Source: Bacteroidales bacterium (GTDB lineage: Bacteria > Bacteroidota > Bacteroidia > Bacteroidales > UBA932). From it: 64,000 nt of DNA. Made by a program: the position numbers and the translations under genes. Positions 1 through 64,000 of this stretch are shown here, piece after piece (positions within the stretch are counted from its first letter, which is position 1; each line of letters opens with the position of its first letter). Location: assembly GCA_017445755.1 (NCBI GenBank), contig JAFSSE010000036.1, positions 33,281 to 97,280 of the forward strand, written 5' to 3'. The notes below the pieces were generated by a model. The model did no database searches and had not been told where the DNA came from. It saw only the letters and a program-made list of their open reading frames with translations.

Positions 1-2994
1 GATCCGTCCGCCGCATCCCCGAAAGAGACCGTGCTGCGCGGCACCGTCCGGGATGCCGGGGGGCAGCCCCTCGCCGGAGCTTCGGTCGTCCTGACCGCAT
101 CGGGCCGGAAATACGGGGTCACTGCGGACCTGGACGGCGGTTTCGAGCTGAAACTCCCGGCGGCGGCCAAGCCCGGGGACCTGATCACCTTCAGTTTCAT
201 GGGATTCGTCGAAAAGACGCTTCCGGTCAGCGCCGGCCCGGTCTTCCAGGTCGTCCTGCAGGAGGACAACGACGTCCTCTCGGAGTCGGTCGTCGTGGGC
301 TATGGCATCCAGCGCAAGGTCGACCTGACCGGTTCCGTTTCCTCCGTCAAGGACGAAGACCTGGTCAAGCGCCCCGTCATGCGGGCGACGACGGCCCTCC
401 AGGGCCTCGCGGCGGGCGTCACGGTGACCCAGACAAGCGGACAGCCCGGTTCCGACGGATCGACCATCCGGATCCATGGCATCGGCACCCTGAATGATTC
501 CGATCCGCTCGTGCTGATCGACGGCGTCTCCGGGAGCCTTGACGCCGTCAATCCGAACGACATCGAGAGCATTTCCATCCTCAAGGACGCGGCCTCTTCG
601 GCCATCTACGGGTCCCGGGCCGCCAACGGTGTCATTCTCGTGACGACCAAGGGCGGGACGTCCGACCGGATCACGACGACCTACAACGGGTACATGGGCG
701 TCCAGCGTGCCGTGGCCCTTCCCGAGTTCACGTCCAACTACGACTACATGCTCGGAATGAACCAGGCCTATGCGAACGTCGGGATGACGCCGCTCTATTC
801 GGAGTCCTACCTGAACGACTGGCTCCGCTACCGGAAAGTGGATCCGGACCATTATCCGGACCTGGACTGGCAGGACGCCTTCCTCGACGGTTCCGGATTC
901 ACCCAGAACCATTACCTGTCCGTCCGCGGCGGCAGCAGCCGGTTCAGCGCCTTCGCCTCCGTCGCATACCAGTCCCAGGCGGGAATCTTCAGCGGGTATG
1001 ACAGCAACCGGATCTCCACCCGCGCCAACGTGACCGCCAAGGTGACCGGCTACCTGGACTTCTCGCTCCTGCTGGACGGGCGCCGGTCCGAGACGAACGC
1101 GCCCACCTACGGCGAATCCTTCATCCTCGGCTATATCAACCGGATTCCCGGCCTGTACACGCTGGTCCTTTCGGACGGCCGCTACGGTGCGGGGTACAAC
1201 AACCGCAACCCGCTGGCCCTTTCGCGGCTGGGCGGCAACACCGGCTCCACGACGGATGCGTTCCGGGGGACCGTCACGGCCTCCTTCCATCCCCTGAAAT
1301 CCCTCCGCTTCGACCTGAAGTTCACCCCCTCCCTGAGCAACACCTACAAGAAGGTGTCCAAGATCACCGTCGATTTCTACAGCCCGGACCAGGTTACCCC
1401 CATCGCCTCGGCCCCGGCGACGTCCTCGCTCTCCCAGAGCGACTCGAAGACGACCCAGACCACGCTCCAGGCCCTGGTGAACTTCCGGAAGCGCTTCGGG
1501 GAGAAACATGAATTCTCGGCGCTCGGCGGTTATGAGCAGTTCCATTACGAGACCCAGAGCATCGGCCTGTCCCGGGAAGGGTTCACCCTGCCCCAGTACC
1601 AGGTCATCAACGCCGGTTCGACCCTGAAAATGAACAATGAAGGGACGGCCAGCGAATGGGCGCTGGTCTCGTTCTTCGGGCGCGTGAACTATTCCTATGC
1701 GGACCGGTATCTCGCCGAAGTCAACTTCCGTGCGGACGGGTCTTCACGCTTTTCCCAGGGCCACAAATGGGGCTACTTCCCTTCTTTCTCCCTGGGCTGG
1801 AGAATCTCCGAAGAGCCGTTCTTCCCCGCAAAGAAGGTGGTCAGCAACCTCAAGCTGAGGGCCTCCTGGGGCCGCCTCGGCAATCAGTCCATCGGCACGT
1901 ATCCCGCCTATGAGACGATCACGCTGAATTCCGTCTACGCCTTCAACTCCGTCCCGGCGGACGGCGGCTACCAGAGCGCCTTCGCCAACGAGGGAATCAC
2001 CTGGGAGACGACGGAGAACTGGAATGCGGGCGTGGATTTCGCCTTCTTCTCCAACCGGCTCAGCGGCTCCTTTGATTTCTATCACAAAAAGACCTACGAT
2101 ATCCTGCTCCAGCTTCCGATCCAGGATATCTCCGGACTCAAGGCGCCCTACCAGAATGCAGGCGTCGTCCAGAACAACGGCTGGGATTTCGAGATCGGCT
2201 ACAAGGGCGGCATCCGGGATTTCCGCTATGACGTCTCTTTCAACCTGTCCGATGTCTACAACAGGATCCTCGACCTCAAGGGCATGGATCCGATTCGCAG
2301 CGGCTACACCATCAAGACGGTCGGGTCTCCGATCAATTCGCTCTATGGTTACAAGGCGGACGGGCTCTACCGCAGCGACGAGGACCTGTTCAGCGGCCCC
2401 GACCAGACCTACTTCGGCACCTATGGCAAGGGCGACATCCGCTATGTCAACATGTCGGACGAAGATGGGACGACCAACGTCATCAACGCCTTCGACCGGA
2501 CGATCCTGGGCAACCAGATCCCGCGGCTCAATTACGGCATGAACATCTCTGCCTCCTGGAATGGATTTGACGCCTCCTTGTTCCTGCAGGGAACCGGGAA
2601 GCGGGACATCATCCTCACCGGCGACTGCGTCTGGGCCCTGTACAACGGCGGCAAGATGCAGACCTGGATGGCCGACAACTGGACCCCGGACAACCCGGAC
2701 GCGTCCTATCCCCGGCTGATCGCCGCATCGTCCCACAACAACTTCCAGTATTCCAGTTTCTGGGTGTACAATGCGGCGTTCCTGCGGCTCAAGACCGTCC
2801 AGCTGGGCTATACCGTCCCGGCGAAGCTGACCCGGTCCGTCAAGATCGAGTCGCTGCGCTTCTACCTGACGGCGGACAATCCGCTGACCCTTTCCGGCCT
2901 GCCGAAAGGCTGGGATCCCGAGATGGGATCCGGCGGCGCCGATATCTACCCGCTGATCAAAACCTTCCTGGGCGGAATCCAAATCTCCTTCTAA
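1..2994 (+). CDS. SusC-like TonB-dependent outer membrane receptor (5' partial)
   Basis: The frame is open from base 1, so the true start, signal peptide and probably the first residues lie left of the window; 997 codons are present. Order of domains: a carboxypeptidase-regulatory-like beta-sandwich (roughly the first 90 residues), a TonB plug (about residues 100-220, with the SusC-typical segments IHGIGTLNDSDPLVLIDGV and AIYGSRAANGVILVTTKGG), then a long beta-barrel ending in a C-terminal phenylalanine (IQISF), as usual for barrel proteins. Family role: TonB-driven import of a bound oligomer, with a SusD lipoprotein as lid. The SusD-like gene starts 13 bases downstream. The substrate cannot be read from the sequence; the neighbouring phosphodiesterase-fold protein makes a non-glycan ligand possible. 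Confidence 0.95.
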   Translation, partial: DPSAASPKETVLRGTVRDAGGQPLAGASVVLTASGRKYGVTADLDGGFELKLPAAAKPGDLITFSFMGFVEKTLPVSAGPVFQVVLQEDNDVLSESVVVGYGIQRKVDLTGSVSSVKDEDLVKRPVMRATTALQGLAAGVTVTQTSGQPGSDGSTIRIHGIGTLNDSDPLVLIDGVSGSLDAVNPNDIESISILKDAASSAIYGSRAANGVILVTTKGGTSDRITTTYNGYMGVQRAVALPEFTSNYDYMLGMNQAYANVGMTPLYSESYLNDWLRYRKVDPDHYPDLDWQDAFLDGSGFTQNHYLSVRGGSSRFSAFASVAYQSQAGIFSGYDSNRISTRANVTAKVTGYLDFSLLLDGRRSETNAPTYGESFILGYINRIPGLYTLVLSDGRYGAGYNNRNPLALSRLGGNTGSTTDAFRGTVTASFHPLKSLRFDLKFTPSLSNTYKKVSKITVDFYSPDQVTPIASAPATSSLSQSDSKTTQTTLQALVNFRKRFGEKHEFSALGGYEQFHYETQSIGLSREGFTLPQYQVINAGSTLKMNNEGTASEWALVSFFGRVNYSYADRYLAEVNFRADGSSRFSQGHKWGYFPSFSLGWRISEEPFFPAKKVVSNLKLRASWGRLGNQSIGTYPAYETITLNSVYAFNSVPADGGYQSAFANEGITWETTENWNAGVDFAFFSNRLSGSFDFYHKKTYDILLQLPIQDISGLKAPYQNAGVVQNNGWDFEIGYKGGIRDFRYDVSFNLSDVYNRILDLKGMDPIRSGYTIKTVGSPINSLYGYKADGLYRSDEDLFSGPDQTYFGTYGKGDIRYVNMSDEDGTTNVINAFDRTILGNQIPRLNYGMNISASWNGFDASLFLQGTGKRDIILTGDCVWALYNGGKMQTWMADNWTPDNPDASYPRLIAASSHNNFQYSSFWVYNAAFLRLKTVQLGYTVPAKLTRSVKIESLRFYLTADNPLTLSGLPKGWDPEMGSGGADIYPLIKTFLGGIQISF

Positions 2995-3007
2995 AATGCC
3001 GGATGTC

Positions 3008-4684
3008 ATGAAAAACAAGTTGTTCCATATCCTGTCCCTGCTCCCGCTCCTGTCCCTCGGTGCCTGTGTCTCCCTGCTGGACCAGTATCCCAAGAGCGGT
3101 CCTTCAAGCAGCAACTTCTACTCCAACGAGGCCGAGCTGACCATTGCGGCCAACGCCGTCTACAACTCCTTCTACTGGATGTCGAACCATGATGTCCAGT
3201 ACCAGCTCTACCTGGACGGCGCCACGGACCAGGTCTACATCCGCGGCACCTATGCCAGCATGGACGTCATCCAGGCCGGACAGGCCAACAGCCAGACCGG
3301 GGTCTTCGGGACCGTCTGGTCTCATTTCTATACCCGGATCGCCCGGGCCAACAACCTCCTGGACAATATGTACCGGGCGAAGGAGTCGGTGTCCCAGGAA
3401 TTCTATGACCAGATCCGCGCACAGGTCCTGACCCTCCGCGCCTACAACTACAGCTACCTGGTGTTCCTGTTCGGCGACGTCCCCTACATCGACCATTTCC
3501 TCTCCTGGGATGCGCCGAATGTCAACAGGAACCGGAAAGAGGACATCATCGTGCATCTGTACGAGGATCTCGACTGGGCGGCCGCCCATCTGCCCGCAAC
3601 CTGGGACACGGCCAATAAGGGCCGGGTCACGAGCGGATTCGCACTCGGGCTGAAGGCGCGGATCGCCCTGTACAACGGCGACTATGCGGTCGCCGCTGAG
3701 GCCGCCTGGAAGGTCATCGACGCCAAGACCTATTCGATCCATCCGGACTACGGGGAACTGTTTACGCACAAGGGCAAGCTGAGCGACGAGATCATCCTCA
3801 GCGTCCAGTACCTGACCAACGTGCAGGTCAATGCCAACGCCAAATACATCGGAACCCGGCTCTCCAACGGTTATTCGATCATCGTTCCGACCCAGAGCCT
3901 GGTGGACACGTACCAGTGCCGGGACGGCCTGCGGATTGACCGGTCGCCCCTTTATGACCCCCGCAAGCCTTACGAGAACCGGGATCCCCGCCTGCGGCAG
4001 ACCATCATCGTGCCGGGGGACTGGCACAACAACTACAAGTTCGAAATCAATCCCGACTCCCTGAAGACGTCGGCCATCATCGACGGGAAACTGACCCGGG
4101 TCGGCAACACGGAAGTGACGAATGCCTACGGGACGTTTACCGGCTACGTGGGCCGGAAGTATTTCGATGAAGCGGACCTGCCGGAATACATTTCCAAGAG
4201 CGAACTGCCCTTCATTATGATGCGGTATCCGGAAATCCTCCTGACCTACGCCGAGGCCCGGCTGGAACTGGGGGAAGCCGACCAGAGCGTGGTGGATGCG
4301 ATCAACCTGGTCCGCTGCCGCAGCAAGGGGATGCCTGCCGTTTCCCTGTCCGACGGACTGGCGTCGCTGAAGGAGACGGTCCGCTATGAGCGCAGCGTCG
4401 AGTTCGCGATGGAAGGCATGCGGCTGTTCGACATCCGGCGATGGAAAACCGCGGAGCACCTCCTGACCGGAAACCTGATTGGCAAGCGCGTGAAAGGCCA
4501 TTGGACCGACGCCGTGGTGCCCTCCTTCGATGAATACGGCCGGGTCGTCTATCCCGACGAAAGCATTTTCACGACCCTCAGGATGATGACGTTCGATCCA
4601 GCCAAGAACTATCTGTGGCCGATTCCGCAGGACGAAATCGATAAGAACCCGCTGCTTGTGGAAGCGCCTGTTGATATTGATTAA
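3008..4684 (+). CDS. SusD/RagB-like nutrient-binding outer membrane lipoprotein
   Basis: 558 residues. The ATG at 3008 is chosen over the in-frame ATG at 2996 because it gives a clean lipoprotein signal (MKNKLFHILSLLPLLSLGAC, lipobox Cys at about residue 20). SusD features include the N-terminal helical start (LDQYPKSGPSSSNFY), the motif LRAYNYSYLVFLFGDVPYI near residue 150, the C-terminal segment with MMRYPEILLTYAEARLELG, and the closing MRLFDIRRWK and LWPIPQDEIDKNP segments, which are highly typical of the family. The protein sits on the cell surface and hands ligand to the SusC-like barrel. It lies 13 bases behind susC and 4 bases before the next gene, so one operon is likely. Confidence 0.95.
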   Translation: MKNKLFHILSLLPLLSLGACVSLLDQYPKSGPSSSNFYSNEAELTIAANAVYNSFYWMSNHDVQYQLYLDGATDQVYIRGTYASMDVIQAGQANSQTGVFGTVWSHFYTRIARANNLLDNMYRAKESVSQEFYDQIRAQVLTLRAYNYSYLVFLFGDVPYIDHFLSWDAPNVNRNRKEDIIVHLYEDLDWAAAHLPATWDTANKGRVTSGFALGLKARIALYNGDYAVAAEAAWKVIDAKTYSIHPDYGELFTHKGKLSDEIILSVQYLTNVQVNANAKYIGTRLSNGYSIIVPTQSLVDTYQCRDGLRIDRSPLYDPRKPYENRDPRLRQTIIVPGDWHNNYKFEINPDSLKTSAIIDGKLTRVGNTEVTNAYGTFTGYVGRKYFDEADLPEYISKSELPFIMMRYPEILLTYAEARLELGEADQSVVDAINLVRCRSKGMPAVSLSDGLASLKETVRYERSVEFAMEGMRLFDIRRWKTAEHLLTGNLIGKRVKGHWTDAVVPSFDEYGRVVYPDESIFTTLRMMTFDPAKNYLWPIPQDEIDKNPLLVEAPVDID

Positions 4685-4688
4685 TGCC

Positions 4689-5666
4689 ATGAAAATGAAT
4701 TTTTTATACTGTTTTTTCCTGGCCTTGCCGTTCCTGTTCTCCTGTGAGCGCAGCGGGCAGGAAACCCCGGAAAAACCGGAAGAAGGGGGAAGCATTCCCG
4801 TTGCCGCGACAGAGCCGTTCACGGTCTCGGTGTCGAGTTTCAACCTCCTCGGCGTCTATTCCAAGCTCGCCTGGGAGCCGCGCCAGGAGGCCGTCAAGGC
4901 CATCATCACCCGGACGGACCACGATCCGGATGTCATCGGCTTCCAGGAGTGCAGCACGAACCCCATCAAGTCCTCGATGCCGACCCTCCTGGCGAATGCC
5001 TATACCTTCCATGTCAGCGCGGATTCGAACTGCGACCCCGCGCTAATCGCCTGGAAGAAAGACAAATACACGCTGGTAGAAGGGGGCATTACGGATATGC
5101 TGCAGACCAATCTTGAGTACACGGCGGCGACGAAGAAAAGCAACCTGGCCCATTGGGTCCGCCTGAAAGAGAAAGCCGGTGGCCGGGAATTCCTCTTGTA
5201 CAACATCCACGTCAAGACCAATTCTTCCAGCGTGTCGTACCAGAAACTCCGGTATGACTGCATCCAGGGGCTCCTTGAAGCCGCCGCCTTCCGGTCCAAG
5301 CACGCCGGCGACATCCCGGTCCTCATCGTCGGGGACTTCAACAACTACCTCCAGACGGTGGAGGAGGGCTGCATATCCGCCCCCGCCGCCTGCCTGGCAG
5401 GCGGATATGCGGATGCAGCATCCGCGGCCGCCACCCGCAAGAATTTCCAGTACAAGACCTACGTCACGGATGTGGACGAGGGAGTCGTCTCCACCTGGTC
5501 TTCAAAGGACAGCCGCCTGGACTATATCTTTGTCTGGTCATCCAAAGGGGCCGCAGTCGAATCCTACCAGACGGTCATCGATTTCATCCCCGGCTCCACC
5601 ACCCGGATCAATACCCCGGTCCCGTCGGACCACTGTCCGGTCAATGCCGTCATAAAGTTCAACTAA
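4689..5666 (+). CDS. Endonuclease/exonuclease/phosphatase (DNase I-fold) family lipoprotein
   Basis: 325 residues. The ATG at 4689 gives a short lipoprotein signal (MKMNFLYCFFLALPFLFSC); the frame opens upstream inside susD, but that start would spoil the signal. All hallmarks of the EEP fold are visible: SSFNLLG, a metal-binding Glu in IGFQECS, LYNIHVKTNSS, VGDFNNY, SRLDYIFVW and the terminal SDHCPVNAVI with the catalytic Asp-His. The family hydrolyses phosphodiester or phosphomonoester bonds in nucleic acids, phosphoinositides, sphingomyelin and other substrates. Placement directly after the SusC/D pair suggests it processes the imported ligand on the surface or in the periplasm (inference). 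Confidence 0.88.
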   Translation: MKMNFLYCFFLALPFLFSCERSGQETPEKPEEGGSIPVAATEPFTVSVSSFNLLGVYSKLAWEPRQEAVKAIITRTDHDPDVIGFQECSTNPIKSSMPTLLANAYTFHVSADSNCDPALIAWKKDKYTLVEGGITDMLQTNLEYTAATKKSNLAHWVRLKEKAGGREFLLYNIHVKTNSSSVSYQKLRYDCIQGLLEAAAFRSKHAGDIPVLIVGDFNNYLQTVEEGCISAPAACLAGGYADAASAAATRKNFQYKTYVTDVDEGVVSTWSSKDSRLDYIFVWSSKGAAVESYQTVIDFIPGSTTRINTPVPSDHCPVNAVIKFN

Positions 5667-5682
5667 ACGAGTATACCCAATC

Positions 5683-7758
5683 ATGAAAACCTACAGATTA
5701 TTCCTTATCGCGGCCCTGCCGGCCCTTTTCGCCGTTTCCTGCAACCGGGAGCAAGAGCAGGAAAACGCGGATAAGTTCCTAGATGTCAATGTCAGCTTCT
5801 CCCATGTGCGGGTCAAGCCGACGGAAGGAACGGTCCTGACCCTGTTCCTTTTCACCGACGACGTCACGGGCAAGCCCCTCTCGTCCCTGAGCAGTTACCG
5901 CAAAAAAGAGGTGACGCTGAATGCCGAAGAAGCCAAGATCGGGCTCCGCGTCAGTTTCGAAAAGCTGGAAGATAACCTGGCCCACCTGTATGTGCTCGGC
6001 TGGGCGGATGTGGATGCCGATAAGGTCGTCTCCGCGGGAGACCTCGTCCAGTGGTACAACGTTTCCGTCCCGGATGTCGAGGAAGGGAATGCTGCCCCGA
6101 CGGATGTCGTCAAGGAGTATGCCGTCAATCTCAAGATGAGCATGACCCTAGGTTCGGGCGCCATCGAGATTCCCGAAGGGATGGTGGCCGATTACGACAT
6201 GAACCTGTACCCGACCGCGGCCGTGGGACCGTATATCTGGATCACGGAGAATCTCCGCACCACGCATTTCCAGGACGGGACGGAAATCCCAATCCGTGAA
6301 GGCTCGGCGTTCGCCTCCATGGAAGGTCCCGCCTGCGTGAATCCCTATGCCCAGGCGGACGATGTGGACAAGTACGGCCTCCTGTACAACTGGTTCGCCG
6401 CCAAAAGCGGCAATCCCTGTCCTGAAGGGTACCGCATCCCTTCGGATGAGGAGGTCCGCAAGACGGAACGGTTCATCTCTCCCCGCAGCGGCGACATCGA
6501 GCAGTCGCTCGACGGCATATCGTACACCAACGTCTGGCGCGGCGTGGCGGAAGGGTTGGCCACCAAGATGAAGGCGGCGGCGCCGCTCTTCGACGGGACG
6601 GACGATTTCGGCCTTCACATGGTCCCCGGCGGCGTCTATGCCACGTCCTTCACCAAGGACGCCAATGCCGACAACGCCACCCTGGTCATGTGGACGACCG
6701 ACGAAGCCCCGGACAACGCCGCCCGGGCCGTCAGACGGCTCCTGCAGAAGGGTTATGCGGGCGCCGGCCGCGGCACGGACGCGAAGACCAAGGGACAGAG
6801 CCTGCGGTGCATAAAGGACAATCCGGACTATGTGGCCAAAGAAAGCCTCCAGGCCCCCGTCCTCTCCGTGGAAGGCAGCGTCGTCTCCTGGCAGGCGGTG
6901 TCCGGTGCGACCGCTTATGTGGTGTCCATCGAAGGGGAGGAGGTCTGGAGGGGCAGCGCCACCTCCATCGACATCGCGACCTACAGGGATGCCCAGGCGG
7001 ACGACAAGACCTATCCGGTCAGCGTCTACTGCACGGGGGATGCTTCGCGCTACAACGACTCCCTCTCTTCCATGGTGAACGTGACGATCGCCGGAACTGG
7101 TGGTAGCGACAAGGCCTATGTCAAGGACTATGACGGCAACTCCTACGAGGTCGTCGTCATCGGAACCCAGACCTGGATGCGGGAGAACCTCCGGACAACG
7201 CATTTCCAGGACGGAACGCCCATCCCGCAGCTGGAAGGGGCCGCTTTCGCCGCCATGAAATCCGGACCGGCATACGTCAATCCCCACGGCGAGCTCGCTC
7301 CGGTGTTCGGCTATCTCTACAACTGGTATACGATTGGCACGGAAGGGAAGAATCCCTGCCCGGCCGGGTATCATGCGCCTTCGGACGAAGAATATGTGAC
7401 CCTGGAACGGGCCCTGCTGGGCGATCCGGCCTTTGACCAGAAAACCGTCGCCGACTACAATGTGAACGCCTTCCGGGGGGCCGCGGAGAAACTGGGCTGC
7501 AAGATGAAGAGCTCCAGCTATGCCTTCGGCGGCGACGACGACTCCGTCTTCAACGCCATGCCTGCCGGGACCTACGGCTCGTCGCTGGGCAAGGATTATT
7601 CCGCTTCCACCATGATCTCCTGCCTGTGGACGACGACCACCTTCCCGACCAACGAAGACAAGGCCATGCGCCGCATGCTCCAGCACAACCAGGACGGCTC
7701 GGGCCGCGGCCCCAACACCAAGGTCTCCGGACACTCCGTCCGCTGTGTCAAGGACTGA
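5683..7758 (+). CDS. Lipoprotein with two Fib_succ_major-type domains
   Basis: 691 residues starting MKTYRLFLIAALPALFAVSC, a lipoprotein signal. Residues about 25-175 form a beta-rich N-terminal region. Then come two copies of the domain first described as the Fibrobacter succinogenes major paralogous domain (about residues 185-385 and 475-691). Each copy carries ENLRTTHFQDGT, YNWF or YNWY, CPEGYRIPSDEE or CPAGYHAPSDEE, LWTT or MWTT, and ends in SLRCIKD or SVRCVKD. A fibronectin III-like stretch (about 390-470, APVLSVEGSVVSWQAVSG) joins them. The domain occurs on secreted and surface proteins; a binding role is likely but not shown. It is the last gene before a hairpin terminator. Confidence 0.85.
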   Translation: MKTYRLFLIAALPALFAVSCNREQEQENADKFLDVNVSFSHVRVKPTEGTVLTLFLFTDDVTGKPLSSLSSYRKKEVTLNAEEAKIGLRVSFEKLEDNLAHLYVLGWADVDADKVVSAGDLVQWYNVSVPDVEEGNAAPTDVVKEYAVNLKMSMTLGSGAIEIPEGMVADYDMNLYPTAAVGPYIWITENLRTTHFQDGTEIPIREGSAFASMEGPACVNPYAQADDVDKYGLLYNWFAAKSGNPCPEGYRIPSDEEVRKTERFISPRSGDIEQSLDGISYTNVWRGVAEGLATKMKAAAPLFDGTDDFGLHMVPGGVYATSFTKDANADNATLVMWTTDEAPDNAARAVRRLLQKGYAGAGRGTDAKTKGQSLRCIKDNPDYVAKESLQAPVLSVEGSVVSWQAVSGATAYVVSIEGEEVWRGSATSIDIATYRDAQADDKTYPVSVYCTGDASRYNDSLSSMVNVTIAGTGGSDKAYVKDYDGNSYEVVVIGTQTWMRENLRTTHFQDGTPIPQLEGAAFAAMKSGPAYVNPHGELAPVFGYLYNWYTIGTEGKNPCPAGYHAPSDEEYVTLERALLGDPAFDQKTVADYNVNAFRGAAEKLGCKMKSSSYAFGGDDDSVFNAMPAGTYGSSLGKDYSASTMISCLWTTTTFPTNEDKAMRRMLQHNQDGSGRGPNTKVSGHSVRCVKD

Positions 7759-7759
7759 G

Positions 7760-7789
7760 AAAAGGTTCCCGGCAACGGGAACTTTTTCT
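7760..7789 (+). terminator. Intrinsic terminator after the SusC/D operon
   Basis: A hairpin directly after the stop codon at 7758: GTTCCCG pairs with CGGGAAC around a GCAA loop. An A-rich 5' flank and a T-run on the 3' side extend the stem with one bulged G. Confidence 0.8.
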
Positions 7790-7800
7790 TTCCGGGGCGC

Positions 7801-7831
7801 TTGAAATAATCCCTTTTGTTTTATAAATTTG
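7801..7831 (+). promoter_or_regulatory. Bacteroidetes-type promoter of the ECF sigma gene
   Basis: TTG at 7801-7803, exactly 20 bases, then TAAATTTG at 7824-7831, matching the TTTG-N19/20-TAnnTTTG consensus. It supports the ATG at 7855 as start, because the longer frame opening at 7816 (TTG) would overlap the -7 element. Confidence 0.75.
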
Positions 7832-7854
7832 TAGTCAACCAATGCACGGGCCAC

Positions 7855-8394
7855 ATGATTCAGGACGAAAAAGAACTGCTCCGGCGACTGGGCGAAGGAG
7901 ACAGGGAGGCGTTCGCAACCCTGTATGACACCTATGCGCCCGGGTGCCTGGAGTTCGTGAACCTGCTGCTGCGGGACGAGCCCGCGTCCGAGGACATTAC
8001 CCACGACATCTTCATCCGGATCTGGCAGAAAAGGGAGAAGGTCTCCCGGGCCGAATCCTTCAAGGGGTATGTCTTCATGATGACCAAAAATGCCGTCCTG
8101 AACTACCTGGAGCGCAGAAAAACCATGCGCTCCTTCATCCGGCACATCGCCACGACCGCGCCGGAGTCCTCCCGGAACGTGGATGAGCAGGTCTCCGTGG
8201 ACGAGATGTACATGATCATCCTCAAGACTGTGGCCTCGATGCCGAAGCGCCGGCAGGAGGTGTTCTCCCTCAGCCGGTTCAAGGGCCTGTCCAATTCCGA
8301 AATCGCCAGCCGGCTGAACATCAGCATCCGCACCGTGGAGACGCAGATCAGCTTGGCCCTGGCGGACATCCGGACCAGCCTGGCCTCCGCCTGA
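7855..8394 (+). CDS. ECF RNA polymerase sigma-70 factor
   Basis: 179 residues. Region 2 is visible at LYDTYAPGCLEFVNLLLRD and DITHDIFIRIWQKRE (about residues 22-60). Region 4 is at MPKRRQEVFSLSRFKGLS followed by the helix-turn-helix NSEIASRLNISIRTVETQIS (about 128-172). This arrangement fits the Bacteroidetes sigma-70 expansion family that usually controls SusC/D loci with a FecR-type anti-sigma. Here no anti-sigma gene follows; the next gene is a secreted hydrolase. The sigma gene has its own promoter and lies behind, not before, the uptake operon. Confidence 0.9.
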   Translation: MIQDEKELLRRLGEGDREAFATLYDTYAPGCLEFVNLLLRDEPASEDITHDIFIRIWQKREKVSRAESFKGYVFMMTKNAVLNYLERRKTMRSFIRHIATTAPESSRNVDEQVSVDEMYMIILKTVASMPKRRQEVFSLSRFKGLSNSEIASRLNISIRTVETQISLALADIRTSLASA

Positions 8395-8589
8395 TGGCCT
8401 CCGCCCCTTTCATAAGGGGGAAACCGCTTTCTCTGGAATCCTGCCTCCGCAGCCTGCCCGGCTGTCCGGGTCGTTGCGGGGCATGGCCCTGGTGAAAACG
8501 CAAATCTTCCAGTCGGCGACGGACCGCAGTACCAGGATGTGGTGATGTACATCCTTATCTAATTCATTTACAGTATCTGAAATTATAAT

Positions 8590-8597
8590 TATCTTTG
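8590..8597 (+). promoter_or_regulatory. Putative -7 element TATCTTTG
   Basis: TATCTTTG ends 25 bases before the ATG at 8623, in an AT-rich stretch after the sigma gene. No clear TTTG lies at the expected upstream spacing. GGAG at 8617-8620 is a rare Shine-Dalgarno-like match in this window. Confidence 0.55.
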
Positions 8598-8622
8598 ATT
8601 GGAAATTAATAGTATTGGAGTG

Positions 8623-11424
8623 ATGCACAAAAAGTTGATCTATATTCTTGCGCTTATCCTGTCCGGAGCCTCGGCCTTGGCCTCTCCCAGGAAAGTGATT
8701 TTCGATACCGACATGGGGAACGATGTGGATGACTGCATTGCCCTGGAAATGCTTTACCGGTATCAGGATCAGGGAGATATTACCCTGCTCGGAATCGTTT
8801 CCAGCAAAAGGGAGCAGCAGAGTGTGCAGCTGATTGATCTTCTTGGAAACTATGCCTGCCATCCTGATATTCCCCTTGGCATTACCCGAACCTATCCGGA
8901 GGAGAATTACCGTTTCTGGAACGGCGATTTTGCTTACAGGATCCTCTCAGGCGGAAAGTATGCCGGGATGTACTGCGATGCGCCGCCTGTCCCGGACGGA
9001 TTCCGGCTTATGAGGCGGCTTCTTTCTGAAAATGGCGGAGTGAAGGATATAACCATGATCGCGGTAGGGTTCTCCACAAACCTTTTCCGGCTGATTCAGT
9101 CCGGGCCTGACGACATCTCCCCTTTATCCGGGATGGACCTTATCCGCAACAATGTGGAGAAACTGGTCATGATGGCCGGGAATTTCCACAAGGAAAAGCC
9201 GGAGTATAATGTGAAGTCTGACGTCCCGGCGGCCCGCGCCATATTATCCGACTGGCCCACTCCCATTCTTTTCAGCGACTACGAGGTCGGCTGGAAAATG
9301 AGGATTCCGTTTCGTCTGGTGCATGAGTATTTCGGTGATAATCATCCGGTTACCGTGGCCTTCGAGGAGTATCTTCCAACTACCTCCATGCCTACGGAAC
9401 GCTGTCTGTACGGCCCTTCGGCCGTGCTCTTCGCCATTGAGCCTTCGGAGCAGTATCTGTCGACCTCGCCATCCGGAAAGATTGAGTTAAGGGACGATGC
9501 CGTGACGTTGTTTAATGCCGACCCATCCGGCAACAGGTACTATGCCGAGCAGGATGAAAACCAGAAAACCGCCTCGGAGCAGCGAATATTTGAACTATGC
9601 CGGCAACCTGAGCGGATTCTGGTTGAGGCGGAAAGCTTTTCCGACAAGGGCGGGTGGTCCCTTGACCAGCAGTTCATGGATATTATGGGGTCGCCTTATC
9701 TGATAGCCCATGGGATGGGACGGCCTGTTGCCGATGCCTCAACCGCCGTCGAAATTCCTTCCGACGGGCTTTATCACATATACGTGAGGACGTTCAACTG
9801 GGTTTCTCCATGGACGTCGGAGCCCGGACCGGGCTGGTTCAAGATTTCTGTCGGGGGCAAGGTCCTGAAACCTGTGCTTGGATCGTCGGGGGACGGATGG
9901 ATGTGGCAGAGCGCCGGCAGTGTCAAACTTAAAAAGGGTATTACTACCTTGTCTCTCAAGGATTTGACCGGTTTTGACGGACGCTGCGATGCAGTGTATC
10001 TAACAACCAGTGAGGGGGCTCTTCCGCACTCGGGGGGAAAGGAACTTGAGGCGTTCAGGAGGATCTCCGGGACCATCACCGCAGGGGAGGGAAGATCGTT
10101 TGACTTCGTGGTAGCCGGAGGAGGAATCGCCGGCATGTGTGCCGCCGTTTCTGCTGCCCGCGGGGGCTTGAAAGTAGCCCTGATCAATGACCGGCCGGTA
10201 CTCGGAGGCAACAACAGCTCAGAAATCAGGGTACACCTCGGAGGCCGGATAGAGATGGGGCCATATCCCGCCCTGGGGCGGATGCTCCGTGAATTCGGGC
10301 ATAGTAAAAAAGGCAATGCCCAGAAGGCCGGGAACTACGAGGATGAAAAGAAGGCCGCTTTCATTGCAGGAGAAAAGAATGTAACCTTGTTTTCTTCCAC
10401 CAGGGTCACTGACGTTGTGATGGCCGCTCCCGGCTTGATAAAGGGACTTATTGTCCGAAATATAGAAACCGGTGAGGAGCAGACACTCGAGGCTCCCGTT
10501 TTCTGCGACTGCACAGGCGACGGTACCGTCGGCTTCCTTTCCGGCGCCGACTGGAGGATGGGCCGAGAGGGCCGTGACGAATTCGGAGAGTCGCTCGCCC
10601 CGGAAAAAGCCGACGCCCTGACCATGGGCAGTTCCGTCCAGTGGTATTCAAAGGATACCGGAAGTAAATCCATGTTCCCGGAATTCAACTACGGGGTGAC
10701 CTTCACGGAGGAAAGCTGCGAGAAGGTGAAAATGGGTGAGTGGACCTGGGAAACCGGAATGAACCGTAATCAGATAACTGATTTTGAAAGGATTAGGGAC
10801 TATGGCCTGCTTGTAATCTATTCCAACTGGTCCTTCCTCAAAAACCACAGTTCCGTCAGGAAGGAATATGAAAACCTGTGCCTTGACTGGGTGGCCTACG
10901 TGGCCGGGAAGAGGGAATCGCGCCGGCTTATGGGCGATTATATCCTCTCCCAGGAGGATGTGGACAAGAATGTTTTCCATGAGGACCGCACGTTTACCAC
11001 TACCTGGCATTTCGACCTTCATTTCCCGGATCCCAGAAACTCGTCATTCTTCCCGGGGGAAGAATTCAAGGCCGAGACAAAAAGCAATCTGATCTATCCG
11101 TATGCTGTCCCGTACAGGTGCCTGTACAGCCGTAACGTCAACAACCTGTTCATGGCGGGACGCGACATCAGCGTCACCCATGTAGCACTCGGTTCCACCA
11201 GGCTCATGAGGACTGCCGCAATGATGGGCGAGGTGGTTGGGATGGCGGCACTTATATGCAACAGACACGATGTCCTGCCGAGGGACGTTTATCGGCTGTA
11301 TCTGCCCGAGCTCCGTTCACTCATGGAAAAAGGTTCGGCACGGACGGACATCGTCCTCCCCGACAACCAGAACTTCAACCAGGGAGGCTATCTCAAGGAG
11401 CCTCTTGTAAACGGAAAACGATAA
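8623..11424 (+). CDS. Secreted fusion: nucleoside hydrolase + carbohydrate-binding-like domain + FAD-dependent oxidoreductase
   Basis: 933 residues. The ATG at 8623 gives the signal peptide MHKKLIYILALILSGASALA. Residues about 24-330 look like an inosine/uridine-type nucleoside hydrolase: DTDMGNDVDD at 28-37 is the metal and ribose binding motif, followed by MIAVGFSTNL and LVMMAGNF. Residues about 340-475 form a beta-sandwich like those found with secreted FAD_oxidored or xanthan lyase proteins (LVEAESF, LYHIYVRTFNW, CDAVYLTT). Residues about 490-930 form an FAD_oxidored domain with the dinucleotide motif VVAGGGIAGMCAA near 495 and the family segment GGNNSSEIRV. Each part is known alone; the combination in one chain is unusual. 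The frame is intact throughout, so it is not an assembly join at a stop. Substrate unknown. Confidence 0.85.
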   Translation: MHKKLIYILALILSGASALASPRKVIFDTDMGNDVDDCIALEMLYRYQDQGDITLLGIVSSKREQQSVQLIDLLGNYACHPDIPLGITRTYPEENYRFWNGDFAYRILSGGKYAGMYCDAPPVPDGFRLMRRLLSENGGVKDITMIAVGFSTNLFRLIQSGPDDISPLSGMDLIRNNVEKLVMMAGNFHKEKPEYNVKSDVPAARAILSDWPTPILFSDYEVGWKMRIPFRLVHEYFGDNHPVTVAFEEYLPTTSMPTERCLYGPSAVLFAIEPSEQYLSTSPSGKIELRDDAVTLFNADPSGNRYYAEQDENQKTASEQRIFELCRQPERILVEAESFSDKGGWSLDQQFMDIMGSPYLIAHGMGRPVADASTAVEIPSDGLYHIYVRTFNWVSPWTSEPGPGWFKISVGGKVLKPVLGSSGDGWMWQSAGSVKLKKGITTLSLKDLTGFDGRCDAVYLTTSEGALPHSGGKELEAFRRISGTITAGEGRSFDFVVAGGGIAGMCAAVSAARGGLKVALINDRPVLGGNNSSEIRVHLGGRIEMGPYPALGRMLREFGHSKKGNAQKAGNYEDEKKAAFIAGEKNVTLFSSTRVTDVVMAAPGLIKGLIVRNIETGEEQTLEAPVFCDCTGDGTVGFLSGADWRMGREGRDEFGESLAPEKADALTMGSSVQWYSKDTGSKSMFPEFNYGVTFTEESCEKVKMGEWTWETGMNRNQITDFERIRDYGLLVIYSNWSFLKNHSSVRKEYENLCLDWVAYVAGKRESRRLMGDYILSQEDVDKNVFHEDRTFTTTWHFDLHFPDPRNSSFFPGEEFKAETKSNLIYPYAVPYRCLYSRNVNNLFMAGRDISVTHVALGSTRLMRTAAMMGEVVGMAALICNRHDVLPRDVYRLYLPELRSLMEKGSARTDIVLPDNQNFNQGGYLKEPLVNGKR

Positions 11425-11507
11425 CATCCGGATGCCAATTCAAAAGGGATGAGGGTTACTGTTAATCTCCTGGCAGTGAATGTGTATCCCGACAGCGTCC
11501 GCCGCCT

Positions 11508-11594
11508 TTAGAGGGCTGCCACTTCGGTAAGTTCGCCGGTTTTGGAGTCGATGATAAAGCCGCGGACGGTGACGTCAGAGGGAATTACTATGAA
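11508..11594 (-). pseudogene. Possible remnant of a carbonic anhydrase C-terminus
   Basis: Reading the minus strand, about 28 codons run into a TAA stop at 11508-11510 and encode IPSDVTVRGFIIDSKTGEL plus TEVAAL. The pattern V.VRGFIID.KTGEL resembles the tail of beta-class carbonic anhydrases. It lies just behind the aminotransferase stop, in the same frame, and has no start of its own. Best read as the 3' stump of a deleted gene. The family call rests on recall of the motif only. Confidence 0.4.
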
Positions 11595-11603
11595 TAAATC
11601 AGG

Positions 11604-12812
11604 CTAAAGCCCGTTATATGCGGCAAGGGCCTTTGAGAGGACGTAAACCGCCCTCTCCAGATCCTCTTCACATAGGACATAGGCCATCCTGACCTGCTGC
11701 CTTCCGGGCTCTGGATCCGCATAAAATCCCGCTCCCGGCGCCATCATTACGGTTTCTCCTTTGGGATATTTCTCTGAAACCAATTTGAAATCCGTAAGAC
11801 ACCACTTGCAGAACTTTTCGGCATCGTCAACCGGAAGCCGCACCATGGTATAGAAAGCTCCCTCGGGCATGGGGGTATAAACCCCCGGAATCCGATTCAG
11901 CGCCCCGATAAGGAAATCCCTCCGGTCCCTGTATTCCTCGAAAACGCCCTCAAGATACTCCTTCGGAGCATCCAGGGAGCACTCCGCCACAATCTGTCCC
12001 AAAAGCGGGGGGCTGAGCCGCGCCTGGGCAATCTTCATGACCGCCTCCAGGACCTTGCGGTTGCGGGTCACCAGGGCCCCGATGCGGATGCCGCATTCGG
12101 AGTACCTCTTCGAAACCGAGTCCACTAGAACCACATTATCCTCAACTCCTTCCAGCGCGAGGGCTGAAAGGAAGGGCTCGTCAGAGTACACGAATTCCCT
12201 GTAAACCTCGTCGGAAATGAGGTAGAGCCCATGTTTAAGGACAATATCCCTTAGCCGGAGAAGTTCATCCCTGGTATAAAGGTAACCGGTCGGATTGTTG
12301 GGGTTGCAGAGGAGGATGGCGCGGGTCCTGGAGGTGATTCTTTCCTCAATCGCTTCCACGGAAGGGAGGCGGAAACCCTCCTCTATTGATGTCCTGACCC
12401 CTATGACCCGGATTCCGCAGGCGGCGGCGAAGGATATGTAATTGGCATATGAGGGTTCAGTTACTATCAGCTCGTCCCCGGGGTCGAAGAGGGCGAGAAA
12501 GGACATCAGGATGGCCTCCGAGCCGCCCGTAGTCACCATGATCTCCTCGGGAGAAACCGAGATGCCGAATTTTCCATAATAGCGGGAGAGCCCGGCCCGA
12601 AGGGATGAAAACCCCTGCGAGGGGCTGTACTCGAGGGTCTTCCTCCCGATAGTCTTCAAGGCGTCGAGGCCGACCTGCGGGGTCGGAATGTCCGGCTGGC
12701 CGATGTTGAGGTGGTAAACCTTGACCCCGTTTCGCTTCGCTTCATCTGCGAAGGGGACGAGTTTCCGTATCGGCGAACTCTGCATTGAAGATACTCTGTC
12801 AGATATTTTCAT
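11604..12812 (-). CDS. PLP-dependent aminotransferase, class I/II
   Basis: 402 residues, the usual length for the aspartate aminotransferase fold. Visible residues: the N-terminal substrate segment YHLNIGQPDIPTP, NPNNPTG at 170-176, the pyridine-nitrogen Asp in ISDEVYREF (D201), the Schiff-base Lys in VDSVSKRYS (K235), and a late Arg that could bind the carboxylate (GRQQVRMAY). The subgroup is that of aspartate or aromatic aminotransferases; the exact amino donor cannot be decided from sequence. It follows the sulfatase lipoprotein gene by 12 bases on the same strand. Confidence 0.88.
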   Translation of the reverse strand: MKISDRVSSMQSSPIRKLVPFADEAKRNGVKVYHLNIGQPDIPTPQVGLDALKTIGRKTLEYSPSQGFSSLRAGLSRYYGKFGISVSPEEIMVTTGGSEAILMSFLALFDPGDELIVTEPSYANYISFAAACGIRVIGVRTSIEEGFRLPSVEAIEERITSRTRAILLCNPNNPTGYLYTRDELLRLRDIVLKHGLYLISDEVYREFVYSDEPFLSALALEGVEDNVVLVDSVSKRYSECGIRIGALVTRNRKVLEAVMKIAQARLSPPLLGQIVAECSLDAPKEYLEGVFEEYRDRRDFLIGALNRIPGVYTPMPEGAFYTMVRLPVDDAEKFCKWCLTDFKLVSEKYPKGETVMMAPGAGFYADPEPGRQQVRMAYVLCEEDLERAVYVLSKALAAYNGL

Positions 12813-12824
12813 AGGAAAACAGAA

Positions 12825-14417
12825 TTAGTTCATTTTCAACTCATCCGGCAGCGGACAAGGGAGGGAGGTGCGGCGGTCAATCGGCATGACGGCGTCCCAT
12901 TCGCGCATTTTTGAAGAGAGGGCAGAGCACAGGTCACGGACCAGTTCGGGATGCTCCGCGGCAACGTCGTTCCTCTCGGAAAGGTCCTCTTCGAGGTTGT
13001 AAAGTTCCAGCTCCCCGGTATGCATCCTATATACAAGCTTCCAGGGGCCACGGCGGATAGCCGTCATGAAATCGACATCCTCCCGGTCCTCAATCCTCCA
13101 CTGGTGGGGCATATGGAATACGAGCTCCCGCTCCGCCCAGGTCGTTCCACCGACGGAGTCCCCGGGCCCCGCCTTCCCGGTAATAACCGGCACAAGGTCC
13201 TCTCCGTCAATGGATTGGATGGTCTTGTAGTCCTTAACCCCGGCTATATCCAGAATCGTCGGGAACATGTCCTCCGGCATGGCCGGAACGTCGCAGCGGC
13301 CTTTCAGGGTCTTTCCCGGCCAGTAGAACATCCACGGGACGCGGATGCCGCCCTCATATACGGAGGCCTTCCCCTCCCGAAGCGGGGCGTTCTGGGTGTG
13401 GGGGACGCCGCCTTTCCGGGCGTCAATGCTGTGGCCGCCGTTGTCGGACATGAAGATTATTACAGTATTGTCGGCAACGCCCTTTTCCTCAAGGAAATCC
13501 ATCAGGTCGCCAAGGGACTTGTCAACCCCCTCGACCATCGAGGCATAGCGGGCCTCTCCCTCGTCACAACCCTCATCTATATACTTCTGGTAGAAGCGTT
13601 TATCCGCAGATATCGGGGTATGGACGCCGTAATGGCTCATATAAAGATAGAAGGGCTGGCCGGTTTTTATCGGCTGCTCCAGGGCCTTTTTCGCTTCGAG
13701 GGTCAGGGCCTCCGTCAGGAAGGTATCCGTCCCATAGTACTGAGCCAGGCCCTGGACGGCATTGTGGGTCCACTGTTCGGCATTGTTGGCATAGTTTTCT
13801 TCGCCGTAGTAGCTCTTCGGAAAACCATTGCAGCTCCCCGCGACATTGACGAGGAAACCCATGTTGTACGGGTTGCAACCGGTCGTCCCGGAGGGGCCCC
13901 AGTGGGCCTTCCCGACATGGATGGTATAATAGCCCGCATCCCTGAGGAGCCGGACCATCGGAGTAATCACGACGCTGTGCTCCGTTCCCTCTTCGGTCGC
14001 TATACCGTTCCAGTTCCAATCGCTCCGGGCGAAAATGTCGCCCTCGTTGTCATTCACAAAGCCGATTGTGCCTCCGGCGGCGTCGGTCGGAGTATCCTTG
14101 ACGGGAGCCGTATATGTCGTTATCCGGGTATGGGCCGAGTTCATGCCCGTCATAAGGGAGGTCCGGGTAGGGGTCGAAAGGGAGCATGCGTAGCCGTTTG
14201 ACATGATGCAGGCCCTCTCGGAGAGCCGTTCCATCGCGGGGGTATGGAACATCCGCTGGCGCGGATACAACTCATCCCCGTACTGGACGCCGCTGTCAAC
14301 CCAGCCATAGTCGTCCACAAGGAAAAAGATTATATTCGGACGTTCCGCCTGTTTCTCCCCACAGCCGGAAAGCACCGACAGGAGGCCCAGGGCCAAGGGC
14401 AGTTTCTCTTTATGCAT
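12825..14417 (-). CDS. Sulfatase lipoprotein (Ser-type formylglycine site)
   Basis: 530 residues. The N-terminus MHKEKLPLALGLLSVLSGC is a lipoprotein signal. The alkaline-phosphatase-fold sulfatase pattern is complete: NIIFFLVDDYGW with metal-binding DD (35-36), the modification site STPTRTSLMTG with Ser81 in place of Cys, VGKAHWG, and the late metal pair in FMSDNGGHS. Ser-type sites need an anaerobic maturase (anSME) to make formylglycine; none is in this window. Likely acts in the periplasm or on the surface on a sulfated glycan or small sulfate ester. A divergent MFS gene starts 78 bases away. Confidence 0.9.
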   Translation of the reverse strand: MHKEKLPLALGLLSVLSGCGEKQAERPNIIFFLVDDYGWVDSGVQYGDELYPRQRMFHTPAMERLSERACIMSNGYACSLSTPTRTSLMTGMNSAHTRITTYTAPVKDTPTDAAGGTIGFVNDNEGDIFARSDWNWNGIATEEGTEHSVVITPMVRLLRDAGYYTIHVGKAHWGPSGTTGCNPYNMGFLVNVAGSCNGFPKSYYGEENYANNAEQWTHNAVQGLAQYYGTDTFLTEALTLEAKKALEQPIKTGQPFYLYMSHYGVHTPISADKRFYQKYIDEGCDEGEARYASMVEGVDKSLGDLMDFLEEKGVADNTVIIFMSDNGGHSIDARKGGVPHTQNAPLREGKASVYEGGIRVPWMFYWPGKTLKGRCDVPAMPEDMFPTILDIAGVKDYKTIQSIDGEDLVPVITGKAGPGDSVGGTTWAERELVFHMPHQWRIEDREDVDFMTAIRRGPWKLVYRMHTGELELYNLEEDLSERNDVAAEHPELVRDLCSALSSKMREWDAVMPIDRRTSLPCPLPDELKMN

Positions 14418-14469
14418 AAATACCTTTCTTCTATTTCCTCAAAGGTAGAAAAAATGGATGAAAATTCCT

Positions 14470-14477
14470 TAACTTTG
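14470..14477 (+). promoter_or_regulatory. Putative -7 element TAACTTTG for the MFS gene
   Basis: TAACTTTG ends 18 bases before the ATG at 14496, so transcription starting just after it yields a very short leader. This argues against the longer frame that opens upstream. No good -33 match. Confidence 0.55.
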
Positions 14478-14495
14478 CACAAAACCGCATATAAT

Positions 14496-15701
14496 ATGGC
14501 AGATTTCTTTTCCAGGACCGGACTTCCGAAGACGCTTTCATGGGCCTTCCTCGGCGTCCTTATTTTCATGATGGGTGACGGCATCGAGCAGACCTGGCTC
14601 AGCCGCTACATTACCGAGCAGGGATTCAACTCCGCCGACCTCTTTACCGTCTATGGCATCACCGTTGCGGTTTCCGCATGGTTCTCAGGGGTCATTGCCG
14701 AGACCTTCGGCATTCGTAAAACCATGCTTGCGGGCTTCCTCCTCTATGCCCTCGGGGTCGCCGGCTTTGCCGGAATCGGCATCGCCAACATGAACTGGCC
14801 CGTGCTGCTGATAACTTATGCGATAAAAGGCCTGGGTTACCCGCTCTTCGCCTATACCTTCATGGTCTGGATTACCTACCGGGTGGAAAAGGATTCCCTG
14901 AGCTCAGCCCAGGGATGGTTCTGGTTCGTATTCACGGGAGGTCTGAACGTACTCGGCGCCTACTACGGGGTATTCGCGGTGGAGCGGATCGGGGTGATTC
15001 CGACCCTATGGACCGCCATCCTCTTCTCCGCCATCGGTGCGGTTTTCGCCCTTTGGATCAATAAATGTGAGGAAACCAACCTCTTTGCCGATGGAACTCC
15101 CCAGGAGGGGTCCCGCTTCAAACAGCTCCTCAGCGGACTCGCAATCCTCAAACGTGAACCGAAGGTGCTCCTCGGCGGCATCGTCAGGGTAATCAACACC
15201 ACCTCCCAGTTCGCCTTCGTCGTTTTCATGCCCCTCTACATGGCCCGGTACGGAGTCACTGACGGCCAGTGGGCAACCATCTGGGGCTCAATTTTCATCC
15301 TCAACATCCTTTTCAACCTCGTTTTCGGAATCGTGGGAGACAAGATCGGCTGGAACAAGACAGTCGTCTGGTTCGGCGGGGTCGGCTGCGCCGTAACCGT
15401 ACTCCTCTTCTACTATTCCCCGCAGATTCTCAACCAGTACTGGTTCATCCTCCTCTGCGGAATGCTATGGTGCATCATGCTAGCCGGTTATGTTCCGCTC
15501 TCGGCGATAGTCCCCTCCCTCGTGGATACCGACAAGGGGGCTGCCGTATCGGTCCTTAACCTTGGAGCAGGAGCCGCGGCTTTCGTCGGGCCCCTGCTCG
15601 TCAGGGTATTGGAAAAACCGGTCGGATACGGCGGCATCGCCTGGGTCCTCTCCGGTCTTTACATTATCAGCGCCATAATGACGCACTATATCCGCCGATA
15701 A
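14496..15701 (+). CDS. MFS transporter, RbtT/DalT/CsbX (polyol permease)-like
   Basis: 401 residues, about 12 hydrophobic segments. The segment LGVLIFMMGDGIEQTWLSRY at the N-terminus is characteristic of the ribitol/arabinitol permease and CsbX group of the major facilitator superfamily. A loop basic motif (GIRKTMLAG) follows TM2-3, and the central loop (KCEETNLFADGTPQEG) separates the two halves. It probably brings a polyol or related small acid across the inner membrane by proton symport. It is transcribed away from the sulfatase/aminotransferase pair, so its substrate could be a product of that locus (inference). Confidence 0.82.
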   Translation: MADFFSRTGLPKTLSWAFLGVLIFMMGDGIEQTWLSRYITEQGFNSADLFTVYGITVAVSAWFSGVIAETFGIRKTMLAGFLLYALGVAGFAGIGIANMNWPVLLITYAIKGLGYPLFAYTFMVWITYRVEKDSLSSAQGWFWFVFTGGLNVLGAYYGVFAVERIGVIPTLWTAILFSAIGAVFALWINKCEETNLFADGTPQEGSRFKQLLSGLAILKREPKVLLGGIVRVINTTSQFAFVVFMPLYMARYGVTDGQWATIWGSIFILNILFNLVFGIVGDKIGWNKTVVWFGGVGCAVTVLLFYYSPQILNQYWFILLCGMLWCIMLAGYVPLSAIVPSLVDTDKGAAVSVLNLGAGAAAFVGPLLVRVLEKPVGYGGIAWVLSGLYIISAIMTHYIRR

Positions 15702-15710
15702 GGAAAATCC

Positions 15711-16697
15711 TTAAAGATTCGGGTTGGCTTTCTTCCAGTCCTCGACAGCGGGGATGATGCCGAGACCGATAATCTCGTCACGCATCTTGCAGAGGTGGGC
15801 GTAGGAAGCATCGAGGGCTGCAATTTCTTCGGCAGTTCCCTCCGGTTCGCAGTAGTGGACACCCTCGGCGTCAACGACGGTCGGCATGGCCATCATGACG
15901 TTCTGGTACTTGGCGTTGCTGACATAGGTCCCGGCAGGCCAGGTGAACTTCTCACCGCCGATAGCGGCCTCGATCATCTTCACGGCATTGTAGGCAGGGC
16001 TCTGGAAGGAGCTGCGTCCGCGAAGCTTGATGATATTGCTGCCACCCTGGATGGTGTTGTGCTTGATTTCCTCGAACCTCTCTGCGGAAAGACCGCACTC
16101 GGCAAGGGGCTTGCCGTCGATCTTGACCTTGGAGGCGAATACCGCCATGGCCTCTCCGTGACCACCGTAAGTATGGGCGCCGGTCACCTTGTACTGAGCG
16201 ACACCGAATTCCTGCGCGAGGGCCTCCTGCAGACGGGTGCTGTCGAGGGCGGCGAGGGAGGTGAGCTGCGAGGGCTTGAGACCGGAGTGGATGAGGGCGG
16301 TGAGGGCGGTGACGTCGGCCGGGTTGAAGATAACGACCACGAACTTGGCGTCAGGGCAGTATTTCTTGATGTTGTCACCGAATTCGGCGGCAATCTGGCA
16401 GTTGCCCTTGAGAAGGTCCTCGCGGGTCATTCCCTCCTTACGGGGTGCTCCGCCGGAAGAAATAATATACTTTGCATCCTTGAAGGCAACGGCGGGATCT
16501 ATGGTGGCGGTGAAATTCACACCCTCGAAAGCGCAGTGGTCCATTTCGGCCAGAACGCCCTTGAGACCGGGCTCAAAGATGTCGTAAAGACAGATGTTTG
16601 AAGAAAGGCCAAGGCAGGCGGCTGTCTGGGCCATGTTTGAACCTATCATGCCGGCCGCACCGACAATCAGGAGCTTTTCATCAGTAAGAAATTTCAT
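15711..16697 (-). CDS. mdh: Malate dehydrogenase
   Basis: 328 residues from the ATG at 16697 (an upstream in-frame extension overlaps the promoter). The Rossmann motif is IVGAAGMIGSNMAQTA near residue 10. The NAD-dependent malate/lactate dehydrogenase core continues with IISSGGAPRKEGMTREDLL, VVIFNPADVTA and the catalytic-His region VTGAHTYGGHGEAM. Arg in the mobile loop (APRKEGMTR) fits a dicarboxylic substrate, so malate rather than lactate. It acts in the cytoplasm in the reductive branch to fumarate/succinate, in line with sdhC at the far end of the window. Convergent with the MFS gene. Confidence 0.9.
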   Translation of the reverse strand: MKFLTDEKLLIVGAAGMIGSNMAQTAACLGLSSNICLYDIFEPGLKGVLAEMDHCAFEGVNFTATIDPAVAFKDAKYIISSGGAPRKEGMTREDLLKGNCQIAAEFGDNIKKYCPDAKFVVVIFNPADVTALTALIHSGLKPSQLTSLAALDSTRLQEALAQEFGVAQYKVTGAHTYGGHGEAMAVFASKVKIDGKPLAECGLSAERFEEIKHNTIQGGSNIIKLRGRSSFQSPAYNAVKMIEAAIGGEKFTWPAGTYVSNAKYQNVMMAMPTVVDAEGVHYCEPEGTAEEIAALDASYAHLCKMRDEIIGLGIIPAVEDWKKANPNL

Positions 16698-16739
16698 AAT
16701 ATCTGTATTAAAAAAACTGTTGCTTCCATTTGGGCGTCG

Positions 16740-16747
16740 CAAAGATA
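16740..16747 (-). promoter_or_regulatory. Putative -7 element TATCTTTG for mdh
   Basis: The minus strand reads TATCTTTG here, 42 bases before the mdh ATG. No convincing -33 match. It lies back-to-back with the promoter of the WG-repeat gene at 16783-16790. Confidence 0.5.
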
Positions 16748-16782
16748 ACAAATAATCCCGAAAGACTTCCGGTTTTTTTTGT

Positions 16783-16790
16783 TATATTTG
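16783..16790 (+). promoter_or_regulatory. Putative -7 element TATATTTG for the WG-repeat gene
   Basis: TATATTTG on the plus strand, 46 bases before the ATG at 16837, preceded by a T-run. No clear -33 element. Confidence 0.5.
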
Positions 16791-16836
16791 CGGGTCGGCC
16801 ATTCCGACATCCATGAATAATCAGTAACCACGTCAT

Positions 16837-17823
16837 ATGAAAAGACTTATCTTCTGCGCCGCCCTGTTTCTTTCGCTCCTCGCCGGAGCCCAGAAACCCA
16901 CTTATCCGGTTTACAAGGAACTTAAAGACAAGGACCTCGAGGGCATCCTTTCCGTCCAGCAGGACAAAAAGGGACTCTACGGCTTTGCCAATGCAAAGGA
17001 GAAATTCGTAATCAAGCCGAAATTCGACGAGGCGGAAAACTTCGTCGTAGTCTCCTCCAAGAAGGAAGGAACCGTATTCCTCGCCAAAGTAAGGAGCGGC
17101 GAGAAGTGGGGTGTCCTGAAAAGAAACGCCCTCTATCTCTTCCCTCCCCAGTTTGACGCAATCGACGATTTCACGACCTACGGGACCGCCTTCGTGAAAC
17201 TCGGTGTCGGCTATGGAATGATATCCTCGGACGGAGACCTCCTGCTCAACAGTCTCTCCGCCTATGAGAAGATGAAGAATTCATGGACCCTCTACAAAAT
17301 CCGCGAGCGGTCGAACGAGGGCCTCTATGACGTTAAAAAGCGTGCCTATATAATCCCTCCTACCGCCTCCTCGATCCAGCTTCTGGACCATGTCGCAATC
17401 TATGAGAAGGACGGCAAGACCGGAATCATGGACACCGAAGGAAACGAGGTTATCCCCTGCAACTATGACAAGGTAACCCTGGAAAGTCCTTACATCTATA
17501 CCGAGAAGGACGGAAAATACGGCGTCATCAACGAGGAAGGCAAGATTATCTATGACTGCATCCTTCCGAAACGGCCGGATTTCATCGCCCGTGAATACGA
17601 GGGAATGCTCCTCGACGGAAAGCCGGCTATCCTCCGCCGCGACGGCACCCTCCTGACCGCCCGGGAGTACGACGAGCAGATCTTTGCCGCCAATCCGGCC
17701 GTCTACAGCGCCGATTCCCTGCTTCCCCATTTCCTGAAAAAACACCTCTACGAGACCTTAAGCCCCGTTGAGGCGAAGAACCTCTGGTTCGCGGACCACT
17801 CCTTCACCCCGGCTCCGGACTAG
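16837..17823 (+). CDS. WG-repeat protein, N-terminal half (ends at an in-frame amber)
   Basis: 328 residues with signal peptide MKRLIFCAALFLSLLAGAQ. WG-type beta repeats are clear: EKWGVLKRNALYLFPPQFD, KTGIMDTEGNEVIPCNYDKV and KYGVINEEGKIIYDCILP. These repeats occur in secreted or periplasmic proteins, and a binding or scaffold role is usual. The frame ends in TAG at 17821-17823, but two sense codons later the same frame continues as an open GTG-started frame of 324 residues that also has WG-like repeats. Either one gene carries a nonsense mutation or two genes are adjacent. Treat this as the first part of a probable 656-residue protein. Confidence 0.8.
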   Translation: MKRLIFCAALFLSLLAGAQKPTYPVYKELKDKDLEGILSVQQDKKGLYGFANAKEKFVIKPKFDEAENFVVVSSKKEGTVFLAKVRSGEKWGVLKRNALYLFPPQFDAIDDFTTYGTAFVKLGVGYGMISSDGDLLLNSLSAYEKMKNSWTLYKIRERSNEGLYDVKKRAYIIPPTASSIQLLDHVAIYEKDGKTGIMDTEGNEVIPCNYDKVTLESPYIYTEKDGKYGVINEEGKIIYDCILPKRPDFIAREYEGMLLDGKPAILRRDGTLLTAREYDEQIFAANPAVYSADSLLPHFLKKHLYETLSPVEAKNLWFADHSFTPAPD

Positions 17824-17829
17824 TCCCTC

Positions 17830-18804
17830 GTGAAAAAGACCCTGACCGGAGATCTCAATTACATGCGCCAGGCCGTCCAGCCGGTCCTTATCAAAGACGT
17901 TCCCGCCATCAGCGTGGCCGGACTTCCCTGCTACCTCGGGATTCCTTCCCTGGAAGGAGTGAAGGGTATTTATCCCCATGCCGCCTACTTCGTCCTTGCA
18001 GGGACTGACGGTCTTCCCCCGACCCGCATGTTCTACCTTGAGGAGGCCCACTCCTCCGACTTCCTCGGAGCGGAAATCGTAGATGTCCTGAACGACGTCC
18101 CGATTCTGAAATACGCTTTCTGCACCTGGGAGGGCATCCCCATGGCCTTCGTCGCCTACAACAATTTCTCGGAAGAAAATCCCTCTGAGAACCGCTGGTA
18201 CGAGGTCTCGAACGAAGATGACATGGCCCTTCTCGGCATCACAGTCTCCGCTCCCGGCGAGGACGGAATCGCCGTTTACCAGGTTGGAAGCCGCTACGGC
18301 TACATCGGACTGACCTCCGGCTTCTTTACCCAGCCGGTCTTCGACGAAGCCAATGATATAAGCCGCGGTTCCGCCCAGGTCCTCTTCGGCGGCAGGCGCC
18401 AGACCCTCAGCATGAATATCCTGAAGAACTTCCAGAGCGGAGCGGTTCCGGACGGGGCCCTTCTCGGCTTTACCCTGATGGAAGACTTCTCATGGGCCTA
18501 CGGCGAATGGGCTGTCACAGGACAGAACCTCCCCGGCGGAGCGGTTTCCTACAAGCTTATCATCGCCGAGGACGGGATTGCCAGGATTACTCCCGCCGCC
18601 ACCCCGGAGGAAGCGGACAAGGTTGACACCTTCACCTATAAATTCGAGGCATCCGACCTGGAGGGCTATCGCCTGAAGGTCAATATCGAAGGTTTCACCT
18701 CCATCTATGTCGCGGAGAACAACGCCCTGCTGCTCGACTACACCGGGGCCTGGGACATTACTGAATCCAACGTAAATCCGCTTCAAGAGCTCGTCAGGAA
18801 GTAA
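17830..18804 (+). CDS. WG-repeat protein, C-terminal half (downstream of amber codon)
   Basis: 324 residues, in the same frame as the preceding gene and separated from it by TAG plus two codons. It has no signal peptide and only a GTG start with no promoter-like element, so it is hard to read as an independent exported protein. WG-like repeat features appear at VGSRYGYIGLTSGFFTQPVF (about residues 155-175). The last 120 residues are beta-rich with no family I recognise. Probably the rest of the upstream gene, reached only by readthrough, reinitiation, or not at all. Confidence 0.6.
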   Translation: MKKTLTGDLNYMRQAVQPVLIKDVPAISVAGLPCYLGIPSLEGVKGIYPHAAYFVLAGTDGLPPTRMFYLEEAHSSDFLGAEIVDVLNDVPILKYAFCTWEGIPMAFVAYNNFSEENPSENRWYEVSNEDDMALLGITVSAPGEDGIAVYQVGSRYGYIGLTSGFFTQPVFDEANDISRGSAQVLFGGRRQTLSMNILKNFQSGAVPDGALLGFTLMEDFSWAYGEWAVTGQNLPGGAVSYKLIIAEDGIARITPAATPEEADKVDTFTYKFEASDLEGYRLKVNIEGFTSIYVAENNALLLDYTGAWDITESNVNPLQELVRK

Positions 18805-18805
18805 T

Positions 18806-19231
18806 TCAGCTTTCCCAGCTCAGCTTCCTGGATCCGTCCGGAAGAACGGAAATACTGACACGGAGGGTTTCCTCCGGCAGGAGATCTTCTATGTTCTCCG
18901 GCCACTCCATAATGCAGAGGCAGCCGCTGTCGACATAGTCGTAAAAACCTATGTCGAGCGCTTCTGAAAGCCGCTCAATACGGTAGAAATCAAAGTGATA
19001 CATCGGCTCCCCCGAGGCGGTCCGGTATTCATTCACTATAGCAAAGGTCGGAGAGCTGACGGCGTCTTCGACAACGCCGAGGCGGCGGCAGAGCGCCGTC
19101 GTGAAGGTTGTCTTTCCGGCGCCCATCGACCCGTAGAGGGCAATCAGCCGGTTGTCCCCGATTTCTTTCAGGAACCGCTCCGCCGCCATGTCAAGGGCGG
19201 ACAGCGTCGGGATTTCTATCTCATGATGCAT
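18806..19231 (-). CDS. tsaE: tRNA threonylcarbamoyladenosine biosynthesis ATPase TsaE
   Basis: 141 residues, the normal length. P-loop GSMGAGKTTF at about 34-43, the switch-like SSPTFAIVNEY, and the C-terminal CIMEWPENIEDLLPEE segment that marks the TsaE/YjeE family. It energises the TsaD-TsaB complex that makes t6A37 in ANN-decoding tRNAs. TsaB and TsaD are not in the window. Convergent with the WG-repeat gene (1-base gap). Confidence 0.93.
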   Translation of the reverse strand: MHHEIEIPTLSALDMAAERFLKEIGDNRLIALYGSMGAGKTTFTTALCRRLGVVEDAVSSPTFAIVNEYRTASGEPMYHFDFYRIERLSEALDIGFYDYVDSGCLCIMEWPENIEDLLPEETLRVSISVLPDGSRKLSWES

Positions 19232-19238
19232 AACGGGG

Positions 19239-19246
19239 CAAAGGTA
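19239..19246 (-). promoter_or_regulatory. Putative -7 element TACCTTTG for tsaE
   Basis: The minus strand reads TACCTTTG, 7 bases before the tsaE ATG, so the transcript would be almost leaderless. Confidence 0.45.
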
Positions 19247-19253
19247 GCAAAAA

Positions 19254-19308
19254 TAGTTTTTCCGGAAACAATTTTTGGGTTTCCGGAAAAACTATTTACG
19301 TTTCCGGA
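19254..19308. repeat. Perfect 16-base inverted repeat plus a third TTTCCGGA box
   Basis: Arms at 19254-19269 and 19279-19294 are exact reverse complements (core TTTTTCCGGAAA) around 9 bases. A third box GTTTCCGGA follows at 19300-19308. They lie between the divergent tsaE and ComM-type genes, upstream of both starts. This could be a repressor operator array or a strong RNA hairpin; the self-palindromic TTTCCGGAAA core favours a dimeric DNA-binding protein (inference). Confidence 0.6.
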
Positions 19309-19367
19309 GATTTCGCAGCTGCGGTTTATGTAACTTGCACCCGGCCATAAACGGCCCTTTTCAGACT

Positions 19368-20933
19368 ATGTTGATTTATGTCCACGGGGCTAAGTGCATC
19401 GGAATCGAAGCTGTCCCCGTAACTGTGGAGGTGGACATCACCTCCGGTATCGGAATCCACCTCTGCGGCCTTGCCGACGCGGCGGTGAAAGAGAGCTTAC
19501 TCAGGACCGTAACGGCCCTCCAGGCCTACGGGTTCCGTATTCCTGGAAAGAAAATCGTCATCAATCTGGCCCCCGCCGACATGCATAAAAACGGAAGCGG
19601 GTACGACCTTCCGATTGCTGTCGGGATTATCGCCGCCTCGGAGCAGCTGTCCCTTCCGGGACTCGGGAAATACCTTATTCTGGGAGAGTTGGGTCTGGAC
19701 GGAAGTATCCGGAATATTCCCGGAGCCCTCCCGACTGCGGAACTGGCGCAGCGGAGCGGTTTTTCCGGCTGCATCCTTCCGGAGGAATCCGCCATGGAGG
19801 CCGTTGAATTCAGGGAAACCTCCGTTTTCGGAGTACGGACCCTCGGGGACGTCCTGAGAATTCTCGAAGAAAAAGAGGACCCCTCGGACCTCCTTGTCTG
19901 GAACTCGGAGATGTTCCGGAAAATGCAGGAAGGGGACCTTTTTGGAAGGCGGAGAAGAACCTGCCCGGATTTCTCTGAAATTATCGGCCAGGAGGCGGCG
20001 AAGCGGGCCGCTGAAATCGCCGCTGCAGGAGGCCACAACCTGATAATGATAGGAGCCCCGGGGTCCGGGAAAAGTTCCATTGCAAAGGCCCTTTCGGGCA
20101 TTCTTCCGCCTATGACCCTCGAGGAGTCCTTTGTCACCAGCAAGGTTTATTCGGTGGCGGGAAAAACCCTTCGCGGGCGGGGACTTCTCCGGGAGCGTCC
20201 CTTCCGCTCTCCCCACCACTCCTCCTCGCTGGCGGCCTTTCTCGGGGGAGGCAACAAAGACAATATAGTCCCCGGTGAAGTATCCCTCGCAAACAACGGG
20301 ATACTCTTCCTTGACGAATTCGCAGAAATGCCAAAAACCATACTGGAAGCGCTCCGGGGGCCGCTTGAAGACCGAAAGGTCTCGATATCCCGGCTGAGGG
20401 CGAAGGTCGATTTCCCCTCATCCTTCATGCTTGTCGCGGCAGCGAATCCCTGTCCCTGCGGATATTATGGGGAGGAGGGGCGGTGCACCTGCAGCGTCGG
20501 CCAGAGAATGGGTTATCTCTCCCGGCTTTCAGGTCCTGTCATGGACAGGATAGACCTTCAGGTCTGGGTCCATCCCGTAGATGCTTCGCGCCTTGTCTGC
20601 AGGGAAAAGGCCGAGCCGTCCGAAGTGATTGCCGGAAGGGTCTCAAAGGCCCGGCAAATCCAGCTGGAAAGGTTCAGGGAGAGCGGCATCTTTACAAATG
20701 CTGAAATGACAAACCGGGAAATAGAGCACTTCTGTCCCCTTGGGGACGATTGCAAGGCCGCCCTCGAGAAAATCATCGAACGGCTGGGACTCTCCGCAAG
20801 GGCTTATACCCGTATCATCAAGATTGCAAGGACGATTGCAGACCTGTCCGGCGAAAAGGATATCCTCCCAGCCCATATCGCCGAAGCAGCTTCATTCCGC
20901 TTCCTCGACCGCCGGTACTTCGGGGAATTTTAG
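19368..20933 (+). CDS. comM: ComM/YifB family Mg chelatase-like AAA ATPase
   Basis: 521 residues from the ATG at 19368. The N-terminal domain has the ComM-typical VTVEVDITSGIGIHLCGLAD and the Lon-protease-like segment NLAPADMHKNGSGYDLPIA. The AAA part has Walker A GAPGSGKSSIAK (about 228-239) and Walker B ILFLDEFAEM (about 311). A Cys-rich insert with CPCGYYGEEGRCTCS follows, then the C-terminal LSARAYTRIIKIARTIADLSG. In competent bacteria ComM is a branch-migration helicase that helps integrate taken-up DNA. No competence genes are near it here. Confidence 0.92.
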   Translation: MLIYVHGAKCIGIEAVPVTVEVDITSGIGIHLCGLADAAVKESLLRTVTALQAYGFRIPGKKIVINLAPADMHKNGSGYDLPIAVGIIAASEQLSLPGLGKYLILGELGLDGSIRNIPGALPTAELAQRSGFSGCILPEESAMEAVEFRETSVFGVRTLGDVLRILEEKEDPSDLLVWNSEMFRKMQEGDLFGRRRRTCPDFSEIIGQEAAKRAAEIAAAGGHNLIMIGAPGSGKSSIAKALSGILPPMTLEESFVTSKVYSVAGKTLRGRGLLRERPFRSPHHSSSLAAFLGGGNKDNIVPGEVSLANNGILFLDEFAEMPKTILEALRGPLEDRKVSISRLRAKVDFPSSFMLVAAANPCPCGYYGEEGRCTCSVGQRMGYLSRLSGPVMDRIDLQVWVHPVDASRLVCREKAEPSEVIAGRVSKARQIQLERFRESGIFTNAEMTNREIEHFCPLGDDCKAALEKIIERLGLSARAYTRIIKIARTIADLSGEKDILPAHIAEAASFRFLDRRYFGEF

Positions 20934-21007
20934 TCTTAACGAATTCATCAATCGCGCAATCCAGGTTGCGGTTATGTAGCGGAGGGGCTTTCTGTGGTCT
21001 TGGGGCT

Positions 21008-23020
21008 CTACTTGATATAGATAATGTTAGGGACGACCCTCTGGCCGAAGTGGTCGAAACGGTGGTTGTCGTAAGGGTTGGAGATGGTACCGTACTTTTC
21101 TGTCCACAGGACGCTGGATCCGCCTCCGTCGAGGTTCAGGGCATCCTTAAGTCCGAACATGCGGCAGACCTCGGCGGTTTCATGGATGGTAGTTCCGATA
21201 CCTTCCCCCGGGAAACGGCCGTCGATTACAATCAGATAGGCCCAGCCGTCGCCGGTGGTGCCGACCGCCGTCCTCGGATGCCGCTTATAGTAGAAACTCG
21301 TATGGGGCCATGCCACCCGCGCCTCCTTCCCGTCCTTAAGGAGGACCGGACCGGAGGCGATTGCCTCGCTGTATCCCTTTGAAAGATCATTGTAGGAGAG
21401 TGTATCCGAAGGGAAAACCACGACCTCCCGGCCTTTCCTGACGGCCACGACTCCGTCAACCCGGCTCCTGGCTTCGGCAGGGGTAGTCCATCCCTCCTGC
21501 TTCCCGTCGTCCTTTACATAGGTTACCGGATAGAGGGTCCTCATGTTGAAGTAGGAGGCATTAATCGCCGCGACGGCTCCGTTCCGGAGGGCAAGGGCGG
21601 AGGTGCTGTCCGCCTTCTCCCCGTTGTCATTGGCGATCCCCGTCCGGAACTTGTCCATAGGATAGCGGAGAACCGATATGCTCTGCATAGAGTCGAAAAT
21701 GGGAAGCTGGGCATATCCGACCTCGGCGCCGTTCCCAATCTCCCTCCAGTTCCAGTCGGCGAGGACAAAGGTCCTGAGGTCACCTTCCGGGAGGAAACGC
21801 CGGAGCACATCCTCCCACTTGTAATATGGACCGCTGACCGGCTCGAGGTCCCTCAGGGCACGCTCACGGCCGTTATAGACGAATTTTACGAGGACATCTC
21901 CCTTCTTTCCCCTGTAGAAGACCATCTGCATATTCGAGGAGAAGGGGGTGTTATCCGGTGCGGCCCAGCCGTCCGGCATGTCCTTCCACCCCAGCCGGTC
22001 CCCGACGCCCTCGAGTCCGAAATAGCCGGCCATCGCCACAAGGGGATAGTCATGGCCGAATTTCAGGTCAGCCGCCACATTCCGGCAGGAAAGGGCCTGC
22101 AGCGCCTGGGAGAGCATGACTCCGACTATCGGCTCAGTCCTTATCATCCTCTCCTCCCCGTATTCCAGGGAGTTTCCATGGCGCATATAGATAGATGTAA
22201 CCTCATTCGCCCACCACTTTCTGACGACATTTTCCGGAAGGTGGCGGAACATGTCCACCTCCAGACCCGAGGCCTTGCCCTCACGGGCGGTCTCCCAGAC
22301 AAGATGCTGGAAATCATCCGGATCCTGGACAAGGGCGGCCCCGGCGGCGGGATCCCTGAAAATCCGGCTGAAGAACTCCTTCCCGTCCGACATAAAGAGG
22401 GCATTCAGCGAGTCAAGGGTCGCATATACCTCCCTGCTGTGCGGCTTGGAAGATTCGTTATTGATATAGGCGAAGTATTTCTCCCCCGTATCATATGTGA
22501 ACCTAAGGTCCTTCTGAAGGGAGGAAAGCGTCTGGGTAAAGCAGGTCCCGCTGAGAATGCTGCGGGGAACGGTGCTGGTCTCTACCCGGACGTACTTGCT
22601 TCCAGCAGTAAAAACGGGCTTGTAACGCTCGTACATCCGCTGCGCGAGAAGGTGCTGTTCTTCTTCTCCGACCCTTGTCAGCCGGCCTTCCATGCCGTCG
22701 TAACAGGCGCGTACAAGGAGCGCTTCGGTAAGGAGGGAATCTCCGGCGGGGGTAAGGAGCCGCTTCCCGGCAGCTTCCTGAAGGACTCCTATGACCTTGT
22801 CATACGCCCCGTTCACATGCATTCCGGTCCTCGCCCCGTGGCGGCCGTAGTGGCTGATATAAACCGGCTTGTATCCGCTCGGGGCAGGGGTGTCGGTCTC
22901 GGGGCCGAACTCATAGCAATGGGTATTGACTCCAGCGTAATCCCTGTCGGCAAACGCGTTGAAAGAAAGCACGAACGAGAGCAGTGCGGAAATGGAAAAT
23001 GAAAGGACTTTAGGGTTCAT
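21008..23020 (-). CDS. Secreted fusion: histidine phosphatase + phosphodiester glycosidase (NAGPA-like) domain
   Basis: 670 residues. The ATG at 23020 gives the signal MNPKVLSFSISALLSFVLSF plus NAFA. The N-terminal part has the branch 2 histidine phosphatase signature RHGARTG at 60-66 and the matching catalytic FGHDYP near 320, as in acid phosphatases, phytases and MINPP. From about residue 440 to the end it resembles the NAGPA/phosphodiester glycosidase domain: AAINASYFN, SEAIASGPVLLKDGK, RTAVGTTGDGWAYLIVIDGR and the late ALNLDGGGSS. One chain could remove a sugar from a phosphodiester and then the phosphate (inference). The gene is monocistronic. Confidence 0.85.
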   Translation of the reverse strand: MNPKVLSFSISALLSFVLSFNAFADRDYAGVNTHCYEFGPETDTPAPSGYKPVYISHYGRHGARTGMHVNGAYDKVIGVLQEAAGKRLLTPAGDSLLTEALLVRACYDGMEGRLTRVGEEEQHLLAQRMYERYKPVFTAGSKYVRVETSTVPRSILSGTCFTQTLSSLQKDLRFTYDTGEKYFAYINNESSKPHSREVYATLDSLNALFMSDGKEFFSRIFRDPAAGAALVQDPDDFQHLVWETAREGKASGLEVDMFRHLPENVVRKWWANEVTSIYMRHGNSLEYGEERMIRTEPIVGVMLSQALQALSCRNVAADLKFGHDYPLVAMAGYFGLEGVGDRLGWKDMPDGWAAPDNTPFSSNMQMVFYRGKKGDVLVKFVYNGRERALRDLEPVSGPYYKWEDVLRRFLPEGDLRTFVLADWNWREIGNGAEVGYAQLPIFDSMQSISVLRYPMDKFRTGIANDNGEKADSTSALALRNGAVAAINASYFNMRTLYPVTYVKDDGKQEGWTTPAEARSRVDGVVAVRKGREVVVFPSDTLSYNDLSKGYSEAIASGPVLLKDGKEARVAWPHTSFYYKRHPRTAVGTTGDGWAYLIVIDGRFPGEGIGTTIHETAEVCRMFGLKDALNLDGGGSSVLWTEKYGTISNPYDNHRFDHFGQRVVPNIIYIK

Positions 23021-23083
23021 GTCGTAATAGTGTTTCAATTTGTAAAAATAAGAAAAAAATGTATCCCATGCAAAAGCTACTTT

Positions 23084-23115
23084 TTTGGTTATTTCGAGCG
23101 TAAGGGTTATCTTTG
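23084..23115 (+). promoter_or_regulatory. Promoter TTTG-N20-TATCTTTG
   Basis: TTTG at 23084-23087, 20 bases, then TATCTTTG at 23108-23115: a full consensus match. It ends 6 bases before the ATG at 23122, so the mRNA should be leaderless or nearly so. Confidence 0.75.
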
Positions 23116-23121
23116 CTGAAT

Positions 23122-23598
23122 ATGCTGAAGAAATACATCATTGTTTTTCTCATTTCGATGGTCCCGCTCATAGAACTCAGGGGGGCCGTACCGTACGCAG
23201 TCGGATTCAATCTGCCGCTCCTTCCTTCTCTCCTTATAGCCGTCGTCGGGAACATGCTCCCGGTCCCCTTCATCTTTCTTTTCGCCCGGAAGGTCCTGGA
23301 ATGGGGGAAGGATAAACCCTTGACCGGCAAGTTCTTCCGCTGGTGTCTGGAGAAAGGCGAGAAGGGCGGACGCAAACTTGAATCGAAGGCCGGAAGGGGG
23401 CTTTACATCGCCCTTCTGCTCTTTGTCGGGATTCCCCTCCCGGGGACCGGCGCATGGACCGGAACCCTCGCCGCGAGCTTCCTGAACATGGACTTCAAGA
23501 AAAGTGTCCTCTACGTGATGCTCGGCGTAATCCTCGCCGGCGCCATCATGCTTATCGGCTCGCTCGGCGTATTCGGCGCCATCTCCCTCGCAAAATAA
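23122..23598 (+). CDS. Small multi-drug export protein family (COG2426) membrane protein
   Basis: 158 residues starting MLKKYIIVFL. The ATG at 23122 is preferred to the upstream TTG because that codon lies inside the -7 element. Hydrophobic segments lie at about 5-25, 35-55, 95-115 and 125-150. The motifs VPLIELRGAVPYA and GIPLPGTGAWTGTLAA are diagnostic for the COG2426 family. Its drug-export name is historical and the transported substrate is not established. Confidence 0.85.
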   Translation: MLKKYIIVFLISMVPLIELRGAVPYAVGFNLPLLPSLLIAVVGNMLPVPFIFLFARKVLEWGKDKPLTGKFFRWCLEKGEKGGRKLESKAGRGLYIALLLFVGIPLPGTGAWTGTLAASFLNMDFKKSVLYVMLGVILAGAIMLIGSLGVFGAISLAK

Positions 23599-23841
23599 CT
23601 GGCACATACGCTGGGAAGATAGCCACTATGTTTTTCGCAAAGATACTTCATTTATCTGAAAGTTCCGCCAAAGTTGCTCAAATTTTGAAAGTTTGGCGGA
23701 ACTCTCACTCAATATTGACGATGTTCTGGGAACCTCCCGACGTGCGTACTTCGAAGGGGGTGGACAATTTGTCCCCACCCATGAAGGCCATGAGAGGGCC
23801 ATATTGACCCCCTCACAAAACAACTATTACTCAACAAGTGA
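23599..23841. other. Non-coding, decayed stretch with an orphan promoter and inverted repeats
   Basis: No convincing gene. The minus strand reads TATCTTTG at 23638-23645 with no start codon behind it before the convergent gene, so this looks like a promoter that lost its gene. Arms AGTTCCGCCAAA (23661-23672) and its exact complement (23692-23703) form a 12-base inverted repeat upstream of that promoter. A second, imperfect palindrome (GGTGGACAA / TTGTCCCCACC) lies near 23759-23780. AT content is higher than in the flanking genes. Confidence 0.5.
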
Positions 23842-24057
23842 ATTGAATCTCAGACACGGAACTTTGCGGGTGAGCCGATTTTCTTGATTGAGTGGGCGAA
23901 ATCTCTGTCTTCTATCCAAAAAGAACTGTTTGGTGTACCTAACAACAATATTGTCAAAGAACAAAATAAGTTCAAGAAAATACATCAGGGAAAGAATTTA
24001 AGGAAATTTTGCGTCCAGGATCAAGTTTTTATTTCCCATCTCGAAAAGATTATATAA
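23842..24057 (+). pseudogene. Unidentified coding-like remnant (71 codons, no start)
   Basis: After a TGA, an open frame of 71 codons reads IESQTRNFAGEPIFLIEWAK, continues SLSSIQKELFGVPNNNIVKE and ends with QVFISHLEKII before TAA. It looks protein-like (balanced composition, amphipathic) but has no ATG start, so it may be the 3' end of a disrupted gene. I do not recognise the family. It overlaps the promoter of mntA at its 3' end. Confidence 0.35.
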
Positions 24058-24062
24058 ATTTG
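24055..24062 (+). promoter_or_regulatory. Putative -7 element TAAATTTG for mntA-hepT
   Basis: TAAATTTG ends 6 bases before the ATG at 24069, giving a near-leaderless transcript for the toxin-antitoxin pair. The -33 region is T-rich without a clean TTTG. Confidence 0.55.
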
Positions 24063-24068
24063 CATAGT

Positions 24069-24377
24069 ATGGTAAGTAGTTCAGTTCATTCGATGCTTCC
24101 AAAGATTCAGGCCGTTCTTGCTCAGCAGCCCGTGGTAAAGGCATGGCTTTTCGGCTCATACTCACGTGGGGAGGAAACACCACAGAGTGATGTGGATATC
24201 CTTGTTCAGTATGACGAGAATGCCTGCATTACGTTGCTTACCATTTCCAGAATCATGACACGATTGTCTGATGCCATAGGCAAAAAAGTGGATTTGGTAG
24301 AAGACGGTTGTCTTTTGCCATTTGCCCAGCAATCGGCGGAACGGGATAAAATCTTGATTTATGAGAGATCCAGTTAG
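24069..24377 (+). CDS. mntA: MntA-type nucleotidyltransferase antitoxin
   Basis: 102 residues. The minimal nucleotidyltransferase site is intact: GS at 29-30 in WLFGSYSRGEETPQS, D41 and D43 in DVDIL, and a third Asp near 75 (KKVDLVED). MntA proteins neutralise HepT by transferring AMP to a Tyr of the toxin; here the partner gene overlaps by 17 bases in another frame. The start at 24069 fits the promoter; an upstream TTG would extend it into the promoter. The gene is AT-richer than its neighbours, which fits horizontal arrival. Confidence 0.88.
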   Translation: MVSSSVHSMLPKIQAVLAQQPVVKAWLFGSYSRGEETPQSDVDILVQYDENACITLLTISRIMTRLSDAIGKKVDLVEDGCLLPFAQQSAERDKILIYERSS

Positions 24378-24711
24378 AGATATAGAGCGGCTTCGGCACA
24401 TCCTTGAGGCCATTGAAACAATTGAGTCCAGCCGTAGAATCCATCCTACGAAGGAGGCAGAGAAGGACCCTATTGTTTATTTCGGCTTTGTCAAACATGT
24501 TGAGATAATCGGGGAAGCCATGTATATGCTTTCCCCTGAGTTCAAGACAGCGCACCCTGAGATGGACTGGGTCTCCATTGAAGGTATGCGTCACGTTTTG
24601 GTCCACGGATATTATCATATCAAGCCACATCAACTTTGGAATACTATTGATATCGACATTCCCGAATTAAAACCTTCTATTGAGAAGTTCTTGGAAGAGC
24701 TGGAGAAATAG
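24361..24711 (+). CDS. hepT: HepT-like (DUF86) ribonuclease toxin
   Basis: 116 residues, mostly helical. The HEPN catalytic motif R-x4-H-x-Y is complete: R77, H82 and Y84 in RHVLVHGYYHI, so both the nuclease residues and the Tyr that MntA-type antitoxins AMPylate are present. It overlaps the antitoxin gene by 17 bases, as expected for translational coupling. The likely role is stress or phage-triggered RNA cleavage; actual toxicity is not shown. Confidence 0.88.
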   Translation: MRDPVRDIERLRHILEAIETIESSRRIHPTKEAEKDPIVYFGFVKHVEIIGEAMYMLSPEFKTAHPEMDWVSIEGMRHVLVHGYYHIKPHQLWNTIDIDIPELKPSIEKFLEELEK

Positions 24712-24771
24712 GACAAAGCCATTATCTATCGTTTGAATAAAGAATCGTTGTCAAGTTTCAAAAAAATACAC

Positions 24772-24779
24772 TATATTTG
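24772..24779 (+). promoter_or_regulatory. Putative -7 element TATATTTG of the PPTase leader
   Basis: TATATTTG at 24772-24779 with TTG at 24748-24750 (21-base gap). It lies 172 bases before the PPTase ATG, implying a long leader. Confidence 0.6.
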
Positions 24780-24802
24780 CAACTGATATTGTAACGAATA
24801 GT

Positions 24803-24967
24803 ATGGAACCTCCCAGTTCTGACATAACTGGTCAACAGCAAGTTGCGGTCGTCGGCTCTGACGACCCGTTGCCCTCTAAGTGCATATCGTCTGTCACCCG
24901 GCCCCGCAAGGGGGACCGGGCGGATTCCTGCGTCGTTCGAATAACACATTTATGGGACTATATCTAA
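24803..24967 (+). other. Structured 5' leader with an overlapping 54-codon frame
   Basis: The leader of the PPTase gene contains ATG at 24803 opening 54 codons that end in TAA at 24965-24967, overlapping the PPTase start by 16 bases in another frame. Two hairpins lie inside: GTCGTC/GACGAC (24848-24865) and a long GC stem with a GCAA tetraloop (24897-24920). It could be a leader peptide, an attenuator or just a structured RNA. The peptide matches nothing I know. Confidence 0.35.
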
Positions 24968-25587
24968 AAAAGAGACTTGAAAACGAAGCCGAAATCGGCG
25001 TTTGGAAAATCACCGAGACGGAAGCCGAGCTGAAAGAACTCAGCTCCACACCTTCCGACGAGATGGAGGAAATCTCCTTTATCCGCAGCGAATCGCTCCG
25101 GAAGCAGCGGCTGGCAGTACGTGCCCTGCTCAATACAATGTTCGATGAAAAGGTCTATCTCAGCCACCATGACAATGGTAAACCGTATATCGAGAACAAC
25201 CCGATAAGCATCAGCATTACCCATACGGAAAACTTCGTGGCGGTAATCCTCCATGAAGACGAGGATGTGGGCATCGACATCGAATCCCTCGACAGGGATT
25301 TCTCCGCCGTGGAGAAGAAGGCCCTCTCCGAAGATGAAATCGAGGATCTCGAAGACGAAAAGCGCAACGAACAGCTCGCCATCTACTGGTGCGCCAAGGA
25401 AGCTATCTTCAAACTGCTCTCCGTCTATAACCTCGACTTTGCCGAGCAGATTGAGATTGAACGCTTCCGTCCGAAGGGTGAAGGAGAGCTGGAAGCGGTC
25501 TTCATCAACAAGGATGAAGAAGAGGAAGAATTTGAACTTGAATATATTACATTCGAGCGCCACGTACTCGTCTGGGTCGTCGGATAG
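24952..25587 (+). CDS. 4'-phosphopantetheinyl transferase superfamily protein
   Basis: 211 residues. The ATG at 24952 starts just where family similarity begins. Catalytic motifs: DVGIDIESL with metal ligands D109 and E111, and YWCAKEAIFKL with W146, K149 and E150. Sfp-like enzymes move phosphopantetheine from CoA to a carrier protein Ser. With no polyketide or peptide synthetase gene nearby, the acyl carrier protein of fatty acid or aryl-polyene synthesis is the likely partner (inference). A strong terminator follows. Confidence 0.88.
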   Translation: MGLYLKKRLENEAEIGVWKITETEAELKELSSTPSDEMEEISFIRSESLRKQRLAVRALLNTMFDEKVYLSHHDNGKPYIENNPISISITHTENFVAVILHEDEDVGIDIESLDRDFSAVEKKALSEDEIEDLEDEKRNEQLAIYWCAKEAIFKLLSVYNLDFAEQIEIERFRPKGEGELEAVFINKDEEEEEFELEYITFERHVLVWVVG

Positions 25588-25666
25588 GGAATTGTTGAAA
25601 ACTTCGCCAAATCGAAACAGATTTGTTTTAATTTAGAATATTTATAATTTAAATATTGATTTAATT

Positions 25667-25698
25667 GCCTGTTAATTAAACAATTAACAGGCATTTTT
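25667..25698 (+). terminator. Intrinsic terminator after the PPTase gene
   Basis: Perfect 11-base stem GCCTGTTAATT / AATTAACAGGC around AAAC, followed by ATTTTT. Confidence 0.85.
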
Positions 25699-25754
25699 AG
25701 TGTTTGTTGAAAACTTTTCTTGCATAAAAGAGAACAACGGAAAACGGAAAAAAC

Positions 25755-25762
25755 TATCTTTG
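25755..25762 (+). promoter_or_regulatory. Putative -7 element TATCTTTG for nrdDG
   Basis: TATCTTTG at 25755-25762, 114 bases before the nrdD ATG. No clear TTTG at 19-20 bases upstream. Confidence 0.6.
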
Positions 25763-25769
25763 CCTACGG

Positions 25770-25876
25770 AACGGGTGTGAACCCGGACCCGAAACGAAAA
25801 CCGATTTATTCAAAAGACATAAACCCTTAGGGCAACCGGCGTAAATGCCGGCTATGCCGCCAACACACTGCCAGCT
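25770..25876 (+). promoter_or_regulatory. Structured leader of nrdD (candidate cis-regulatory RNA)
   Basis: About 107 bases between promoter and start. CGGGT at 25772-25776 can pair with ACCCG at 25781-25785 (GTGA tetraloop) or with a second ACCCG at 25787-25791, so two exclusive stems are possible. A second hairpin at 25831-25858 pairs GGCA with TGCC and CCGGC with GCCGG around GTAAAT. It matches no riboswitch class I can name, and no B12-box-like motif is present. Confidence 0.45.
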
Positions 25877-28087
25877 ATGGTAAAGCGCGTACTGAAACGT
25901 GACGGAAGACACGTCGACTTCAACAACCAGAAAATCGTGGCCGCGATCCTCAAGGCCATGGCCGTTACCGAAAATGGGGAGGACATCGTCCTTGCAGCCC
26001 AGATCGCCAAGACCATTTCCGAGATAGACAAGGAGGAAATGAGCGTCGAGGATATCCAGGACTGCGTCGAGATGGAGCTCATGAAGAGCCCCCGCAAAGA
26101 AGTTGCGAAGAAATACATCGCCTACCGCAACAAGCGCAACCTCGCCCGCAAAGCGAAATCCACCGAGATTTTCGAGGACATCATCAATGCCCAGGTCAAC
26201 GACATCACCAGGGAGAATGCCAACATGAACGCCGACACCCCGGCCGGCATGATGATGAAATTCGCCTCCGAGGCGACCAAGGCCTATGTGGATGAATGCC
26301 TCCTCTCCGAAGATGTCCGCGAGGCGGTGAAGAACAATTACATCCATATCCATGACAAGGACTACTATCCGACGAAGTCCCTGACCTGTATCCAGCACCC
26401 TCTCGACCTGATTCTCGAGCATGGACTCAAGGCGGGCCACGGCGAGTCCCGCCCTGCGAAGCGGATTGAAACGGCGAGCGTCCTCGCCTGCATTTCCATG
26501 GAGACAGTCCAGAACGAGATGCATGGCGGCCAGGCAATCCCCGCCTTCGACTTCTATCTCGCTCCCTATGTCAGGAAGACCTTCGAGGAGGAAATCGACC
26601 AGATTTCCGAAATGGAGAACAAAGACTACAGCGAGCTGAAATCGGCGAAGATCGACGACTATATCAAGCGCGACCTGATCGGACTCCAGGGAGCCGAGCG
26701 CGCCTGCCAGCACGCCATCAACCAGACCGTCGGCCGCGTCCACCAGGCGATGGAGGCCTTCGTCCACAACATGAACACCATCCATTCCCGTGGTGGCAAC
26801 CAGGTGGTCTTCTCCTCCATCAACTACGGAACCGACACCTCCGCTGAAGGGCGCTGCATCATCCGCGAAATCCTCAACACGACCTATGAGGGCGTCGGAA
26901 ACGGATCCACAGCCATCTTCCCCATCCAGATATGGAAAAAGAAGAAAGGAGTCTCCTACCTCCCCGGCGATCCGAACTACGACCTCTACCGCTACGCCTG
27001 CAAGGTAACCGCCCGCCGCTTCTTCCCGAACTTCCTCAACCTCGACGCCACCTTCAATCAGGACGAGGCATGGAAGGCGGACGATCCGAAGCGTTACGTC
27101 CACGAAGTTGCGACCATGGGCTGCCGTACCCGTGTCTACGGGAACCGTTTCGGGCCGAAGACTTCCATCGGCCGCGGCAACCTCAGTTTCACCACTATCA
27201 ATATCGTCAAACTCGCTATCGAGGCGATGAACGAGGCGCAGGACAAGGATGAGCGTATCAGAAGGTTCTTCGAGAAGCTCGACTGGGCCCTTGACATCAG
27301 CGCCAAGCAGCTGAACGAGCGCTACGACTTCCAGAAGACCGCCCTGAAAAAGCAGTTCCCGCTCCTGATGAGCGGCCTGTGGCTCGGGAGCGAAAAACTC
27401 GATGACGAGGATTCGATCGAGAAAGTCATCAACCAGGGCACCCTCTCCATCGGCTTCATCGGACTCGCCGAGGCACTTATCGCCCTTATCGGAAAGCACC
27501 ATGGCGAAAGCAGCGAAGCCCAGGAACTCGGCCTTCGGATTGTTTCCCATATGGCAGAGCGCATCAACGGCTACGCCGAGACCTTCCAGCACAACTTCAC
27601 CTTCCTGGCCACCCCCGCCGAGGGACTCTCCGGAAAGTTCACCAAGCGCGACAAGAAGACCTTCGGCATCCTTCCCGGAATTACCGACAAGGACTATTAT
27701 ACGAACTCCAGCCATGTTCCGGTTTACTACCACTGTACTCCCGAGCACAAGGCGAAGATCGAGGGTCCGTACCACAAGTACGAGAACGCCGGCCATATCT
27801 TCTATGTCGAAATCGACAGCGATGCGACCCACAATCCGGAGGCAATCATGCAGATTGTGGACCTCATGGACAAGTACGACATCGGCTACGGCAGCGTCAA
27901 CCACAACCGCAACCTCTGCCTTGACTGCGGCTATGAGAGCGCTGAGGAGAACCTCACCGAGTGTCCCCACTGCCACGGCCACCATCTCGACACCCTCCAG
28001 CGCATCACCGGCTACCTGGTAGGTACCACTAACCGTTGGAATTCCGGCAAACTCGCAGAGCTGAAAGACCGCGTCGTTCACAAATAA
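25877..28087 (+). CDS. nrdD: Anaerobic ribonucleoside-triphosphate reductase
   Basis: 736 residues. An ATP-cone domain occupies about residues 1-95 (VLKRDGRHVDFNNQKIVAAI), so allosteric control by ATP/dATP is expected. The catalytic barrel follows. Near the end are the zinc-site cysteines C681, C684, C696 and C699 (LCLDCGY and ECPHCHG) and the glycyl radical site RITGYL with Gly712. It makes deoxynucleotides in the cytoplasm without oxygen, after radical installation by NrdG, whose gene begins 10 bases later. Confidence 0.97.
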   Translation: MVKRVLKRDGRHVDFNNQKIVAAILKAMAVTENGEDIVLAAQIAKTISEIDKEEMSVEDIQDCVEMELMKSPRKEVAKKYIAYRNKRNLARKAKSTEIFEDIINAQVNDITRENANMNADTPAGMMMKFASEATKAYVDECLLSEDVREAVKNNYIHIHDKDYYPTKSLTCIQHPLDLILEHGLKAGHGESRPAKRIETASVLACISMETVQNEMHGGQAIPAFDFYLAPYVRKTFEEEIDQISEMENKDYSELKSAKIDDYIKRDLIGLQGAERACQHAINQTVGRVHQAMEAFVHNMNTIHSRGGNQVVFSSINYGTDTSAEGRCIIREILNTTYEGVGNGSTAIFPIQIWKKKKGVSYLPGDPNYDLYRYACKVTARRFFPNFLNLDATFNQDEAWKADDPKRYVHEVATMGCRTRVYGNRFGPKTSIGRGNLSFTTINIVKLAIEAMNEAQDKDERIRRFFEKLDWALDISAKQLNERYDFQKTALKKQFPLLMSGLWLGSEKLDDEDSIEKVINQGTLSIGFIGLAEALIALIGKHHGESSEAQELGLRIVSHMAERINGYAETFQHNFTFLATPAEGLSGKFTKRDKKTFGILPGITDKDYYTNSSHVPVYYHCTPEHKAKIEGPYHKYENAGHIFYVEIDSDATHNPEAIMQIVDLMDKYDIGYGSVNHNRNLCLDCGYESAEENLTECPHCHGHHLDTLQRITGYLVGTTNRWNSGKLAELKDRVVHK

Positions 28088-28097
28088 GTCCACTCGC

Positions 28098-28601
28098 GTG
28101 GAGATCCGGGTGTTGAACATACTGCACCAGACGATGGCCGACGGACCTGGGTTCCGGACGGCCATCTACTGTGCCGGCTGCCTCCACCACTGCAAGGGTT
28201 GCCATAACCCCCATTCGTGGGCCATGGACGGAGGCGACGCGATGAGTGTCGATGAGCTTCTGGATATCGTAAAAAGCGATTCCATGTCAAATGTGACCTT
28301 CTCCGGCGGCGACCCATTCTACCAGGTGGACGCATTTACGGAACTCGCAAAAAGGATAAAGGAGGAAACGGAGAAGACGATCTGGTGCTGGACGGGATTC
28401 ACCTATGAGGAAATACTCGCTGACCCCCATCTCGCAAAGATTCTCCCTTATCTGGACGTCCTTGTCGATGGCCCCTTCATCCTCGAACAGAGGGATACGA
28501 CCCTTCTTTTCCGCGGCAGTCCGAACCAGCGGATTATCTACCTCCACGGCACTCCTGAGGACGATACCGCACCCGGTACCATCCGCATCGTTCACCGTTA
28601 G
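28098..28601 (+). CDS. nrdG: Anaerobic ribonucleotide reductase activating protein (radical SAM)
   Basis: 167 residues from a GTG start at 28098; the ATG at codon 13 would delete the conserved N-terminus (MEIRVLNILHQTMADGPGFR). The radical-SAM cysteine cluster is C28, C32 and C35 in CLHHCKGC (C-x3-C-x2-C), then SFS-like TFSGGDPFYQ for SAM binding. It uses SAM and a 4Fe-4S cluster to form the glycyl radical on NrdD. It is co-transcribed with nrdD and convergent with ispE. Confidence 0.95.
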   Translation: MEIRVLNILHQTMADGPGFRTAIYCAGCLHHCKGCHNPHSWAMDGGDAMSVDELLDIVKSDSMSNVTFSGGDPFYQVDAFTELAKRIKEETEKTIWCWTGFTYEEILADPHLAKILPYLDVLVDGPFILEQRDTTLLFRGSPNQRIIYLHGTPEDDTAPGTIRIVHR

Positions 28602-28606
28602 GAGAA

Positions 28607-29440
28607 TTATCTTCTGAAAAGGCCGAAAAGGGCTGAGCCGCTGCCTGACATCGAGGCATAGACGGCTCCCCTGCGGTATAGGTCTTCCTTAAGGGAGGCA
28701 AGGGAGGGATGGGCGGCAAAGACCGTCTTTTCGAAATCATTGAAAACAGATTCCTTCCAGCTTTCAGGCGTCCCCGAGAGGGCTTCTTTCAGCCGTAGGG
28801 CTGGAACTGAGGGAACCACACCCCTGTACGCCTCCGCAGTAGAAACGGAAATTCCTTCAGGGACAATTACTTCCATGCGAAATTCGTCGAGATTGATTTC
28901 GTAGGGGCTGAGAACGTCTCCCCTGCCCTCGCCGAACATCGGACGGTCATACACGAAGAAGGCGCAGTCACTCCCAAGCCTGGCGGCATAGGAGGCGAGC
29001 TCCTCGCGGGAAAGGCCCAGGGAAAACAGCTCGCTTATCATGGAAAGCGCCGCAGCCCCGTCCGAGGAACCTCCCCCCAGCCCGGCCCCGACGGGCGATT
29101 TTTTCTCGAGGAAAATCTTTACCGGAGGAAGGTCATGATCCTCCGAAAGAAGGGCGTACGCCTTAGCCGTAAGGTCCTCCAGGGGCTCCCAGCCGACCCC
29201 CTCTTTCCTTGCAATCGTAATCATGAGCCGCCCGTCAGGAGATACCGCCTGGGCGCAGCTGTCATACCGGGCAAAGAGAGAGGCGGAGGTCCTCGACCAG
29301 TCGTCCCCGCTTATGATTTCTAGGGTATCGGATATTTCCCTGCAGGGAAGAAAGAGGGTTTCGAGGTCATGATACCCGTCCGGACGCTTTCTGAGTACGT
29401 TCAGCCCGAGGTTGACCTTGACATGCGGATAGGTGATCAT
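28607..29440 (-). CDS. ispE: 4-diphosphocytidyl-2-C-methyl-D-erythritol kinase
   Basis: 277 residues. GHMP kinase fold: substrate segment KVNLGLNVLRKRPDGYHDLET at the start, the ATP loop VGAGLGGGSSDGAA near residue 115, and the C-terminal YASMSGSGSALFGLF motif. It phosphorylates CDP-methylerythritol in the non-mevalonate isoprenoid pathway. It lies 18 bases behind an unrelated lipoprotein gene on the same strand, so it may be the last gene of the sigma factor operon. Confidence 0.95.
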   Translation of the reverse strand: MITYPHVKVNLGLNVLRKRPDGYHDLETLFLPCREISDTLEIISGDDWSRTSASLFARYDSCAQAVSPDGRLMITIARKEGVGWEPLEDLTAKAYALLSEDHDLPPVKIFLEKKSPVGAGLGGGSSDGAAALSMISELFSLGLSREELASYAARLGSDCAFFVYDRPMFGEGRGDVLSPYEINLDEFRMEVIVPEGISVSTAEAYRGVVPSVPALRLKEALSGTPESWKESVFNDFEKTVFAAHPSLASLKEDLYRRGAVYASMSGSGSALFGLFRR

Positions 29441-29458
29441 GAGACAAATATAAGTATT

Positions 29459-30652
29459 TTATTCGACATGGAGCCCCGTTAGAGGGCCGTTCAGCTCTAT
29501 CGGAGTCACCTCGCCGTCGCACCACAGAAGGGGAGATGCCCCGGAAAGGGCCACGGCGAACTCCCCGTCCATGAAGCCGGCACACTGGTAAACATGGCTG
29601 AACTTGCCCTGGATAACGTTCTTCTCATTACCGCAGGAGATTACGGCACGGCTTTTCTCGACTAAAAGCGAGTAAATAATCCCTCCCCTGCAGTATGTAC
29701 GGGAAAGCTGGGTCGAAATCACCTTCTGGGTATCATGAGTATTCCATACGGCATACTGGAAGCCGAAACCAATCCAGTAGAAAGTACCCATGGCCATTAT
29801 CCTCTCGCCGCATTCCACGAGCCGGGCCGAGACAGCGGAGCGCTTCGAAATCCCTCCGTACTGGACATAATACTCCTCTCCCCTTACAAGCAGCGGGTTC
29901 TCCGCCCCATACCCTTCCCGGTTCTCAATCCGATAGATCTGCCCTTCGAAGCGCCGCTGGTCCAGCACCTCCCCTTCGGCTGGAACCGCCTCCTCAACCC
30001 CGTCTCCTACAAGATAGACATTCTTCGCCGTCTTATATGAAAACCAGACCTTCCCTCCGTCGAGGTTCAGGGCGCCATCCTCGTAAAAAGGAATGGCCTC
30101 TCCGCCGAGAATGGTCCCGCTCTTCCGCTCAAAAACTATCTTCCCGTCAATTCGGTAGGTAAAACCCTCCCCGTCCCGGTTCTCCCCGAGGGTGTGGACA
30201 GAAGAACCTTTAAGGAGAAAGCCCCGGATGCGCTCCCTGCCGCTGTAGCGGAAGAGTTCCTTCCCGTCCCGCCTGATTACGGTTTCCGAAGGAGTCGAAT
30301 AATCGGTATAGAGGTGGCCTTCGCGGATTCGCATCATGTCCGGATCGGGACTGATTTCATGCTCCGGCCCGCCCGGAACCGTAATGATACGCTCCTTGCC
30401 CCTGAAGAGGACAACATTGAAAGTAACTGAACCACAGGCGGAATCCCGCTGCCAGTCGTAATCCCGGGGGTACTCGACTCCGCTCAGGTAGATTCCCGGA
30501 ACCGCCGGCGAATCTTTTTCTTCCGAGCGACCGGAAGAGGCGCTCTGATGGTTTCTTCGGGAAGATGTAGAAAGGGATCGTTCCAGCCCCGACGGGGTAC
30601 AGGACGACAGGACGGCGGCCGTGAGGGCCGCAGCTGCGAGGAAGTTTTTCAT
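29459..30652 (-). CDS. Hypothetical lipoprotein, beta-rich (propeller-like)
   Basis: 397 residues. MKNFLAAAALTAAVLSSC is a lipoprotein signal with Cys18. A low-complexity Ser/Arg-rich linker (about 22-48) follows, then a beta-rich body with repeated short strands and turns (GKELFRYSGRERIRG, DGKIVFERKSG, GGKVWFSYKTAKNVYLVGDG) that suggests a propeller of about six blades. I recognise no family. It sits behind the ECF sigma/barrel pair (35-base gap), so it may be part of the envelope regulon. Confidence 0.6.
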   Translation of the reverse strand: MKNFLAAAALTAAVLSSCTPSGLERSLSTSSRRNHQSASSGRSEEKDSPAVPGIYLSGVEYPRDYDWQRDSACGSVTFNVVLFRGKERIITVPGGPEHEISPDPDMMRIREGHLYTDYSTPSETVIRRDGKELFRYSGRERIRGFLLKGSSVHTLGENRDGEGFTYRIDGKIVFERKSGTILGGEAIPFYEDGALNLDGGKVWFSYKTAKNVYLVGDGVEEAVPAEGEVLDQRRFEGQIYRIENREGYGAENPLLVRGEEYYVQYGGISKRSAVSARLVECGERIMAMGTFYWIGFGFQYAVWNTHDTQKVISTQLSRTYCRGGIIYSLLVEKSRAVISCGNEKNVIQGKFSHVYQCAGFMDGEFAVALSGASPLLWCDGEVTPIELNGPLTGLHVE

Positions 30653-30687
30653 AATGGAGATTTGGTTTTACATGGTGAAAAAAGGTA

Positions 30688-31842
30688 TTAAAGTCCTAAT
30701 CGCATTCCAACCTCGAAATTCATCATCAGCGGCTGGGCGGTACGGATAGACCGCGGCTGTCCGCAGTCAAAATAGTACCTGAGCCCCGGATCAACGTAGA
30801 TACCGATGACATCCGAGAGGAGGAATTCCACCCCGAGCCCAAGCCCGACCGAGAACTGAAGACCCGCTGCGGGATTATTCCAGTTGATATTGCCGGTGGA
30901 ACTGTAAATCAGGTAGTGGTTTGAAATGCTCTTTTCGACAGTACCGCCGCCATAGACATAGAAACGGGTGCTGTTGTTATCCAGAACATTGTAAATAATA
31001 TTGATCGGGATGCCGAGATAGTGCTGGTAGTTATCGATGTCTCCGGTAATGGTATTCACGGCAACACCGTTATTTATCTCGGTATATGTTCCGGTAAAGG
31101 TGCGGCTGAGGAAGGTATATTCAAGACCCGTTCCGAGCGAGAAGCGTCCGGACAGGGGTATTCTCAGGCCTATACCGACAGACATCGGAATTCCATAGAC
31201 GGATTCGCCCTGGCTTTCGGATACGCCGGTCTTCGTCGGCGCCGAGGCGATAACGCGGAGAGGTCCGGGAGTCTTCGCGGCAGGATTGCCGTTGGAAAGG
31301 ACATTGCCTCCGAGGACGAAGGAAGCGGGTGCACGGCCCTCTTCCTTCGATTCCTCAAACGCCAGCTCCCGAAGAAGGCGGTCCGCCTCTCCGTCAGAAT
31401 AATTCTCTTCCTCCGGAACGGACTTCCTTTCGGACGAGGGCTCATGCTGCTGCGGGACGGTTTCATCAAGGGTTTCACGCTTTGGCTGCTCCGCAGGAAC
31501 TACCTGCTCCTCAGGAACATAGGCGAGAAGGTTTCTCTGTGGTTTGAGTTCTCCCGGCTGTACAAGTGAAACGTTGATACCGTCGCCGGCATGGACGATT
31601 GTGTTAAATTGGTTATATGGTTGGAAGGTAGAATTGTCTTCTCCACGGAAGAGGAAGACCCCGGCAACTGCCGCTGCCGCGACCGCGACGGCCACGGCGG
31701 CGCGACGCCACCACATGACGGGGACGATTCTCTTCGCTTCTGCTCTGTCAAGACCTCTTGACACAGCATTCCAGACGCCCGAAGGAACCTTTTCCTCCGC
31801 GTCTTCGAGCAAAGCTCTTATTTGCTTGTCAAAATCTTGCAT
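30688..31842 (-). CDS. Anti-sigma factor-like protein with C-terminal outer-membrane-type beta-barrel domain
   Basis: 384 residues. The N-terminal about 45 residues are charged and helical (MQDFDKQIRALLEDAEEKVP), like short cytoplasmic anti-sigma domains of Bacteroidetes. One membrane helix follows (WWRRAAVAVAVAAAAVAGVF, about 44-65), then an acidic linker. The last 190 residues resemble OMP_b-brl_2/porin-family domains (GLRIPLSGRFSLGTGLEYTF, FEVGMRLGL at the end). A membrane helix followed by a barrel-like domain is a known Bacteroidales pattern. The start lies 2 bases after the sigma gene stop, so it is almost surely its regulator. Confidence 0.75.
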   Translation of the reverse strand: MQDFDKQIRALLEDAEEKVPSGVWNAVSRGLDRAEAKRIVPVMWWRRAAVAVAVAAAAVAGVFLFRGEDNSTFQPYNQFNTIVHAGDGINVSLVQPGELKPQRNLLAYVPEEQVVPAEQPKRETLDETVPQQHEPSSERKSVPEEENYSDGEADRLLRELAFEESKEEGRAPASFVLGGNVLSNGNPAAKTPGPLRVIASAPTKTGVSESQGESVYGIPMSVGIGLRIPLSGRFSLGTGLEYTFLSRTFTGTYTEINNGVAVNTITGDIDNYQHYLGIPINIIYNVLDNNSTRFYVYGGGTVEKSISNHYLIYSSTGNINWNNPAAGLQFSVGLGLGVEFLLSDVIGIYVDPGLRYYFDCGQPRSIRTAQPLMMNFEVGMRLGL

Positions 31843-31844
31843 CT

Positions 31845-32441
31845 TTAATACAATTTCCTTATCAATTCCTGCAGTCTCATGCGGGCCCTCTGCAGCTTGG
31901 ACCTCGATGTCGCCTCCTCCACTTCAAGCGCCTGGGCGATCTCCTTATGGGAATACCCTTCCACGACGTACATGTTGAAAACGGTCCTCAGTCCAGGAGG
32001 AAGCTGCGATACCAGCTTCATAAGCTCCTTGTATCCGAGGTTTTGGACGGGGGTTGCAGCTTCGCTGGTAAGCCCTCGGGCCGCGTCAATATCATCGCTG
32101 AGTTTCAGCGCATCAGTCTTCCGCAGATGCATGAGTGCAGTGTTGACAAAGATCTTGCGGGCCCAGCCCTCGAAGGCACCGGCCCCCGAGTAGGTGTCCA
32201 GACGGGAAAAAAGGGTTATAAAACCCTCCTGAAGAACGTCTTGCGCCTCGTCACGGTCGCCCATGTAACGCAAACAAAGGGCGAACATTTTTGGCGAAAG
32301 TCGGTCGAAAAGCTGCTTTTGGGCCTTTCTATTGCCTTTTCTGCACGGCTCCAGCAATTTTTCTTCCTCCGTCTTCGGTCCTGTCTGCACATCTTCTGTG
32401 CTCCAGGTTATAAGATGCAAATTCCCCATCAAACGTTTCAT
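31845..32441 (-). CDS. ECF RNA polymerase sigma factor
   Basis: 198 residues. Region 2: AQKQLFDRLSPKMFALCLRY and DEAQDVLQEGFITLFSRLD (about 40-80). Region 4: LPPGLRTVFNMYVVEGYSHK and EIAQALEVEEATSRSKLQRA (about 146-185). It starts the operon sigma, anti-sigma/barrel, lipoprotein, possibly ispE. It is divergent from the TPR gene. The first 15 residues may be non-coding, as an inner Met lies at codon 5. Confidence 0.92.
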   Translation of the reverse strand: MKRLMGNLHLITWSTEDVQTGPKTEEEKLLEPCRKGNRKAQKQLFDRLSPKMFALCLRYMGDRDEAQDVLQEGFITLFSRLDTYSGAGAFEGWARKIFVNTALMHLRKTDALKLSDDIDAARGLTSEAATPVQNLGYKELMKLVSQLPPGLRTVFNMYVVEGYSHKEIAQALEVEEATSRSKLQRARMRLQELIRKLY

Positions 32442-32501
32442 TTGACACCGAAATTTATTTTCTTACCCTACAAATTTCGCAATTTTTTCTCTGAAATGTA
32501 C

Positions 32502-32509
32502 TATTTTTG
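32502..32509 (+). promoter_or_regulatory. Putative -7 element TATTTTTG for the TPR-envC operon
   Basis: TATTTTTG ends 27 bases before the chosen ATG at 32537 and only 3 bases before the upstream in-frame ATG at 32513, which supports the later start. Confidence 0.5.
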
Positions 32510-32536
32510 TAAATGCTAGGGAAAAGGTTTTGGACA

Positions 32537-34228
32537 ATGAAGCATTTAACTCCACTCATATTGGCTCTGACGCTCTTGGCGACAGGTTTTCAGGCCCGTT
32601 CCCAGGAGGTTCCGTCAGCCCTGGTAGATGCCGTCACCCTCTACGGGAACGGCCACTTCAAAGAAGCGAAAACACTTCTGACAGCCCTCTATAACAATTA
32701 TCCGAATGATGACGCCGTCTGCTACTACCTCGCTCTGACCCAGGCGGGACTCGGTGATACGGACTCGGCCCTGCCCCTTCTCAACAAGGCCCTTGCGATA
32801 GACCCCGGCAACATTTCCTACCGGGAAGCCCTCGCTTCAATCTACGGGATGAAAGGGGAGCTCGACCTTGTGGCCCAGATGTACGAGGCAATACTGAAGA
32901 GCCATCCGGAGCGAACGGACCTTCATTTCAAACTGCTCGACATCTATATCCGGGAGAAGCAGTATGAGAATGCCCTGTCAACCCTCGATGCAATCGAAGA
33001 GAACGAGGGGCAGAACGAGCAGATTTCCGGAACGCGTTACGACATTCTCCAGTCCCTCGGCCGGGACGAAGAGGCCCTGAAGGCCCTGGAAGACTACAAT
33101 GCGAACTTTTCCTCCCCGGTAATCCTCTCCACAATCGGGGATTACCACCTCGCCCAGTACCATGATTCCCTCGCCCTCGCCGCCTATGACGAGGCCCTTT
33201 CGCTGAAAAGCGACTATGTCCCGGCCCTTCTCGGCCGTAGCGAGGTTTTCAGGATAACCCGGCGCTATCCGGATTATTTCGAGACCCTCCATACCTTTGT
33301 AGGAGATAAGGATATTCCGGCTTCTTCGAAGGCCATGTACATAGACAACGTGACCCGATCCCTCGACCCTAAATTCATCAGTGCCCACAGGGACGACTAC
33401 GATTCCCTGATTTCCAGCACCCTTGCCCTCCATCCTTTGGACAGTACGGTTCTGACGGCCTCAGGGGTCTATTACTTCCGCACCGACAGGAAGCAGGAGG
33501 CGAAGGCCTGTCTTGAAAAGAACGCCGACACCTATCCGGAGAGCATTTCCGCCGCAGCCATTGCCTCCGACCTTCTCTACCGCATGGAGGACTGGGAGGG
33601 GCTGAAAAACAGGGCTGCGAAGGAGACGGAGCTCTTCCCGAATGAAGGGGCCTTCCTCGAATACAATACCATGGCCCTCTATAACCTGAAAGACTACGAA
33701 GGGGTGATCCGGCTTGAAAAAACCCTCCTCGACCGCTTCCCGAAAGATACCGCGGTGGTACTCAGGGCATGGTCCACAATCGGGGACATGGAATACCTTC
33801 TCGGAAACGAAAAGGCCGCCTTCAAATCCTATGACAAGGCCCTGAAAATCAATAAGAATTACACCCCGGTCCTGAATAACTACGCCTGGTACCTCTGCAA
33901 GAGCGGGAAAAAGCTGAAAAAAGCCGAGCAGATGAGCCGGAAAACCATTGAGCTGGAACCCGACAACGCCACCTATCTCGATACCTTCGGCTGGATTCTC
34001 CACCTCCAGGGAAAGGACCTCGAAGCCAAACCCTTCTTCAAACACGGGATGCTGTACGGGGGCAAGGAGAGCACCGTGATGCTGTGCCACTATGCGGAGG
34101 TGCTCTATAAACTCGGGGAATACGACCTCGCCAAGGTCTATTGGGACATGGCCATCAAGAGAAACAACGGCGAGGTACTGAACCTCGAAGAGAAGGTCAA
34201 GGCAAAGCTGGAGGCCGTCGGGCGATGA
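32537..34228 (+). CDS. Exported tetratricopeptide repeat protein
   Basis: 563 residues; signal peptide MKHLTPLILALTLLATGFQA. At least eight TPR-like helical pairs: early ones at VCYYLALTQAGLGDTDSALP and LLNKALAIDPGN, late ones at AFKSYDKALKINKNYTPVLN and NYAWYLCKSGKKLKKAEQMS. It is probably a periplasmic scaffold. The stop overlaps the start of the EnvC-like gene (ATGA), so translation is coupled and a shared role in cell wall division or remodelling is plausible (inference). Confidence 0.85.
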   Translation: MKHLTPLILALTLLATGFQARSQEVPSALVDAVTLYGNGHFKEAKTLLTALYNNYPNDDAVCYYLALTQAGLGDTDSALPLLNKALAIDPGNISYREALASIYGMKGELDLVAQMYEAILKSHPERTDLHFKLLDIYIREKQYENALSTLDAIEENEGQNEQISGTRYDILQSLGRDEEALKALEDYNANFSSPVILSTIGDYHLAQYHDSLALAAYDEALSLKSDYVPALLGRSEVFRITRRYPDYFETLHTFVGDKDIPASSKAMYIDNVTRSLDPKFISAHRDDYDSLISSTLALHPLDSTVLTASGVYYFRTDRKQEAKACLEKNADTYPESISAAAIASDLLYRMEDWEGLKNRAAKETELFPNEGAFLEYNTMALYNLKDYEGVIRLEKTLLDRFPKDTAVVLRAWSTIGDMEYLLGNEKAAFKSYDKALKINKNYTPVLNNYAWYLCKSGKKLKKAEQMSRKTIELEPDNATYLDTFGWILHLQGKDLEAKPFFKHGMLYGGKESTVMLCHYAEVLYKLGEYDLAKVYWDMAIKRNNGEVLNLEEKVKAKLEAVGR

Positions 34229-35409
34229 AACGCTTCATCCTCATAGTGCTGACCGCAGCCATGGTCCTTCCGGTCCATGGCCAGAACACCTCCCGGGCTG
34301 AGCGCCGCCGAAACGAGCTCCAGAAGGAGATCGAAATTATCAACCGCCAGCTGAAGGAGAACGCGAAAAGCAGCACCAAGGCCCTTTCCAACCTGACCCT
34401 CGTCCAGAGGAAAATAGAAACCCGAAAGACGCTCCTGTCGGAAAGCGACATGGAAATAAAACAGCTGACCGATTCCATCCAACTCCGCGAAGAGCAGATC
34501 CGCCGCCTGAGCGCCCGTAAGGATACGCTGGAGCAGTACTATTACCGGCTCATAAGAGGGGCGTACCGGAGCAGGGACAGCCGGACATGGTACATGTATA
34601 TCCTCGCCTCCGAGAACCTCGGCCAGGCCTTCCGCCGGACCGCCTACCTGCGCGGGCTTTCCGCGGAAATGAACCGCCAGGCCGCCGAGCTTGTCTCTTC
34701 CCGGGAAGAACTTGACAGACAGAAGGATACACTGATGATGATACGCCGCTCGGCGGAGCTCCTCCGCTCCGAGAGGGCGAAAGACGTCTCCCTTCTCCAG
34801 GGGGAAGAGCAGCAGGCAAAAACCCTGATAGGACAACTCCAGGCGGACAGGAACCGCTACCAGAACGACCTCCGGAAAAAAAGCCAGGAGGTGGACGCCC
34901 TGAACCGGGAAATAGCCGAAATCATCCGGAAGGCAACCGAAAAGCAGAATAAACCCTCCACCGGGAAATCCACCAAAGGGATGACTGAGGTTGACACCAG
35001 GCTGAGCGGGAAATTCGCCTCCAACAAGGGCCGCCTCCCATGGCCGGCGGAGGGAACGGTTATCGACACTTACGGGCAGCACTATCATCCTGTCTATAAG
35101 AATGTTAAGCTGCCCTTCAATAACGGAGTCACCCTTGCCGTCGATAACAACGCACCGGTCAGGGCTGTCTTTGACGGGGTTGTCGCCCAGATCATAGTGA
35201 TGCCGGGATACAACCAGTGCGTCCTCGTCCGTCACGGGGAATACTTTACATTCTACTGCAAACTGGGAGAAGCCGCGGTCAAGAGCGGCGACAAGGTTAA
35301 AACAGGACAGATTCTCGGCTATGTCGCCCCCATAGGCGGAGAAAACCAGCTCCACTTCCAGCTCTGGAAGGGACGCACCCCCCAGAATCCTGAAAACTGG
35401 CTTAAATAG
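34225..35409 (+). CDS. EnvC-like murein hydrolase activator (M23 fold)
   Basis: 394 residues; signal MKRFILIVLTAAMVLPVHG. A long coiled coil runs from about 25 to 240 (RRNELQKEIEIINRQLKENA, LREEQIRRLSARKDTLEQYY). The C-terminal LytM/M23 domain (about 275-394) lacks key zinc ligands: NNGVTLAVD where active enzymes have H-x3-D, and NQLHFQL where they have H-x-H. This is the state of EnvC/NlpD proteins, which switch on amidases instead of cutting peptidoglycan. The start overlaps the TPR stop by 4 bases. It converges on sufD with an 8-base overlap. Confidence 0.88.
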   Translation: MKRFILIVLTAAMVLPVHGQNTSRAERRRNELQKEIEIINRQLKENAKSSTKALSNLTLVQRKIETRKTLLSESDMEIKQLTDSIQLREEQIRRLSARKDTLEQYYYRLIRGAYRSRDSRTWYMYILASENLGQAFRRTAYLRGLSAEMNRQAAELVSSREELDRQKDTLMMIRRSAELLRSERAKDVSLLQGEEQQAKTLIGQLQADRNRYQNDLRKKSQEVDALNREIAEIIRKATEKQNKPSTGKSTKGMTEVDTRLSGKFASNKGRLPWPAEGTVIDTYGQHYHPVYKNVKLPFNNGVTLAVDNNAPVRAVFDGVVAQIIVMPGYNQCVLVRHGEYFTFYCKLGEAAVKSGDKVKTGQILGYVAPIGGENQLHFQLWKGRTPQNPENWLK

Positions 35410-36070
35410 AGCGGAGAGAGGCCTCTACCGAGGATGTAACCTCGCTTCTTTTGTCCTCCGGAAGGGTTTCAAGCACCGGGGAAAGGAAGGATAGCATCTG
35501 GAGGATGCGGGCTTCGGTTTCCGGAATGCCGCGGGTTCGCATGTAGAACTGCGCCTCCGAATCCAGCCGGCCTACGGTCGCCCCATGGGAGCATTTTACG
35601 TCATCCGCATATATCTCGAGCTGCGGCCTCGTCTCAACCCGGGCCGCTTCGGAAAGGAGGAGATTGTGGTTTTCCTGGTACGCTTCGGTCTTTTCAGCAT
35701 CGGGGGCAACTATGATTGTCCCGTCAAAAACCGCCTTTGAAGTGCCTCCGGCTATGCCTTTGAAGAGCTGGCGGGAAATGGCCCCGCCGGAGCGGTGATG
35801 GATAGTCGTCCTTAGGCGGATATCTTCGTCGGAAAGGGAAAGGTACAGCCCGTCCAACCTCGCGAGGGCTCCTTCGTCCAGCAGATCGACGCTGATATCG
35901 AAAAGGGCATCGCTTCCCGGAAGGGCAAGGCAGGTAAGGTGGAGGTCTCCGCCGGAGGTAACCATATAGCGGCGCTTCACCCCGGCAAAGCAGACTTCCC
36001 GGAGGGGACGGTCTACCAGGACGGCTCCTTCAAAAACCGGCTCGGAAGGTATGTATCTGCCGTGTCCCAT
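35402..36070 (-). CDS. sufD: SufD-like Fe-S cluster assembly protein (short form)
   Basis: 222 residues, about half the length of enterobacterial SufD; only the C-terminal beta-helix core is present. SufBD motifs: TTIHHRSGGAISRQLFKGI, SKAVFDGTIIV, RPQLEIYADDVKCSHGATVG and RTRGIPETEARILQMLSF. It works with SufB and SufC as the scaffold complex. It begins 2 bases after sufC. Whether the missing N-terminal half is ancestral or lost here cannot be seen; the gene start is well placed, so this is not an obvious frameshift. Confidence 0.9.
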   Translation of the reverse strand: MGHGRYIPSEPVFEGAVLVDRPLREVCFAGVKRRYMVTSGGDLHLTCLALPGSDALFDISVDLLDEGALARLDGLYLSLSDEDIRLRTTIHHRSGGAISRQLFKGIAGGTSKAVFDGTIIVAPDAEKTEAYQENHNLLLSEAARVETRPQLEIYADDVKCSHGATVGRLDSEAQFYMRTRGIPETEARILQMLSFLSPVLETLPEDKRSEVTSSVEASLRSI

Positions 36071-36072
36071 GA

Positions 36073-36816
36073 TCAGAACCTGTCAAATCCATTCTTTTCA
36101 ATCTCATCCGCAAGGTCGGGCCCGCCGGTCGCGACGATGCGTCCCGCCTTGAGGACATGGACCACATCGGGATGGACATAATCGAGGAGCTTCCGGTAAT
36201 GGGTGATGATTATGGCCGAGGTCTCCGGAGTGTGGAGGGAATTGACCCCGTCGGCGACGATTTTCAGGGCGTCCACATCCAGCCCGCTGTCGGTCTCGTC
36301 GAGGATGGAAAGGGTCGGTGAGAGCATCGCCATCTGGAAAATCTCATTCCGCTTTTTCTCTCCGCCGGAGAAGCCGACGTTCACCTCACGCTTTGAAAAA
36401 GAGGGATTCATGCCGACAAAGGCCATCTTCTCCTTCATCATCTTAAGGAAGTCCGCGGTCTTCAGGGGCTCCTCCCCACGCGCCTTGCGATGGGCCGCAA
36501 CGGCTGTTTTCATAAAGGAGGTGATGGTCACGCCGGGAATCTCCACCGGGTACTGGAAGGACATGAAAAGGCCTGCCCAGCTGCGCTCTTCCGGAGCCAT
36601 GGAAAGGAGGTCCCGCCCGTTGAAAGAAACGCTTCCTTCCGTCACTGTGTAGTCCGGTTTCCCGGTCAGGACGGAGCTGAGGGTACTTTTTCCCGCCCCG
36701 TTCGGGCCCATGACCGCATGGATTTCGCCGCGGCGGATTGTCATGTCAATGCCGCGGAGAATCTCACGGTCCCCGATTGATGCGTGGAGATTATTGATTT
36801 CGAGAAGATTATCCAT
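36073..36816 (-). CDS. sufC: Fe-S cluster assembly ATPase
   Basis: 247 residues, the full length for SufC. Walker A GPNGAGKSTLSSVLTG (about 37-52), ABC signature NVGFSGGEKKRNEIFQM, Walker B LSILDETDSGLDVDALK, and the switch His in IIITHYRK. It drives SufBCD during cluster build-up. The start overlaps the end of pnuC by 8 bases and the stop is 2 bases from sufD. Confidence 0.96.
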   Translation of the reverse strand: MDNLLEINNLHASIGDREILRGIDMTIRRGEIHAVMGPNGAGKSTLSSVLTGKPDYTVTEGSVSFNGRDLLSMAPEERSWAGLFMSFQYPVEIPGVTITSFMKTAVAAHRKARGEEPLKTADFLKMMKEKMAFVGMNPSFSKREVNVGFSGGEKKRNEIFQMAMLSPTLSILDETDSGLDVDALKIVADGVNSLHTPETSAIIITHYRKLLDYVHPDVVHVLKAGRIVATGGPDLADEIEKNGFDRF

Positions 36817-37399
36817 TTTTCTTATACAGTTTTCGCCAGGTGAACAGCGACCAGATTCCGTTAATCAGGTACAGGCCGCAGACAATCGGCATGAAGATAT
36901 TGCCAACAGAGAGGTGGAGGAAGATCTGGGTTATGTTGACCAGCATCCAGACAATCCAGCAGTCCCACTTTTTCATAGCCGAGAGCAGCTGGGCCAGAAG
37001 AATCAGGGCCGTAACGACGCAGTCGAGATAGGGATGGGGGTCGGACGGGAACATCCTGTCGAGAATCCAGCCCCAGCAGAAGGCGACAAGGGCTGTAACG
37101 GCCAGGGCAAAGCCCCGCTCGGTCCAACTAAGCGAACTGACCTTCAGATTTTTTTCATTCTCAGAGCTGCGTTCGTTCTCCTTCGGGTGGGTCCAGCGAT
37201 AATGGCCCATGATATTGATGGAGAGGGATATCGGCTGGAGGAGGAGGTTTGCATAAAGATTCTTTGTCAGGAACATTACGAAGAGGGCGGCCGTATAGAG
37301 ATAGCCGACCCAGAAGTTGTACTTCGAGTTCCGGCCCGCGAGAAATACGCAGGTCAGCCCGAGGGCCGAAGTCACTATGTCTATCACCATCCCGCTCAT
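36809..37399 (-). CDS. pnuC: PnuC-type nicotinamide riboside transporter
   Basis: 196 residues with about seven hydrophobic segments. Family features: FWVGYLYTAALFVMF, QPISLSINIMGHYRW and the aromatic DCWIVWMLVNITQIFLHL pattern. PnuC carriers take up nicotinamide riboside or, in some lineages, thiamine or riboflavin. The gene is wedged between sufB (5 bases) and sufC (8-base overlap), an unusual place. Two starts are possible, 37399 or 37390. Confidence 0.88.
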   Translation of the reverse strand: MSGMVIDIVTSALGLTCVFLAGRNSKYNFWVGYLYTAALFVMFLTKNLYANLLLQPISLSINIMGHYRWTHPKENERSSENEKNLKVSSLSWTERGFALAVTALVAFCWGWILDRMFPSDPHPYLDCVVTALILLAQLLSAMKKWDCWIVWMLVNITQIFLHLSVGNIFMPIVCGLYLINGIWSLFTWRKLYKKNG

Positions 37400-37404
37400 A
37401 TTCT

Positions 37405-38853
37405 CTATCCTACTGAGCCCTCAAGGGAAACCTGGAGGAGTTTTTGCGCCTCAACGGCAAATTCCATCGGAAGCCGGGAGAGCACCTCCCGGGCATAACC
37501 GTTAACTATCAGACCTACCGCATCTTCCGGCTCGATACCCCGCTGGTTGCAATAGAAAAGCTGGTCCTCGGATATCTTCGAGGTTGTCGCCTCATGTTCC
37601 ACTATGGAATCCGGATTATAGGTCCGGATATCCGGGAAGGTATGGGCCCCGCAGAGAGGACCGATGAGAAGGGAATCGCACTGGGAGTGGTTCCTCGCCC
37701 CGGCAGCAGAGGGGCCGATACGGACAAGTCCCCTGTAGCTGTTCTGGCTCTTCCCCGCGGAAATACCCTTGGAGATAATCCGGCTGCGGGTATCGCGGCC
37801 GAGATGGATCATCTTCGTCCCCGTATCCGCCTGCTGGAAATTGTTCGTCACGGCGACGGAATAGAACTCCGAGGAGGAGTGGTCGCCTTTCAGGATAGTC
37901 GAGGGGTATTTCCATGTTATCGCCGAGCCGGTTTCTACCTGGGTCCAGCTTAGATGGCTCCCGGAACCCTTGCAAATGCCCCTCTTGGTCACGAGGTTGA
38001 GGATTCCTCCCTTCCCTTCGGCATCGCCTGGATACCAGTTCTGGACAGTCGAGTACTTCACGTCCGCATCCTTCTCCACCACTATTTCCACGACGGCGGC
38101 ATGGAGCTGCTGCTCGTCCCGCATGGGCGCCGTGCACCCCTCCATGTAGCTCACATATGAGCCCTCGTCCGCGACGATCAGGGTCCTTTCAAACTGGCCG
38201 GTGCCGCGGGCGTTGATCCGGAAATAGCTGGAGAGGTCCATGGGACAGCGCACCCCCTTCGGAATATAGCAGAAGGAGCCGTCGGAGAAAACGGCCGAAT
38301 TGAGGGCCGCAAAATAGTTGTCCCCGACCGGAACGACCGTCGCAAGATACTTCCTGACAAGGTCCGGATGCTCTTTTACGGCTTCGGAGAAGGAGCAGAA
38401 AATAATTCCCTTCTCGGCAAGAGTTTTCCGGAAAGTCGTCTTCACGGACACCGAGTCGAAAACGGCATCTACCGCGACGACCCCGGCAAGGACCTCCCGC
38501 TCGTGAAGCGGAATTCCGAGTTTTTCGAAGGTTTCGGCCAGTTTCGGGTCGATTTCCTTCGGCCTCTCGGAATCCTTCTTCGGAGCGGCGTAGTAGATAA
38601 TATCCTGAAAATCAATTGGCGGCATATCCAAATGAGCCCAGGAAGGCATTTCCATCTTCTGCCATTTCCTGAAAGCGTCCAGACGGAATTCAAGCAGCCA
38701 TTCCGGCTCCCCTTTGAGAGCCGAAATGGTCCGCACTATATCTTCATTGAGTCCCTTCGGAACGAACTCCTGCTCCACGTCGGTTACAAACCCTTCCTTA
38801 TACTCGCCCGAAGTTACCTCTTCGATGATTTTATTCTCCTGCTGAATATCCAT
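37405..38853 (-). CDS. sufB: Fe-S cluster assembly protein SufB
   Basis: 482 residues from the ATG at 38853; an ATG at 38874 overlaps the -7 element and is rejected. SufB hallmarks: [60 protein letters not shown], the Cys-bearing [10 protein letters not shown]-type segment and [20 protein letters not shown] near the end. It is the scaffold on which clusters are built. It is the first gene of sufB-pnuC-sufC-sufD. No sufS or sufE is in the window. Confidence 0.96.
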
Positions 38854-38871
38854 GTCCGGTTTTTTGGACTG

Positions 38872-38879
38872 CAAAGATA
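38872..38879 (-). promoter_or_regulatory. Putative -7 element TATCTTTG for the suf operon
   Basis: The minus strand reads TATCTTTG, 18 bases before the sufB ATG, squeezed between it and the stop of the GH3 gene at 38893. Confidence 0.6.
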
Positions 38880-38892
38880 ATAAAAATACAGA

Positions 38893-40965
38893 TCAGATCT
38901 CCACCGGGATTTCTATGACGGGGGTCATGGCATCGGTGCAGAGCTGAACCTTATATGTTCCGCCGTCCGCCTTCCAGTCCATGTCTTCGACGCTGTAGTG
39001 GGAGAAGGCATGGTGGTCGAGGTGGATGGTCACGGTCTTGGACTCGCCCTTTCCGAGGCGGACCTTGTCATAGCCCTTCAGCTCGCGTACGGGACGGGGC
39101 AGGGAGGGATTGACAGGGGCGAGGTAGACCTGCGGCACGTCTGCACCGGCAACCTTGCCGACGTTCGTCACCTTGAAGCTCACGTCAAAACCGTCTCCGG
39201 AAGGGACTACAGCCATGTCGCTGTAGGCAAAGTCCGTATAACTGAGACCGAACCCGAAGGGATATAACGGCTTCTTGCCAAATTTCTCAATTCCGCGGTA
39301 GCCGAGGAAGACGCCTTCCTTGTACTCGGCGTACTGGTAACGGCCGAAGCGCTGCTTGTGGGACTTGGCGGTGGCGTTGCCGAGGGCCGTCATCGTCGGA
39401 TGGTAATTCTTATAGGTCGGATTCTTCTCCTCTGAGCCCCAGAAAGTGAAGGGGAGACGGCCGGAGGGGTTGACCTTTCCCGAAAGGATGGATGCGACCG
39501 CGTCACCGAGATTCTGGCCGTCGTACCAGGCCATGAGTATGGCCGCGGCACCGTCAGCCCAGCGGGTAATGTCGATCTCGCCGCCGGAGACCACGACGAC
39601 AACCACGTTGCTGTTGTGCTTCAGGGCGAAGTCAATAAGGGCATCCTGGCCATCCGGAAGGCCATAGGTGCGGTCATGGCCCTCGCCTTCGGGCTTCTTT
39701 CCGAAGCCGACCGCGACAACGACCGTCTTGGCCTTCTCGATTTCCGCAACATGGGCCTTGGGGTCAGCGTAGTACACGCAAGGGTAATTCTTCCCGAGGA
39801 GGGACATGCCCGCCTCGATGGTTACGGAGTTCTCCGGGAAGGGGTTCACCTCGCCGCTGCCACCGCCGCAGGGCATATTGTCGGCCATGGGACCGATCAG
39901 GGCGATGGTGTTCTTCTTGCCGGGTTTCAGCGGCAGGACGCCATTGTTTTTCAGAAGGACAGGGGCCTCATAGGAGAGTTTCCTGGCAACCTCGTTGGAG
40001 AAGGGGTTGTTCTCAGGAATCGAAGAATCAACCGCATTCCTGTCAATCAGATCGAAGGCGAGGAGGGTCTGGAGAATGTTCCGGACCTTCTCGTCAATGT
40101 CCTTTTCGCTGATTACGCCGCTCTCCAGCAGGGCCTTGATTTCCTGGGGACGGTACACATAGTTCCGGGGCATTTCGAGGTCAAGGCCGCCCTGGATGCA
40201 GCCCTGGGTGCTGTAGGTCGAGGACCAGTCGGACATCACGAGTCCCTCGAAGCCCCACTGCCCGCGGAGGACCGTCCGGATCAGCCAGGGATTCTCAGGG
40301 GCATGGACGCCGTTGACCATGTTATAGCTTGTCATGACCGCGCCGACCTTGGCTTCCTGGACCGCCTTGCGGAAGGTCTCGAAGTAGATTTCATGGGCAG
40401 TGCGCTCATCGATGACGCTGCTGATTCCATGGCGGTCATACTCGGAGTTATTGAGCGCGTAGTGCTTGATTGTCGCCATGACACCCTCGCTCTGGAGCCC
40501 CTTAATATAGCTCACAGCCGTCTCGGAGGCGAGGTACGGATCCTCTCCGAAATACTCGAAGTTTCGGCCGTTCAAGGCGCTGCGGTAGATGTTGACACCG
40601 GGGCCGAGCATGATTCCGACTCCACGTGCGCGGGCATCCTGGCCAATTCCCTTACCCATGTCGTAGGCACCTTCACGGTCGAAAGACGCGGCCGCGGCGA
40701 CTCCGCAGGGATAGAGGGTCGAAATGGTATTGTTTCTGACGCCCTGGGGGCCGTCGGCCATGCGGATGGAGGGAATTCCAAGCCGCTCAATGGCCATGGT
40801 GTGGAAGCCGTCGATCTTTCCGGAGATAAAATCTATCTTCTCGTCAAGGGTCATCTTACGGACATACTCCTCCGCACGGTCCTTATGGTGCTGGGTGATT
40901 TTCTGAGCCGGGGCAATTCCCGCTGTAAGACAAAGTGAAATAATAGTAATCAGGAACTTTTTCAT
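38893..40965 (-). CDS. Glycoside hydrolase family 3 beta-glucosidase-like enzyme
   Basis: 690 residues; signal peptide MKKFLITIISLCLTAGIAPA. N-terminal GH3 barrel with MADGPQGVRN, KHYALNNSE (transition-state Lys-His) and the nucleophile Asp at about 246 in GLVMSDWSSTY. The C-terminal GH3 sandwich follows (VVVAVGFGKKPEGEGHDRTY, GQNLGDAVASILSGKVNPSG), then a fibronectin III-like tail (DVSFKVTNVGKVAGADVPQVY). The enzyme removes terminal beta-linked glucose or similar sugars in the periplasm. It starts 5 bases after aroC, an odd operon partner. Confidence 0.93.
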   Translation of the reverse strand: MKKFLITIISLCLTAGIAPAQKITQHHKDRAEEYVRKMTLDEKIDFISGKIDGFHTMAIERLGIPSIRMADGPQGVRNNTISTLYPCGVAAAASFDREGAYDMGKGIGQDARARGVGIMLGPGVNIYRSALNGRNFEYFGEDPYLASETAVSYIKGLQSEGVMATIKHYALNNSEYDRHGISSVIDERTAHEIYFETFRKAVQEAKVGAVMTSYNMVNGVHAPENPWLIRTVLRGQWGFEGLVMSDWSSTYSTQGCIQGGLDLEMPRNYVYRPQEIKALLESGVISEKDIDEKVRNILQTLLAFDLIDRNAVDSSIPENNPFSNEVARKLSYEAPVLLKNNGVLPLKPGKKNTIALIGPMADNMPCGGGSGEVNPFPENSVTIEAGMSLLGKNYPCVYYADPKAHVAEIEKAKTVVVAVGFGKKPEGEGHDRTYGLPDGQDALIDFALKHNSNVVVVVVSGGEIDITRWADGAAAILMAWYDGQNLGDAVASILSGKVNPSGRLPFTFWGSEEKNPTYKNYHPTMTALGNATAKSHKQRFGRYQYAEYKEGVFLGYRGIEKFGKKPLYPFGFGLSYTDFAYSDMAVVPSGDGFDVSFKVTNVGKVAGADVPQVYLAPVNPSLPRPVRELKGYDKVRLGKGESKTVTIHLDHHAFSHYSVEDMDWKADGGTYKVQLCTDAMTPVIEIPVEI

Positions 40966-40970
40966 GGCTA

Positions 40971-42002
40971 TTATTGTGTTAATAAATCTGCAAATACAAG
41001 GGCGCTCATCGCTTCGACGATTACCGGGGTGCGAAGGGCAAAACAGGTGTCATGGCGTCCGGGAACGCTGAAAGAAACCTCCTTGCACGCCTCGAAATCG
41101 AGGGTTTTCTGGGCTTTGGCTATGCTGGAAGTAGGTTTGAAGGCGACTCGGAAAACTACGGGAGCTCCGTTTGTGATGCCTCCGTTTATTCCTCCCGCCC
41201 CGTTTTTGGAAAGGACCGGAACTCCGTCCGCGAGCACTATCGGGTCATTGTGCCGGCTGCCCTTCATGGCTGCTGAAGCGAAGCCGTCGCCGAACTCTAT
41301 TCCACGGACTCCGGGGATGGAAAAGACGGCATGGGAAAGTAGGGACTCGACGGAATCCCAGAAGGGGTTTCCAAGTCCCATGGGAAGGCCTTCAATCCGG
41401 CATTCAACTACCGCGCCGAGGGAATCCCCCTCTTTTGCGGCGGCTGAAAGCTCGCTTTCCCAGAGCTCGCTGTCCGGCTTCTTTCCGCCCCGCCTTTCCG
41501 CATCCTCACGGGAAACGCCACCGAGGGCGACAATGGATGCGTTGAACGACACAGGGGTTCCGAGAATTTCCTCAATCTGTTTTTTCGCCACCGTTCCCCC
41601 GGCCACCACGGGAAGGGTCAGCCGTCCAGAAAAGGCGCCACCGCCGCGGGGATCGTTGAAGCCGTCAAAGCGGACTGCCGCGGTAAGGTCCGCATGGCCC
41701 GGACGCGGTACGCTCGAGAAGGAACTGTAATCGGCGCTATGCGTATTGGTATTCTTAAAAAGCAGGGTCAGGGGAGCTCCGCTGGTAAACCCCTCATAGA
41801 CGCCGCTGACAATTTCCGTATCATCCGGTTCCACGCGGGGTGTGGTTCCTTTTCCGCCGCTCTTTCGACGGGAAATGTCAGGGACAAAATCTTCTTCGGA
41901 AAGGGGAATCCCGGGCAGCACCCCGTCGAGGGTCACTCCGACAAGAGACCCGTGGGATTCTCCGAAAATACTGATTCTGAATTTATTGCCAAAGGTATTC
42001 AT
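40971..42002 (-). CDS. aroC: Chorismate synthase
   Basis: 343 residues. Conserved FMN/substrate segments: FGESHGSLVGVTLDGVLPGI, DISRRKSGGKGTTPRVEPDD, RPGHADLTAAVRFDGFNDPR with GGGAFSGRLT, and GGINGGITNGAPVVFRVAFK with PTSSI. It turns EPSP into chorismate. The start overlaps the stop of aroDA by 4 bases. Confidence 0.97.
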   Translation of the reverse strand: MNTFGNKFRISIFGESHGSLVGVTLDGVLPGIPLSEEDFVPDISRRKSGGKGTTPRVEPDDTEIVSGVYEGFTSGAPLTLLFKNTNTHSADYSSFSSVPRPGHADLTAAVRFDGFNDPRGGGAFSGRLTLPVVAGGTVAKKQIEEILGTPVSFNASIVALGGVSREDAERRGGKKPDSELWESELSAAAKEGDSLGAVVECRIEGLPMGLGNPFWDSVESLLSHAVFSIPGVRGIEFGDGFASAAMKGSRHNDPIVLADGVPVLSKNGAGGINGGITNGAPVVFRVAFKPTSSIAKAQKTLDFEACKEVSFSVPGRHDTCFALRTPVIVEAMSALVFADLLTQ

Positions 42003-44077
42003 ACAATATGCCTTTCAAACAGTTCAATGAATCCGGGGAAGGATTTTGAGACGCAGGTCTCATCGTCAATGCGGACCGGACTGTCCGCTCCGAGGGAGGC
42101 CACCTTGAGGGCCATGACCATGCGATGGTCCCCGAAGGAAGCGAAATCGCCCCCCTTCAGAAGGTTCCCCGTCGCAATCCTCCGGCTAAGGGACATCCCC
42201 GTTATAGTCATCACATCGTCGTCCACGCTAACTTCGACGCCCATTTTCGTGAGCATTCCGACAATCGCCGCAGAGCGGTCGGTCTCCTTGTGACGGAGAC
42301 GGCCGACCCCCGCGATATGGCTCTTTCCGGGACAGAAGCACGCGAGAACGGCAACCACCGGAAAGAGGTCAGGGCAGTTGTTGAGATCGGTATCGAAGCA
42401 GTTCAGAGGAGCGCGGCGGAGGCGGACCGTACCGGTCGAGCCCTTTCCGTCCGGACCCTCCTCCTGGGACATGGCGGCTCCGGCATCCATCAGTACATCC
42501 ATGACCGAAAGGTCGGCCTGGAGCGAGGAAGTGTCCAGCCCGTCAATTTCGACTCCCCCGAAAACCGCTCCCGCAACCAGGAAGGCCGCAGCTCCGGACC
42601 AGTCTCCTTCAATATGGAAATCGGCCGCCTGATAACTCTGACGCCCTTTTATATGGAAGGTTACCCCGGTTGCGAGGTTCCAGTCCCCGGTCGTCAGGAA
42701 CTCGTCGTCGCCCTCGACTTCGCTGGTTATTTCCACCCCGAATTTCTTAAGGACATCGACGGTTATGAACATATAGGGGATGCTTCTCGGATCGGTGACA
42801 TAGACATCGGAATCCCCAGCGCAAAGCGGGAGGGCCGAGAGCAGGCCGGAAACCAGCTGGGAACCGTCCCGGCCGCTGATTTCCGCCCTTCCGGGAATAA
42901 GAGGGCCGGCGACAGTCAGGGGAACCATGCAGTCTGTAGGGCGCATTCCTTGGGAAGGTTCCGCCTCCGGTATGAGGCGTACGCCGAATGAAGCCATGAT
43001 GTCATGGGCTCCCGCAAGGGGCCGTTTCAGAAGGGTTTTTTCACCCCTTACCCGGACCGGTCCGTCCGAAACGGCTGAAAGGACGGGTATCAACATCCGG
43101 GTCAGAAGGCCGGATTCTCCGGTATGGATTTCACGTATTGAGCTGCTGCCGTAAGAAGCCCCCGTTCCGGTAATTTCAAGGGTACACTGCCCTTCCGGGC
43201 CTTCTTCCCTCCGAACAATAGCTCCAAGCTCCTCTGCGGCCGAAATCGCGGCTTCGCTGTCGTCGCAGGGAGAATAGCCGCTGAGGCGGGATGTCCCTTC
43301 CGAAAGGGCTGCTGCGAGTATGGTCCTCTGGGCAAAACTCTTGGAGGCGGGCATCACAAGGTTCCTTCCGTCGAACCTCTTTCCGGACCCCTCCTTTCCG
43401 TAAAGGGCCATGGAAATATCCTTTTGGGCCCACTGGCCGGGAGCGGTGAGTTCGCCATCAGTCAGAGCGGCATAAGTAAAGGGGGCGCCGAGGGAAAGGC
43501 AGCGGAGACGGGAGTCATGGCCCTCTTCTCCCATCGCAAAGGCGACGAGAGGGTCTCCGGCGGCATATTCATACAATTCCAGGGCTCGGAGCGCATCGGA
43601 TGGACTATGGGCCGTAGTTACGATTTTGACGAGCCCCGCGCCGAACATCCGGCACTTGTCGTAAGCCGATCGGAGGGTTTCGGCAGGGGGCGTTCCGGTG
43701 AAATCATGGTAAGACCTGATCATTACCGTTCCGTACTGCTGACAGGCGCGGCGAAGGCGCTTGCCGACAGGCGCAGAGGCCTCGATTTCGAGGTCCACAT
43801 ACTTTGCACCCGCCTCGACGGCCAGGGATAGCCGGGCTTCGCAGAGGGACTCGGCGTCCCTTCTGGAACGCGGAAGGCCGTCCAGGGAACCGGACGCGAC
43901 CTCGCTTATCCGGCAGGTAGCCACAAGGGGCACGTCCGAATAAGAAAAGAGGGTTGCAATTTCCTCGTCACTCAGGGGACATCTGTCCAGCCGTATTTCG
44001 GCCATCTCAAGGGCCCCGTCCTCGAGAAGGGTGAAGATTTCTTCAAAAGATCTGTTCTGGATTGAGGTACAAATCAT
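41999..44077 (-). CDS. aroDA: Fused 3-dehydroquinate dehydratase (type I) / EPSP synthase
   Basis: 692 residues, two shikimate enzymes in one chain. Residues 1-225 are type I dehydratase: EIRLD (E27, R29), YHDF with H124, Schiff-base K151 in LVKIVTTAHSP, and FAMGEEGHDSR. Residues about 238-692 are EPSP synthase: NLVMPASKSFAQRTILAAAL with K246 and R251, ETDRSAAIVGMLTKMG, and the closing DHRMVMALKVASLG. No stop or frame break lies between. Steps 3 and 6 of the pathway are joined, and shikimate dehydrogenase and kinase are elsewhere. It overlaps both neighbours by 4 bases. Confidence 0.93.
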   Translation of the reverse strand: MICTSIQNRSFEEIFTLLEDGALEMAEIRLDRCPLSDEEIATLFSYSDVPLVATCRISEVASGSLDGLPRSRRDAESLCEARLSLAVEAGAKYVDLEIEASAPVGKRLRRACQQYGTVMIRSYHDFTGTPPAETLRSAYDKCRMFGAGLVKIVTTAHSPSDALRALELYEYAAGDPLVAFAMGEEGHDSRLRCLSLGAPFTYAALTDGELTAPGQWAQKDISMALYGKEGSGKRFDGRNLVMPASKSFAQRTILAAALSEGTSRLSGYSPCDDSEAAISAAEELGAIVRREEGPEGQCTLEITGTGASYGSSSIREIHTGESGLLTRMLIPVLSAVSDGPVRVRGEKTLLKRPLAGAHDIMASFGVRLIPEAEPSQGMRPTDCMVPLTVAGPLIPGRAEISGRDGSQLVSGLLSALPLCAGDSDVYVTDPRSIPYMFITVDVLKKFGVEITSEVEGDDEFLTTGDWNLATGVTFHIKGRQSYQAADFHIEGDWSGAAAFLVAGAVFGGVEIDGLDTSSLQADLSVMDVLMDAGAAMSQEEGPDGKGSTGTVRLRRAPLNCFDTDLNNCPDLFPVVAVLACFCPGKSHIAGVGRLRHKETDRSAAIVGMLTKMGVEVSVDDDVMTITGMSLSRRIATGNLLKGGDFASFGDHRMVMALKVASLGADSPVRIDDETCVSKSFPGFIELFERHIV

Positions 44078-45069
44078 ATCTCATCGGGGCTAAGAAACTC
44101 TGTCACAACGTCTCCGATATCACGGAGGAGAACAAAACGGACCTTTCCGCCTTCCGCCTTCTTGTCGAAGAACATGGCAGGGCGGAGGGCATCGAGCGGA
44201 TAAGGGCAATCGGTCCTGAGGCCGGCGCGGCGGAAATCTTCCTCCAGGCGGGAGGCAAGGGCGGGGTTGGACAGGCGGGCCGAAAGGATGATTCCCATAG
44301 CGACAGCTTCCCCGTGAGTGATGTCATCCCCCCGAAGCCGGGCCTCATGCTCGATGGCATGGGCGAAGGTATGGCCGAGGTTCAGCTTCACCCTCTCCCC
44401 CTTTTCATATGGATCCCTCCCGACTATCGACGCCTTTACCGCCGCTGCGGCAAAAACAAGGTCCTGGAGGGTCTCCGGAGATGGATTGGTAAGCACTTCG
44501 ACCGCCTTTTCGTAGTTTGAGGAGGTGTTGTCAATAAGGAAGGTCTTCAGCAGCTCGGCCGCTCCGGAGCGGAAATCCCTCTCCGGAAGGGTCCGGAGGA
44601 ATTCCGAAGAAATGTAGGTGAACTCCGGCTGACGGATGGCTCCGAGCATGTTCTTATAACTGTCGAAGTTGACCCCGGTCTTTCCTCCGATGGCAGCATC
44701 GACCATCGCAAGGAGGGTGGTCGGCACGGTGGCGTAACGGATTCCACGCTTGAAGATTGAGGCGGCAAAGCCCGCCATGTCCGTAGTTATTCCGCCTCCG
44801 ACGGCGAGCACGATGGCCTCGCGGCTTAGTCCGGCTTCCATCATCGACCGGCAAAGCAGCAGGACCGTGTCCATTGACTTTGCTTCTTCGGACACATCCA
44901 CGGCAACCGAACCCTTCAGGGAAGGGAGTTCCGGAATGGCGGAAGAAACGGCCTCGTCATATATGAGGAAGACCTCCGGATATGCCAGAAGAAGGTCCGG
45001 AAGGCCGGAAACCGGCCCGCCTATGACTTTGGAAACTGTCTTTCCTCCGTTTACTACGTCAATCTGCAT
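44074..45069 (-). CDS. aroB: 3-dehydroquinate synthase
   Basis: 331 residues, slightly shorter than usual (about 350-360). NAD and substrate motifs are clear: VLAVGGGITTDMAGFAASIF, PTTLLAMVDAAIGGKTGVNF and the metal-binding LNLGHTFAHAIEHEA. It makes dehydroquinate from DAHP. The start lies 6 bases behind the sulfatase stop; the end overlaps aroDA by 4 bases. Confidence 0.95.
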   Translation of the reverse strand: MQIDVVNGGKTVSKVIGGPVSGLPDLLLAYPEVFLIYDEAVSSAIPELPSLKGSVAVDVSEEAKSMDTVLLLCRSMMEAGLSREAIVLAVGGGITTDMAGFAASIFKRGIRYATVPTTLLAMVDAAIGGKTGVNFDSYKNMLGAIRQPEFTYISSEFLRTLPERDFRSGAAELLKTFLIDNTSSNYEKAVEVLTNPSPETLQDLVFAAAAVKASIVGRDPYEKGERVKLNLGHTFAHAIEHEARLRGDDITHGEAVAMGIILSARLSNPALASRLEEDFRRAGLRTDCPYPLDALRPAMFFDKKAEGGKVRFVLLRDIGDVVTEFLSPDEI

Positions 45070-45075
45070 GAACCC

Positions 45076-47352
45076 TTACTTATGGATATCGATCGAGCAC
45101 TTGAAAATCTTGCCGGAGAAGAGGAACGGCGAGGCATAGTCTTCGTTCTGGGGACGGCCCCACTGACGCCCAACCTCGATATAATTCGACTTCGTGCCGA
45201 GGTTGATCTTCGATGGAAGCGTCTCCTCGGCTACCTTTTCATCGTCGATATAGAGCCGGAGAAGAGTCTTTTTGCCCTTGAATTCCACATCCGCCTTAAC
45301 CACCGAAGCGCCCTCGGGGAGAGGACGGGAAGCAACCACCCTGTCTCCCGTAGAGGTCGCATAAACAAGGGCTCCGTCCAGTGCATAAAGGGCAAACCCC
45401 TTCTGGGAGACCAGGATTCCATTCGGCTTACGGCCCGCCTCGTCAATATAGACTGTCAGGGTATATGGCTTCCCTCCATTGCCTTCGAAGTAGGAGAACT
45501 CGCCATATCCGCGGGTCCCGGTATATACGTCATAATGGGGACGGATAAGGTCGGGATAATTCTCTTCGTCGGCCAGTTTTCCATTCTTGAGCGGATAGAT
45601 ATTGTTCCTCGAGGCGATCTCGTCGAATTCTTTCAGCATCTCTTTCACCTTCTTCGGATACTTCAAGGCGAGGTCATTGCTCTCGTTGAAGTCCTTCTCG
45701 AGGTTGTAGAGGTGAACCTCCTTGTCGGGATAGATTCCCTTCCGGAGCCCGTTGACCGCCCCGTTCGGGAACTGGACCTTCCAACCGTCCTTATAGAGGG
45801 CGTAAGAAGAGTTCAGCTCGTAATACTGGAGTTTCTTACGGGTCTTTACATCATTGTTTTCCGAGGTTACCGCATAGGCGAAGCTGATCCCTTCGACCGG
45901 GTTCTGGGGATAGCCGTTTATTACCTCCGGAACCTTCGACCGGGTAAGTTCCACCGTCGTCGGGAAGATGTCGGTGACATGGGTGTACTGCGTCCTGATT
46001 CCGCCCTTTTCCTTGATTCCGGCCGGATAGTACACTATAAGGCCGTCATGGGTTCCGCCTTCGTAGTCGGCCCATTTCTTATAGTAGCGGAAGGGGGTGT
46101 TGCAGGCCTGGGCCCAGCCGGTCGGATAGAAGGGCCATGTCCTGTCATCCCCGTAATTGTCATAATTGGCCATCTCCGATTCGAGGAAAGCACGCGTTCT
46201 CTCTTCGCTTGGATTGGTTACCTTAAGGCCAACCCTACCACCTTCGCCGGAGGCGCCGTTATCGCCCAGGGCGATGATAATCAGGGTGTTGTCAAGCTCG
46301 CCTATCCTCCGGATGAAGTCCACCACGCGGCCGATTTCATAGTCCGCCTCGGACATGAATCCCGCGAAGGCCTCCATCTGGCGGGCGAATATCTTCCTCT
46401 CATAGTCACTGAGGGAATCCCACCTCTGGACGTCGTTGTTTACAATAGGCATCCTGGTTCCCTTCGGAACGATGCCCATCCGGATCTGGTTCTCCAGAAC
46501 CCTCTCGGAATAGACATCCCAGCCCTCGTCAAAGCGGCCCTTGTATTTATCTCTCCATGAAGCATTTACATGGAATGGCGTATGGGAGGTCCCGGGACAG
46601 AAGTAAAGAAAGAAGGGCTGCTCGGGGTCGGCAGATTTCCGGTCTGCGATATAGTTGATCGCCTCATTGGCCAGGCGGCGGATGCAGATAAGGGTGTCGT
46701 CGGGCTCACGGTGGTTGTCCCGGTACATCATGGGATGCCACTGGTCCTCACCTCCGGAAACCCCGTTAAAACCGTAGTGGTGGTCGAAACCGCGGCCGAG
46801 CGGCCAGCGGTTGTAAGGCCCGGCAAAGGTGCCGTCAACATACGGGGCCCCGTTATATTTTCCGATACTGATTGTCGCGTAGCCGTTCTCCCGGAGAACC
46901 TCTGCCATGGTTCCGTTCTCCATGGGCATATAGGTGTCATAGCCGGGGGCACCGTACCTGTCGTCGTTGAAGCGGCCGGTGTGGTTGTTGTGGTGATTTC
47001 GACCGGTTATAAGGCAGGAGCGGGTCGCCGCACTGATGGCGGCGGTATGGAAATTATTGAACCTCAGGCCGTTCTCGGCAAGATAATCGAGCGTCGGGGT
47101 TTCCACAAGACCACCGAATGCTGAACTTACGCCGAATCCGGTATCGTCGAGGATGATCCAGACGACATTGGGTGCGCCCGGGCGGGCCTTCGGGTTGTGC
47201 TCCGGATAAGCAGTCCGGGTCTCGGCGACGGTCTTGCCTACATGACCGGTAAAGGGGACTGTGGGACTGTACTGGGCGTTGGCGGCATTCGGAGCTACAA
47301 GGGCCCCGCCGGCTGCAAATCCTGTTAAGAGAAGGGTCTTCGATGTCTTCAT
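45076..47352 (-). CDS. Arylsulfatase-type secreted sulfatase (Ser-type) with C-terminal lectin-like domain
   Basis: 758 residues. The ATG at 47352 gives the signal MKTSKTLLLTGFAAGGALVA plus PNAANA; the frame runs further upstream over the divergent dus gene but that part is not coding. Sulfatase motifs: NVVWIILDDTGFG (metal DD), the maturation site SAATRSCLITG with a Ser instead of Cys, IGKYNGAP and LGDNGASGEGG. Residues about 630-758 are a concanavalin-like sandwich, seen in large AslA-type arylsulfatases. Possible first gene of a packed operon with aroB-aroDA-aroC-GH3 (6-base gap to aroB). Confidence 0.9.
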   Translation of the reverse strand: MKTSKTLLLTGFAAGGALVAPNAANAQYSPTVPFTGHVGKTVAETRTAYPEHNPKARPGAPNVVWIILDDTGFGVSSAFGGLVETPTLDYLAENGLRFNNFHTAAISAATRSCLITGRNHHNNHTGRFNDDRYGAPGYDTYMPMENGTMAEVLRENGYATISIGKYNGAPYVDGTFAGPYNRWPLGRGFDHHYGFNGVSGGEDQWHPMMYRDNHREPDDTLICIRRLANEAINYIADRKSADPEQPFFLYFCPGTSHTPFHVNASWRDKYKGRFDEGWDVYSERVLENQIRMGIVPKGTRMPIVNNDVQRWDSLSDYERKIFARQMEAFAGFMSEADYEIGRVVDFIRRIGELDNTLIIIALGDNGASGEGGRVGLKVTNPSEERTRAFLESEMANYDNYGDDRTWPFYPTGWAQACNTPFRYYKKWADYEGGTHDGLIVYYPAGIKEKGGIRTQYTHVTDIFPTTVELTRSKVPEVINGYPQNPVEGISFAYAVTSENNDVKTRKKLQYYELNSSYALYKDGWKVQFPNGAVNGLRKGIYPDKEVHLYNLEKDFNESNDLALKYPKKVKEMLKEFDEIASRNNIYPLKNGKLADEENYPDLIRPHYDVYTGTRGYGEFSYFEGNGGKPYTLTVYIDEAGRKPNGILVSQKGFALYALDGALVYATSTGDRVVASRPLPEGASVVKADVEFKGKKTLLRLYIDDEKVAEETLPSKINLGTKSNYIEVGRQWGRPQNEDYASPFLFSGKIFKCSIDIHK

Positions 47353-47403
47353 GGTAACCGTGGGTTTATCGCTGCAATTTACTAAATTTTTCCGGATTTT
47401 CGT

Positions 47404-47411
47404 TAACTTCG
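47404..47411 (+). promoter_or_regulatory. Weak -7-like element TAACTTCG for dus
   Basis: TAACTTCG, one mismatch from TAnnTTTG, ends 8 bases before the ATG at 47420. Confidence 0.35.
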
Positions 47412-47419
47412 CCGCTGTT

Positions 47420-48454
47420 ATGAAAATCGGGAACATCGAACTTGGAGAAAGGCCGCTATTCCTGGCGCCGATGGAGGACGTCACGGACGCGTCGTTCCGG
47501 GTGCTCTGCCGCGAGCAGGGCGCCGATATGGTATATACCGAGTTCATATCTTCTGACGGGCTGATCAGGGACGCCGCCAAAGCCATCGCGAAGATGAAAA
47601 CTTCCGACAGCGAAGCCCCCATCGGCATCCAGATTTACGGAAACCTCCCGGACGCCATGGTCGATGCCGCCAGGATGGCCGACCGCGCGGCGGAAATCGC
47701 CGGGGGCCATGGGGCCGACCTCGTGGACATCAATTTCGGCTGTCCCGTTTCGAAAATCGCCGGCAGGGGGGCCGGCAGCGGCATGATGAAGGATCCCGAC
47801 AAGATGGTTGCCATTACGAAGGCGGTCGTCGAGAGCGTCGGGAAACCGGTGACGGTAAAGACCCGGCTCGGATGGGACGACAACTCGAAAATCATAGTCG
47901 AACTCGCTGAGCGGCTCCAGGATGCGGGAATCAGCGCCCTGACCATCCATGGCCGCACCCGCTCCCAGATGTACAAGGGCGAAGCCGACTGGACGCTCAT
48001 CGGGGAGGTAAAAAACAACCCCCGCATGCACATCCCCATAATCGGGAACGGCGACGTCAATACCCCGGAAAAGGCGAAGGAGAGTTTCGACCGCTACGGC
48101 GTTGACGGCATAATGATCGGACGCGCCTCTTTCGGCCACCCGTGGATCTTCTCCGAAATCCGCCACTACCTCGATACCGGGGAGCTGCTCCCTCCGCTCG
48201 GAGTCCGCGAAAGGGTCTCCCTGGCAAAACGCCATCTCGGGCTATCTCTGGACCTGAAAGGCCCGGTCACCGGGGTCTATGAGATGCGGCGCCATCTGAG
48301 CTGCTATTTCAAGGGGCTCCCGGATTTCAAGGACACCCGGATCCGGCTCGTAACCGAAAAGGACCCGGAGGTCCTAATACAGATTCTGGACTATATCGCC
48401 GAGCGCTGGGGTGACACTCCGCTCGATAATCCCGCCGGCGTTTACGGGCTGTAG
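47420..48454 (+). CDS. dusB: tRNA-dihydrouridine synthase (DusB-like)
   Basis: 344 residues from the ATG at 47420; the longer frame overlaps the sulfatase start and a promoter-like site. FMN barrel motifs: LFLAPMEDVTDASFRVLCRE, NFGCPVSKIAGRGAGSGMMK with the catalytic Cys, TVKTRLGW, LTIHGRTRSQMYKGEADW, PIIGNGDV and DGIMIGRASFGHPWIF. It reduces uridines in the D-loop of tRNA. The B subtype is likely but not certain. Confidence 0.93.
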   Translation: MKIGNIELGERPLFLAPMEDVTDASFRVLCREQGADMVYTEFISSDGLIRDAAKAIAKMKTSDSEAPIGIQIYGNLPDAMVDAARMADRAAEIAGGHGADLVDINFGCPVSKIAGRGAGSGMMKDPDKMVAITKAVVESVGKPVTVKTRLGWDDNSKIIVELAERLQDAGISALTIHGRTRSQMYKGEADWTLIGEVKNNPRMHIPIIGNGDVNTPEKAKESFDRYGVDGIMIGRASFGHPWIFSEIRHYLDTGELLPPLGVRERVSLAKRHLGLSLDLKGPVTGVYEMRRHLSCYFKGLPDFKDTRIRLVTEKDPEVLIQILDYIAERWGDTPLDNPAGVYGL

Positions 48455-48461
48455 GGGCTGG

Positions 48462-48693
48462 GAAAAATTACCTGTATCACTTTCATCGCCTGTGCCACCC
48501 TCGGCATCATAAGAGGGAGGGGCCCAAAGAAAGTCGGCATCAGCCGACCGGCCGGGTCCGGGACTTTTGCCATCTGGCAAAAGTCGGAAAGGACAATAGG
48601 CCGCAGGGGGTTCGGGGGAATTTTATTCCCTCGTATAAAAGGGAGGGGTCGCCCGAAGGGCGACGGCAGGGAAAGTGATACAGGTAATTTTTC
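48462..48693. repeat. 232-base MITE-like or structured-RNA element with perfect 23-base terminal inverted repeats
   Basis: The ends 48462-48484 and 48671-48693 are exact reverse complements over 23 bases (core ATTACCTGTATCACTTTC). Five hairpins lie inside: 48498-48517 (CCCTC/GAGGG), 48533-48548 (GTCGGC/GCCGAC), 48562-48585 (perfect 10-base stem GACTTTTGCC/GGCAAAAGTC), 48627-48644 (TCCCT/AGGGA) and 48648-48664 (perfect 7-base stem GTCGCCC/GGGCGAC). No protein frame of note. It fills the gap between dus and the next promoter. No target duplication is obvious at the flanks. Confidence 0.75.
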
Positions 48694-48717
48694 TCCTTCG
48701 CTAAAACGGCCAGGATA

Positions 48718-48749
48718 TTTCGGGAATAGAAAATATATCGCTAACTTTG
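48718..48749 (+). promoter_or_regulatory. Promoter of the YidE/AspT-type transporter gene
   Basis: TTTC at 48718-48721, 20 bases, then TAACTTTG at 48742-48749; the ATG is 25 bases further. One mismatch in the -33 element. Confidence 0.6.
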
Positions 48750-48774
48750 CGCTGTATTATTAGCATTTCAGAAT

Positions 48775-50433
48775 ATGGAGCAGCTGTTTTTCGGCAACGG
48801 GATCGCCCATTCAATCCTTCTTTTCGCGGTAGTGATAGGGCTGGGGCTGTACCTTGGCCGCTTCAAGATAAAGGGAGTTTCCATCGGATCCACATGGATT
48901 CTGTTCGTGGGCATTCTCCTCAGCCATTTCGGACTTAGATGCAATCCGACCATCCTTTCCTTCATGAAGGATTTCGGACTCATTCTCTTCGTATTTTCCA
49001 TCGGTCTCCAGGTTGGACCGGGTTTCTTTTCTTCTTTCCGGAAAGGCGGAATCCAGCTCAACCTGCTCGCTACGGGACTTGTCGCGATGGCCGTTCTGGT
49101 GACGGTCGCGATTCATTTCATCTCCGGAGAAAGCATCTTTACGATGACCGGTGTCATGTCCGGAGCCGTTACCAATACGCCCGGTCTCGGCGCCGCCCAG
49201 CAGACGCTCTCTTCCGCAGCGACTGCCCCGGTAGATTCAACCCGCCTTGCCTCCGCCTATGCCGTCGCCTATCCTATCGGTGTTCTCGGTGTCATTGCCA
49301 TGATTATCCTCAGCCACTCCATCTTCAAGATTGATGACAAACGCGAAAGGGAGGAGCTGGAAAAGGAGCAGAACGCGGGCGACGGAGCAAGGAGGATGCA
49401 CTGCCAGGTCAGTAACCCGGCAATCTTCGGGAAGACCGTCAGGGAGGTCGTGTCCGACATGGGCGAGAATTTCGTTATCTCGCGGGTTCTCCACGACGGG
49501 GAACAGACCGTCCCGGGCCCCGACACAGTGTTCCATGAAGGCGATAAGGTCCTGATTGTCACAAGCGAGAATAACGTGGATACCATCCGGATTATTTTCG
49601 GAGAGGAGGTTCCCATGCACCAGAATGACTGGCTGAAGATGGATGAACACATGGTCACCCGCCGGCTCTCCATAACCAAGCGCTCCCTTACCGGGAAACG
49701 CCTCGCTGAACTCAGCTTACGGAGGGACCACAACGTTTCGGTCACGAGGGTCATCCGGGCGGGCGTCGAACTGGTCGCCTCTCCCCAGCTGATTCTCCAG
49801 ATGGGCGACGATATCCAGGTCGTCGGAGCGGAAAGAGACATTGACGACATCGCTAAAATCGTCGGAAACAAGCCCGAAAGTCTCTCCCACCCGAACCTCA
49901 TTCCGATTTTCTTCGGTATAGCCGTCGGTGTAATCTTCGGCAGCATTCCGATTGCTATTCCCGGTATCCCCCAGCCGATAAAACTGGGACTCGCCGGAGG
50001 GCCGCTCATCGTCGCAATCCTTCTCGGACACTTCGGCCCTAAGCTTAGAATCACGACCTACACGACCTCATCGGCGAACATGATGATTCGGGAAATCGGC
50101 ATATCCTTCTTTATGGCAGCCGTGGGTATCGATGCGGGTAAAACCTTCGTTTTGTCAATTACTTCCGGCGGTTACTGGTGGATTCTCTATGGCGCGCTGA
50201 TTACCCTTATCCCCGTTCTGACCATTATTCTCGTCTCGCGGCTGGTTTTCAAACGCAATTTCTACGAAATCTGCGGCCTGATTTCCGGAGGAACGACCGA
50301 CCCGGCAGTCCTCGCCTTCTGCCAGAACATGTACGGAACTGACTATACAAGCGTAAATTACGCCACCGTGTACCCCTTAAGCATGTTCCTCAGGGTACTG
50401 GCGGCGCAGCTTCTGATAGTATTCGCTCTTTAG
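48775..50433 (+). CDS. YidE/YbjL/AspT-family transporter with two RCK_C domains
   Basis: 552 residues. Two membrane halves of about five helices each (about 8-185 and 370-552) carry the duplicated AspT-Asp_Ala exchanger fold (VGILLSHFGLRCNPTILSFM, MSGAVTNTPGLGAAQQTL, and in the second half LISGGTTDPAVLAFCQNMYG). Between them lie two TrkA_C/RCK_C domains (about 205-285 and 290-365; QVSNPAIFGKTVREVVSDMG, TRRLSITKRSLTGKRLAELS). Family members exchange dicarboxylates or amino acids. Substrate unknown. Ends in a 4-base tail overlap with the regulator gene. Confidence 0.88.
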   Translation: MEQLFFGNGIAHSILLFAVVIGLGLYLGRFKIKGVSIGSTWILFVGILLSHFGLRCNPTILSFMKDFGLILFVFSIGLQVGPGFFSSFRKGGIQLNLLATGLVAMAVLVTVAIHFISGESIFTMTGVMSGAVTNTPGLGAAQQTLSSAATAPVDSTRLASAYAVAYPIGVLGVIAMIILSHSIFKIDDKREREELEKEQNAGDGARRMHCQVSNPAIFGKTVREVVSDMGENFVISRVLHDGEQTVPGPDTVFHEGDKVLIVTSENNVDTIRIIFGEEVPMHQNDWLKMDEHMVTRRLSITKRSLTGKRLAELSLRRDHNVSVTRVIRAGVELVASPQLILQMGDDIQVVGAERDIDDIAKIVGNKPESLSHPNLIPIFFGIAVGVIFGSIPIAIPGIPQPIKLGLAGGPLIVAILLGHFGPKLRITTYTTSSANMMIREIGISFFMAAVGIDAGKTFVLSITSGGYWWILYGALITLIPVLTIILVSRLVFKRNFYEICGLISGGTTDPAVLAFCQNMYGTDYTSVNYATVYPLSMFLRVLAAQLLIVFAL

Positions 50434-52091
50434 ACTCCCCCGGCTCCGGCTTCCTGCTTCTTCCACTCCTGAGGGGTCATGCCAGTGCGGGCCTTGAAGG
50501 TTCGGAAGAAGGATTGTTCATTTGCAAAACCCGAATCCTCGGCGACTTCTGCAAGTACCTTTTCAGGATGGGAAAGCATCTGGTCTTTGGCGTATCTGAT
50601 GCGGTAATCCGCAATAAAATCGGGGAAGGTGGTGCCGTACTGGGCATTGATGCATGCCGACACATATGATACATTGGTCCCGAGGGCCTTTGCAACATCC
50701 GCTTTTGTCAGCCCCTTCCTGAGGAAAATCCTGTCTTTCTCCATCAGTTCGATGATTCTGGTAAGGAGGTCTTTTCCGGCGACGGGCGCCGACACTTCCC
50801 TCTCAGGAGCGGCTGGAGCTTTCTTTACGTAAAGGACAAAAAGGAAGACACAGAGAATAAACAGAAGGGAGGCAAGAACAATCCATCCCAGGGGAACATT
50901 CCTGCTTTTCCCGGGCTCCGGGCGGAAAATGAAGCAGGAAGAAAATGGTGTATAATTATCCTTCCCGATCCCTCCGATGAGAACGACACCTCCGTTCGGA
51001 AGCACTGCACACGAATAATCGCTGGCGGAATCGTCTTCCCTCCGGGTATAATACAATACAAGTTCCGCCTTCTCACCGTCGAATTCCGGATTATAATTTA
51101 CCCTTAGAAAATAGCACCTTCCCGTTTCCGACACCCCGCCCAGATAGGCATAGCGACGGGAGCGGTCCGTATGGAAAAAGAGTCCCCACCTTATCTTCTC
51201 CCCGTCGATGCCGGAACATGGAATCTCCGCCGTGGTTTCAAGAAGCGAAAACCTGTCCCCATTCACCCTTACAAAGCCGTAGCGAAGGAGAGAATCTGCC
51301 CTGGAGACAACTGGAATAAGGTGATCGAATTTCCCGATTGAGTATTCCCGCTCGAAAAAACGGAATGTCCTGACAGAAGGGCTCCACTCCCGGAAAACCT
51401 CCGGAAAGAAGGGCTCTCCGCAAAGGCGGTCCACAATGGGTTCGACCGGTTCACCGCGAATGCCCTGTGCCCCAAATATCAGAACGTCGCCTTCGCTGCA
51501 TGGAAAGATATACGGACTCGACCTCTGGACCGAAACACCCGTCTCTTTGACTGCCCCCGATTCCGGAGAATAGATTTCAGTGCAGTCCTCGGCGTACCAG
51601 TTGCCGCTCACAACGACCCTCCCGTCCGGAAGGACAACCGCAGAACTGTAGGCACGCTTATGTCCAAGTATGGATACCGGGATGAATTTGCGGTGCTTTG
51701 TAATGTAGTTCTCGACGCCCCATGTCTGTCCTATCCCAAAGGGTTCGGAAGAGCCGCCTCCGACAAGCAGGGAGCCGTCCGGCATAAAGGCAGTAAAACC
51801 GCCGTCATGGGGATAAAAAGACGGGGAGGAGTCATACCAGGCACCGTTTTTATAATATTCCGCGGTATTTGTCGGCAGAAAACCTGTCGTATGACCACCC
51901 AGCACATGAATTTCATCCCCATCGCAGAAAACGATGCCCGCGGCGCGGGGAGTCTTCATGTCCGGAAGCCGCTCAAGTTCAATCTTTTTGACAGGCACTC
52001 CCTGCAACTCCGACACTGCCTGCTCTCCGTCGCTGTTGGGAGAGCAGGCAATGACGAGGGTCGCAAATATGACTGTCAAGCGTTTGTCCAC
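50430..52091 (-). CDS. Membrane-spanning Kelch-sensor/AraC-type transcription regulator
   Basis: About 553 residues. The GTG at 52091 is chosen because the frame's first TTG lies within the -7 element; it gives MDKRLTVIFATLVIAC, a signal with a lipobox-like Cys. Residues about 30-385 show Kelch-like blades (MKTPRAAGIVFCDGDEIHVL, AFMPDGSLLVGGG, AVVLPDGRVVVSGNWY, AVLPNGGVVLIGGIG). A membrane helix follows (GWIVLASLLFILCVFLFVLY, about 397-418), then a C-terminal AraC helix-turn-helix (ADVAKALGTNVSYVSACINA and VAEDSGFANEQSFFRTFKAR). The layout is outside sensor, one pass, DNA-binding inside. Target genes unknown; the two flanking lipoproteins or the transporter are candidates. Confidence 0.85.
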   Translation of the reverse strand: MDKRLTVIFATLVIACSPNSDGEQAVSELQGVPVKKIELERLPDMKTPRAAGIVFCDGDEIHVLGGHTTGFLPTNTAEYYKNGAWYDSSPSFYPHDGGFTAFMPDGSLLVGGGSSEPFGIGQTWGVENYITKHRKFIPVSILGHKRAYSSAVVLPDGRVVVSGNWYAEDCTEIYSPESGAVKETGVSVQRSSPYIFPCSEGDVLIFGAQGIRGEPVEPIVDRLCGEPFFPEVFREWSPSVRTFRFFEREYSIGKFDHLIPVVSRADSLLRYGFVRVNGDRFSLLETTAEIPCSGIDGEKIRWGLFFHTDRSRRYAYLGGVSETGRCYFLRVNYNPEFDGEKAELVLYYTRREDDSASDYSCAVLPNGGVVLIGGIGKDNYTPFSSCFIFRPEPGKSRNVPLGWIVLASLLFILCVFLFVLYVKKAPAAPEREVSAPVAGKDLLTRIIELMEKDRIFLRKGLTKADVAKALGTNVSYVSACINAQYGTTFPDFIADYRIRYAKDQMLSHPEKVLAEVAEDSGFANEQSFFRTFKARTGMTPQEWKKQEAGAGGV

Positions 52092-52094
52092 GCC

Positions 52095-52102
52095 CAAAGA
52101 TA
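52095..52102 (-). promoter_or_regulatory. Putative -7 element TATCTTTG for the Kelch/AraC gene
   Basis: The minus strand reads TATCTTTG 3 bases before the chosen GTG, which implies a leaderless or nearly leaderless mRNA, or a start slightly further in (TTG at 52079). Confidence 0.45.
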
Positions 52103-52106
52103 GGGA

Positions 52107-52967
52107 TTATTTTTTTGTATACGTCCCGCTGGGCATGATAAGTTTACCGTCACTTATGTAGATGTAAAAAACCTGGCTCCAGCCAGAATCATACGACTCC
52201 CACTGCTCGGCTTCAAGCGTAACAGGGTCGACCTTGTAATAAACATACTCATTCTGCTGGGTCGCTTGATTCCAGCCAAGGGTCTTGTATGAGCTGTAGG
52301 CCTTCTTGTATTCAAACGTAAGCACATTTTTATTCAGGGACCAGGTGCCTGTGTCCTTGCGTACCGAGTATCCTCCTTCCGCTTCATTATTCGGCCATGC
52401 AGAGTACCATGTAAAGCTGTTGTTCTCGAAGATGATACGGTCGATTGACGAGTCTGCTGTCAACTCCCACGTACCCTTGAGATCGGACGCTCCGAATTTG
52501 ACATCAGCTCCTTCCTTGAAAAACAGTATCGGACCGTTGTTTTCACGGAAATTCTCAGAGTTCTCGACAAAATAATCATTTTCCCATGTACACCAGGCAA
52601 CAGCTCCTTCATTTTTTACGAACGTAATGGTCCGGACCTTATTCCACTCAGTGTTGAAAAAATCCGCTTCCTTCATCACGTGCGTCTCATAATCCTCTTC
52701 AAAGAATTTTGTCGCGGTAGTCGTAACAACGTTGTTTTCGTATTTGTAAGTACCGGTATCTCTCAGCTTTCCGCTGGCTCCGTCCCAGGTCCAGGAATAG
52801 GAACCGTCCTTGTTGAACGTAACATCAAAGTAATGATACTCATCGGCTCTCATGAGCCACGTGCCCAAGATACTGTCGTCTCCGGAAAAGCTGTCCGGTT
52901 CAGGTTTGCTGCAGGAAACAGCGAAAGCGGCAGACAACGCCAATGCAATAAAAAATAGTCTTTTCAT
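52107..52967 (-). CDS. Lipocalin-like lipoprotein (two similar beta domains)
   Basis: 286 residues; lipoprotein signal MKRLFFIALALSAAFAVSC. Two beta-barrel-like segments begin with the lipocalin-like start GTWLMRADEYHYFDVTFNKD (about 35) and GTWELTADSSIDRIIFENNS (about 165), each followed by a DTGT-type turn (LRDTGTYKYENNVV, RKDTGTWSLNKNVL). Ligand unknown. It ends 15 bases before the start of the Kelch/AraC regulator gene and may share control with it. Confidence 0.65.
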   Translation of the reverse strand: MKRLFFIALALSAAFAVSCSKPEPDSFSGDDSILGTWLMRADEYHYFDVTFNKDGSYSWTWDGASGKLRDTGTYKYENNVVTTTATKFFEEDYETHVMKEADFFNTEWNKVRTITFVKNEGAVAWCTWENDYFVENSENFRENNGPILFFKEGADVKFGASDLKGTWELTADSSIDRIIFENNSFTWYSAWPNNEAEGGYSVRKDTGTWSLNKNVLTFEYKKAYSSYKTLGWNQATQQNEYVYYKVDPVTLEAEQWESYDSGWSQVFYIYISDGKLIMPSGTYTKK

Positions 52968-53149
52968 TTTTTTCCTATTTTGTTTGAGCCAAAATTACGC
53001 AAGCACTGCCGTTCCCGGCATACCAAATCGGATAATTTTGATTAACAAAACAACAATCGACTAGCCGCGAACGCCTTCAATTCGTTTTTTGACCCCCGCC
53101 GCGAAGAATAGCTTATACAAATACTTTATGCGAAATTACCGTATAGCAA

Positions 53150-53683
53150 CTACTTCTTTTTCAGCTGGAATGTGTCCCTGTTGATTTTTGCCTCAAGGGT
53201 ATCTCCCCGAAGGACAACGGTCCAGGTCGTTTTTTCCGCTGTTTCCACAAAGTACTCGGGCGTTTCATACCACGGATTTGATTCCATGGTATCAACGTCA
53301 TAATCATAAATTGTGTACTCCAGGGGGGACATGCTGGAAATGAAATGAGACGCGAACTTTTTCTTTGGAGTCATGGTGAGGACGCCGTCGGCATATTCCC
53401 ATGTTCCGGACTCCTTGTTCCCAACATTCTCCAGCTTATATTCCCCGCTCACCCGGACAATCTCCTGGTACATATGCCAGACCGTATAAGTATTGCCGTC
53501 AAAAGCAATCCTGTACTTCTGGGTATATCCCTGCGCCATATCATGCTCAACGCTCCCTTCCCAGGTACCCTTAAGGGTTGTCTCGTTGATTTCAACAACT
53601 TCTGTATCAGGAGCATCGCCATTACAAGCTGCCAGACAAAAAACCGCTATAAATAAAGCGTATACATAATACTTTGTTTTCAT
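53150..53683 (-). CDS. Lipocalin-like lipoprotein
   Basis: 177 residues; lipoprotein signal MKTKYYVYALFIAVFCLAAC. A single beta domain with LKGTWEGSVEHDMAQGYTQK, SGEYKLENVGNKESGTWEYA and a terminal DTFQLKKK resembles one repeat of the neighbouring 286-residue lipoprotein, suggesting paralogy. Function unknown. It is separated from that gene by 182 bases with no other gene or clear signal. Confidence 0.6.
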   Translation of the reverse strand: MKTKYYVYALFIAVFCLAACNGDAPDTEVVEINETTLKGTWEGSVEHDMAQGYTQKYRIAFDGNTYTVWHMYQEIVRVSGEYKLENVGNKESGTWEYADGVLTMTPKKKFASHFISSMSPLEYTIYDYDVDTMESNPWYETPEYFVETAEKTTWTVVLRGDTLEAKINRDTFQLKKK

Positions 53684-53870
53684 AAGGGACTTCTTGGTCT
53701 ATTTGTTTCATTAAAAATATACACTCAGGTGCAAATAATCAAGCCGTTTGTTGTTTTGAATCATTTATTGTATGATTTGAAAACGCTTCACCGCTTCAAA
53801 AGGCGGTTTCTCAGCTCTCGCGGAAGAAGAAAGGGAGGGAGGTGGATGTTGGGAGGGGGGAGGGCGAAAA

Positions 53871-53897
53871 GAAAAAAGACCGCGGGAAGCGGTCTTT
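53871..53897 (-). terminator. Terminator of tRNA-Leu
   Basis: On the minus strand a perfect 9-base stem (AAAGACCGC / GCGGTCTTT) with a 5-base loop lies just behind the tRNA and runs into a T-tract. Confidence 0.8.
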
Positions 53898-53903
53898 CTC
53901 TTG

Positions 53904-53988
53904 TGCCCCAAGCGGGAATCGAACCCGCACGGCTTTAAAGGCCACTGGATTTTGAGTCCAGCGCGTCTACCAATTCCGCCATCAGGGC
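53904..53988 (-). tRNA. tRNA-Leu (anticodon CAA)
   Basis: 85 bases folding as a class II tRNA: acceptor GCCCTGA / TTGGGGC, D-stem GCG/CGC, anticodon stem CTGGA/TCCAG around loop CTCAAAA (anticodon CAA, reads UUG), a long variable arm, and T-arm GCGGG-TTCGATT-CCCGC. Discriminator A; CCA is not encoded. Confidence 0.95.
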
Positions 53989-53999
53989 GGGAGCGGATG

Positions 54000-54030
54000 C
54001 AAAGATAGATATTTTTAGCGGCTTTGCAAA
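54000..54030 (-). promoter_or_regulatory. Promoter of tRNA-Leu
   Basis: On the minus strand TTTG (54027-54030), 19 bases, TATCTTTG (54000-54007), a full consensus match ending 11 bases before the tRNA. Confidence 0.75.
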
Positions 54031-54091
54031 AGGGGCTACGGCAAAGTTTTTGCGGGAAGAGGGCCCGGAACACGAAAAAACAACCATCATC

Positions 54092-54778
54092 ATGAAAAAC
54101 ATTCTATCGGCATGTATTATAGGCGCCAGCATCATTGTTTTCGGCTGCCTTCTCAAAAGCGGAATGGACCACTTCACGGACAAGAACCGGGTTGTAACCG
54201 TCAAGGGACTCTCGGAGCAGGAAGTTCCGGCAGACCTGGTCACATGGACACTGAGCGTATATGAAACCGGAAACGACCTCCCGGCCCTGTACGACAAGAT
54301 GATTGCGACGAACGGGAAGGTCACCGCCTTCCTGAAAAACAACGGCATTGAGCAGGAAGAGATTTCCATCACCCCGCCCGATGTTGACGACCGTATCTCC
54401 AACCGGTACTCCAATGAATATATCCCCTTCAACTACAAGCTTACGACCCGGATCAGCGTTCGCTCGAAGAACGTTTCTCTGGTCCGCTCCATCATCGACC
54501 GGCAGGGAGAACTGATTCGCCAGGGTATCGCTCTCGGCGGCTATAATCCAATCAGTTATGAGTACACCGGCTTCCAGGAGATGAAACCGAAGATGCTCGA
54601 GGAGGCAATCGCCAATGCCCGCGAAAGCGCCGAACAGTTTGCGAAGAATTCCGGGAGCCGCATCGGCCGCATCATTACTGCCGATCAGGGACAGTTCTCC
54701 ATCACCGAATCCGACGAGCGTCCGGATGTAAAGAAGATCCGCGTAGTCAGCACGGTAAAGTATGCTCTTAAAAATTAG
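54092..54778 (+). CDS. SIMPL (DUF541) domain protein
   Basis: 228 residues from the ATG at 54092; an N-terminal hydrophobic anchor (ILSACIIGASIIVFGCLL) is followed by the SIMPL domain: VVTVKGLSEQEVPADLVTWT, VTAFLKNNGIEQEEISITPP and LEEAIANARESAEQFAKNSG. Family members are envelope proteins of unclear function, some linked to oxidative stress or outer membrane integrity. Divergent from the tRNA. Confidence 0.85.
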   Translation: MKNILSACIIGASIIVFGCLLKSGMDHFTDKNRVVTVKGLSEQEVPADLVTWTLSVYETGNDLPALYDKMIATNGKVTAFLKNNGIEQEEISITPPDVDDRISNRYSNEYIPFNYKLTTRISVRSKNVSLVRSIIDRQGELIRQGIALGGYNPISYEYTGFQEMKPKMLEEAIANARESAEQFAKNSGSRIGRIITADQGQFSITESDERPDVKKIRVVSTVKYALKN

Positions 54779-54831
54779 GCAAATACACTTAAAAACACGA
54801 CTGTCCCCTTCCAAATTGAAAGAAATTTCAC

Positions 54832-54839
54832 TACATTTG
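54832..54839 (+). promoter_or_regulatory. Putative -7 element TACATTTG for lpxK
   Basis: TACATTTG ends 24 bases before the lpxK ATG; -33 region not convincing. Confidence 0.5.
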
Positions 54840-54863
54840 CGGGATTTTTAAATCATCCTCCAA

Positions 54864-56009
54864 ATGATAGACAGAATCCTGTTGTTTCCATACACCCTGA
54901 CGCTCGCCCTTAGGGATTACGTTTTCCGGAAAGGGCTTGTCAAGAGTCAGAAAGCGGAGGTGCCGACAATCTGTGTCGGCAATATCTCCGTTGGTGGAAC
55001 CGGCAAGACTCCTCATGCGGAGATGATCATAAAAACCCTTCTGAGAAGCGACGAATGGGGTTTCCGCAACATAGCCGTCCTCTCCCGGGGCTATAAGCGC
55101 AAATCGAAGGGATTCCAGAAAGTTACCCGCGACGGCGTCGCCTCCCTCTATGGGGACGAGCCGCTCCAGATTGCTAAAAAATTCCCCTCGGTAACTGTCG
55201 CCGTTGACCGTAACCGCGTTGAAGGGTGCCGCTTCCTTTGTCACCCGGAAGAACTTGCGGACAGCAAAAAAGCCAGGCGCTGCATCGAAAAGACGCTGCC
55301 CTCATCCGATATCATTATCCTGGACGACGGTTTCCAGTATCGGAAACTCCGCGCCGATGTGAACGTCGTACTCGTAGATTATAACCGGCCGATTCACAAG
55401 GACATGCTCCTGCCGCTCGGGCGTCTTCGCGACCTCCCGAGGAGAATCCGCGAAGCCGATATCATCGTGGTGACGAAATGCCCCCCTTACCTCGACCAGT
55501 GGGAGAAGGGAAAATGGGCCCAGTACCTCAACGTGGAAGGTTTCAGCACGGCAACATGCAAGGGCTTCAGCTGTGAAGGCAAGGAGCAGACCCTCCTCTT
55601 CTCCCATATCGGCTACAGGGACATGAATCCTGTATATGAGGACGCCGACGGAAGGTTCATCTACGCCAAACGGCTCATCCTCTTCAGCGGAATAGCCCGT
55701 GACACCCAGATTCGGAACTACCTTTCCGACAAGTACCGCATCGTCCGTAAATTCAATTTTCCGGACCATCACAGGTACACTTCCGCCGACATCCGCTCAA
55801 TCCTTCATGCCGTCGAGGAGAACCCGACCGCGGTCGTAGCCACGACGGAGAAGGACGCCCAGAGGGTCGTGGATACGAAAAACGTCCCCGAAACACTTCG
55901 GGAACGCCTTTTCCAGGTCCCTATAGAAGTCTCGTTCCTCTCGGAACAGGAAAAAGAGATCTTCGAGGAAACGCTTCTTCGGCTCGTAAGGGAAAGGAGA
56001 AACCGGTAA
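54864..56009 (+). CDS. lpxK: Tetraacyldisaccharide 4'-kinase
   Basis: 381 residues. An N-terminal membrane-associated helix (MIDRILLFPYTLTLALRDYV), the P-loop VGNISVGGTGKTPHAEM (about 38-54), AVLSRGYKRKSKGF, the Walker-B-like DIIILDDGFQYRKL and a late FPDHHRYTSADIRSI. It adds the 4'-phosphate to the lipid A precursor at the inner membrane. Convergent with the DAHP synthase gene. Confidence 0.95.
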   Translation: MIDRILLFPYTLTLALRDYVFRKGLVKSQKAEVPTICVGNISVGGTGKTPHAEMIIKTLLRSDEWGFRNIAVLSRGYKRKSKGFQKVTRDGVASLYGDEPLQIAKKFPSVTVAVDRNRVEGCRFLCHPEELADSKKARRCIEKTLPSSDIIILDDGFQYRKLRADVNVVLVDYNRPIHKDMLLPLGRLRDLPRRIREADIIVVTKCPPYLDQWEKGKWAQYLNVEGFSTATCKGFSCEGKEQTLLFSHIGYRDMNPVYEDADGRFIYAKRLILFSGIARDTQIRNYLSDKYRIVRKFNFPDHHRYTSADIRSILHAVEENPTAVVATTEKDAQRVVDTKNVPETLRERLFQVPIEVSFLSEQEKEIFEETLLRLVRERRNR

Positions 56010-56010
56010 G

Positions 56011-57099
56011 CTACCTTTCCAGCACATCATTCTGAATCCGGACGGATTCTTCATGGATGGCCGTGAAAACCGTCTCGATGAACTCCTCTGAAAGCCCGCT
56101 CTGCCGGGCTTTTTCTTTCATCTTCTCCAGGATGGAATCCCAGCGGGATGTCTGTAGAATCGCGATATTGTGGTCCTTCTTGTACTGCCCGATCTTCCGG
56201 CTGATCCCCATTCGGGTATTGAAGGCGTAGAGAAGGTTCTCATCGATAATGTCAATCTGGGCACGGAGCTGATCGATGCCCTCGCGGTATTCGCGGCTGT
56301 CGGAATCATTGTCCCGGACGACAATCGACTCCAGCATATGCTGCAGGGCCTTCGGGGTGAGCTGCTGCGAGGCATCGCTGAGGGCCGCGGAAGGGTTGCA
56401 GTGGGACTCGATCATGAGCCCGTCCAGGCCGAGGTCCATGGCCCTCTGGGATATTTCCTGGAGGTAATCGCGGCTGCCGCCCATATGGCTCGGATCGGCG
56501 AAAAACGGGAGCTCAGGGTAGCGGGTGCGGAGTTCAATGGCGATTTTCCAGAGCGGGTCATTGCGGTAGGCCATCTTCTCGGAGGAGGAGAAACCGCGGT
56601 GGATGACGCCGAGCTTCTTCACACCGGCCCGGTTCAGCCGCTCCAGGGCGCCTATCCAGAGGTCCAGGTCGGGGTTGACCGGATTCTTGACAAGGACCGG
56701 AATATCGGTATCGGAGAGGGCGTCCGCGATTTCCTGGACAAGGAAGGGATTCGCCGTCGTCCTCGCACCCAGCCAGACCATGTCCACCCCGTACTTGATG
56801 CACTCGAAGACATGTTTGTCGCCGGCAACCTCCGTTGCGACCTTCATCCCGTAATCGCGCTTTACCTGCTGGAGCCATTTCAGGCCGGGGGTACCGACCC
56901 CTTCGAAGGAGCCCGGGTGGGTCCGGGGCTTCCAAATGCCGGCGCGGAATACATGGATGCCGAAGGCGGCAAGGCCCGCTGCGGTCTCAAGGACCTGCTC
57001 CTGGCTTTCAGCGCTGCAGGGCCCTGCAATGACCATGGGCCTGGGGAGAGTGAAAAAACCCCATTCAGAAACGGGGACAATATCGAGTGTCTTTGCCAT
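56011..57099 (-). CDS. Bifunctional DAHP synthase / chorismate mutase type II
   Basis: 362 residues. The KDO8P/DAHP synthase barrel occupies about 1-260 (PMVIAGPCSAESQEQVLETA, FRAGIWKPRTHPGSFEGVG, VIHRGFSS, FFADPSHMGGSRDY, MIESHCNP). The C-terminal about 95 residues are an AroQ-type chorismate mutase (IDQLRAQIDIIDENLLYAFN, ISRKIGQYKKDHNIAI). It joins the first shikimate step and the branch to prephenate, so end-product control through the mutase part is possible, as known for such fusions. Start overlaps tyrA stop by 1 base. Confidence 0.94.
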   Translation of the reverse strand: MAKTLDIVPVSEWGFFTLPRPMVIAGPCSAESQEQVLETAAGLAAFGIHVFRAGIWKPRTHPGSFEGVGTPGLKWLQQVKRDYGMKVATEVAGDKHVFECIKYGVDMVWLGARTTANPFLVQEIADALSDTDIPVLVKNPVNPDLDLWIGALERLNRAGVKKLGVIHRGFSSSEKMAYRNDPLWKIAIELRTRYPELPFFADPSHMGGSRDYLQEISQRAMDLGLDGLMIESHCNPSAALSDASQQLTPKALQHMLESIVVRDNDSDSREYREGIDQLRAQIDIIDENLLYAFNTRMGISRKIGQYKKDHNIAILQTSRWDSILEKMKEKARQSGLSEEFIETVFTAIHEESVRIQNDVLER

Positions 57100-57953
57100 T
57101 ATCTGATAATCTTTCTGATCCGGTTTGCTTCCTCGATGAGCTCCCGGATACGGCCCTCGTCAAAATCGGCGATGGCGTCCCGGAAACTGCTCATCTTGTC
57201 AATATATGTGTCGATTACACGGAGGACGTTGTCCCGGTTCTGGGTCAGGATCGGCACCCACATGTCTGCATTGGACTTGGCGAGGCGTACCGTGGAGGAA
57301 AAACCGCCGGAAGCCAGGTCGAAAATATGCTTCTCATCCTTCTCCTTGTCGAGGACGGTCAGCGCAAGCGCGAACGAAGTGACATGGGAAATATGGGAGA
57401 CATACGCCGTATGGACATCGTGGTTGGCGGAGTTCATGTAAATCGGGCGCATGTTGAGGGTCTCATAGAGGGTCTCTATGGTCTTCAGATGCTTCGGGGA
57501 CGATTCTTCCACGTCCGCGAAAATACAGGCCCTGCCGTCGAAAAGGTTGGGCATGGCCGCCCAGGGGCCGGAATATTCCGTTCCGGCCATGGGGTGGGTC
57601 GAGACGAACTGGGGCCGGCAGCTGTGGTAGCGCGTAGCAAGGCAGATCTGCTCCTTGACAGAGCAGGTGTCAATCACAATCCTGTCCTTAGAACCACTCC
57701 TTTCGAAACGGTCCAGAATATCGCAGACCATCTTCACCGCATCTCCGACAGGAACGGCAACTACCACAATATCAGCTTCTTCTACGCATCGTTCATATGA
57801 AACGACCTCGTCGACCAGCCCTATTTTCTCTGCGGCGGAGGCATTGACCGGGTCCGACTCCACGCCTATAACCCGGTCGGCGAAACCCCTACGACGGAGG
57901 TCTATCGCCATCGAGCCCCCGATGAGGCCCAGTCCTATGATTCCTACCTGCAT
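57099..57953 (-). CDS. tyrA: Prephenate dehydrogenase
   Basis: 284 residues. Rossmann motif VGIIGLGLIGGSMAIDLRRR at the start, VVVAVPVGD, STHPMAGTEYSGPWAA for prephenate binding (conserved His-Pro-Met-Ala), and the helical C-terminal dimer domain. Makes 4-hydroxyphenylpyruvate for tyrosine. No ACT domain. It overlaps the aminotransferase end by 10 bases and the next gene by 1. Confidence 0.94.
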   Translation of the reverse strand: MQVGIIGLGLIGGSMAIDLRRRGFADRVIGVESDPVNASAAEKIGLVDEVVSYERCVEEADIVVVAVPVGDAVKMVCDILDRFERSGSKDRIVIDTCSVKEQICLATRYHSCRPQFVSTHPMAGTEYSGPWAAMPNLFDGRACIFADVEESSPKHLKTIETLYETLNMRPIYMNSANHDVHTAYVSHISHVTSFALALTVLDKEKDEKHIFDLASGGFSSTVRLAKSNADMWVPILTQNRDNVLRVIDTYIDKMSSFRDAIADFDEGRIRELIEEANRIRKIIR

Positions 57954-59140
57954 ATATGATCCTTTATTCTTTGCTGCGCCTCACGGAGCGTCTCCACCGG
58001 AGCGCACAGCGAAACGCGGATAAAATGTTCTCCGTTCTTCCCGAAGATGAATCCCGGGGTAATGAAAACTCCTGCCTTGTAGAGTACCTCGTCGGAAATT
58101 ACCTCGCCAGGCGTCCTGGAAGGGTCGGAAACCCCCTCGGGAACCTTTCCCCAGAGGAAAAGCCCGCTGCTGTCCGCGTTGTACTTAACTCCGAGCAGGT
58201 CGAAGATTTTTCCTGCCTCAACCCGGCGGCGCCTATATTCTTCATTGAGCGAACGGTACCACTCCGGACCCTCTCCAAGGGCTGCGACCGCGGCCTCCTG
58301 GAGCGGACGGAACATGCCGCTGTCCATCTGGGTCTTTACCTTCAGGATTTCTGAAAGGAGGTCGGCGTCCCCGGCGACCATGCCGATACGCCAGCCGCTC
58401 ATATTGTGGGCCTTGCTGAGAGAATTCAGCTCCAGACAGCATTCCCTGGCCCCTTCCGCCCCGAAAATCGAAAGCGGCTCATCGGTCAGGATGAAGCTGT
58501 ACGGGTTGTCATTCACGATGAGAATCCCATGGTCCCGGCCAAAATCCACTATACGCTGATACAGGGCGCGGGTCGCCTTCCCTCCGGTCGGCATGTTCGG
58601 ATAGTTCGTCCACATTATCTTGACCCCGCTGAGGTCCATCTTCTCAAGCGCCTCAAAATCCGGCTGCCAGCCCTTCTCCTCGAGGAGGTCGTACCGGACC
58701 ATCTTCGCTCCCGTAAGGAGCGAGGCGGAAGTATAGGTCGGATAACCCGGATCCGGGACGAGAACCTTGTCGCCAGGATTGAGGAAGGTCATGGAAATCA
58801 GGAGAATACCCTCCTTTGATCCGACCAGGGGACGAATCTCGGTCTCGGGATTCAGAGTAACATGATAATACCGCTCATACCATTTGGCAAACCCCTCCCT
58901 GAGCTCCGGTATACCGGTATAGCTCTGGTACTTATGAAATCCCTTCTTCGGAGCTGCCGCAGTGAGGGCTTCAATTGCACTCTTCGGAGGCATGCCGTCA
59001 GGAGCCCCGATTCCGAGATTTATGACGGGGGCTTCTCCGCGGGACGAGCGTTCCGCATTGATCTTTGCAAGCTCGCGGTTCTTGACAGAAAAATAATACT
59101 CCTTTACGGAGCCGGTCCTTAGAGCGGGTTCTATTATCAT
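57944..59140 (-). CDS. PLP-dependent aminotransferase (aromatic/prephenate branch)
   Basis: 398 residues from the ATG at 59140. Motifs: INLGIGAPDGMPP, YPNMPTGGKA in place of NPNNPTG, the pyridine Asp in VNDNPYSF, Schiff-base Lys in LNSLSKAHNMSGWRIG. Between pheA and tyrA, it most likely aminates phenylpyruvate, hydroxyphenylpyruvate or prephenate. Related to the LL-DAP/aspartate class, so aspartate is an alternative. Confidence 0.9.
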   Translation of the reverse strand: MIIEPALRTGSVKEYYFSVKNRELAKINAERSSRGEAPVINLGIGAPDGMPPKSAIEALTAAAPKKGFHKYQSYTGIPELREGFAKWYERYYHVTLNPETEIRPLVGSKEGILLISMTFLNPGDKVLVPDPGYPTYTSASLLTGAKMVRYDLLEEKGWQPDFEALEKMDLSGVKIMWTNYPNMPTGGKATRALYQRIVDFGRDHGILIVNDNPYSFILTDEPLSIFGAEGARECCLELNSLSKAHNMSGWRIGMVAGDADLLSEILKVKTQMDSGMFRPLQEAAVAALGEGPEWYRSLNEEYRRRRVEAGKIFDLLGVKYNADSSGLFLWGKVPEGVSDPSRTPGEVISDEVLYKAGVFITPGFIFGKNGEHFIRVSLCAPVETLREAQQRIKDHICR

Positions 59141-59156
59141 AATATACTGATTTTCA

Positions 59157-59987
59157 CTATATTGCCGCCTTGTACTCTCCCAGGACGGCCAGATCCTCGA
59201 TGAGGGGACGGACGGCCGAGAGGGCCTGGTGATAGCGGAGGGGGTCTTCGAACTTGATGTCGGCATAGAAGAAATACTGCCACTCGCGCCCGGGAATCGG
59301 AAGGGACTGAATTCTCGTCAGATTCATGTCATAGAAGGAGAGGATTGTCAGTATATGGGCCAGGGACCCGGGTTTATGCGGCAGGGTGAAACAGAGGGAG
59401 GCCTTATCCACGGCCGCTTCCGGAAGCTCCACCGCATCGTCAAAGATTAGAAAGCGGGTGAAATTCTGTTTGTACGTCTCGATACTCCGTCGGAGGATTT
59501 CAAGTCCATAAAGCTCCGCCGCAAGGGAAGACGCCACGGCCCCAACGCCGCGAATCCCATCCTCAGCTATCTCAGCGGCACTTTTTGCGGTATCCTCCGA
59601 CTCGACAAGCTTTATCCATGGACACTCCTTCTCGAAAAAATCCCGGGTCTGGTTGATGGCCATGTAATGGGTCCTCACCTCGACGATGTCCCTGAGGGAC
59701 TGGCCGGGAAGGGCCATGAGGTTCTGCTCGATACGGAGATACACCTCTCCCTTTACCTTCCGGTCGTACTTTCTAAGGAGCTCGAAATTATGGATCAGAC
59801 CGCCTGAAACTGTATTTTCGATGGCCATGACTGCCGCATCCGCCCGGCCCTCCGAAAGGGCCCGGTAAAGGTCTTCGAAGGTATCGCACTCGACTATGTC
59901 AGGGACAAAGCCGGACTGGGCATAGAACTGCCGGGCCGCCTGCTCGTGGAAACACCCTTTGTAACCCTGTATCGCAACGCGTTTCAC
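59157..59987 (-). CDS. pheA: Prephenate dehydratase
   Basis: 276 residues. The dehydratase domain (about 1-180) has AIQGYKGCFHEQAARQFYAQ, AVMAIENTVSGGLIHNFELL and the TRFLIF motif; a C-terminal ACT domain (about 195-270, FTLPHKPGSLAHILTILSFY, NLTRIQSLPI) is the usual phenylalanine sensor. No mutase domain, which fits the mutase being fused to DAHP synthase downstream. Start overlaps frr stop by 4 bases. Confidence 0.95.
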   Translation of the reverse strand: MKRVAIQGYKGCFHEQAARQFYAQSGFVPDIVECDTFEDLYRALSEGRADAAVMAIENTVSGGLIHNFELLRKYDRKVKGEVYLRIEQNLMALPGQSLRDIVEVRTHYMAINQTRDFFEKECPWIKLVESEDTAKSAAEIAEDGIRGVGAVASSLAAELYGLEILRRSIETYKQNFTRFLIFDDAVELPEAAVDKASLCFTLPHKPGSLAHILTILSFYDMNLTRIQSLPIPGREWQYFFYADIKFEDPLRYHQALSAVRPLIEDLAVLGEYKAAI

Positions 59988-60550
59988 ACCGTAAGGATCT
60001 CTTTTTCCTTGGCAGCGATGATTTCGTCAATCTTCTTGACCCACTTGTCGGTCACTTTCTGGAGCTCTTCCTCGCCTTCCTTTTCGCCATCCTCGGTCAG
60101 TCCTTCATTCTTCTGGGCCTTTTTCAGGAGGTCGATGCCGTCACGGCGGGCGTTGCGGACAGAAACCTTGGAAGTCTCGCCGGCGGCCTTCGCCTTCTTG
60201 ATGAGTTCACGGCGACGCTCCTCGGTAAGGGCGGGAACGACGCAGCGGATTACCTCACCGTTGTTCGACGGGGTCAGTCCAACATTGGCGTCGAGAATCG
60301 CCTTTTCAACCTTTCCGATAAGGGTGCGCTCCCAGGGCTGAATAACGATGGTCTTGGCATCCGGGGTAGTAATGGACGCAACCTGGTTCAGCGGGGTCTG
60401 GGTTCCGTAATAATCGACGGAAACGCCGTTGAAGATGGACGGGTTGGCTTTTCCGACCCGGTAGGTCTTGAGGTCTTCCTCGAGGAAATCGACTGAATCC
60501 TGCATCTTGGCGGAAATGCTGTCGACTATTTCTTTCGCGCGTGGTAACAT
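59984..60550 (-). CDS. frr: Ribosome recycling factor
   Basis: 188 residues, full length. Family segments: VDFLEEDLKTYRVGKANPSI, VDYYGTQTPLNQVASITTPD, IQPWERTLIGKVEKAI, and RRDGIDLLKK near the end. Separates ribosomes from mRNA after termination with EF-G. Placed between pyrH (45 bases) and pheA (4-base overlap). Confidence 0.97.
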   Translation of the reverse strand: MLPRAKEIVDSISAKMQDSVDFLEEDLKTYRVGKANPSIFNGVSVDYYGTQTPLNQVASITTPDAKTIVIQPWERTLIGKVEKAILDANVGLTPSNNGEVIRCVVPALTEERRRELIKKAKAAGETSKVSVRNARRDGIDLLKKAQKNEGLTEDGEKEGEEELQKVTDKWVKKIDEIIAAKEKEILTV

Positions 60551-60595
60551 ATCTTTTTTTCGTTTAGTTATCGGTGCAAATATAATGAATCTTGC

Positions 60596-61300
60596 CTAAA
60601 CATGGACAAGGGTCCCAACCTTTTCTCCCTCGAGAAGGCGGGTAAGATTGCCGGGGCAGTTCATGTCAAAGACGATTATCGGCATGTTCCCTTCGGAGCA
60701 GAGGGCGAAGGCGGTCTGGTCCATGACCTTAAGGTGTTTGGAAATCGCCTCGTCAAAGGTCAGGTCTTCATATTTAACCGCAGTCGGATCCTTTTCCGGA
60801 TCGGCGGTATAGACCCCGTCGACCCTGGTTCCCTTCAGGAGGGCATCCGCCCCGATTTCGAGGGCCCTCAGGGCCGCTCCGGAATCGGTCGTGAAGAAGG
60901 GGTTTCCGGTACCTCCGGAAATAAGGGCTACGCCGCCTCTTTCGAGCACCTTTACCGCATCGTCCCTCATATAGTACTTTGCGACCGGCTCCATGGGAGT
61001 TGCCGTAAATACCTGGGCATCAACGCCATGGTCCTTGATAAACATCGAAAGGGCGAGGGAGTTGATAACCGTCGCAAGCATACCCATCTTGTCTCCATCG
61101 ACACGGTCGAAGCCCTTCCCGACGCCCTGGAGCCCGCGGAAGATGTTTCCTCCGCCGTTCACGATTGCAATCTGGAGGCCGGCTTTGGCCGCAGCCGCTA
61201 TTTCTTTCGCATAGGCATCGAGACTTGCGGTATCCAGCCCCTTGCCTGCATTTCCGCCCAGACTCTCGCCGCTGAGCTTCAATAATACTCTCTTATACAT
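60596..61300 (-). CDS. pyrH: UMP kinase
   Basis: 234 residues. Amino acid kinase fold: VLLKLSGESLGGNAGKGLD, IVNGGGNIFRG, GNPFFTTDSGAALRALEIGA, ADALLKGTRVDGVYTADPEK. Phosphorylates UMP to UDP. First gene of pyrH-frr-pheA-aminotransferase-tyrA-DAHPS/CM. Confidence 0.97.
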   Translation of the reverse strand: MYKRVLLKLSGESLGGNAGKGLDTASLDAYAKEIAAAAKAGLQIAIVNGGGNIFRGLQGVGKGFDRVDGDKMGMLATVINSLALSMFIKDHGVDAQVFTATPMEPVAKYYMRDDAVKVLERGGVALISGGTGNPFFTTDSGAALRALEIGADALLKGTRVDGVYTADPEKDPTAVKYEDLTFDEAISKHLKVMDQTAFALCSEGNMPIIVFDMNCPGNLTRLLEGEKVGTLVHV

Positions 61301-61334
61301 AAACCTGTTTTTTGCAGATAAACTTGCAGATTTA

Positions 61335-61342
61335 CAAATTTA
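61335..61342 (-). promoter_or_regulatory. Putative -7 element TAAATTTG for pyrH
   Basis: The minus strand reads TAAATTTG, 34 bases before the pyrH ATG. No clear -33 match. Confidence 0.45.
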
Positions 61343-61384
61343 ATGATTTCTCACGGAAAATTATGAAACTTCACTGAAAGAAAT

Positions 61385-61392
61385 TATCTTTG
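61385..61392 (+). promoter_or_regulatory. Putative -7 element TATCTTTG for sdhC
   Basis: TATCTTTG ends 33 bases before the ATG at 61426; it overlaps the upstream TTG of the longer frame and so supports the later start. Confidence 0.55.
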
Positions 61393-61425
61393 TATGATTA
61401 TTTACGAAAACAACAAATACCAAAT

Positions 61426-62166
61426 ATGGCTAAATTCCTTACCTCCTCGATTGGAAAGAAGTTCGTCCAGAGCATCAGCGGCGCCTTCCTTATCCTTTTC
61501 CTGCTCCTGCACGGAACGATCAACTTTTTCTCTGTGATTGATACCTTTACCGGCAAATACGGAATCGCTCTTCCGGACGAGAAACTCTTCACTCCCGGAG
61601 ACGGTCTCTTCAAACTGGGTTGTGACTTCATGTCCACTCCGGTTATAGATATCATGGTTCCGATTCTCGCACTCGGTATCCTCATCCATATCGGATTCGG
61701 AATCTGGCTCTCCGTCGAGAACTACCGCAAGCGCGGCGGCGTCAAGCGTTACGAGGTGGCAAGCAAAGCCAAAGCAGACTCATGGTCCGCAAAGAACATG
61801 TTCGTCCTCGGTCTCGTAATCCTCGGTCTCCTCTTCTTCCATCTCTCCCACTTCTGGGCAAAGATGCAGCTCCAGGAATTCATGGGTGCCGAAGCGGCAA
61901 ACAACCCTTATGCCCTTCTCAACCAGACTTTCGGAAACATCTGGGTACTCCTTATTTACATAGTCTGGTTCGTCGCCATCTGGCTCCACCTCAACCATGG
62001 CTTCTGGAGCATGTTCCAGTCCATCGGCTGGAACAACAAGATCTGGCTCAAGCGCCTGAAGGTAATCAGCGTAGTAGTCAGCACGATCATCATTATCCTC
62101 TTTGTCGCGGCAGCCGTCAACGGCTACCTCCAGGCAAACTTCATCAAAGCTCCTCTGACGCTGTAG
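61426..62166 (+). CDS. sdhC: Succinate dehydrogenase/fumarate reductase cytochrome b subunit
   Basis: 246 residues from the ATG at 61426. Five hydrophobic segments; His residues for the two haems are within LLLHGTINFF, LIHIGFGIWLSVENYRK, LLFFHLSHFW and LHLNHGFWSMFQSIGW. This is the single-subunit anchor of the Bacteroidetes fumarate reductase/succinate dehydrogenase, normally followed by the flavoprotein and iron-sulfur genes. Here a terminator and an ATPase gene follow instead, so sdhA and sdhB are not next to it. Confidence 0.92.
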   Translation: MAKFLTSSIGKKFVQSISGAFLILFLLLHGTINFFSVIDTFTGKYGIALPDEKLFTPGDGLFKLGCDFMSTPVIDIMVPILALGILIHIGFGIWLSVENYRKRGGVKRYEVASKAKADSWSAKNMFVLGLVILGLLFFHLSHFWAKMQLQEFMGAEAANNPYALLNQTFGNIWVLLIYIVWFVAIWLHLNHGFWSMFQSIGWNNKIWLKRLKVISVVVSTIIIILFVAAAVNGYLQANFIKAPLTL

Positions 62167-62216
62167 GAGTCACTTTAAAACCCCGTCTGACACACGTCAG
62201 ATGGGGTTTTTCTTTA
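62161..62216 (+). repeat. Terminator repeat, copy 1
   Basis: 56 bases starting with the last Leu codon and stop of sdhC; 54 are identical to copy 2 at 63770-63825. It holds a strong hairpin: AAAACCCC and TCTGAC pair with GTCAGA and GGGGTTTT around ACAC, then a T-run. With A-runs on the other side it can stop transcription both ways, serving sdhC and the ATPase. Weaker similarity goes on for about 25 bases beyond. Confidence 0.8.
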
Positions 62217-62245
62217 AAACTTAACCACGACTTAACCACAGTCCT

Positions 62246-63598
62246 TTATAATATCACCTCCGCCGGCGGATTCTCCCCGATGAACATAGTGAAGTAGATG
62301 GGAAGGTAGGTCAAGTAACCATCCTGCTTGATATCTTTTGCATTGGACATGACATACGCCTGTTTTACCCTGTAATCGGGATTTGACATAAAGGTATTCA
62401 GCGCCCGATGAATGGTGTAATCTTTTCCGGACTTTACTTCTATGGGCATTATGGCGGCATTGTCGTAGTCATCCAGAATGAATTCAACTTCGCCGTGTGC
62501 TTTGTTGTCATAGTAGAACAATTGCTTGATGCCATGGGCCTTCAACTCAGATGCGACCACGGTCTCATATACGCTTCCGAGATTGACGCTGAGCCGGTCA
62601 TTCATCACTGCATCAATGTTATACTTGTACAGTTCATTGGTGAGCAGTCCGACATCATTCATATACAGTTTGAGAAGGTTCTTGCTCTCCGATTCCTTCA
62701 ACGGGAATGTCGGTGATGAAATGGCCTTAACATCAAGGCAAATCCCTGCGCCAATGATATAATCGAATTCATCCCGGTAGTCATTGCTGCGTTTGTCTCC
62801 CTTTTCCGCGATATCCTTGTATACAATGCGTTTCTTCTTGTTAGCCATCAGGGAGGGAACCATATTGTATATTCTAGTTATCTGTAATTTATGATCTTCA
62901 TCATATTGGGCGGCATCCACTCCATATAAAGCATGGATGGAATCGTGTATAGCCCTCACTGCAACCATATTCCTGGTGTTCAGAAATTCATTCACGGCAT
63001 CGGGAAGGCCACCTACCAGCAAATACTTTTTGAACAGATCAAGCATCTTTGCATGCATCGCGTCATCAAGACTCTCCCGTGCGAAGAACCTCTTCTCCAG
63101 TATGCCGATTGCCGCATCGGAAAACCCGTTTGCCCAAAGGAATTCCTCAAAGTCCAGCGGAAACATGTGATTGATGAGAATATCTCCTGCTGGGACGGAG
63201 GGAGTGTTCCTGAGAGTAACACCCAGGAGGGAACCGCTGGCGATATAGGTGAATCGCCCTTCTTTCCTCAGAAACCTCAGAAGTGTCAGAAGGTGAGGAT
63301 ATGCCTGAATCTCATCAAGGAAGACAATGGTGTCCTCCTTGTTTCCTTTCATCTTATCTCCGGCAATAGTGCTGAGACGGAAATAAAACTCTTCGGTGGT
63401 TGTCGCATTCTCAAAGAGTTTATCGCCGGCCTTGTCCTCTACAAAGTCAATCTCTATGTAGTTGGGGAACAGTTCCTGCGCCACATCACGGATAATAAAA
63501 GATTTGCCAATCTGGCGGGCACCATCTATTACCATAATTTTGGTATCCCGGCTTGCAAGATGGTTGTAAATAACGGGACGAATCTTTCTTCTAAGCAT
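62246..63598 (-). CDS. AAA family ATPase with DUF4143 domain
   Basis: 450 residues; the ATG at 63598 is used since the frame's TTG at 63622 lies in the -7 element. AAA_14 N-terminal: Walker A-like VIDGARQIGKSFII (about 25-38), Walker B TIVFLDEIQAYPHLL, sensor YIASGSLLGVTL. The C-terminal DUF4143 domain ends with restriction-endonuclease-like EVEFILDDYDNAAIMPIEVK. This large family is common in gut Bacteroidales and varies between strains; its function is not known. AT-richer than its neighbours. A second member is downstream. Confidence 0.88.
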   Translation of the reverse strand: MLRRKIRPVIYNHLASRDTKIMVIDGARQIGKSFIIRDVAQELFPNYIEIDFVEDKAGDKLFENATTTEEFYFRLSTIAGDKMKGNKEDTIVFLDEIQAYPHLLTLLRFLRKEGRFTYIASGSLLGVTLRNTPSVPAGDILINHMFPLDFEEFLWANGFSDAAIGILEKRFFARESLDDAMHAKMLDLFKKYLLVGGLPDAVNEFLNTRNMVAVRAIHDSIHALYGVDAAQYDEDHKLQITRIYNMVPSLMANKKKRIVYKDIAEKGDKRSNDYRDEFDYIIGAGICLDVKAISSPTFPLKESESKNLLKLYMNDVGLLTNELYKYNIDAVMNDRLSVNLGSVYETVVASELKAHGIKQLFYYDNKAHGEVEFILDDYDNAAIMPIEVKSGKDYTIHRALNTFMSNPDYRVKQAYVMSNAKDIKQDGYLTYLPIYFTMFIGENPPAEVIL

Positions 63599-63619
63599 AT
63601 CTACAGTCTTTATTTGGTG

Positions 63620-63671
63620 CAAATATACGCTTTTCCATGGAATTACAATGCGAAAATATACGCTTTTCCAT
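63620..63671 (-). promoter_or_regulatory. ATPase promoter with direct repeats
   Basis: The minus strand reads TATATTTG at 63620-63627. The 18-base unit AAATATACGCTTTTCCAT occurs at 63621-63638 and again at 63654-63671 (33-base period), and CGCTTTTCCA recurs near 63694-63703. The first unit covers the -7 element, so a repressor bound to the repeats could block the promoter (inference). Confidence 0.5.
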
Positions 63672-63769
63672 AATATTTAAAGGATCTTTTGCCCGCTTTT
63701 CCAATAATGCGCGGCAATTAAATGCAATGTGCTAAATGGTTAGTATGCAATCATTTGAAAGTTAGCTTA

Positions 63770-63825
63770 CTGTAGGAGTCACTTCAAAACCCCGTTTGAC
63801 ACACGTCAGATGGGGTTTTTCTTTA
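63770..63825 (+). repeat. Terminator repeat, copy 2
   Basis: 54 of 56 bases match copy 1, 1609 bases away, including the CTGTAG that is the end of sdhC in copy 1 but is not in a gene here. One of the two differences changes a stem C to T and keeps a G-T pair. It lies about 40 bases behind the stop of the partial ATPase gene at the window edge. Confidence 0.8.
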
Positions 63826-63863
63826 TTTCTGTACCACCGCTGTACCACGGATCATACAATCAA

Positions 63864-64000
63864 TTACCATTTCAAGCAACCGAGCGGTATAACCTTGACG
63901 CTGTCCTGGCGGGTATATGCCATCTTGCCACCGGTGAGTACGATGAGTAGGTCGGGCTCTCGGATGGGATTCTGCTTTTCTTCCTTGTTATGCTCACAGA
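63864..64000 (-). CDS. AAA/DUF4143-like ATPase, C-terminal end (partial)
   Basis: The last 45 codons of a gene that enters from the right edge and stops at TAA 63864-63866. The translation ends REPDLLIVLTGGKMAYTRQD followed by SVKVIPLGCLKW, the tail usual for DUF4143 ATPases. So it is a second, different member in tandem with the gene at 62246-63598. Family call from a short tail only. Confidence 0.6.
   Translation of the reverse strand, partial: CEHNKEEKQNPIREPDLLIVLTGGKMAYTRQDSVKVIPLGCLKW

Follow-up and report, generated by a model that had tools for sequence, protein, structure and literature searches.

The window analysed here is a 64,000 nt stretch of a Bacteroidales genome, and at 48462–48693 it carries a palindromic unit that lies between two genes. 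The stop codon of a Dus gene (PF01207, 283 bits) lies 7 nt upstream of the unit, and the ATG of a transporter gene (Asp-Al_Ex/TrkA_C; PF06826, PF02080) lies 81 nt downstream of it. The ends of the unit are inverted arms of 23 nt (48462–48484 and 48671–48693) that are 100% complementary and spaced 186 nt apart, exactly as an earlier note on this DNA had described them, and the distance to dus given there is likewise correct. The segment 48450–48705 has a predicted folding energy of −131.4 kcal/mol, compared with a mean of −87.5 kcal/mol (sd 4.8) for 200 shuffled sequences, none of which matched it (z −9.1), and the internal stems listed in the earlier note, including one of 10 bases, are present in the predicted fold. 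The proposal that the unit acts as a regulator or terminator found no support. Its position just after dus would suit a plain intergenic terminator, and a simple consensus scan of 48200–49000 reports two terminator-like sites on the minus strand (1.4 are expected), one of them a weak site inside the unit at 48549–48532. However, the same scan, which is blind to the long palindrome itself, reports none on the plus strand, from which dus is transcribed, and the element is absent from all 29 loci of relatives that were selected by the transporter gene and not by dus synteny. Given also the strength of the fold and the many copies with compensatory changes described below, it is hardly credible that the unit is just a terminator or a chance palindrome. 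The window copy is composite, lies between genes and gives no hint of a special role; the element landed just 3′ of dus, and any effect on the mRNA end is probably minor.

The ends and the fold of the proposed 232-base element stand, but it is not a single unit; it is a nested composite of two repeats, which we refer to as element A and module B. Element A is closed by the two arms (the 5′ and 3′ strands of P1), which in other copies are complementary with changed letters. Inside the left arm is the P2 hairpin (TGTGCC-ACCCTC-GGCATCA; 48491–48509), the loop of which (CCCTC; 48498–48502) is complementary to 48513–48517. This partner, a GAGGG that follows a TAA linker (48510–48517), is placed by alignment A1 and by the loop-tail counts given below, and the pairing would be of the pseudoknot type. 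The AGGGG motif and the CCC that come next (48518–48525, 5′ strand of P3) are invariant columns of alignment A1, and alignment of copies places GGG (the 3′ strand of P3) and AGGGG at 48641–48648 and the P4 hairpin TCGCCCGAAGGGCGAC at 48649–48664, all of these features being on the plus strand. Module B (48526–48640, plus strand) occupies the loop of P3. Five short copies in the same genome (118–121 nt) lack the ~115 nt that is module B in the window and read GGGGCCC-TTTA-GGGAGGGG at the place it takes in the long copies, and module B is dispersed in the genus, also without element A; the window unit is therefore a composite and not one element. The same A+B composite is present three times in this genome (in the window, C40 and C26). 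Module B is itself structured, with 24 pairs predicted on 16 copies and changes on both sides in 12 of the 24, and has no match in Rfam. We note that there are further module B loci, L029 among them; in a different genome the copy in L031 sits within an element A, other copies adjoin a tmRNA gene (L042) or sit between two tRNA genes (L030), and two copies (L032 and L036) seem, from an identification by eye, to lie within an aminotransferase-like gene.

The earlier description of the unit as MITE-like, in the sense of a dispersed palindrome without a gene of its own, is borne out by the many copies. The genome itself (2.18 Mb in 44 contigs, an estimated 83% complete) has nine further places, of which two are long (C40 and C26), five are short (C41, C34, two in C44, and C29) and two (C20 and C2) match in the core only and have quite different arms. 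Of 101 genomes sampled from the genus, a DNA query matches 64, and a covariance model, R1, built from 69 copies (alignment A1), finds the element at E≤0.001 in 84, with 1–39 matches each, these numbers being lower bounds with at most 42 candidates scored per genome. Across the order R1 finds it in five of 295 sampled genomes, which are the present one, G424 (from another genus of the same family), G326, G476 and G506. A pattern scan of named genomes returned at least 120 stretches, and among the matches listed each of the 80 records has Bacteroidales or Bacteroidia in its title, with many coming from ruminants. No match to the element was found in viral contigs (with the exact pattern) or in plasmids, and no Rfam family matches it, in agreement with the earlier view that no named element fits; nor did we find the family described in the literature covered on palindromic elements, MITEs, RAYT/REPIN and repeats in Bacteroidales or Bacteroidetes, with subscription journals mostly outside that coverage.

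Some copies of the element are arranged as neighbouring divergent pairs with about 40–100 bases between them (L242, L253, L259, L342 and L343), and L237, L242 and L256 in G476, which belongs to another family, have an additional hairpin-like sequence (CTCCATAAGTGGAG or similar) immediately beyond the left arm. A different small palindrome, like GTCATTCCCGG..CCGGGAATGAC, is present near position 2170 of L072 and near 1370 of L422, and resembles the CGTC-type REPs. Separately, a TruB-like gene region is ~97% identical between L073 and L136; over another 20 kb the best matches between the same two genomes are at 71–76%, a repeat excepted, which suggests that this stretch may have been transferred between genomes.

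The copies have a common core of the form NN-T-(N)-GCC-ACCCNC-GGC-..-NN-TAA-GNGGG-AGGGG-CCC-loop-GGG-AGGGG-P4, with the arms closing it. Two of the loop-tail pairs were left free by the search pattern, and these are complementary in all 251 distinct copies, in five combinations (TC/GA 230, GT/AC 16, GC/GC 2, AC/GT 2 and CC/GG 1). The outer dinucleotides of P2 are complementary in 223 of 225 copies and are of eight types. With one loop-tail pair free, the scan of named genomes gave complementarity in 122 of 122, just two being other than T/A, so it is the copies detected with the covariance model that supply most of the loop-tail variation. In alignment A1 95.7% of the cells are paired, compared with 75.6% in shuffles, and the covariation is 0.54 against 0.17 when shuffled, with rows that were chosen for having arms, such that P1 there is not independent. 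The loop-tail complementarity would close a pseudoknot on paper, and with a linker of 3 nt the pairing may be hard to form within one molecule. The suggested fold of the unit is backed by this strong covariation.

The arms are about 25 bp long, and their letters differ between most loci with the pairing kept. Among 189 distinct arms there is a degenerate positional pattern (purine-rich, T/A, pyrimidine-rich, GAAACC-like) that fades beyond ~25 nt, and for this reason the arms are most likely part of the element. Among 30 orthologous pairs of the same orientation there are 206 arm pairs with changes on both sides that preserve the pairing, against 51 that are one-sided or unpaired and 517 that are unchanged; these orthologous pairs overlap (five TrmB copies supply nine of them) and some may be separate insertions at one site, so the counts are a description and not a rate. 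An inverted target duplication, in which the arms are copied from the target, was suggested by the comparison of L174 and L278, and was dropped because the L278 stretch looks like the 3′ terminus of an element of that subfamily, so that it is more likely a deletion remnant, and because of the pattern common to the arms. The native gene in L061/L175 has almost neither arm, which also speaks against target-copied arms; L218/L106 fits one native arm, and L405/L422 has one arm in a site without the core, which may again be a remnant. Estimates of native arms in other pairs ran from below 0 to above 2 and were set aside.

The arms also bear on the possibility that this is an ordinary MITE, that is, a DDE insertion sequence reduced by internal deletion and moved by the parent transposase via its terminal inverted repeats. 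The element is short, multicopy and without a gene, it has terminal inverted repeats, and the arms are common to most copies in its own genome and to the G476 copies shown. However, the arms differ among the 18 copies of G594, where similar cores can have unrelated arms that still pair, and this is hardly what a fixed transposase site would look like. The conserved part is instead the inner core, and no direct target repeat is apparent by eye beside nine copies. We therefore regard this reading as unlikely.

Comparison of orthologous sites shows that the element can be inverted in place. One example is a site in G599 and G600 where, as read from the alignment, the whole element including its arms has the opposite orientation. 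Seven of 37 orthologous pairs are flipped, and a further, clear case is L402/L416, where 135 nt are 99% identical in the opposite direction and the flanks run in forward order. Paired arms would offer a simple route for such flips. Among the orthologous sites compared, there is no pristine empty site at high identity, the best candidate (L278 against L174) being the probable deletion remnant mentioned above, so the borders, the target, any target duplication and mobility at present are unproven, and it is from the dispersal that we take the element to be mobile today. A pre-existing palindrome as the target was considered at one empty site, at 74–76% identity.

Many copies are located inside genes. 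The coding frame of the flanks was called by codon usage for 207 copies, of which 16 are too near an edge; in 122 at least one flank does not code into the element, in 20 the flanks code on opposite strands and in 49 both code on the same strand. Of these 49, 46 are in frame and open, three (L040, L147 and L161) are frameshifted and none has an inner stop (p=6e-19 against an expectation of 1/3, with orthologues included). These figures replace a first ORF-continuity count over 300 nt (40 continuous, 12 in the same frame with a stop, and 21 frameshifted, strands apart), which mixed antisense frames. The hosts identified by protein models include DHFR, KsgA, RibF, YggS, TrmB, TruA, MtaB, YgiQ and RsmH (MraW family), together with an aminoacetone-oxidase-family protein and a PP-loop protein that appears TilS-like. 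One continuous match to the family model runs across the insert in MtaB (L160; model 51–480, insert 148–191), YgiQ (L059; model 32–630, insert 234–274), KsgA (L141), RsmH (L106), the PP-loop protein (L159) and RibF (L117); in further cases, among them TrmB L143 and KsgA L168, the model covers just one side. In G594, 13 of the 18 copies are in stop-to-stop frames of at least 285 codons, as judged by frames alone and not by family models. The present genome has one of its nine other copies wholly within a gene (DHFR), three that reach 3–18 nt into the end of a long frame and one that overlaps a short frame. Copies within genes would persist only if they leave the reading frame open and add a peptide that the protein can tolerate, and the affected proteins carry a foreign stretch of ~30–70 residues, which matters for their annotation.

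Two explanations at the level of RNA have to be weighed against these copies. Very strong covariation, with the loop-tail complementarity included, is also consistent with a structured RNA that acts in trans or in cis, as a small RNA or regulator, and is not mobile. Against this there are up to tens of copies per genome, they lie in unrelated host genes and in both orientations to them (26 and 20 of the 46 open copies), and the element is inverted between related genomes; we consider an immobile RNA very unlikely. A conserved fold within conserved genes, among them the DHFR, KsgA, RibF and TruA genes, could also point to an RNA that removes itself, in the manner of a ribozyme-like intron, or to a segment of translational bypass. 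However, keeping the frame without a stop would be needless if the segment were removed, and the occurrence of both orientations argues against it as well, such that this explanation is highly improbable.

Two enzyme families were searched as candidate movers, Y1_Tnp and RVT_1. At E≤0.001 the element and Y1_Tnp are both present in 74 of the 101 genomes, the element alone in 10, Y1_Tnp alone in four and neither in 13 (Fisher p=2e-7, kinship ignored), and in the 47 best genomes the corresponding numbers are 37, 3, 1 and 6 (p=5e-5, kinship likewise ignored). RVT_1 has no association with the element (p=0.40), and a reverse transcriptase was rejected as the mover on that basis. The Y1 association may reflect shared ancestry, and no element was found beside any of 11 Y1_Tnp genes (10 high-scoring genes of relatives with ~1.5 kb on each side, plus the one in the present genome), many more Y1 genes being present. 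We propose that Y1 transposases of the HUH, IS200/RAYT-like type would move the element in trans, recognising it in its folded, single-stranded form.

Taken with the copies, their fold and their positions, the window unit is probably a composite copy of a Bacteroidales family of non-autonomous mobile palindromic elements, with Y1 mobilisation as the putative route. A more specific version can be offered tentatively, in which these elements would form a distinct class of single-stranded DNA mobile elements with a fixed pseudoknotted core as the Y1 signal and arms that are free to vary as long as they pair, that flip in place and persist largely as in-frame inserts in housekeeping proteins, in most species of a large genus. 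The family is present in most of the sampled genomes of a Bacteroidales genus and provides dozens of natural in-frame insertions, its fold is amenable to covariation tests, and there is an enzyme to consider as a candidate; the in-frame entry of such elements into genes is open to direct test.

Several known systems are similar in some respects. MITEs such as Correia/NEMIS, ERIC and RUP are also short and dispersed, with terminal inverted repeats and no gene, but here the arm sequence is not common to most copies, the conserved part is internal and no target duplication is apparent by eye beside the nine copies compared. REP and REPIN sequences with RAYTs are likewise palindromic repeats in genomes with Y1 (IS200-like) transposases; the present element differs in having arms without the GTAG tag and a larger, multi-branch core, and in having many copies inside genes, and there is no REPtron-like arrangement, in that none of the 11 Y1 genes inspected has a copy next to it. 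Palindromes within protein-coding genes have so far been a curiosity of Rickettsia and a few others; they have reportedly been seen in Wolbachia, and repeats in Porphyromonas are said to be the subject of a published paper. The Rickettsia palindromic elements (RPEs) are described as dispersed palindromes of 105–146 bp with long predicted stem-loops, many of them in frame in conserved genes (PMC2229807, PMC10969869). RPE sequences are further described as ending in CGTC, and CGTC repeats are reported from Bacteroidetes among other phyla (PMC3733652). The CGTC-tagged REPs are thus small palindromes with one report in Bacteroidetes, whereas element A has no CGTC end, a comparison made by description and not by sequence. 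The absence of a CGTC end from its arms also sets element A apart from the RPEs, again by description. Rickettsia belongs to another phylum, and here there are a fixed core with loop-tail complementarity, paired arms that vary by locus, inversion and a nested second repeat. In common with the RPEs are the multicopy nature and the size, with short copies in this genome of similar length to RPEs (the window composite is 232 nt), and the in-frame insertion into genes, including the six proteins in which a model spans the insert. On the best reading, element A would work like the Rickettsia palindromic elements, with a distinct covarying core of its own.

What the first reader, a model, noticed from the sequence alone, without database searches (positions are those of the whole stretch)
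48462..48693. Multi-hairpin element closed by perfect 23-base inverted repeats
The two ends are exact reverse complements over 23 bases, and five separate internal stems, two of them perfect over 7 and 10 bases, fill the 232 bases. It has no gene. As RNA it would fold into a closed multi-branch structure; as DNA it looks like a non-autonomous transposable element (MITE). It sits 7 bases after the dus stop and just before the promoter of the YidE/AspT-type transporter, so it may also act as a regulator or terminator. I know no named element that fits.
Basis: seen in the sequence. Interest (0 to 1): 0.75.

Follow-up and report, generated by a model that had tools for sequence, protein, structure and literature searches.

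The report
Nested mobile hairpins, often within genes
The window's hairpin is one copy of an apparently undescribed family of folded mobile DNA pieces in gut Bacteroidales, here with a second such piece nested inside it, and about half of the copies examined sit in frame inside genes, where they probably add loops to proteins.

Summary
The 232-nt unit is a composite. Its outer part is a copy of a dispersed element ("A", short form ~120 nt): a long outer stem (median 28 pairs) around a conserved three-hairpin core whose CCCNC loop pairs with a downstream GN'GGG (all four pair types seen). Its inner ~110 nt is a second, unrelated dispersed element ("B") nested in A's third hairpin. A has 10 exact core copies in this genome, occurs in 52 of 149 genomes sampled in the family, and reaches 47 copies in one; orthologous sites without it show that it inserts. 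About half of 133 copies lie in open frames that run through them, in both orientations; in the own genome one is inside folA (DHFR). The outer stem differs from locus to locus but stays paired; isolated mismatches favour G.T over A.C on the core strand, also where the host ORF runs the other way. So the constraint seems to act on the element's own strand (ssDNA or its own RNA), not on host mRNA. Best reading: a non-autonomous mobile hairpin that works like Rickettsia palindromic elements. No mobilising protein was found; Y1 transposases do not track it. MITE is partly right; terminator or regulator is not supported.

The parts
48462..48693 (+). Whole composite unit: element A with element B nested in its third hairpin (strand = strand that carries the CCACCCTC...GAGGG core)
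48462..48484 (+). A: 5' arm of outer stem P1 (23 nt; its AAAAATTACC end is shared, with small changes, by the recent own-genome subfamily)
48671..48693 (+). A: 3' arm of outer stem P1, exact reverse complement of the 5' arm
48491..48509 (+). A: hairpin P2 (TGTGCC / loop ACCCTC / GGCATCA)
   Evidence: alignment and covariation; window coordinates read
48498..48502 (+). A: pseudoknot strand 1, CCCTC in the P2 loop
   Evidence: types CCCTC/GAGGG, CCCGC/GCGGG, CCCAC/GTGGG, CCCCC/GGGGG
48513..48517 (+). A: pseudoknot strand 2, GAGGG
48518..48522 (+). A: conserved AGGGG before P3
48523..48525 (+). A: 5' strand of P3 (CCC), the hairpin that is split by element B
   Evidence: short own-genome copies read CCCTTTAGGG here
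48529..48639 (+). B: second dispersed structured repeat (GTCGGCATCAGCCGACCGGCC...GGCCGCAGGGGGTTCGGGGGAA...CCCTCGTATAAAA), nested in P3 of A
   Evidence: boundaries approximate
48641..48648 (+). A: second conserved GGGAGGGG (its first GGG is the 3' strand of P3)
48648..48664 (+). A: hairpin P4 (GTCGCCC GAA GGGCGAC)

Best explanation
The unit is a copy of a non-autonomous, palindromic mobile element (A) that spreads as stem plus core. The strand with the CCACCCTC...GAGGG core folds on its own into a closed, pseudoknotted structure, as single-stranded DNA or as its own RNA, and this fold is what an unidentified trans-acting machinery recognises to insert new copies. Insertions survive between genes or, when they happen to be in frame and stop-free, inside loops of housekeeping proteins. 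In the window one copy landed 7 nt after dus, and it carries a second mobile hairpin (B) in its P3 loop. Shown: dispersal, insertion at sites that are empty in relatives, a fold with covariation, pairing kept in orthologous copies, mismatches that are asymmetric by strand, open reading through the element, nesting of B. Inferred: that the fold is the substrate of mobilisation, that it is ssDNA or RNA, that the in-frame copies are translated, and that a trans-acting protein exists.
For: Copies: 10 exact cores in the own genome; model hits in 52 of 149 family genomes, own included, and in 5 of 294 sampled across the order, own included (families f1, f25, f70, f101); 47 in G052. Sites without it: of 30 DHFR loci fetched, the own one alone has A; G052 site 1: of 10 relatives compared 8 are empty, 1 has a different copy, 1 another hairpin; site B: of 8 relatives 4 are empty. 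The stem travels with the element: subfamilies in the own genome and in G052 share stems, and free hairpins (stem score 17 or more, loop up to 8 nt) are rare, 5 in 1.74 Mb of loci (overlaps counted). Fold: 95.6% of cells paired, 1012 cells changed on both sides, 0 of 500 shuffles; the pseudoknot helix pairs in 98 of 98 rows, with four pair types at one position. Orthologous copies: 131 both-side Watson-Crick changes against 30 one-sided and 14 other (25 of 38 pairs, not all independent). Isolated mismatches: G.T 32 v A.C 10, purine-purine 21 v pyrimidine-pyrimidine 4 (p 0.0009 each); 33 of 47 locus clusters lean to the core strand, 12 the other way, 2 tie; copies antisense to the host ORF 14 v 1. 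Coding: 66 of 133 copies lie in an ORF open for 50 or more codons on both sides; Pfam and PDB place inserts inside single domains.
Against: No protein partner: PF01797 occurs in 29 of the 52 element-bearing genomes (26 expected; hand count), and G052 with 47 copies has none at that threshold; the 20 stretches fetched around Y1 genes hold no clear element (one match of E 0.92). No target-site duplication recognised. Stems stay paired in old orthologous copies, which mobility alone does not explain, since selection for mobility does not act on a fixed copy. The strand asymmetry is not significant when all 180 mismatches are pooled (G.T 49 v A.C 36, p 0.19), nor in sense copies alone (p 0.29 for G.T v A.C, 0.18 with the other classes). 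Part of the core conservation was required by the search pattern. Copies are rarer in ORFs than random positions are (61 of 107 v 1440 of 1899).
Confidence: 0.6

Rival explanations
1. A structured RNA element with a host function (sRNA, processing site or terminator) that was dispersed and is then kept by selection at each locus.
For: Stem pairing and core are kept in orthologous copies with diverged flanks, changes being compensated; pseudoknot covariation; in the own genome 6 of 9 non-CDS copies start 7-22 nt after the stop of an ORF read in the same direction, and in a seventh the stop falls inside the arm (ORFs not curated).
Against: Half of the 133 copies are inside open frames in either orientation, 34 sense and 32 antisense; no significant orientation bias relative to neighbouring stops (15 sense-only v 25 antisense-only, p 0.15) or starts (22 v 17, p 0.52) in 84 non-CDS copies; presence is patchy and many orthologous sites are empty; no promoter or terminator signal above shuffles.
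Confidence: 0.15
2. The stems are kept perfect by a mutation process (hairpin-templated correction of quasi-palindromes at replication), not by selection; the element is otherwise inert debris of a past mobile element.
For: Paired changes dominate, including a matched one-pair deletion in both arms of the C40 copy; correction needs no function at the locus.
Against: Such correction should be strand-symmetric, yet isolated mismatches are asymmetric on the core strand (not in the pooled count); unpaired core bases are conserved too and the pseudoknot covaries.
Confidence: 0.2
3. The core is a mobile unit that inserts at the tip of pre-existing hairpins, so the outer stems belong to the targets.
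For: G219 has arms like those of G067 and G228 without the core at site A; stems differ from locus to locus.
Against: Long hairpins without core are rare (5 in 1.74 Mb); recent subfamilies share their stems; empty sites lack the arms too.
Confidence: 0.05

Closest known systems
Rickettsia palindromic elements (RPE; Ogata et al. 2000 and 2002 seen only as references; described in passages read in PMC10969869 and PMC3733652)
   Same: ~150-bp palindromic repeats, many inserted in frame in unrelated genes; how they move is, as far as I recall, unknown.
   Different: Other phylum; here a conserved core with covarying pseudoknot, locus-specific outer stems, both orientations in CDS, a nested second family.
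REPIN/RAYT elements (passages read in PMC3116915)
   Same: Mobile hairpins without a gene; compensatory changes in the hairpin; proposed excised hairpin intermediate.
   Different: REPINs have conserved ends and a variable spacer; A has a conserved middle and variable ends. Y1 genes do not track A's presence and the 20 examined do not neighbour it.
Bacterial MITEs (ERIC, NEMIS and similar are recalled; passages read in PMC10969869)
   Same: Short, dispersed, closed by inverted arms, no gene; in-frame fusions are known for some.
   Different: Arms are not a conserved TIR, no TSD seen, no parent element found.
Mitochondrial hairpin elements (search listing only)
   Same: Repeated hairpin-forming elements thought to be mobile.
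   Different: Organelle genomes; no shared core or sequence tested.

Membership tests
RPE-like coding palindromic element (as a kind) | dispersed palindromic repeat of about 100-150 nt | tested here: met
RPE-like coding palindromic element (as a kind) | in-frame insertion in unrelated conserved genes | tested here: met
   open frames and domain matches; translation itself not tested
Rickettsia palindromic elements (the family itself) | sequence homology to the RPE families | not testable with these tools
   no Rickettsia chromosome collection or RPE sequence at hand
MITE | conserved terminal inverted repeats across copies | tested here: not met
   arms differ from locus to locus; shared only within recent subfamilies
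MITE | target-site duplication | tested here: inconclusive
   junctions of four filled/empty sites, looked at by eye, show none clearly
MITE | related autonomous transposon | tested here: inconclusive
   132 of 133 copies close within 300 nt, so none of these carries a gene; only PF01797 was surveyed
REPIN/RAYT | adjacent or co-occurring RAYT transposase | tested here: not met
   no association and no neighbourhood in 20 stretches
REPIN/RAYT | conserved inverted ends with variable spacer | tested here: not met
   reverse arrangement
Known Rfam RNA | match at the gathering score | tested here: not met
   10 own-genome loci, six matches at E up to 1, each far below its gathering score
Phage-borne element | presence in viral contigs | tested here: not met
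   exact core pattern: 0 stretches in viral contigs

The most novel reading that the evidence does not exclude
A is a new class of mobile element whose transposing form is a folded single strand (ssDNA or RNA) with a pseudoknotted recognition core and arms that are continually rewritten yet kept paired on that strand at each locus, whatever the host gene's direction; it uses protein-coding genes as a permitted habitat and itself serves as a landing site for another such element (B).
Probability: 0.3. Interest if true: 0.88.

Novelty: new variant of a known kind. Interest (0 to 1): 0.72.

Why it matters
In-frame coding palindromes are known chiefly from Rickettsia (passages and a cited title in PMC10969869 and PMC3733652). 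A large and apparently recent family in rumen Bacteroidales, with empty sites, subfamily bursts, a defined core and a strand-specific pairing signal, makes the mechanism testable. It also offers an explanation for ~40-residue inserts in housekeeping enzymes of these mostly uncultured bacteria, and shows one dispersed hairpin nested in another.

Tried and rejected
Rfam: nothing near gathering score. Promoter/terminator scan of 48380-48900: no excess over shuffles. RAYT/Y1 transposase as mobiliser: no association, no neighbourhood in the 20 stretches examined. Core inserting into pre-existing hairpins: free long hairpins too rare. Outer stem as an inverted duplication of target sequence: suggested by eye in folA and trmB, not borne out at sites 1 and B, where the arms do not resemble the flanks by eye. 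Sense-only cis function: no significant orientation bias, although 6 of 9 own-genome non-CDS copies follow a stop codon in sense. Phage carriage: 0 hits. In-ORF location is not an enrichment: 61 of 107 copies against 1440 of 1899 random positions. Literature: searches listed no description of this element; only passages of three papers were read; Ogata 2002 is not held.

Full report
What is there. The 232-nt unit at 48462-48693 has exact 23-nt inverted arms and folds far better than shuffles on both strands. It lies 7 nt after the stop of a Dus gene and 81 nt before the start of an Asp-Al_Ex/TrkA_C transporter gene.

Copies in the own genome. A search of the own assembly (G000, 44 contigs, 83% complete) gave three full-length copies including the window's, and several that match only the two ends. 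Alignment showed long copies (~230 nt: C13 = window, C40, C26) and short copies (~120 nt: C41, C44 twice, C34, C29), which differ by ~110 nt inside the third hairpin, where short copies read CCCTTTAGGG. Two more divergent copies (C20, C2) share mainly the core. The core pattern has 10 exact matches in the genome and no match of the reversed control.

Family and fold. With the 10 own copies I had 133 distinct hits; 132 of them have an outer stem of at least 22 pairs under a lenient alignment, the exception (L148) being cut by a contig end. 77 were aligned: P1 outer stem with variable sequence; P2 hairpin with loop ACCCTC; TAA; GAGGG; AGGGG; P3 of variable length; GGGAGGGG; P4; P1. A covariance model (R1) then found 99 matches in the 99 loci given to it. 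On that alignment 95.6% of cells pair, 1012 cells are changed on both sides, and 0 of 500 shuffles reach any of the five measures; sliding partners by 1-3 columns drops pairing to 41-49% (the alignment was fitted to the structure, except the pseudoknot, which the model does not contain). The loop-to-downstream helix is paired in all 98 distinct rows and shows CCCTC/GAGGG, CCCGC/GCGGG, CCCAC/GTGGG and CCCCC/GGGGG, seven rows differing from the commonest type. Only three nucleotides (TAA) would span P2 if both helices form at once, so they may also be alternative states; this was not resolved.

Distribution. R1 hits at E 1e-3 occur in 52 of 149 genomes of the family (12 of 25 genera), in 22 of 31 genomes of genus g16 at E 1e-6, with 47 in G052, and in 5 of 294 genomes across the order, in families f1, f25, f70 and f101 (searches used stricter filters and are undercounts). 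The exact core has no match in the viral contig collection.

It inserts. In the own genome the C20 copy lies inside folA: an intact 206-aa DHFR ORF directly after a thymidylate-synthase-like ORF (that name is recalled). 55 of 61 genus genomes have a DHFR match; of 30 DHFR loci fetched only the own one has A; a few others have longer loops there without A. PDB DHFRs align to residues 5-90 and 135-206 with a break between reference residues 92 and 96. An AlphaFold2 model from 27 sequences keeps the DHFR part at block pLDDT 89-98 and leaves 98-105 and 111-131 below 50, between helix 81-94 and strand 136-140. Of 29 relatives' loci fetched for the dus/transporter query (26 matched dus, 3 the transporter), none carries A; the own locus does. 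In G052, DNA-level sites could be compared. Site 1: of 10 relatives with both flanks, 8 have 2-22 nt between them, G223 has a copy in the opposite orientation with another stem, G217 a different 48-nt hairpin. Site 2: none of 5 relatives has A, although G219 and G067 have longer or poorly aligned gaps. Site B: of 8 relatives 4 are empty (stop and start codons touching or overlapping), G219 has a full copy with another stem, G217 one with the CCCGC/GCGGG variant, G067 a truncated one, G226 another hairpin. Site A: of 6 relatives G223, G067 and G228 are full, G226 and G103 lack it, and G219 keeps two arms but not the core.

Coding copies. 66 of 133 copies lie in an ORF open for at least 50 codons on both sides, 34 with the core strand sense and 32 antisense. 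On the subset with enough flank this is 61 of 107, against 1440 of 1899 random positions, so copies are common in ORFs but not enriched there; in-ORF copies are open in 3.6 of 6 frames on average, other copies in 2.4, random stretches in 2.8. Of 20 such proteins scanned, 19 had a Pfam family. The element lies within one family's match in DHFR, MraW methylase, rRNA adenine dimethylase, a PP-loop ATPase, tRNA pseudouridine synthase (L123) and Radical_SAM_N (L041), and between domains in a riboflavin kinase/FAD synthetase (L107), a UPF0004/Radical_SAM protein (L066) and TruB (L057). Gene names such as RsmH, KsgA, TilS, TruA, RibF, MiaB and YgiQ for these are recalled. TrmB has a loop that is a hot spot: among 35 aligned TrmB proteins, six have A there (five already known from the core pattern, G129 through this search), several have other inserts, and the more distant ones have none. 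That the inserts are translated is inferred from open frames.

Stems. In 38 pairs of orthologous copies (both flanks matching), the 25 pairs with more than 55% arm identity show 428 unchanged positions, 131 changed on both sides to another Watson-Crick pair, 30 changed on one side and 14 others; several pairs come from the same locus, so these are not independent, and the closest pairs show mainly one-sided changes. Over 124 distinct elements 2949 of 3129 stem pairs are Watson-Crick; stem length has a median of 28 and a range of 14-45. All 180 mismatches together show no significant G.T excess (49 v 36, p 0.19). Isolated mismatches (three good pairs on both sides, contexts counted once) are G.T 32 v A.C 10 and purine-purine 21 v pyrimidine-pyrimidine 4, p 0.0009 each; by locus cluster 33 favour the core strand, 12 the other, 2 tie, and bootstrap intervals exclude 1 for both ratios. 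Copies antisense to the host ORF show the same direction (G.T 10, A.C 1, purine-purine 4, pyrimidine-pyrimidine 0), sense copies do so weakly (6, 2, 4, 2; not significant), others 16, 7, 13, 2. The complement strand, which is the mRNA strand for antisense copies, is therefore not the constrained one on these counts. The constraint fits ssDNA or the element's own RNA; it does not fit strand-symmetric templated correction alone.

Mobiliser. PF01797 (Y1_Tnp) was found in 75 of 149 genomes, 29 of them among the 52 with A (26 expected; hand count), and not in G052. Twenty stretches of 5-10 kb around Y1 genes contain a single match at E up to 1, of E 0.92. Other candidates were not surveyed.

The nested element. 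The inner ~110 nt (B) matches other loci of the genus without A beside it in the stretches read, for example next to what looks by eye like a tRNA gene in G154. A model of B (R2, 10 sequences) hits 14 of 41 genus genomes, up to 8 per genome; the own genome has three hits, all inside A copies. The three composites belong to two A subfamilies, so either B entered the same P3 site more than once or composites recombined; this was not resolved.

Literature. Passages in PMC10969869 and PMC3733652 describe Rickettsia palindromic elements as ~150-bp repeats inserted in frame in unrelated genes; passages in PMC3116915 describe REPINs. The listings showed no account of such elements in Bacteroidales; the library holds only part of the literature.

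Verdict. A real, abundant and, to my searches, unnamed family of mobile palindromic elements, a new variant of the RPE kind with an unusual conserved fold, and in the window a nested pair.

Noticed in passing
window 48529-48639; L363-L370: Element B, a separate dispersed structured repeat (GTCGNCATCAGNCGACCGGCC...GGCCGCAGGGGG), found free elsewhere in the genus and nested in A here; no Rfam match at gathering score in the three own-genome copies.
   Followed up: partly
L333, L341 (trmB loop); L202, L205, L218 (folA loop): Other inserts at the same TrmB loop (RHPELDSGS-like repeats) and longer DHFR loops without A, suggesting further coding repeat families at the same hot spots.
   Followed up: no
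L274/L282 (G219), site A: Arms of A present as a near-perfect hairpin with the core missing.
   Followed up: partly
L240 (G217) site 1; L272 (G226) site B: Unrelated 48-nt and 35-nt hairpin-containing inserts at the very junctions where relatives carry A.
   Followed up: no
G000 C41:2264-3230 (L022, L338): In the own genome a short A copy starts 9 nt after the stop of the ORF that appears to be trmB, whereas some relatives carry A inside trmB.
   Followed up: no
L313-L332: Y1_Tnp proteins of mostly 265-340 aa, RAYT-like by eye, in many of these genomes, without A nearby.
   Followed up: partly
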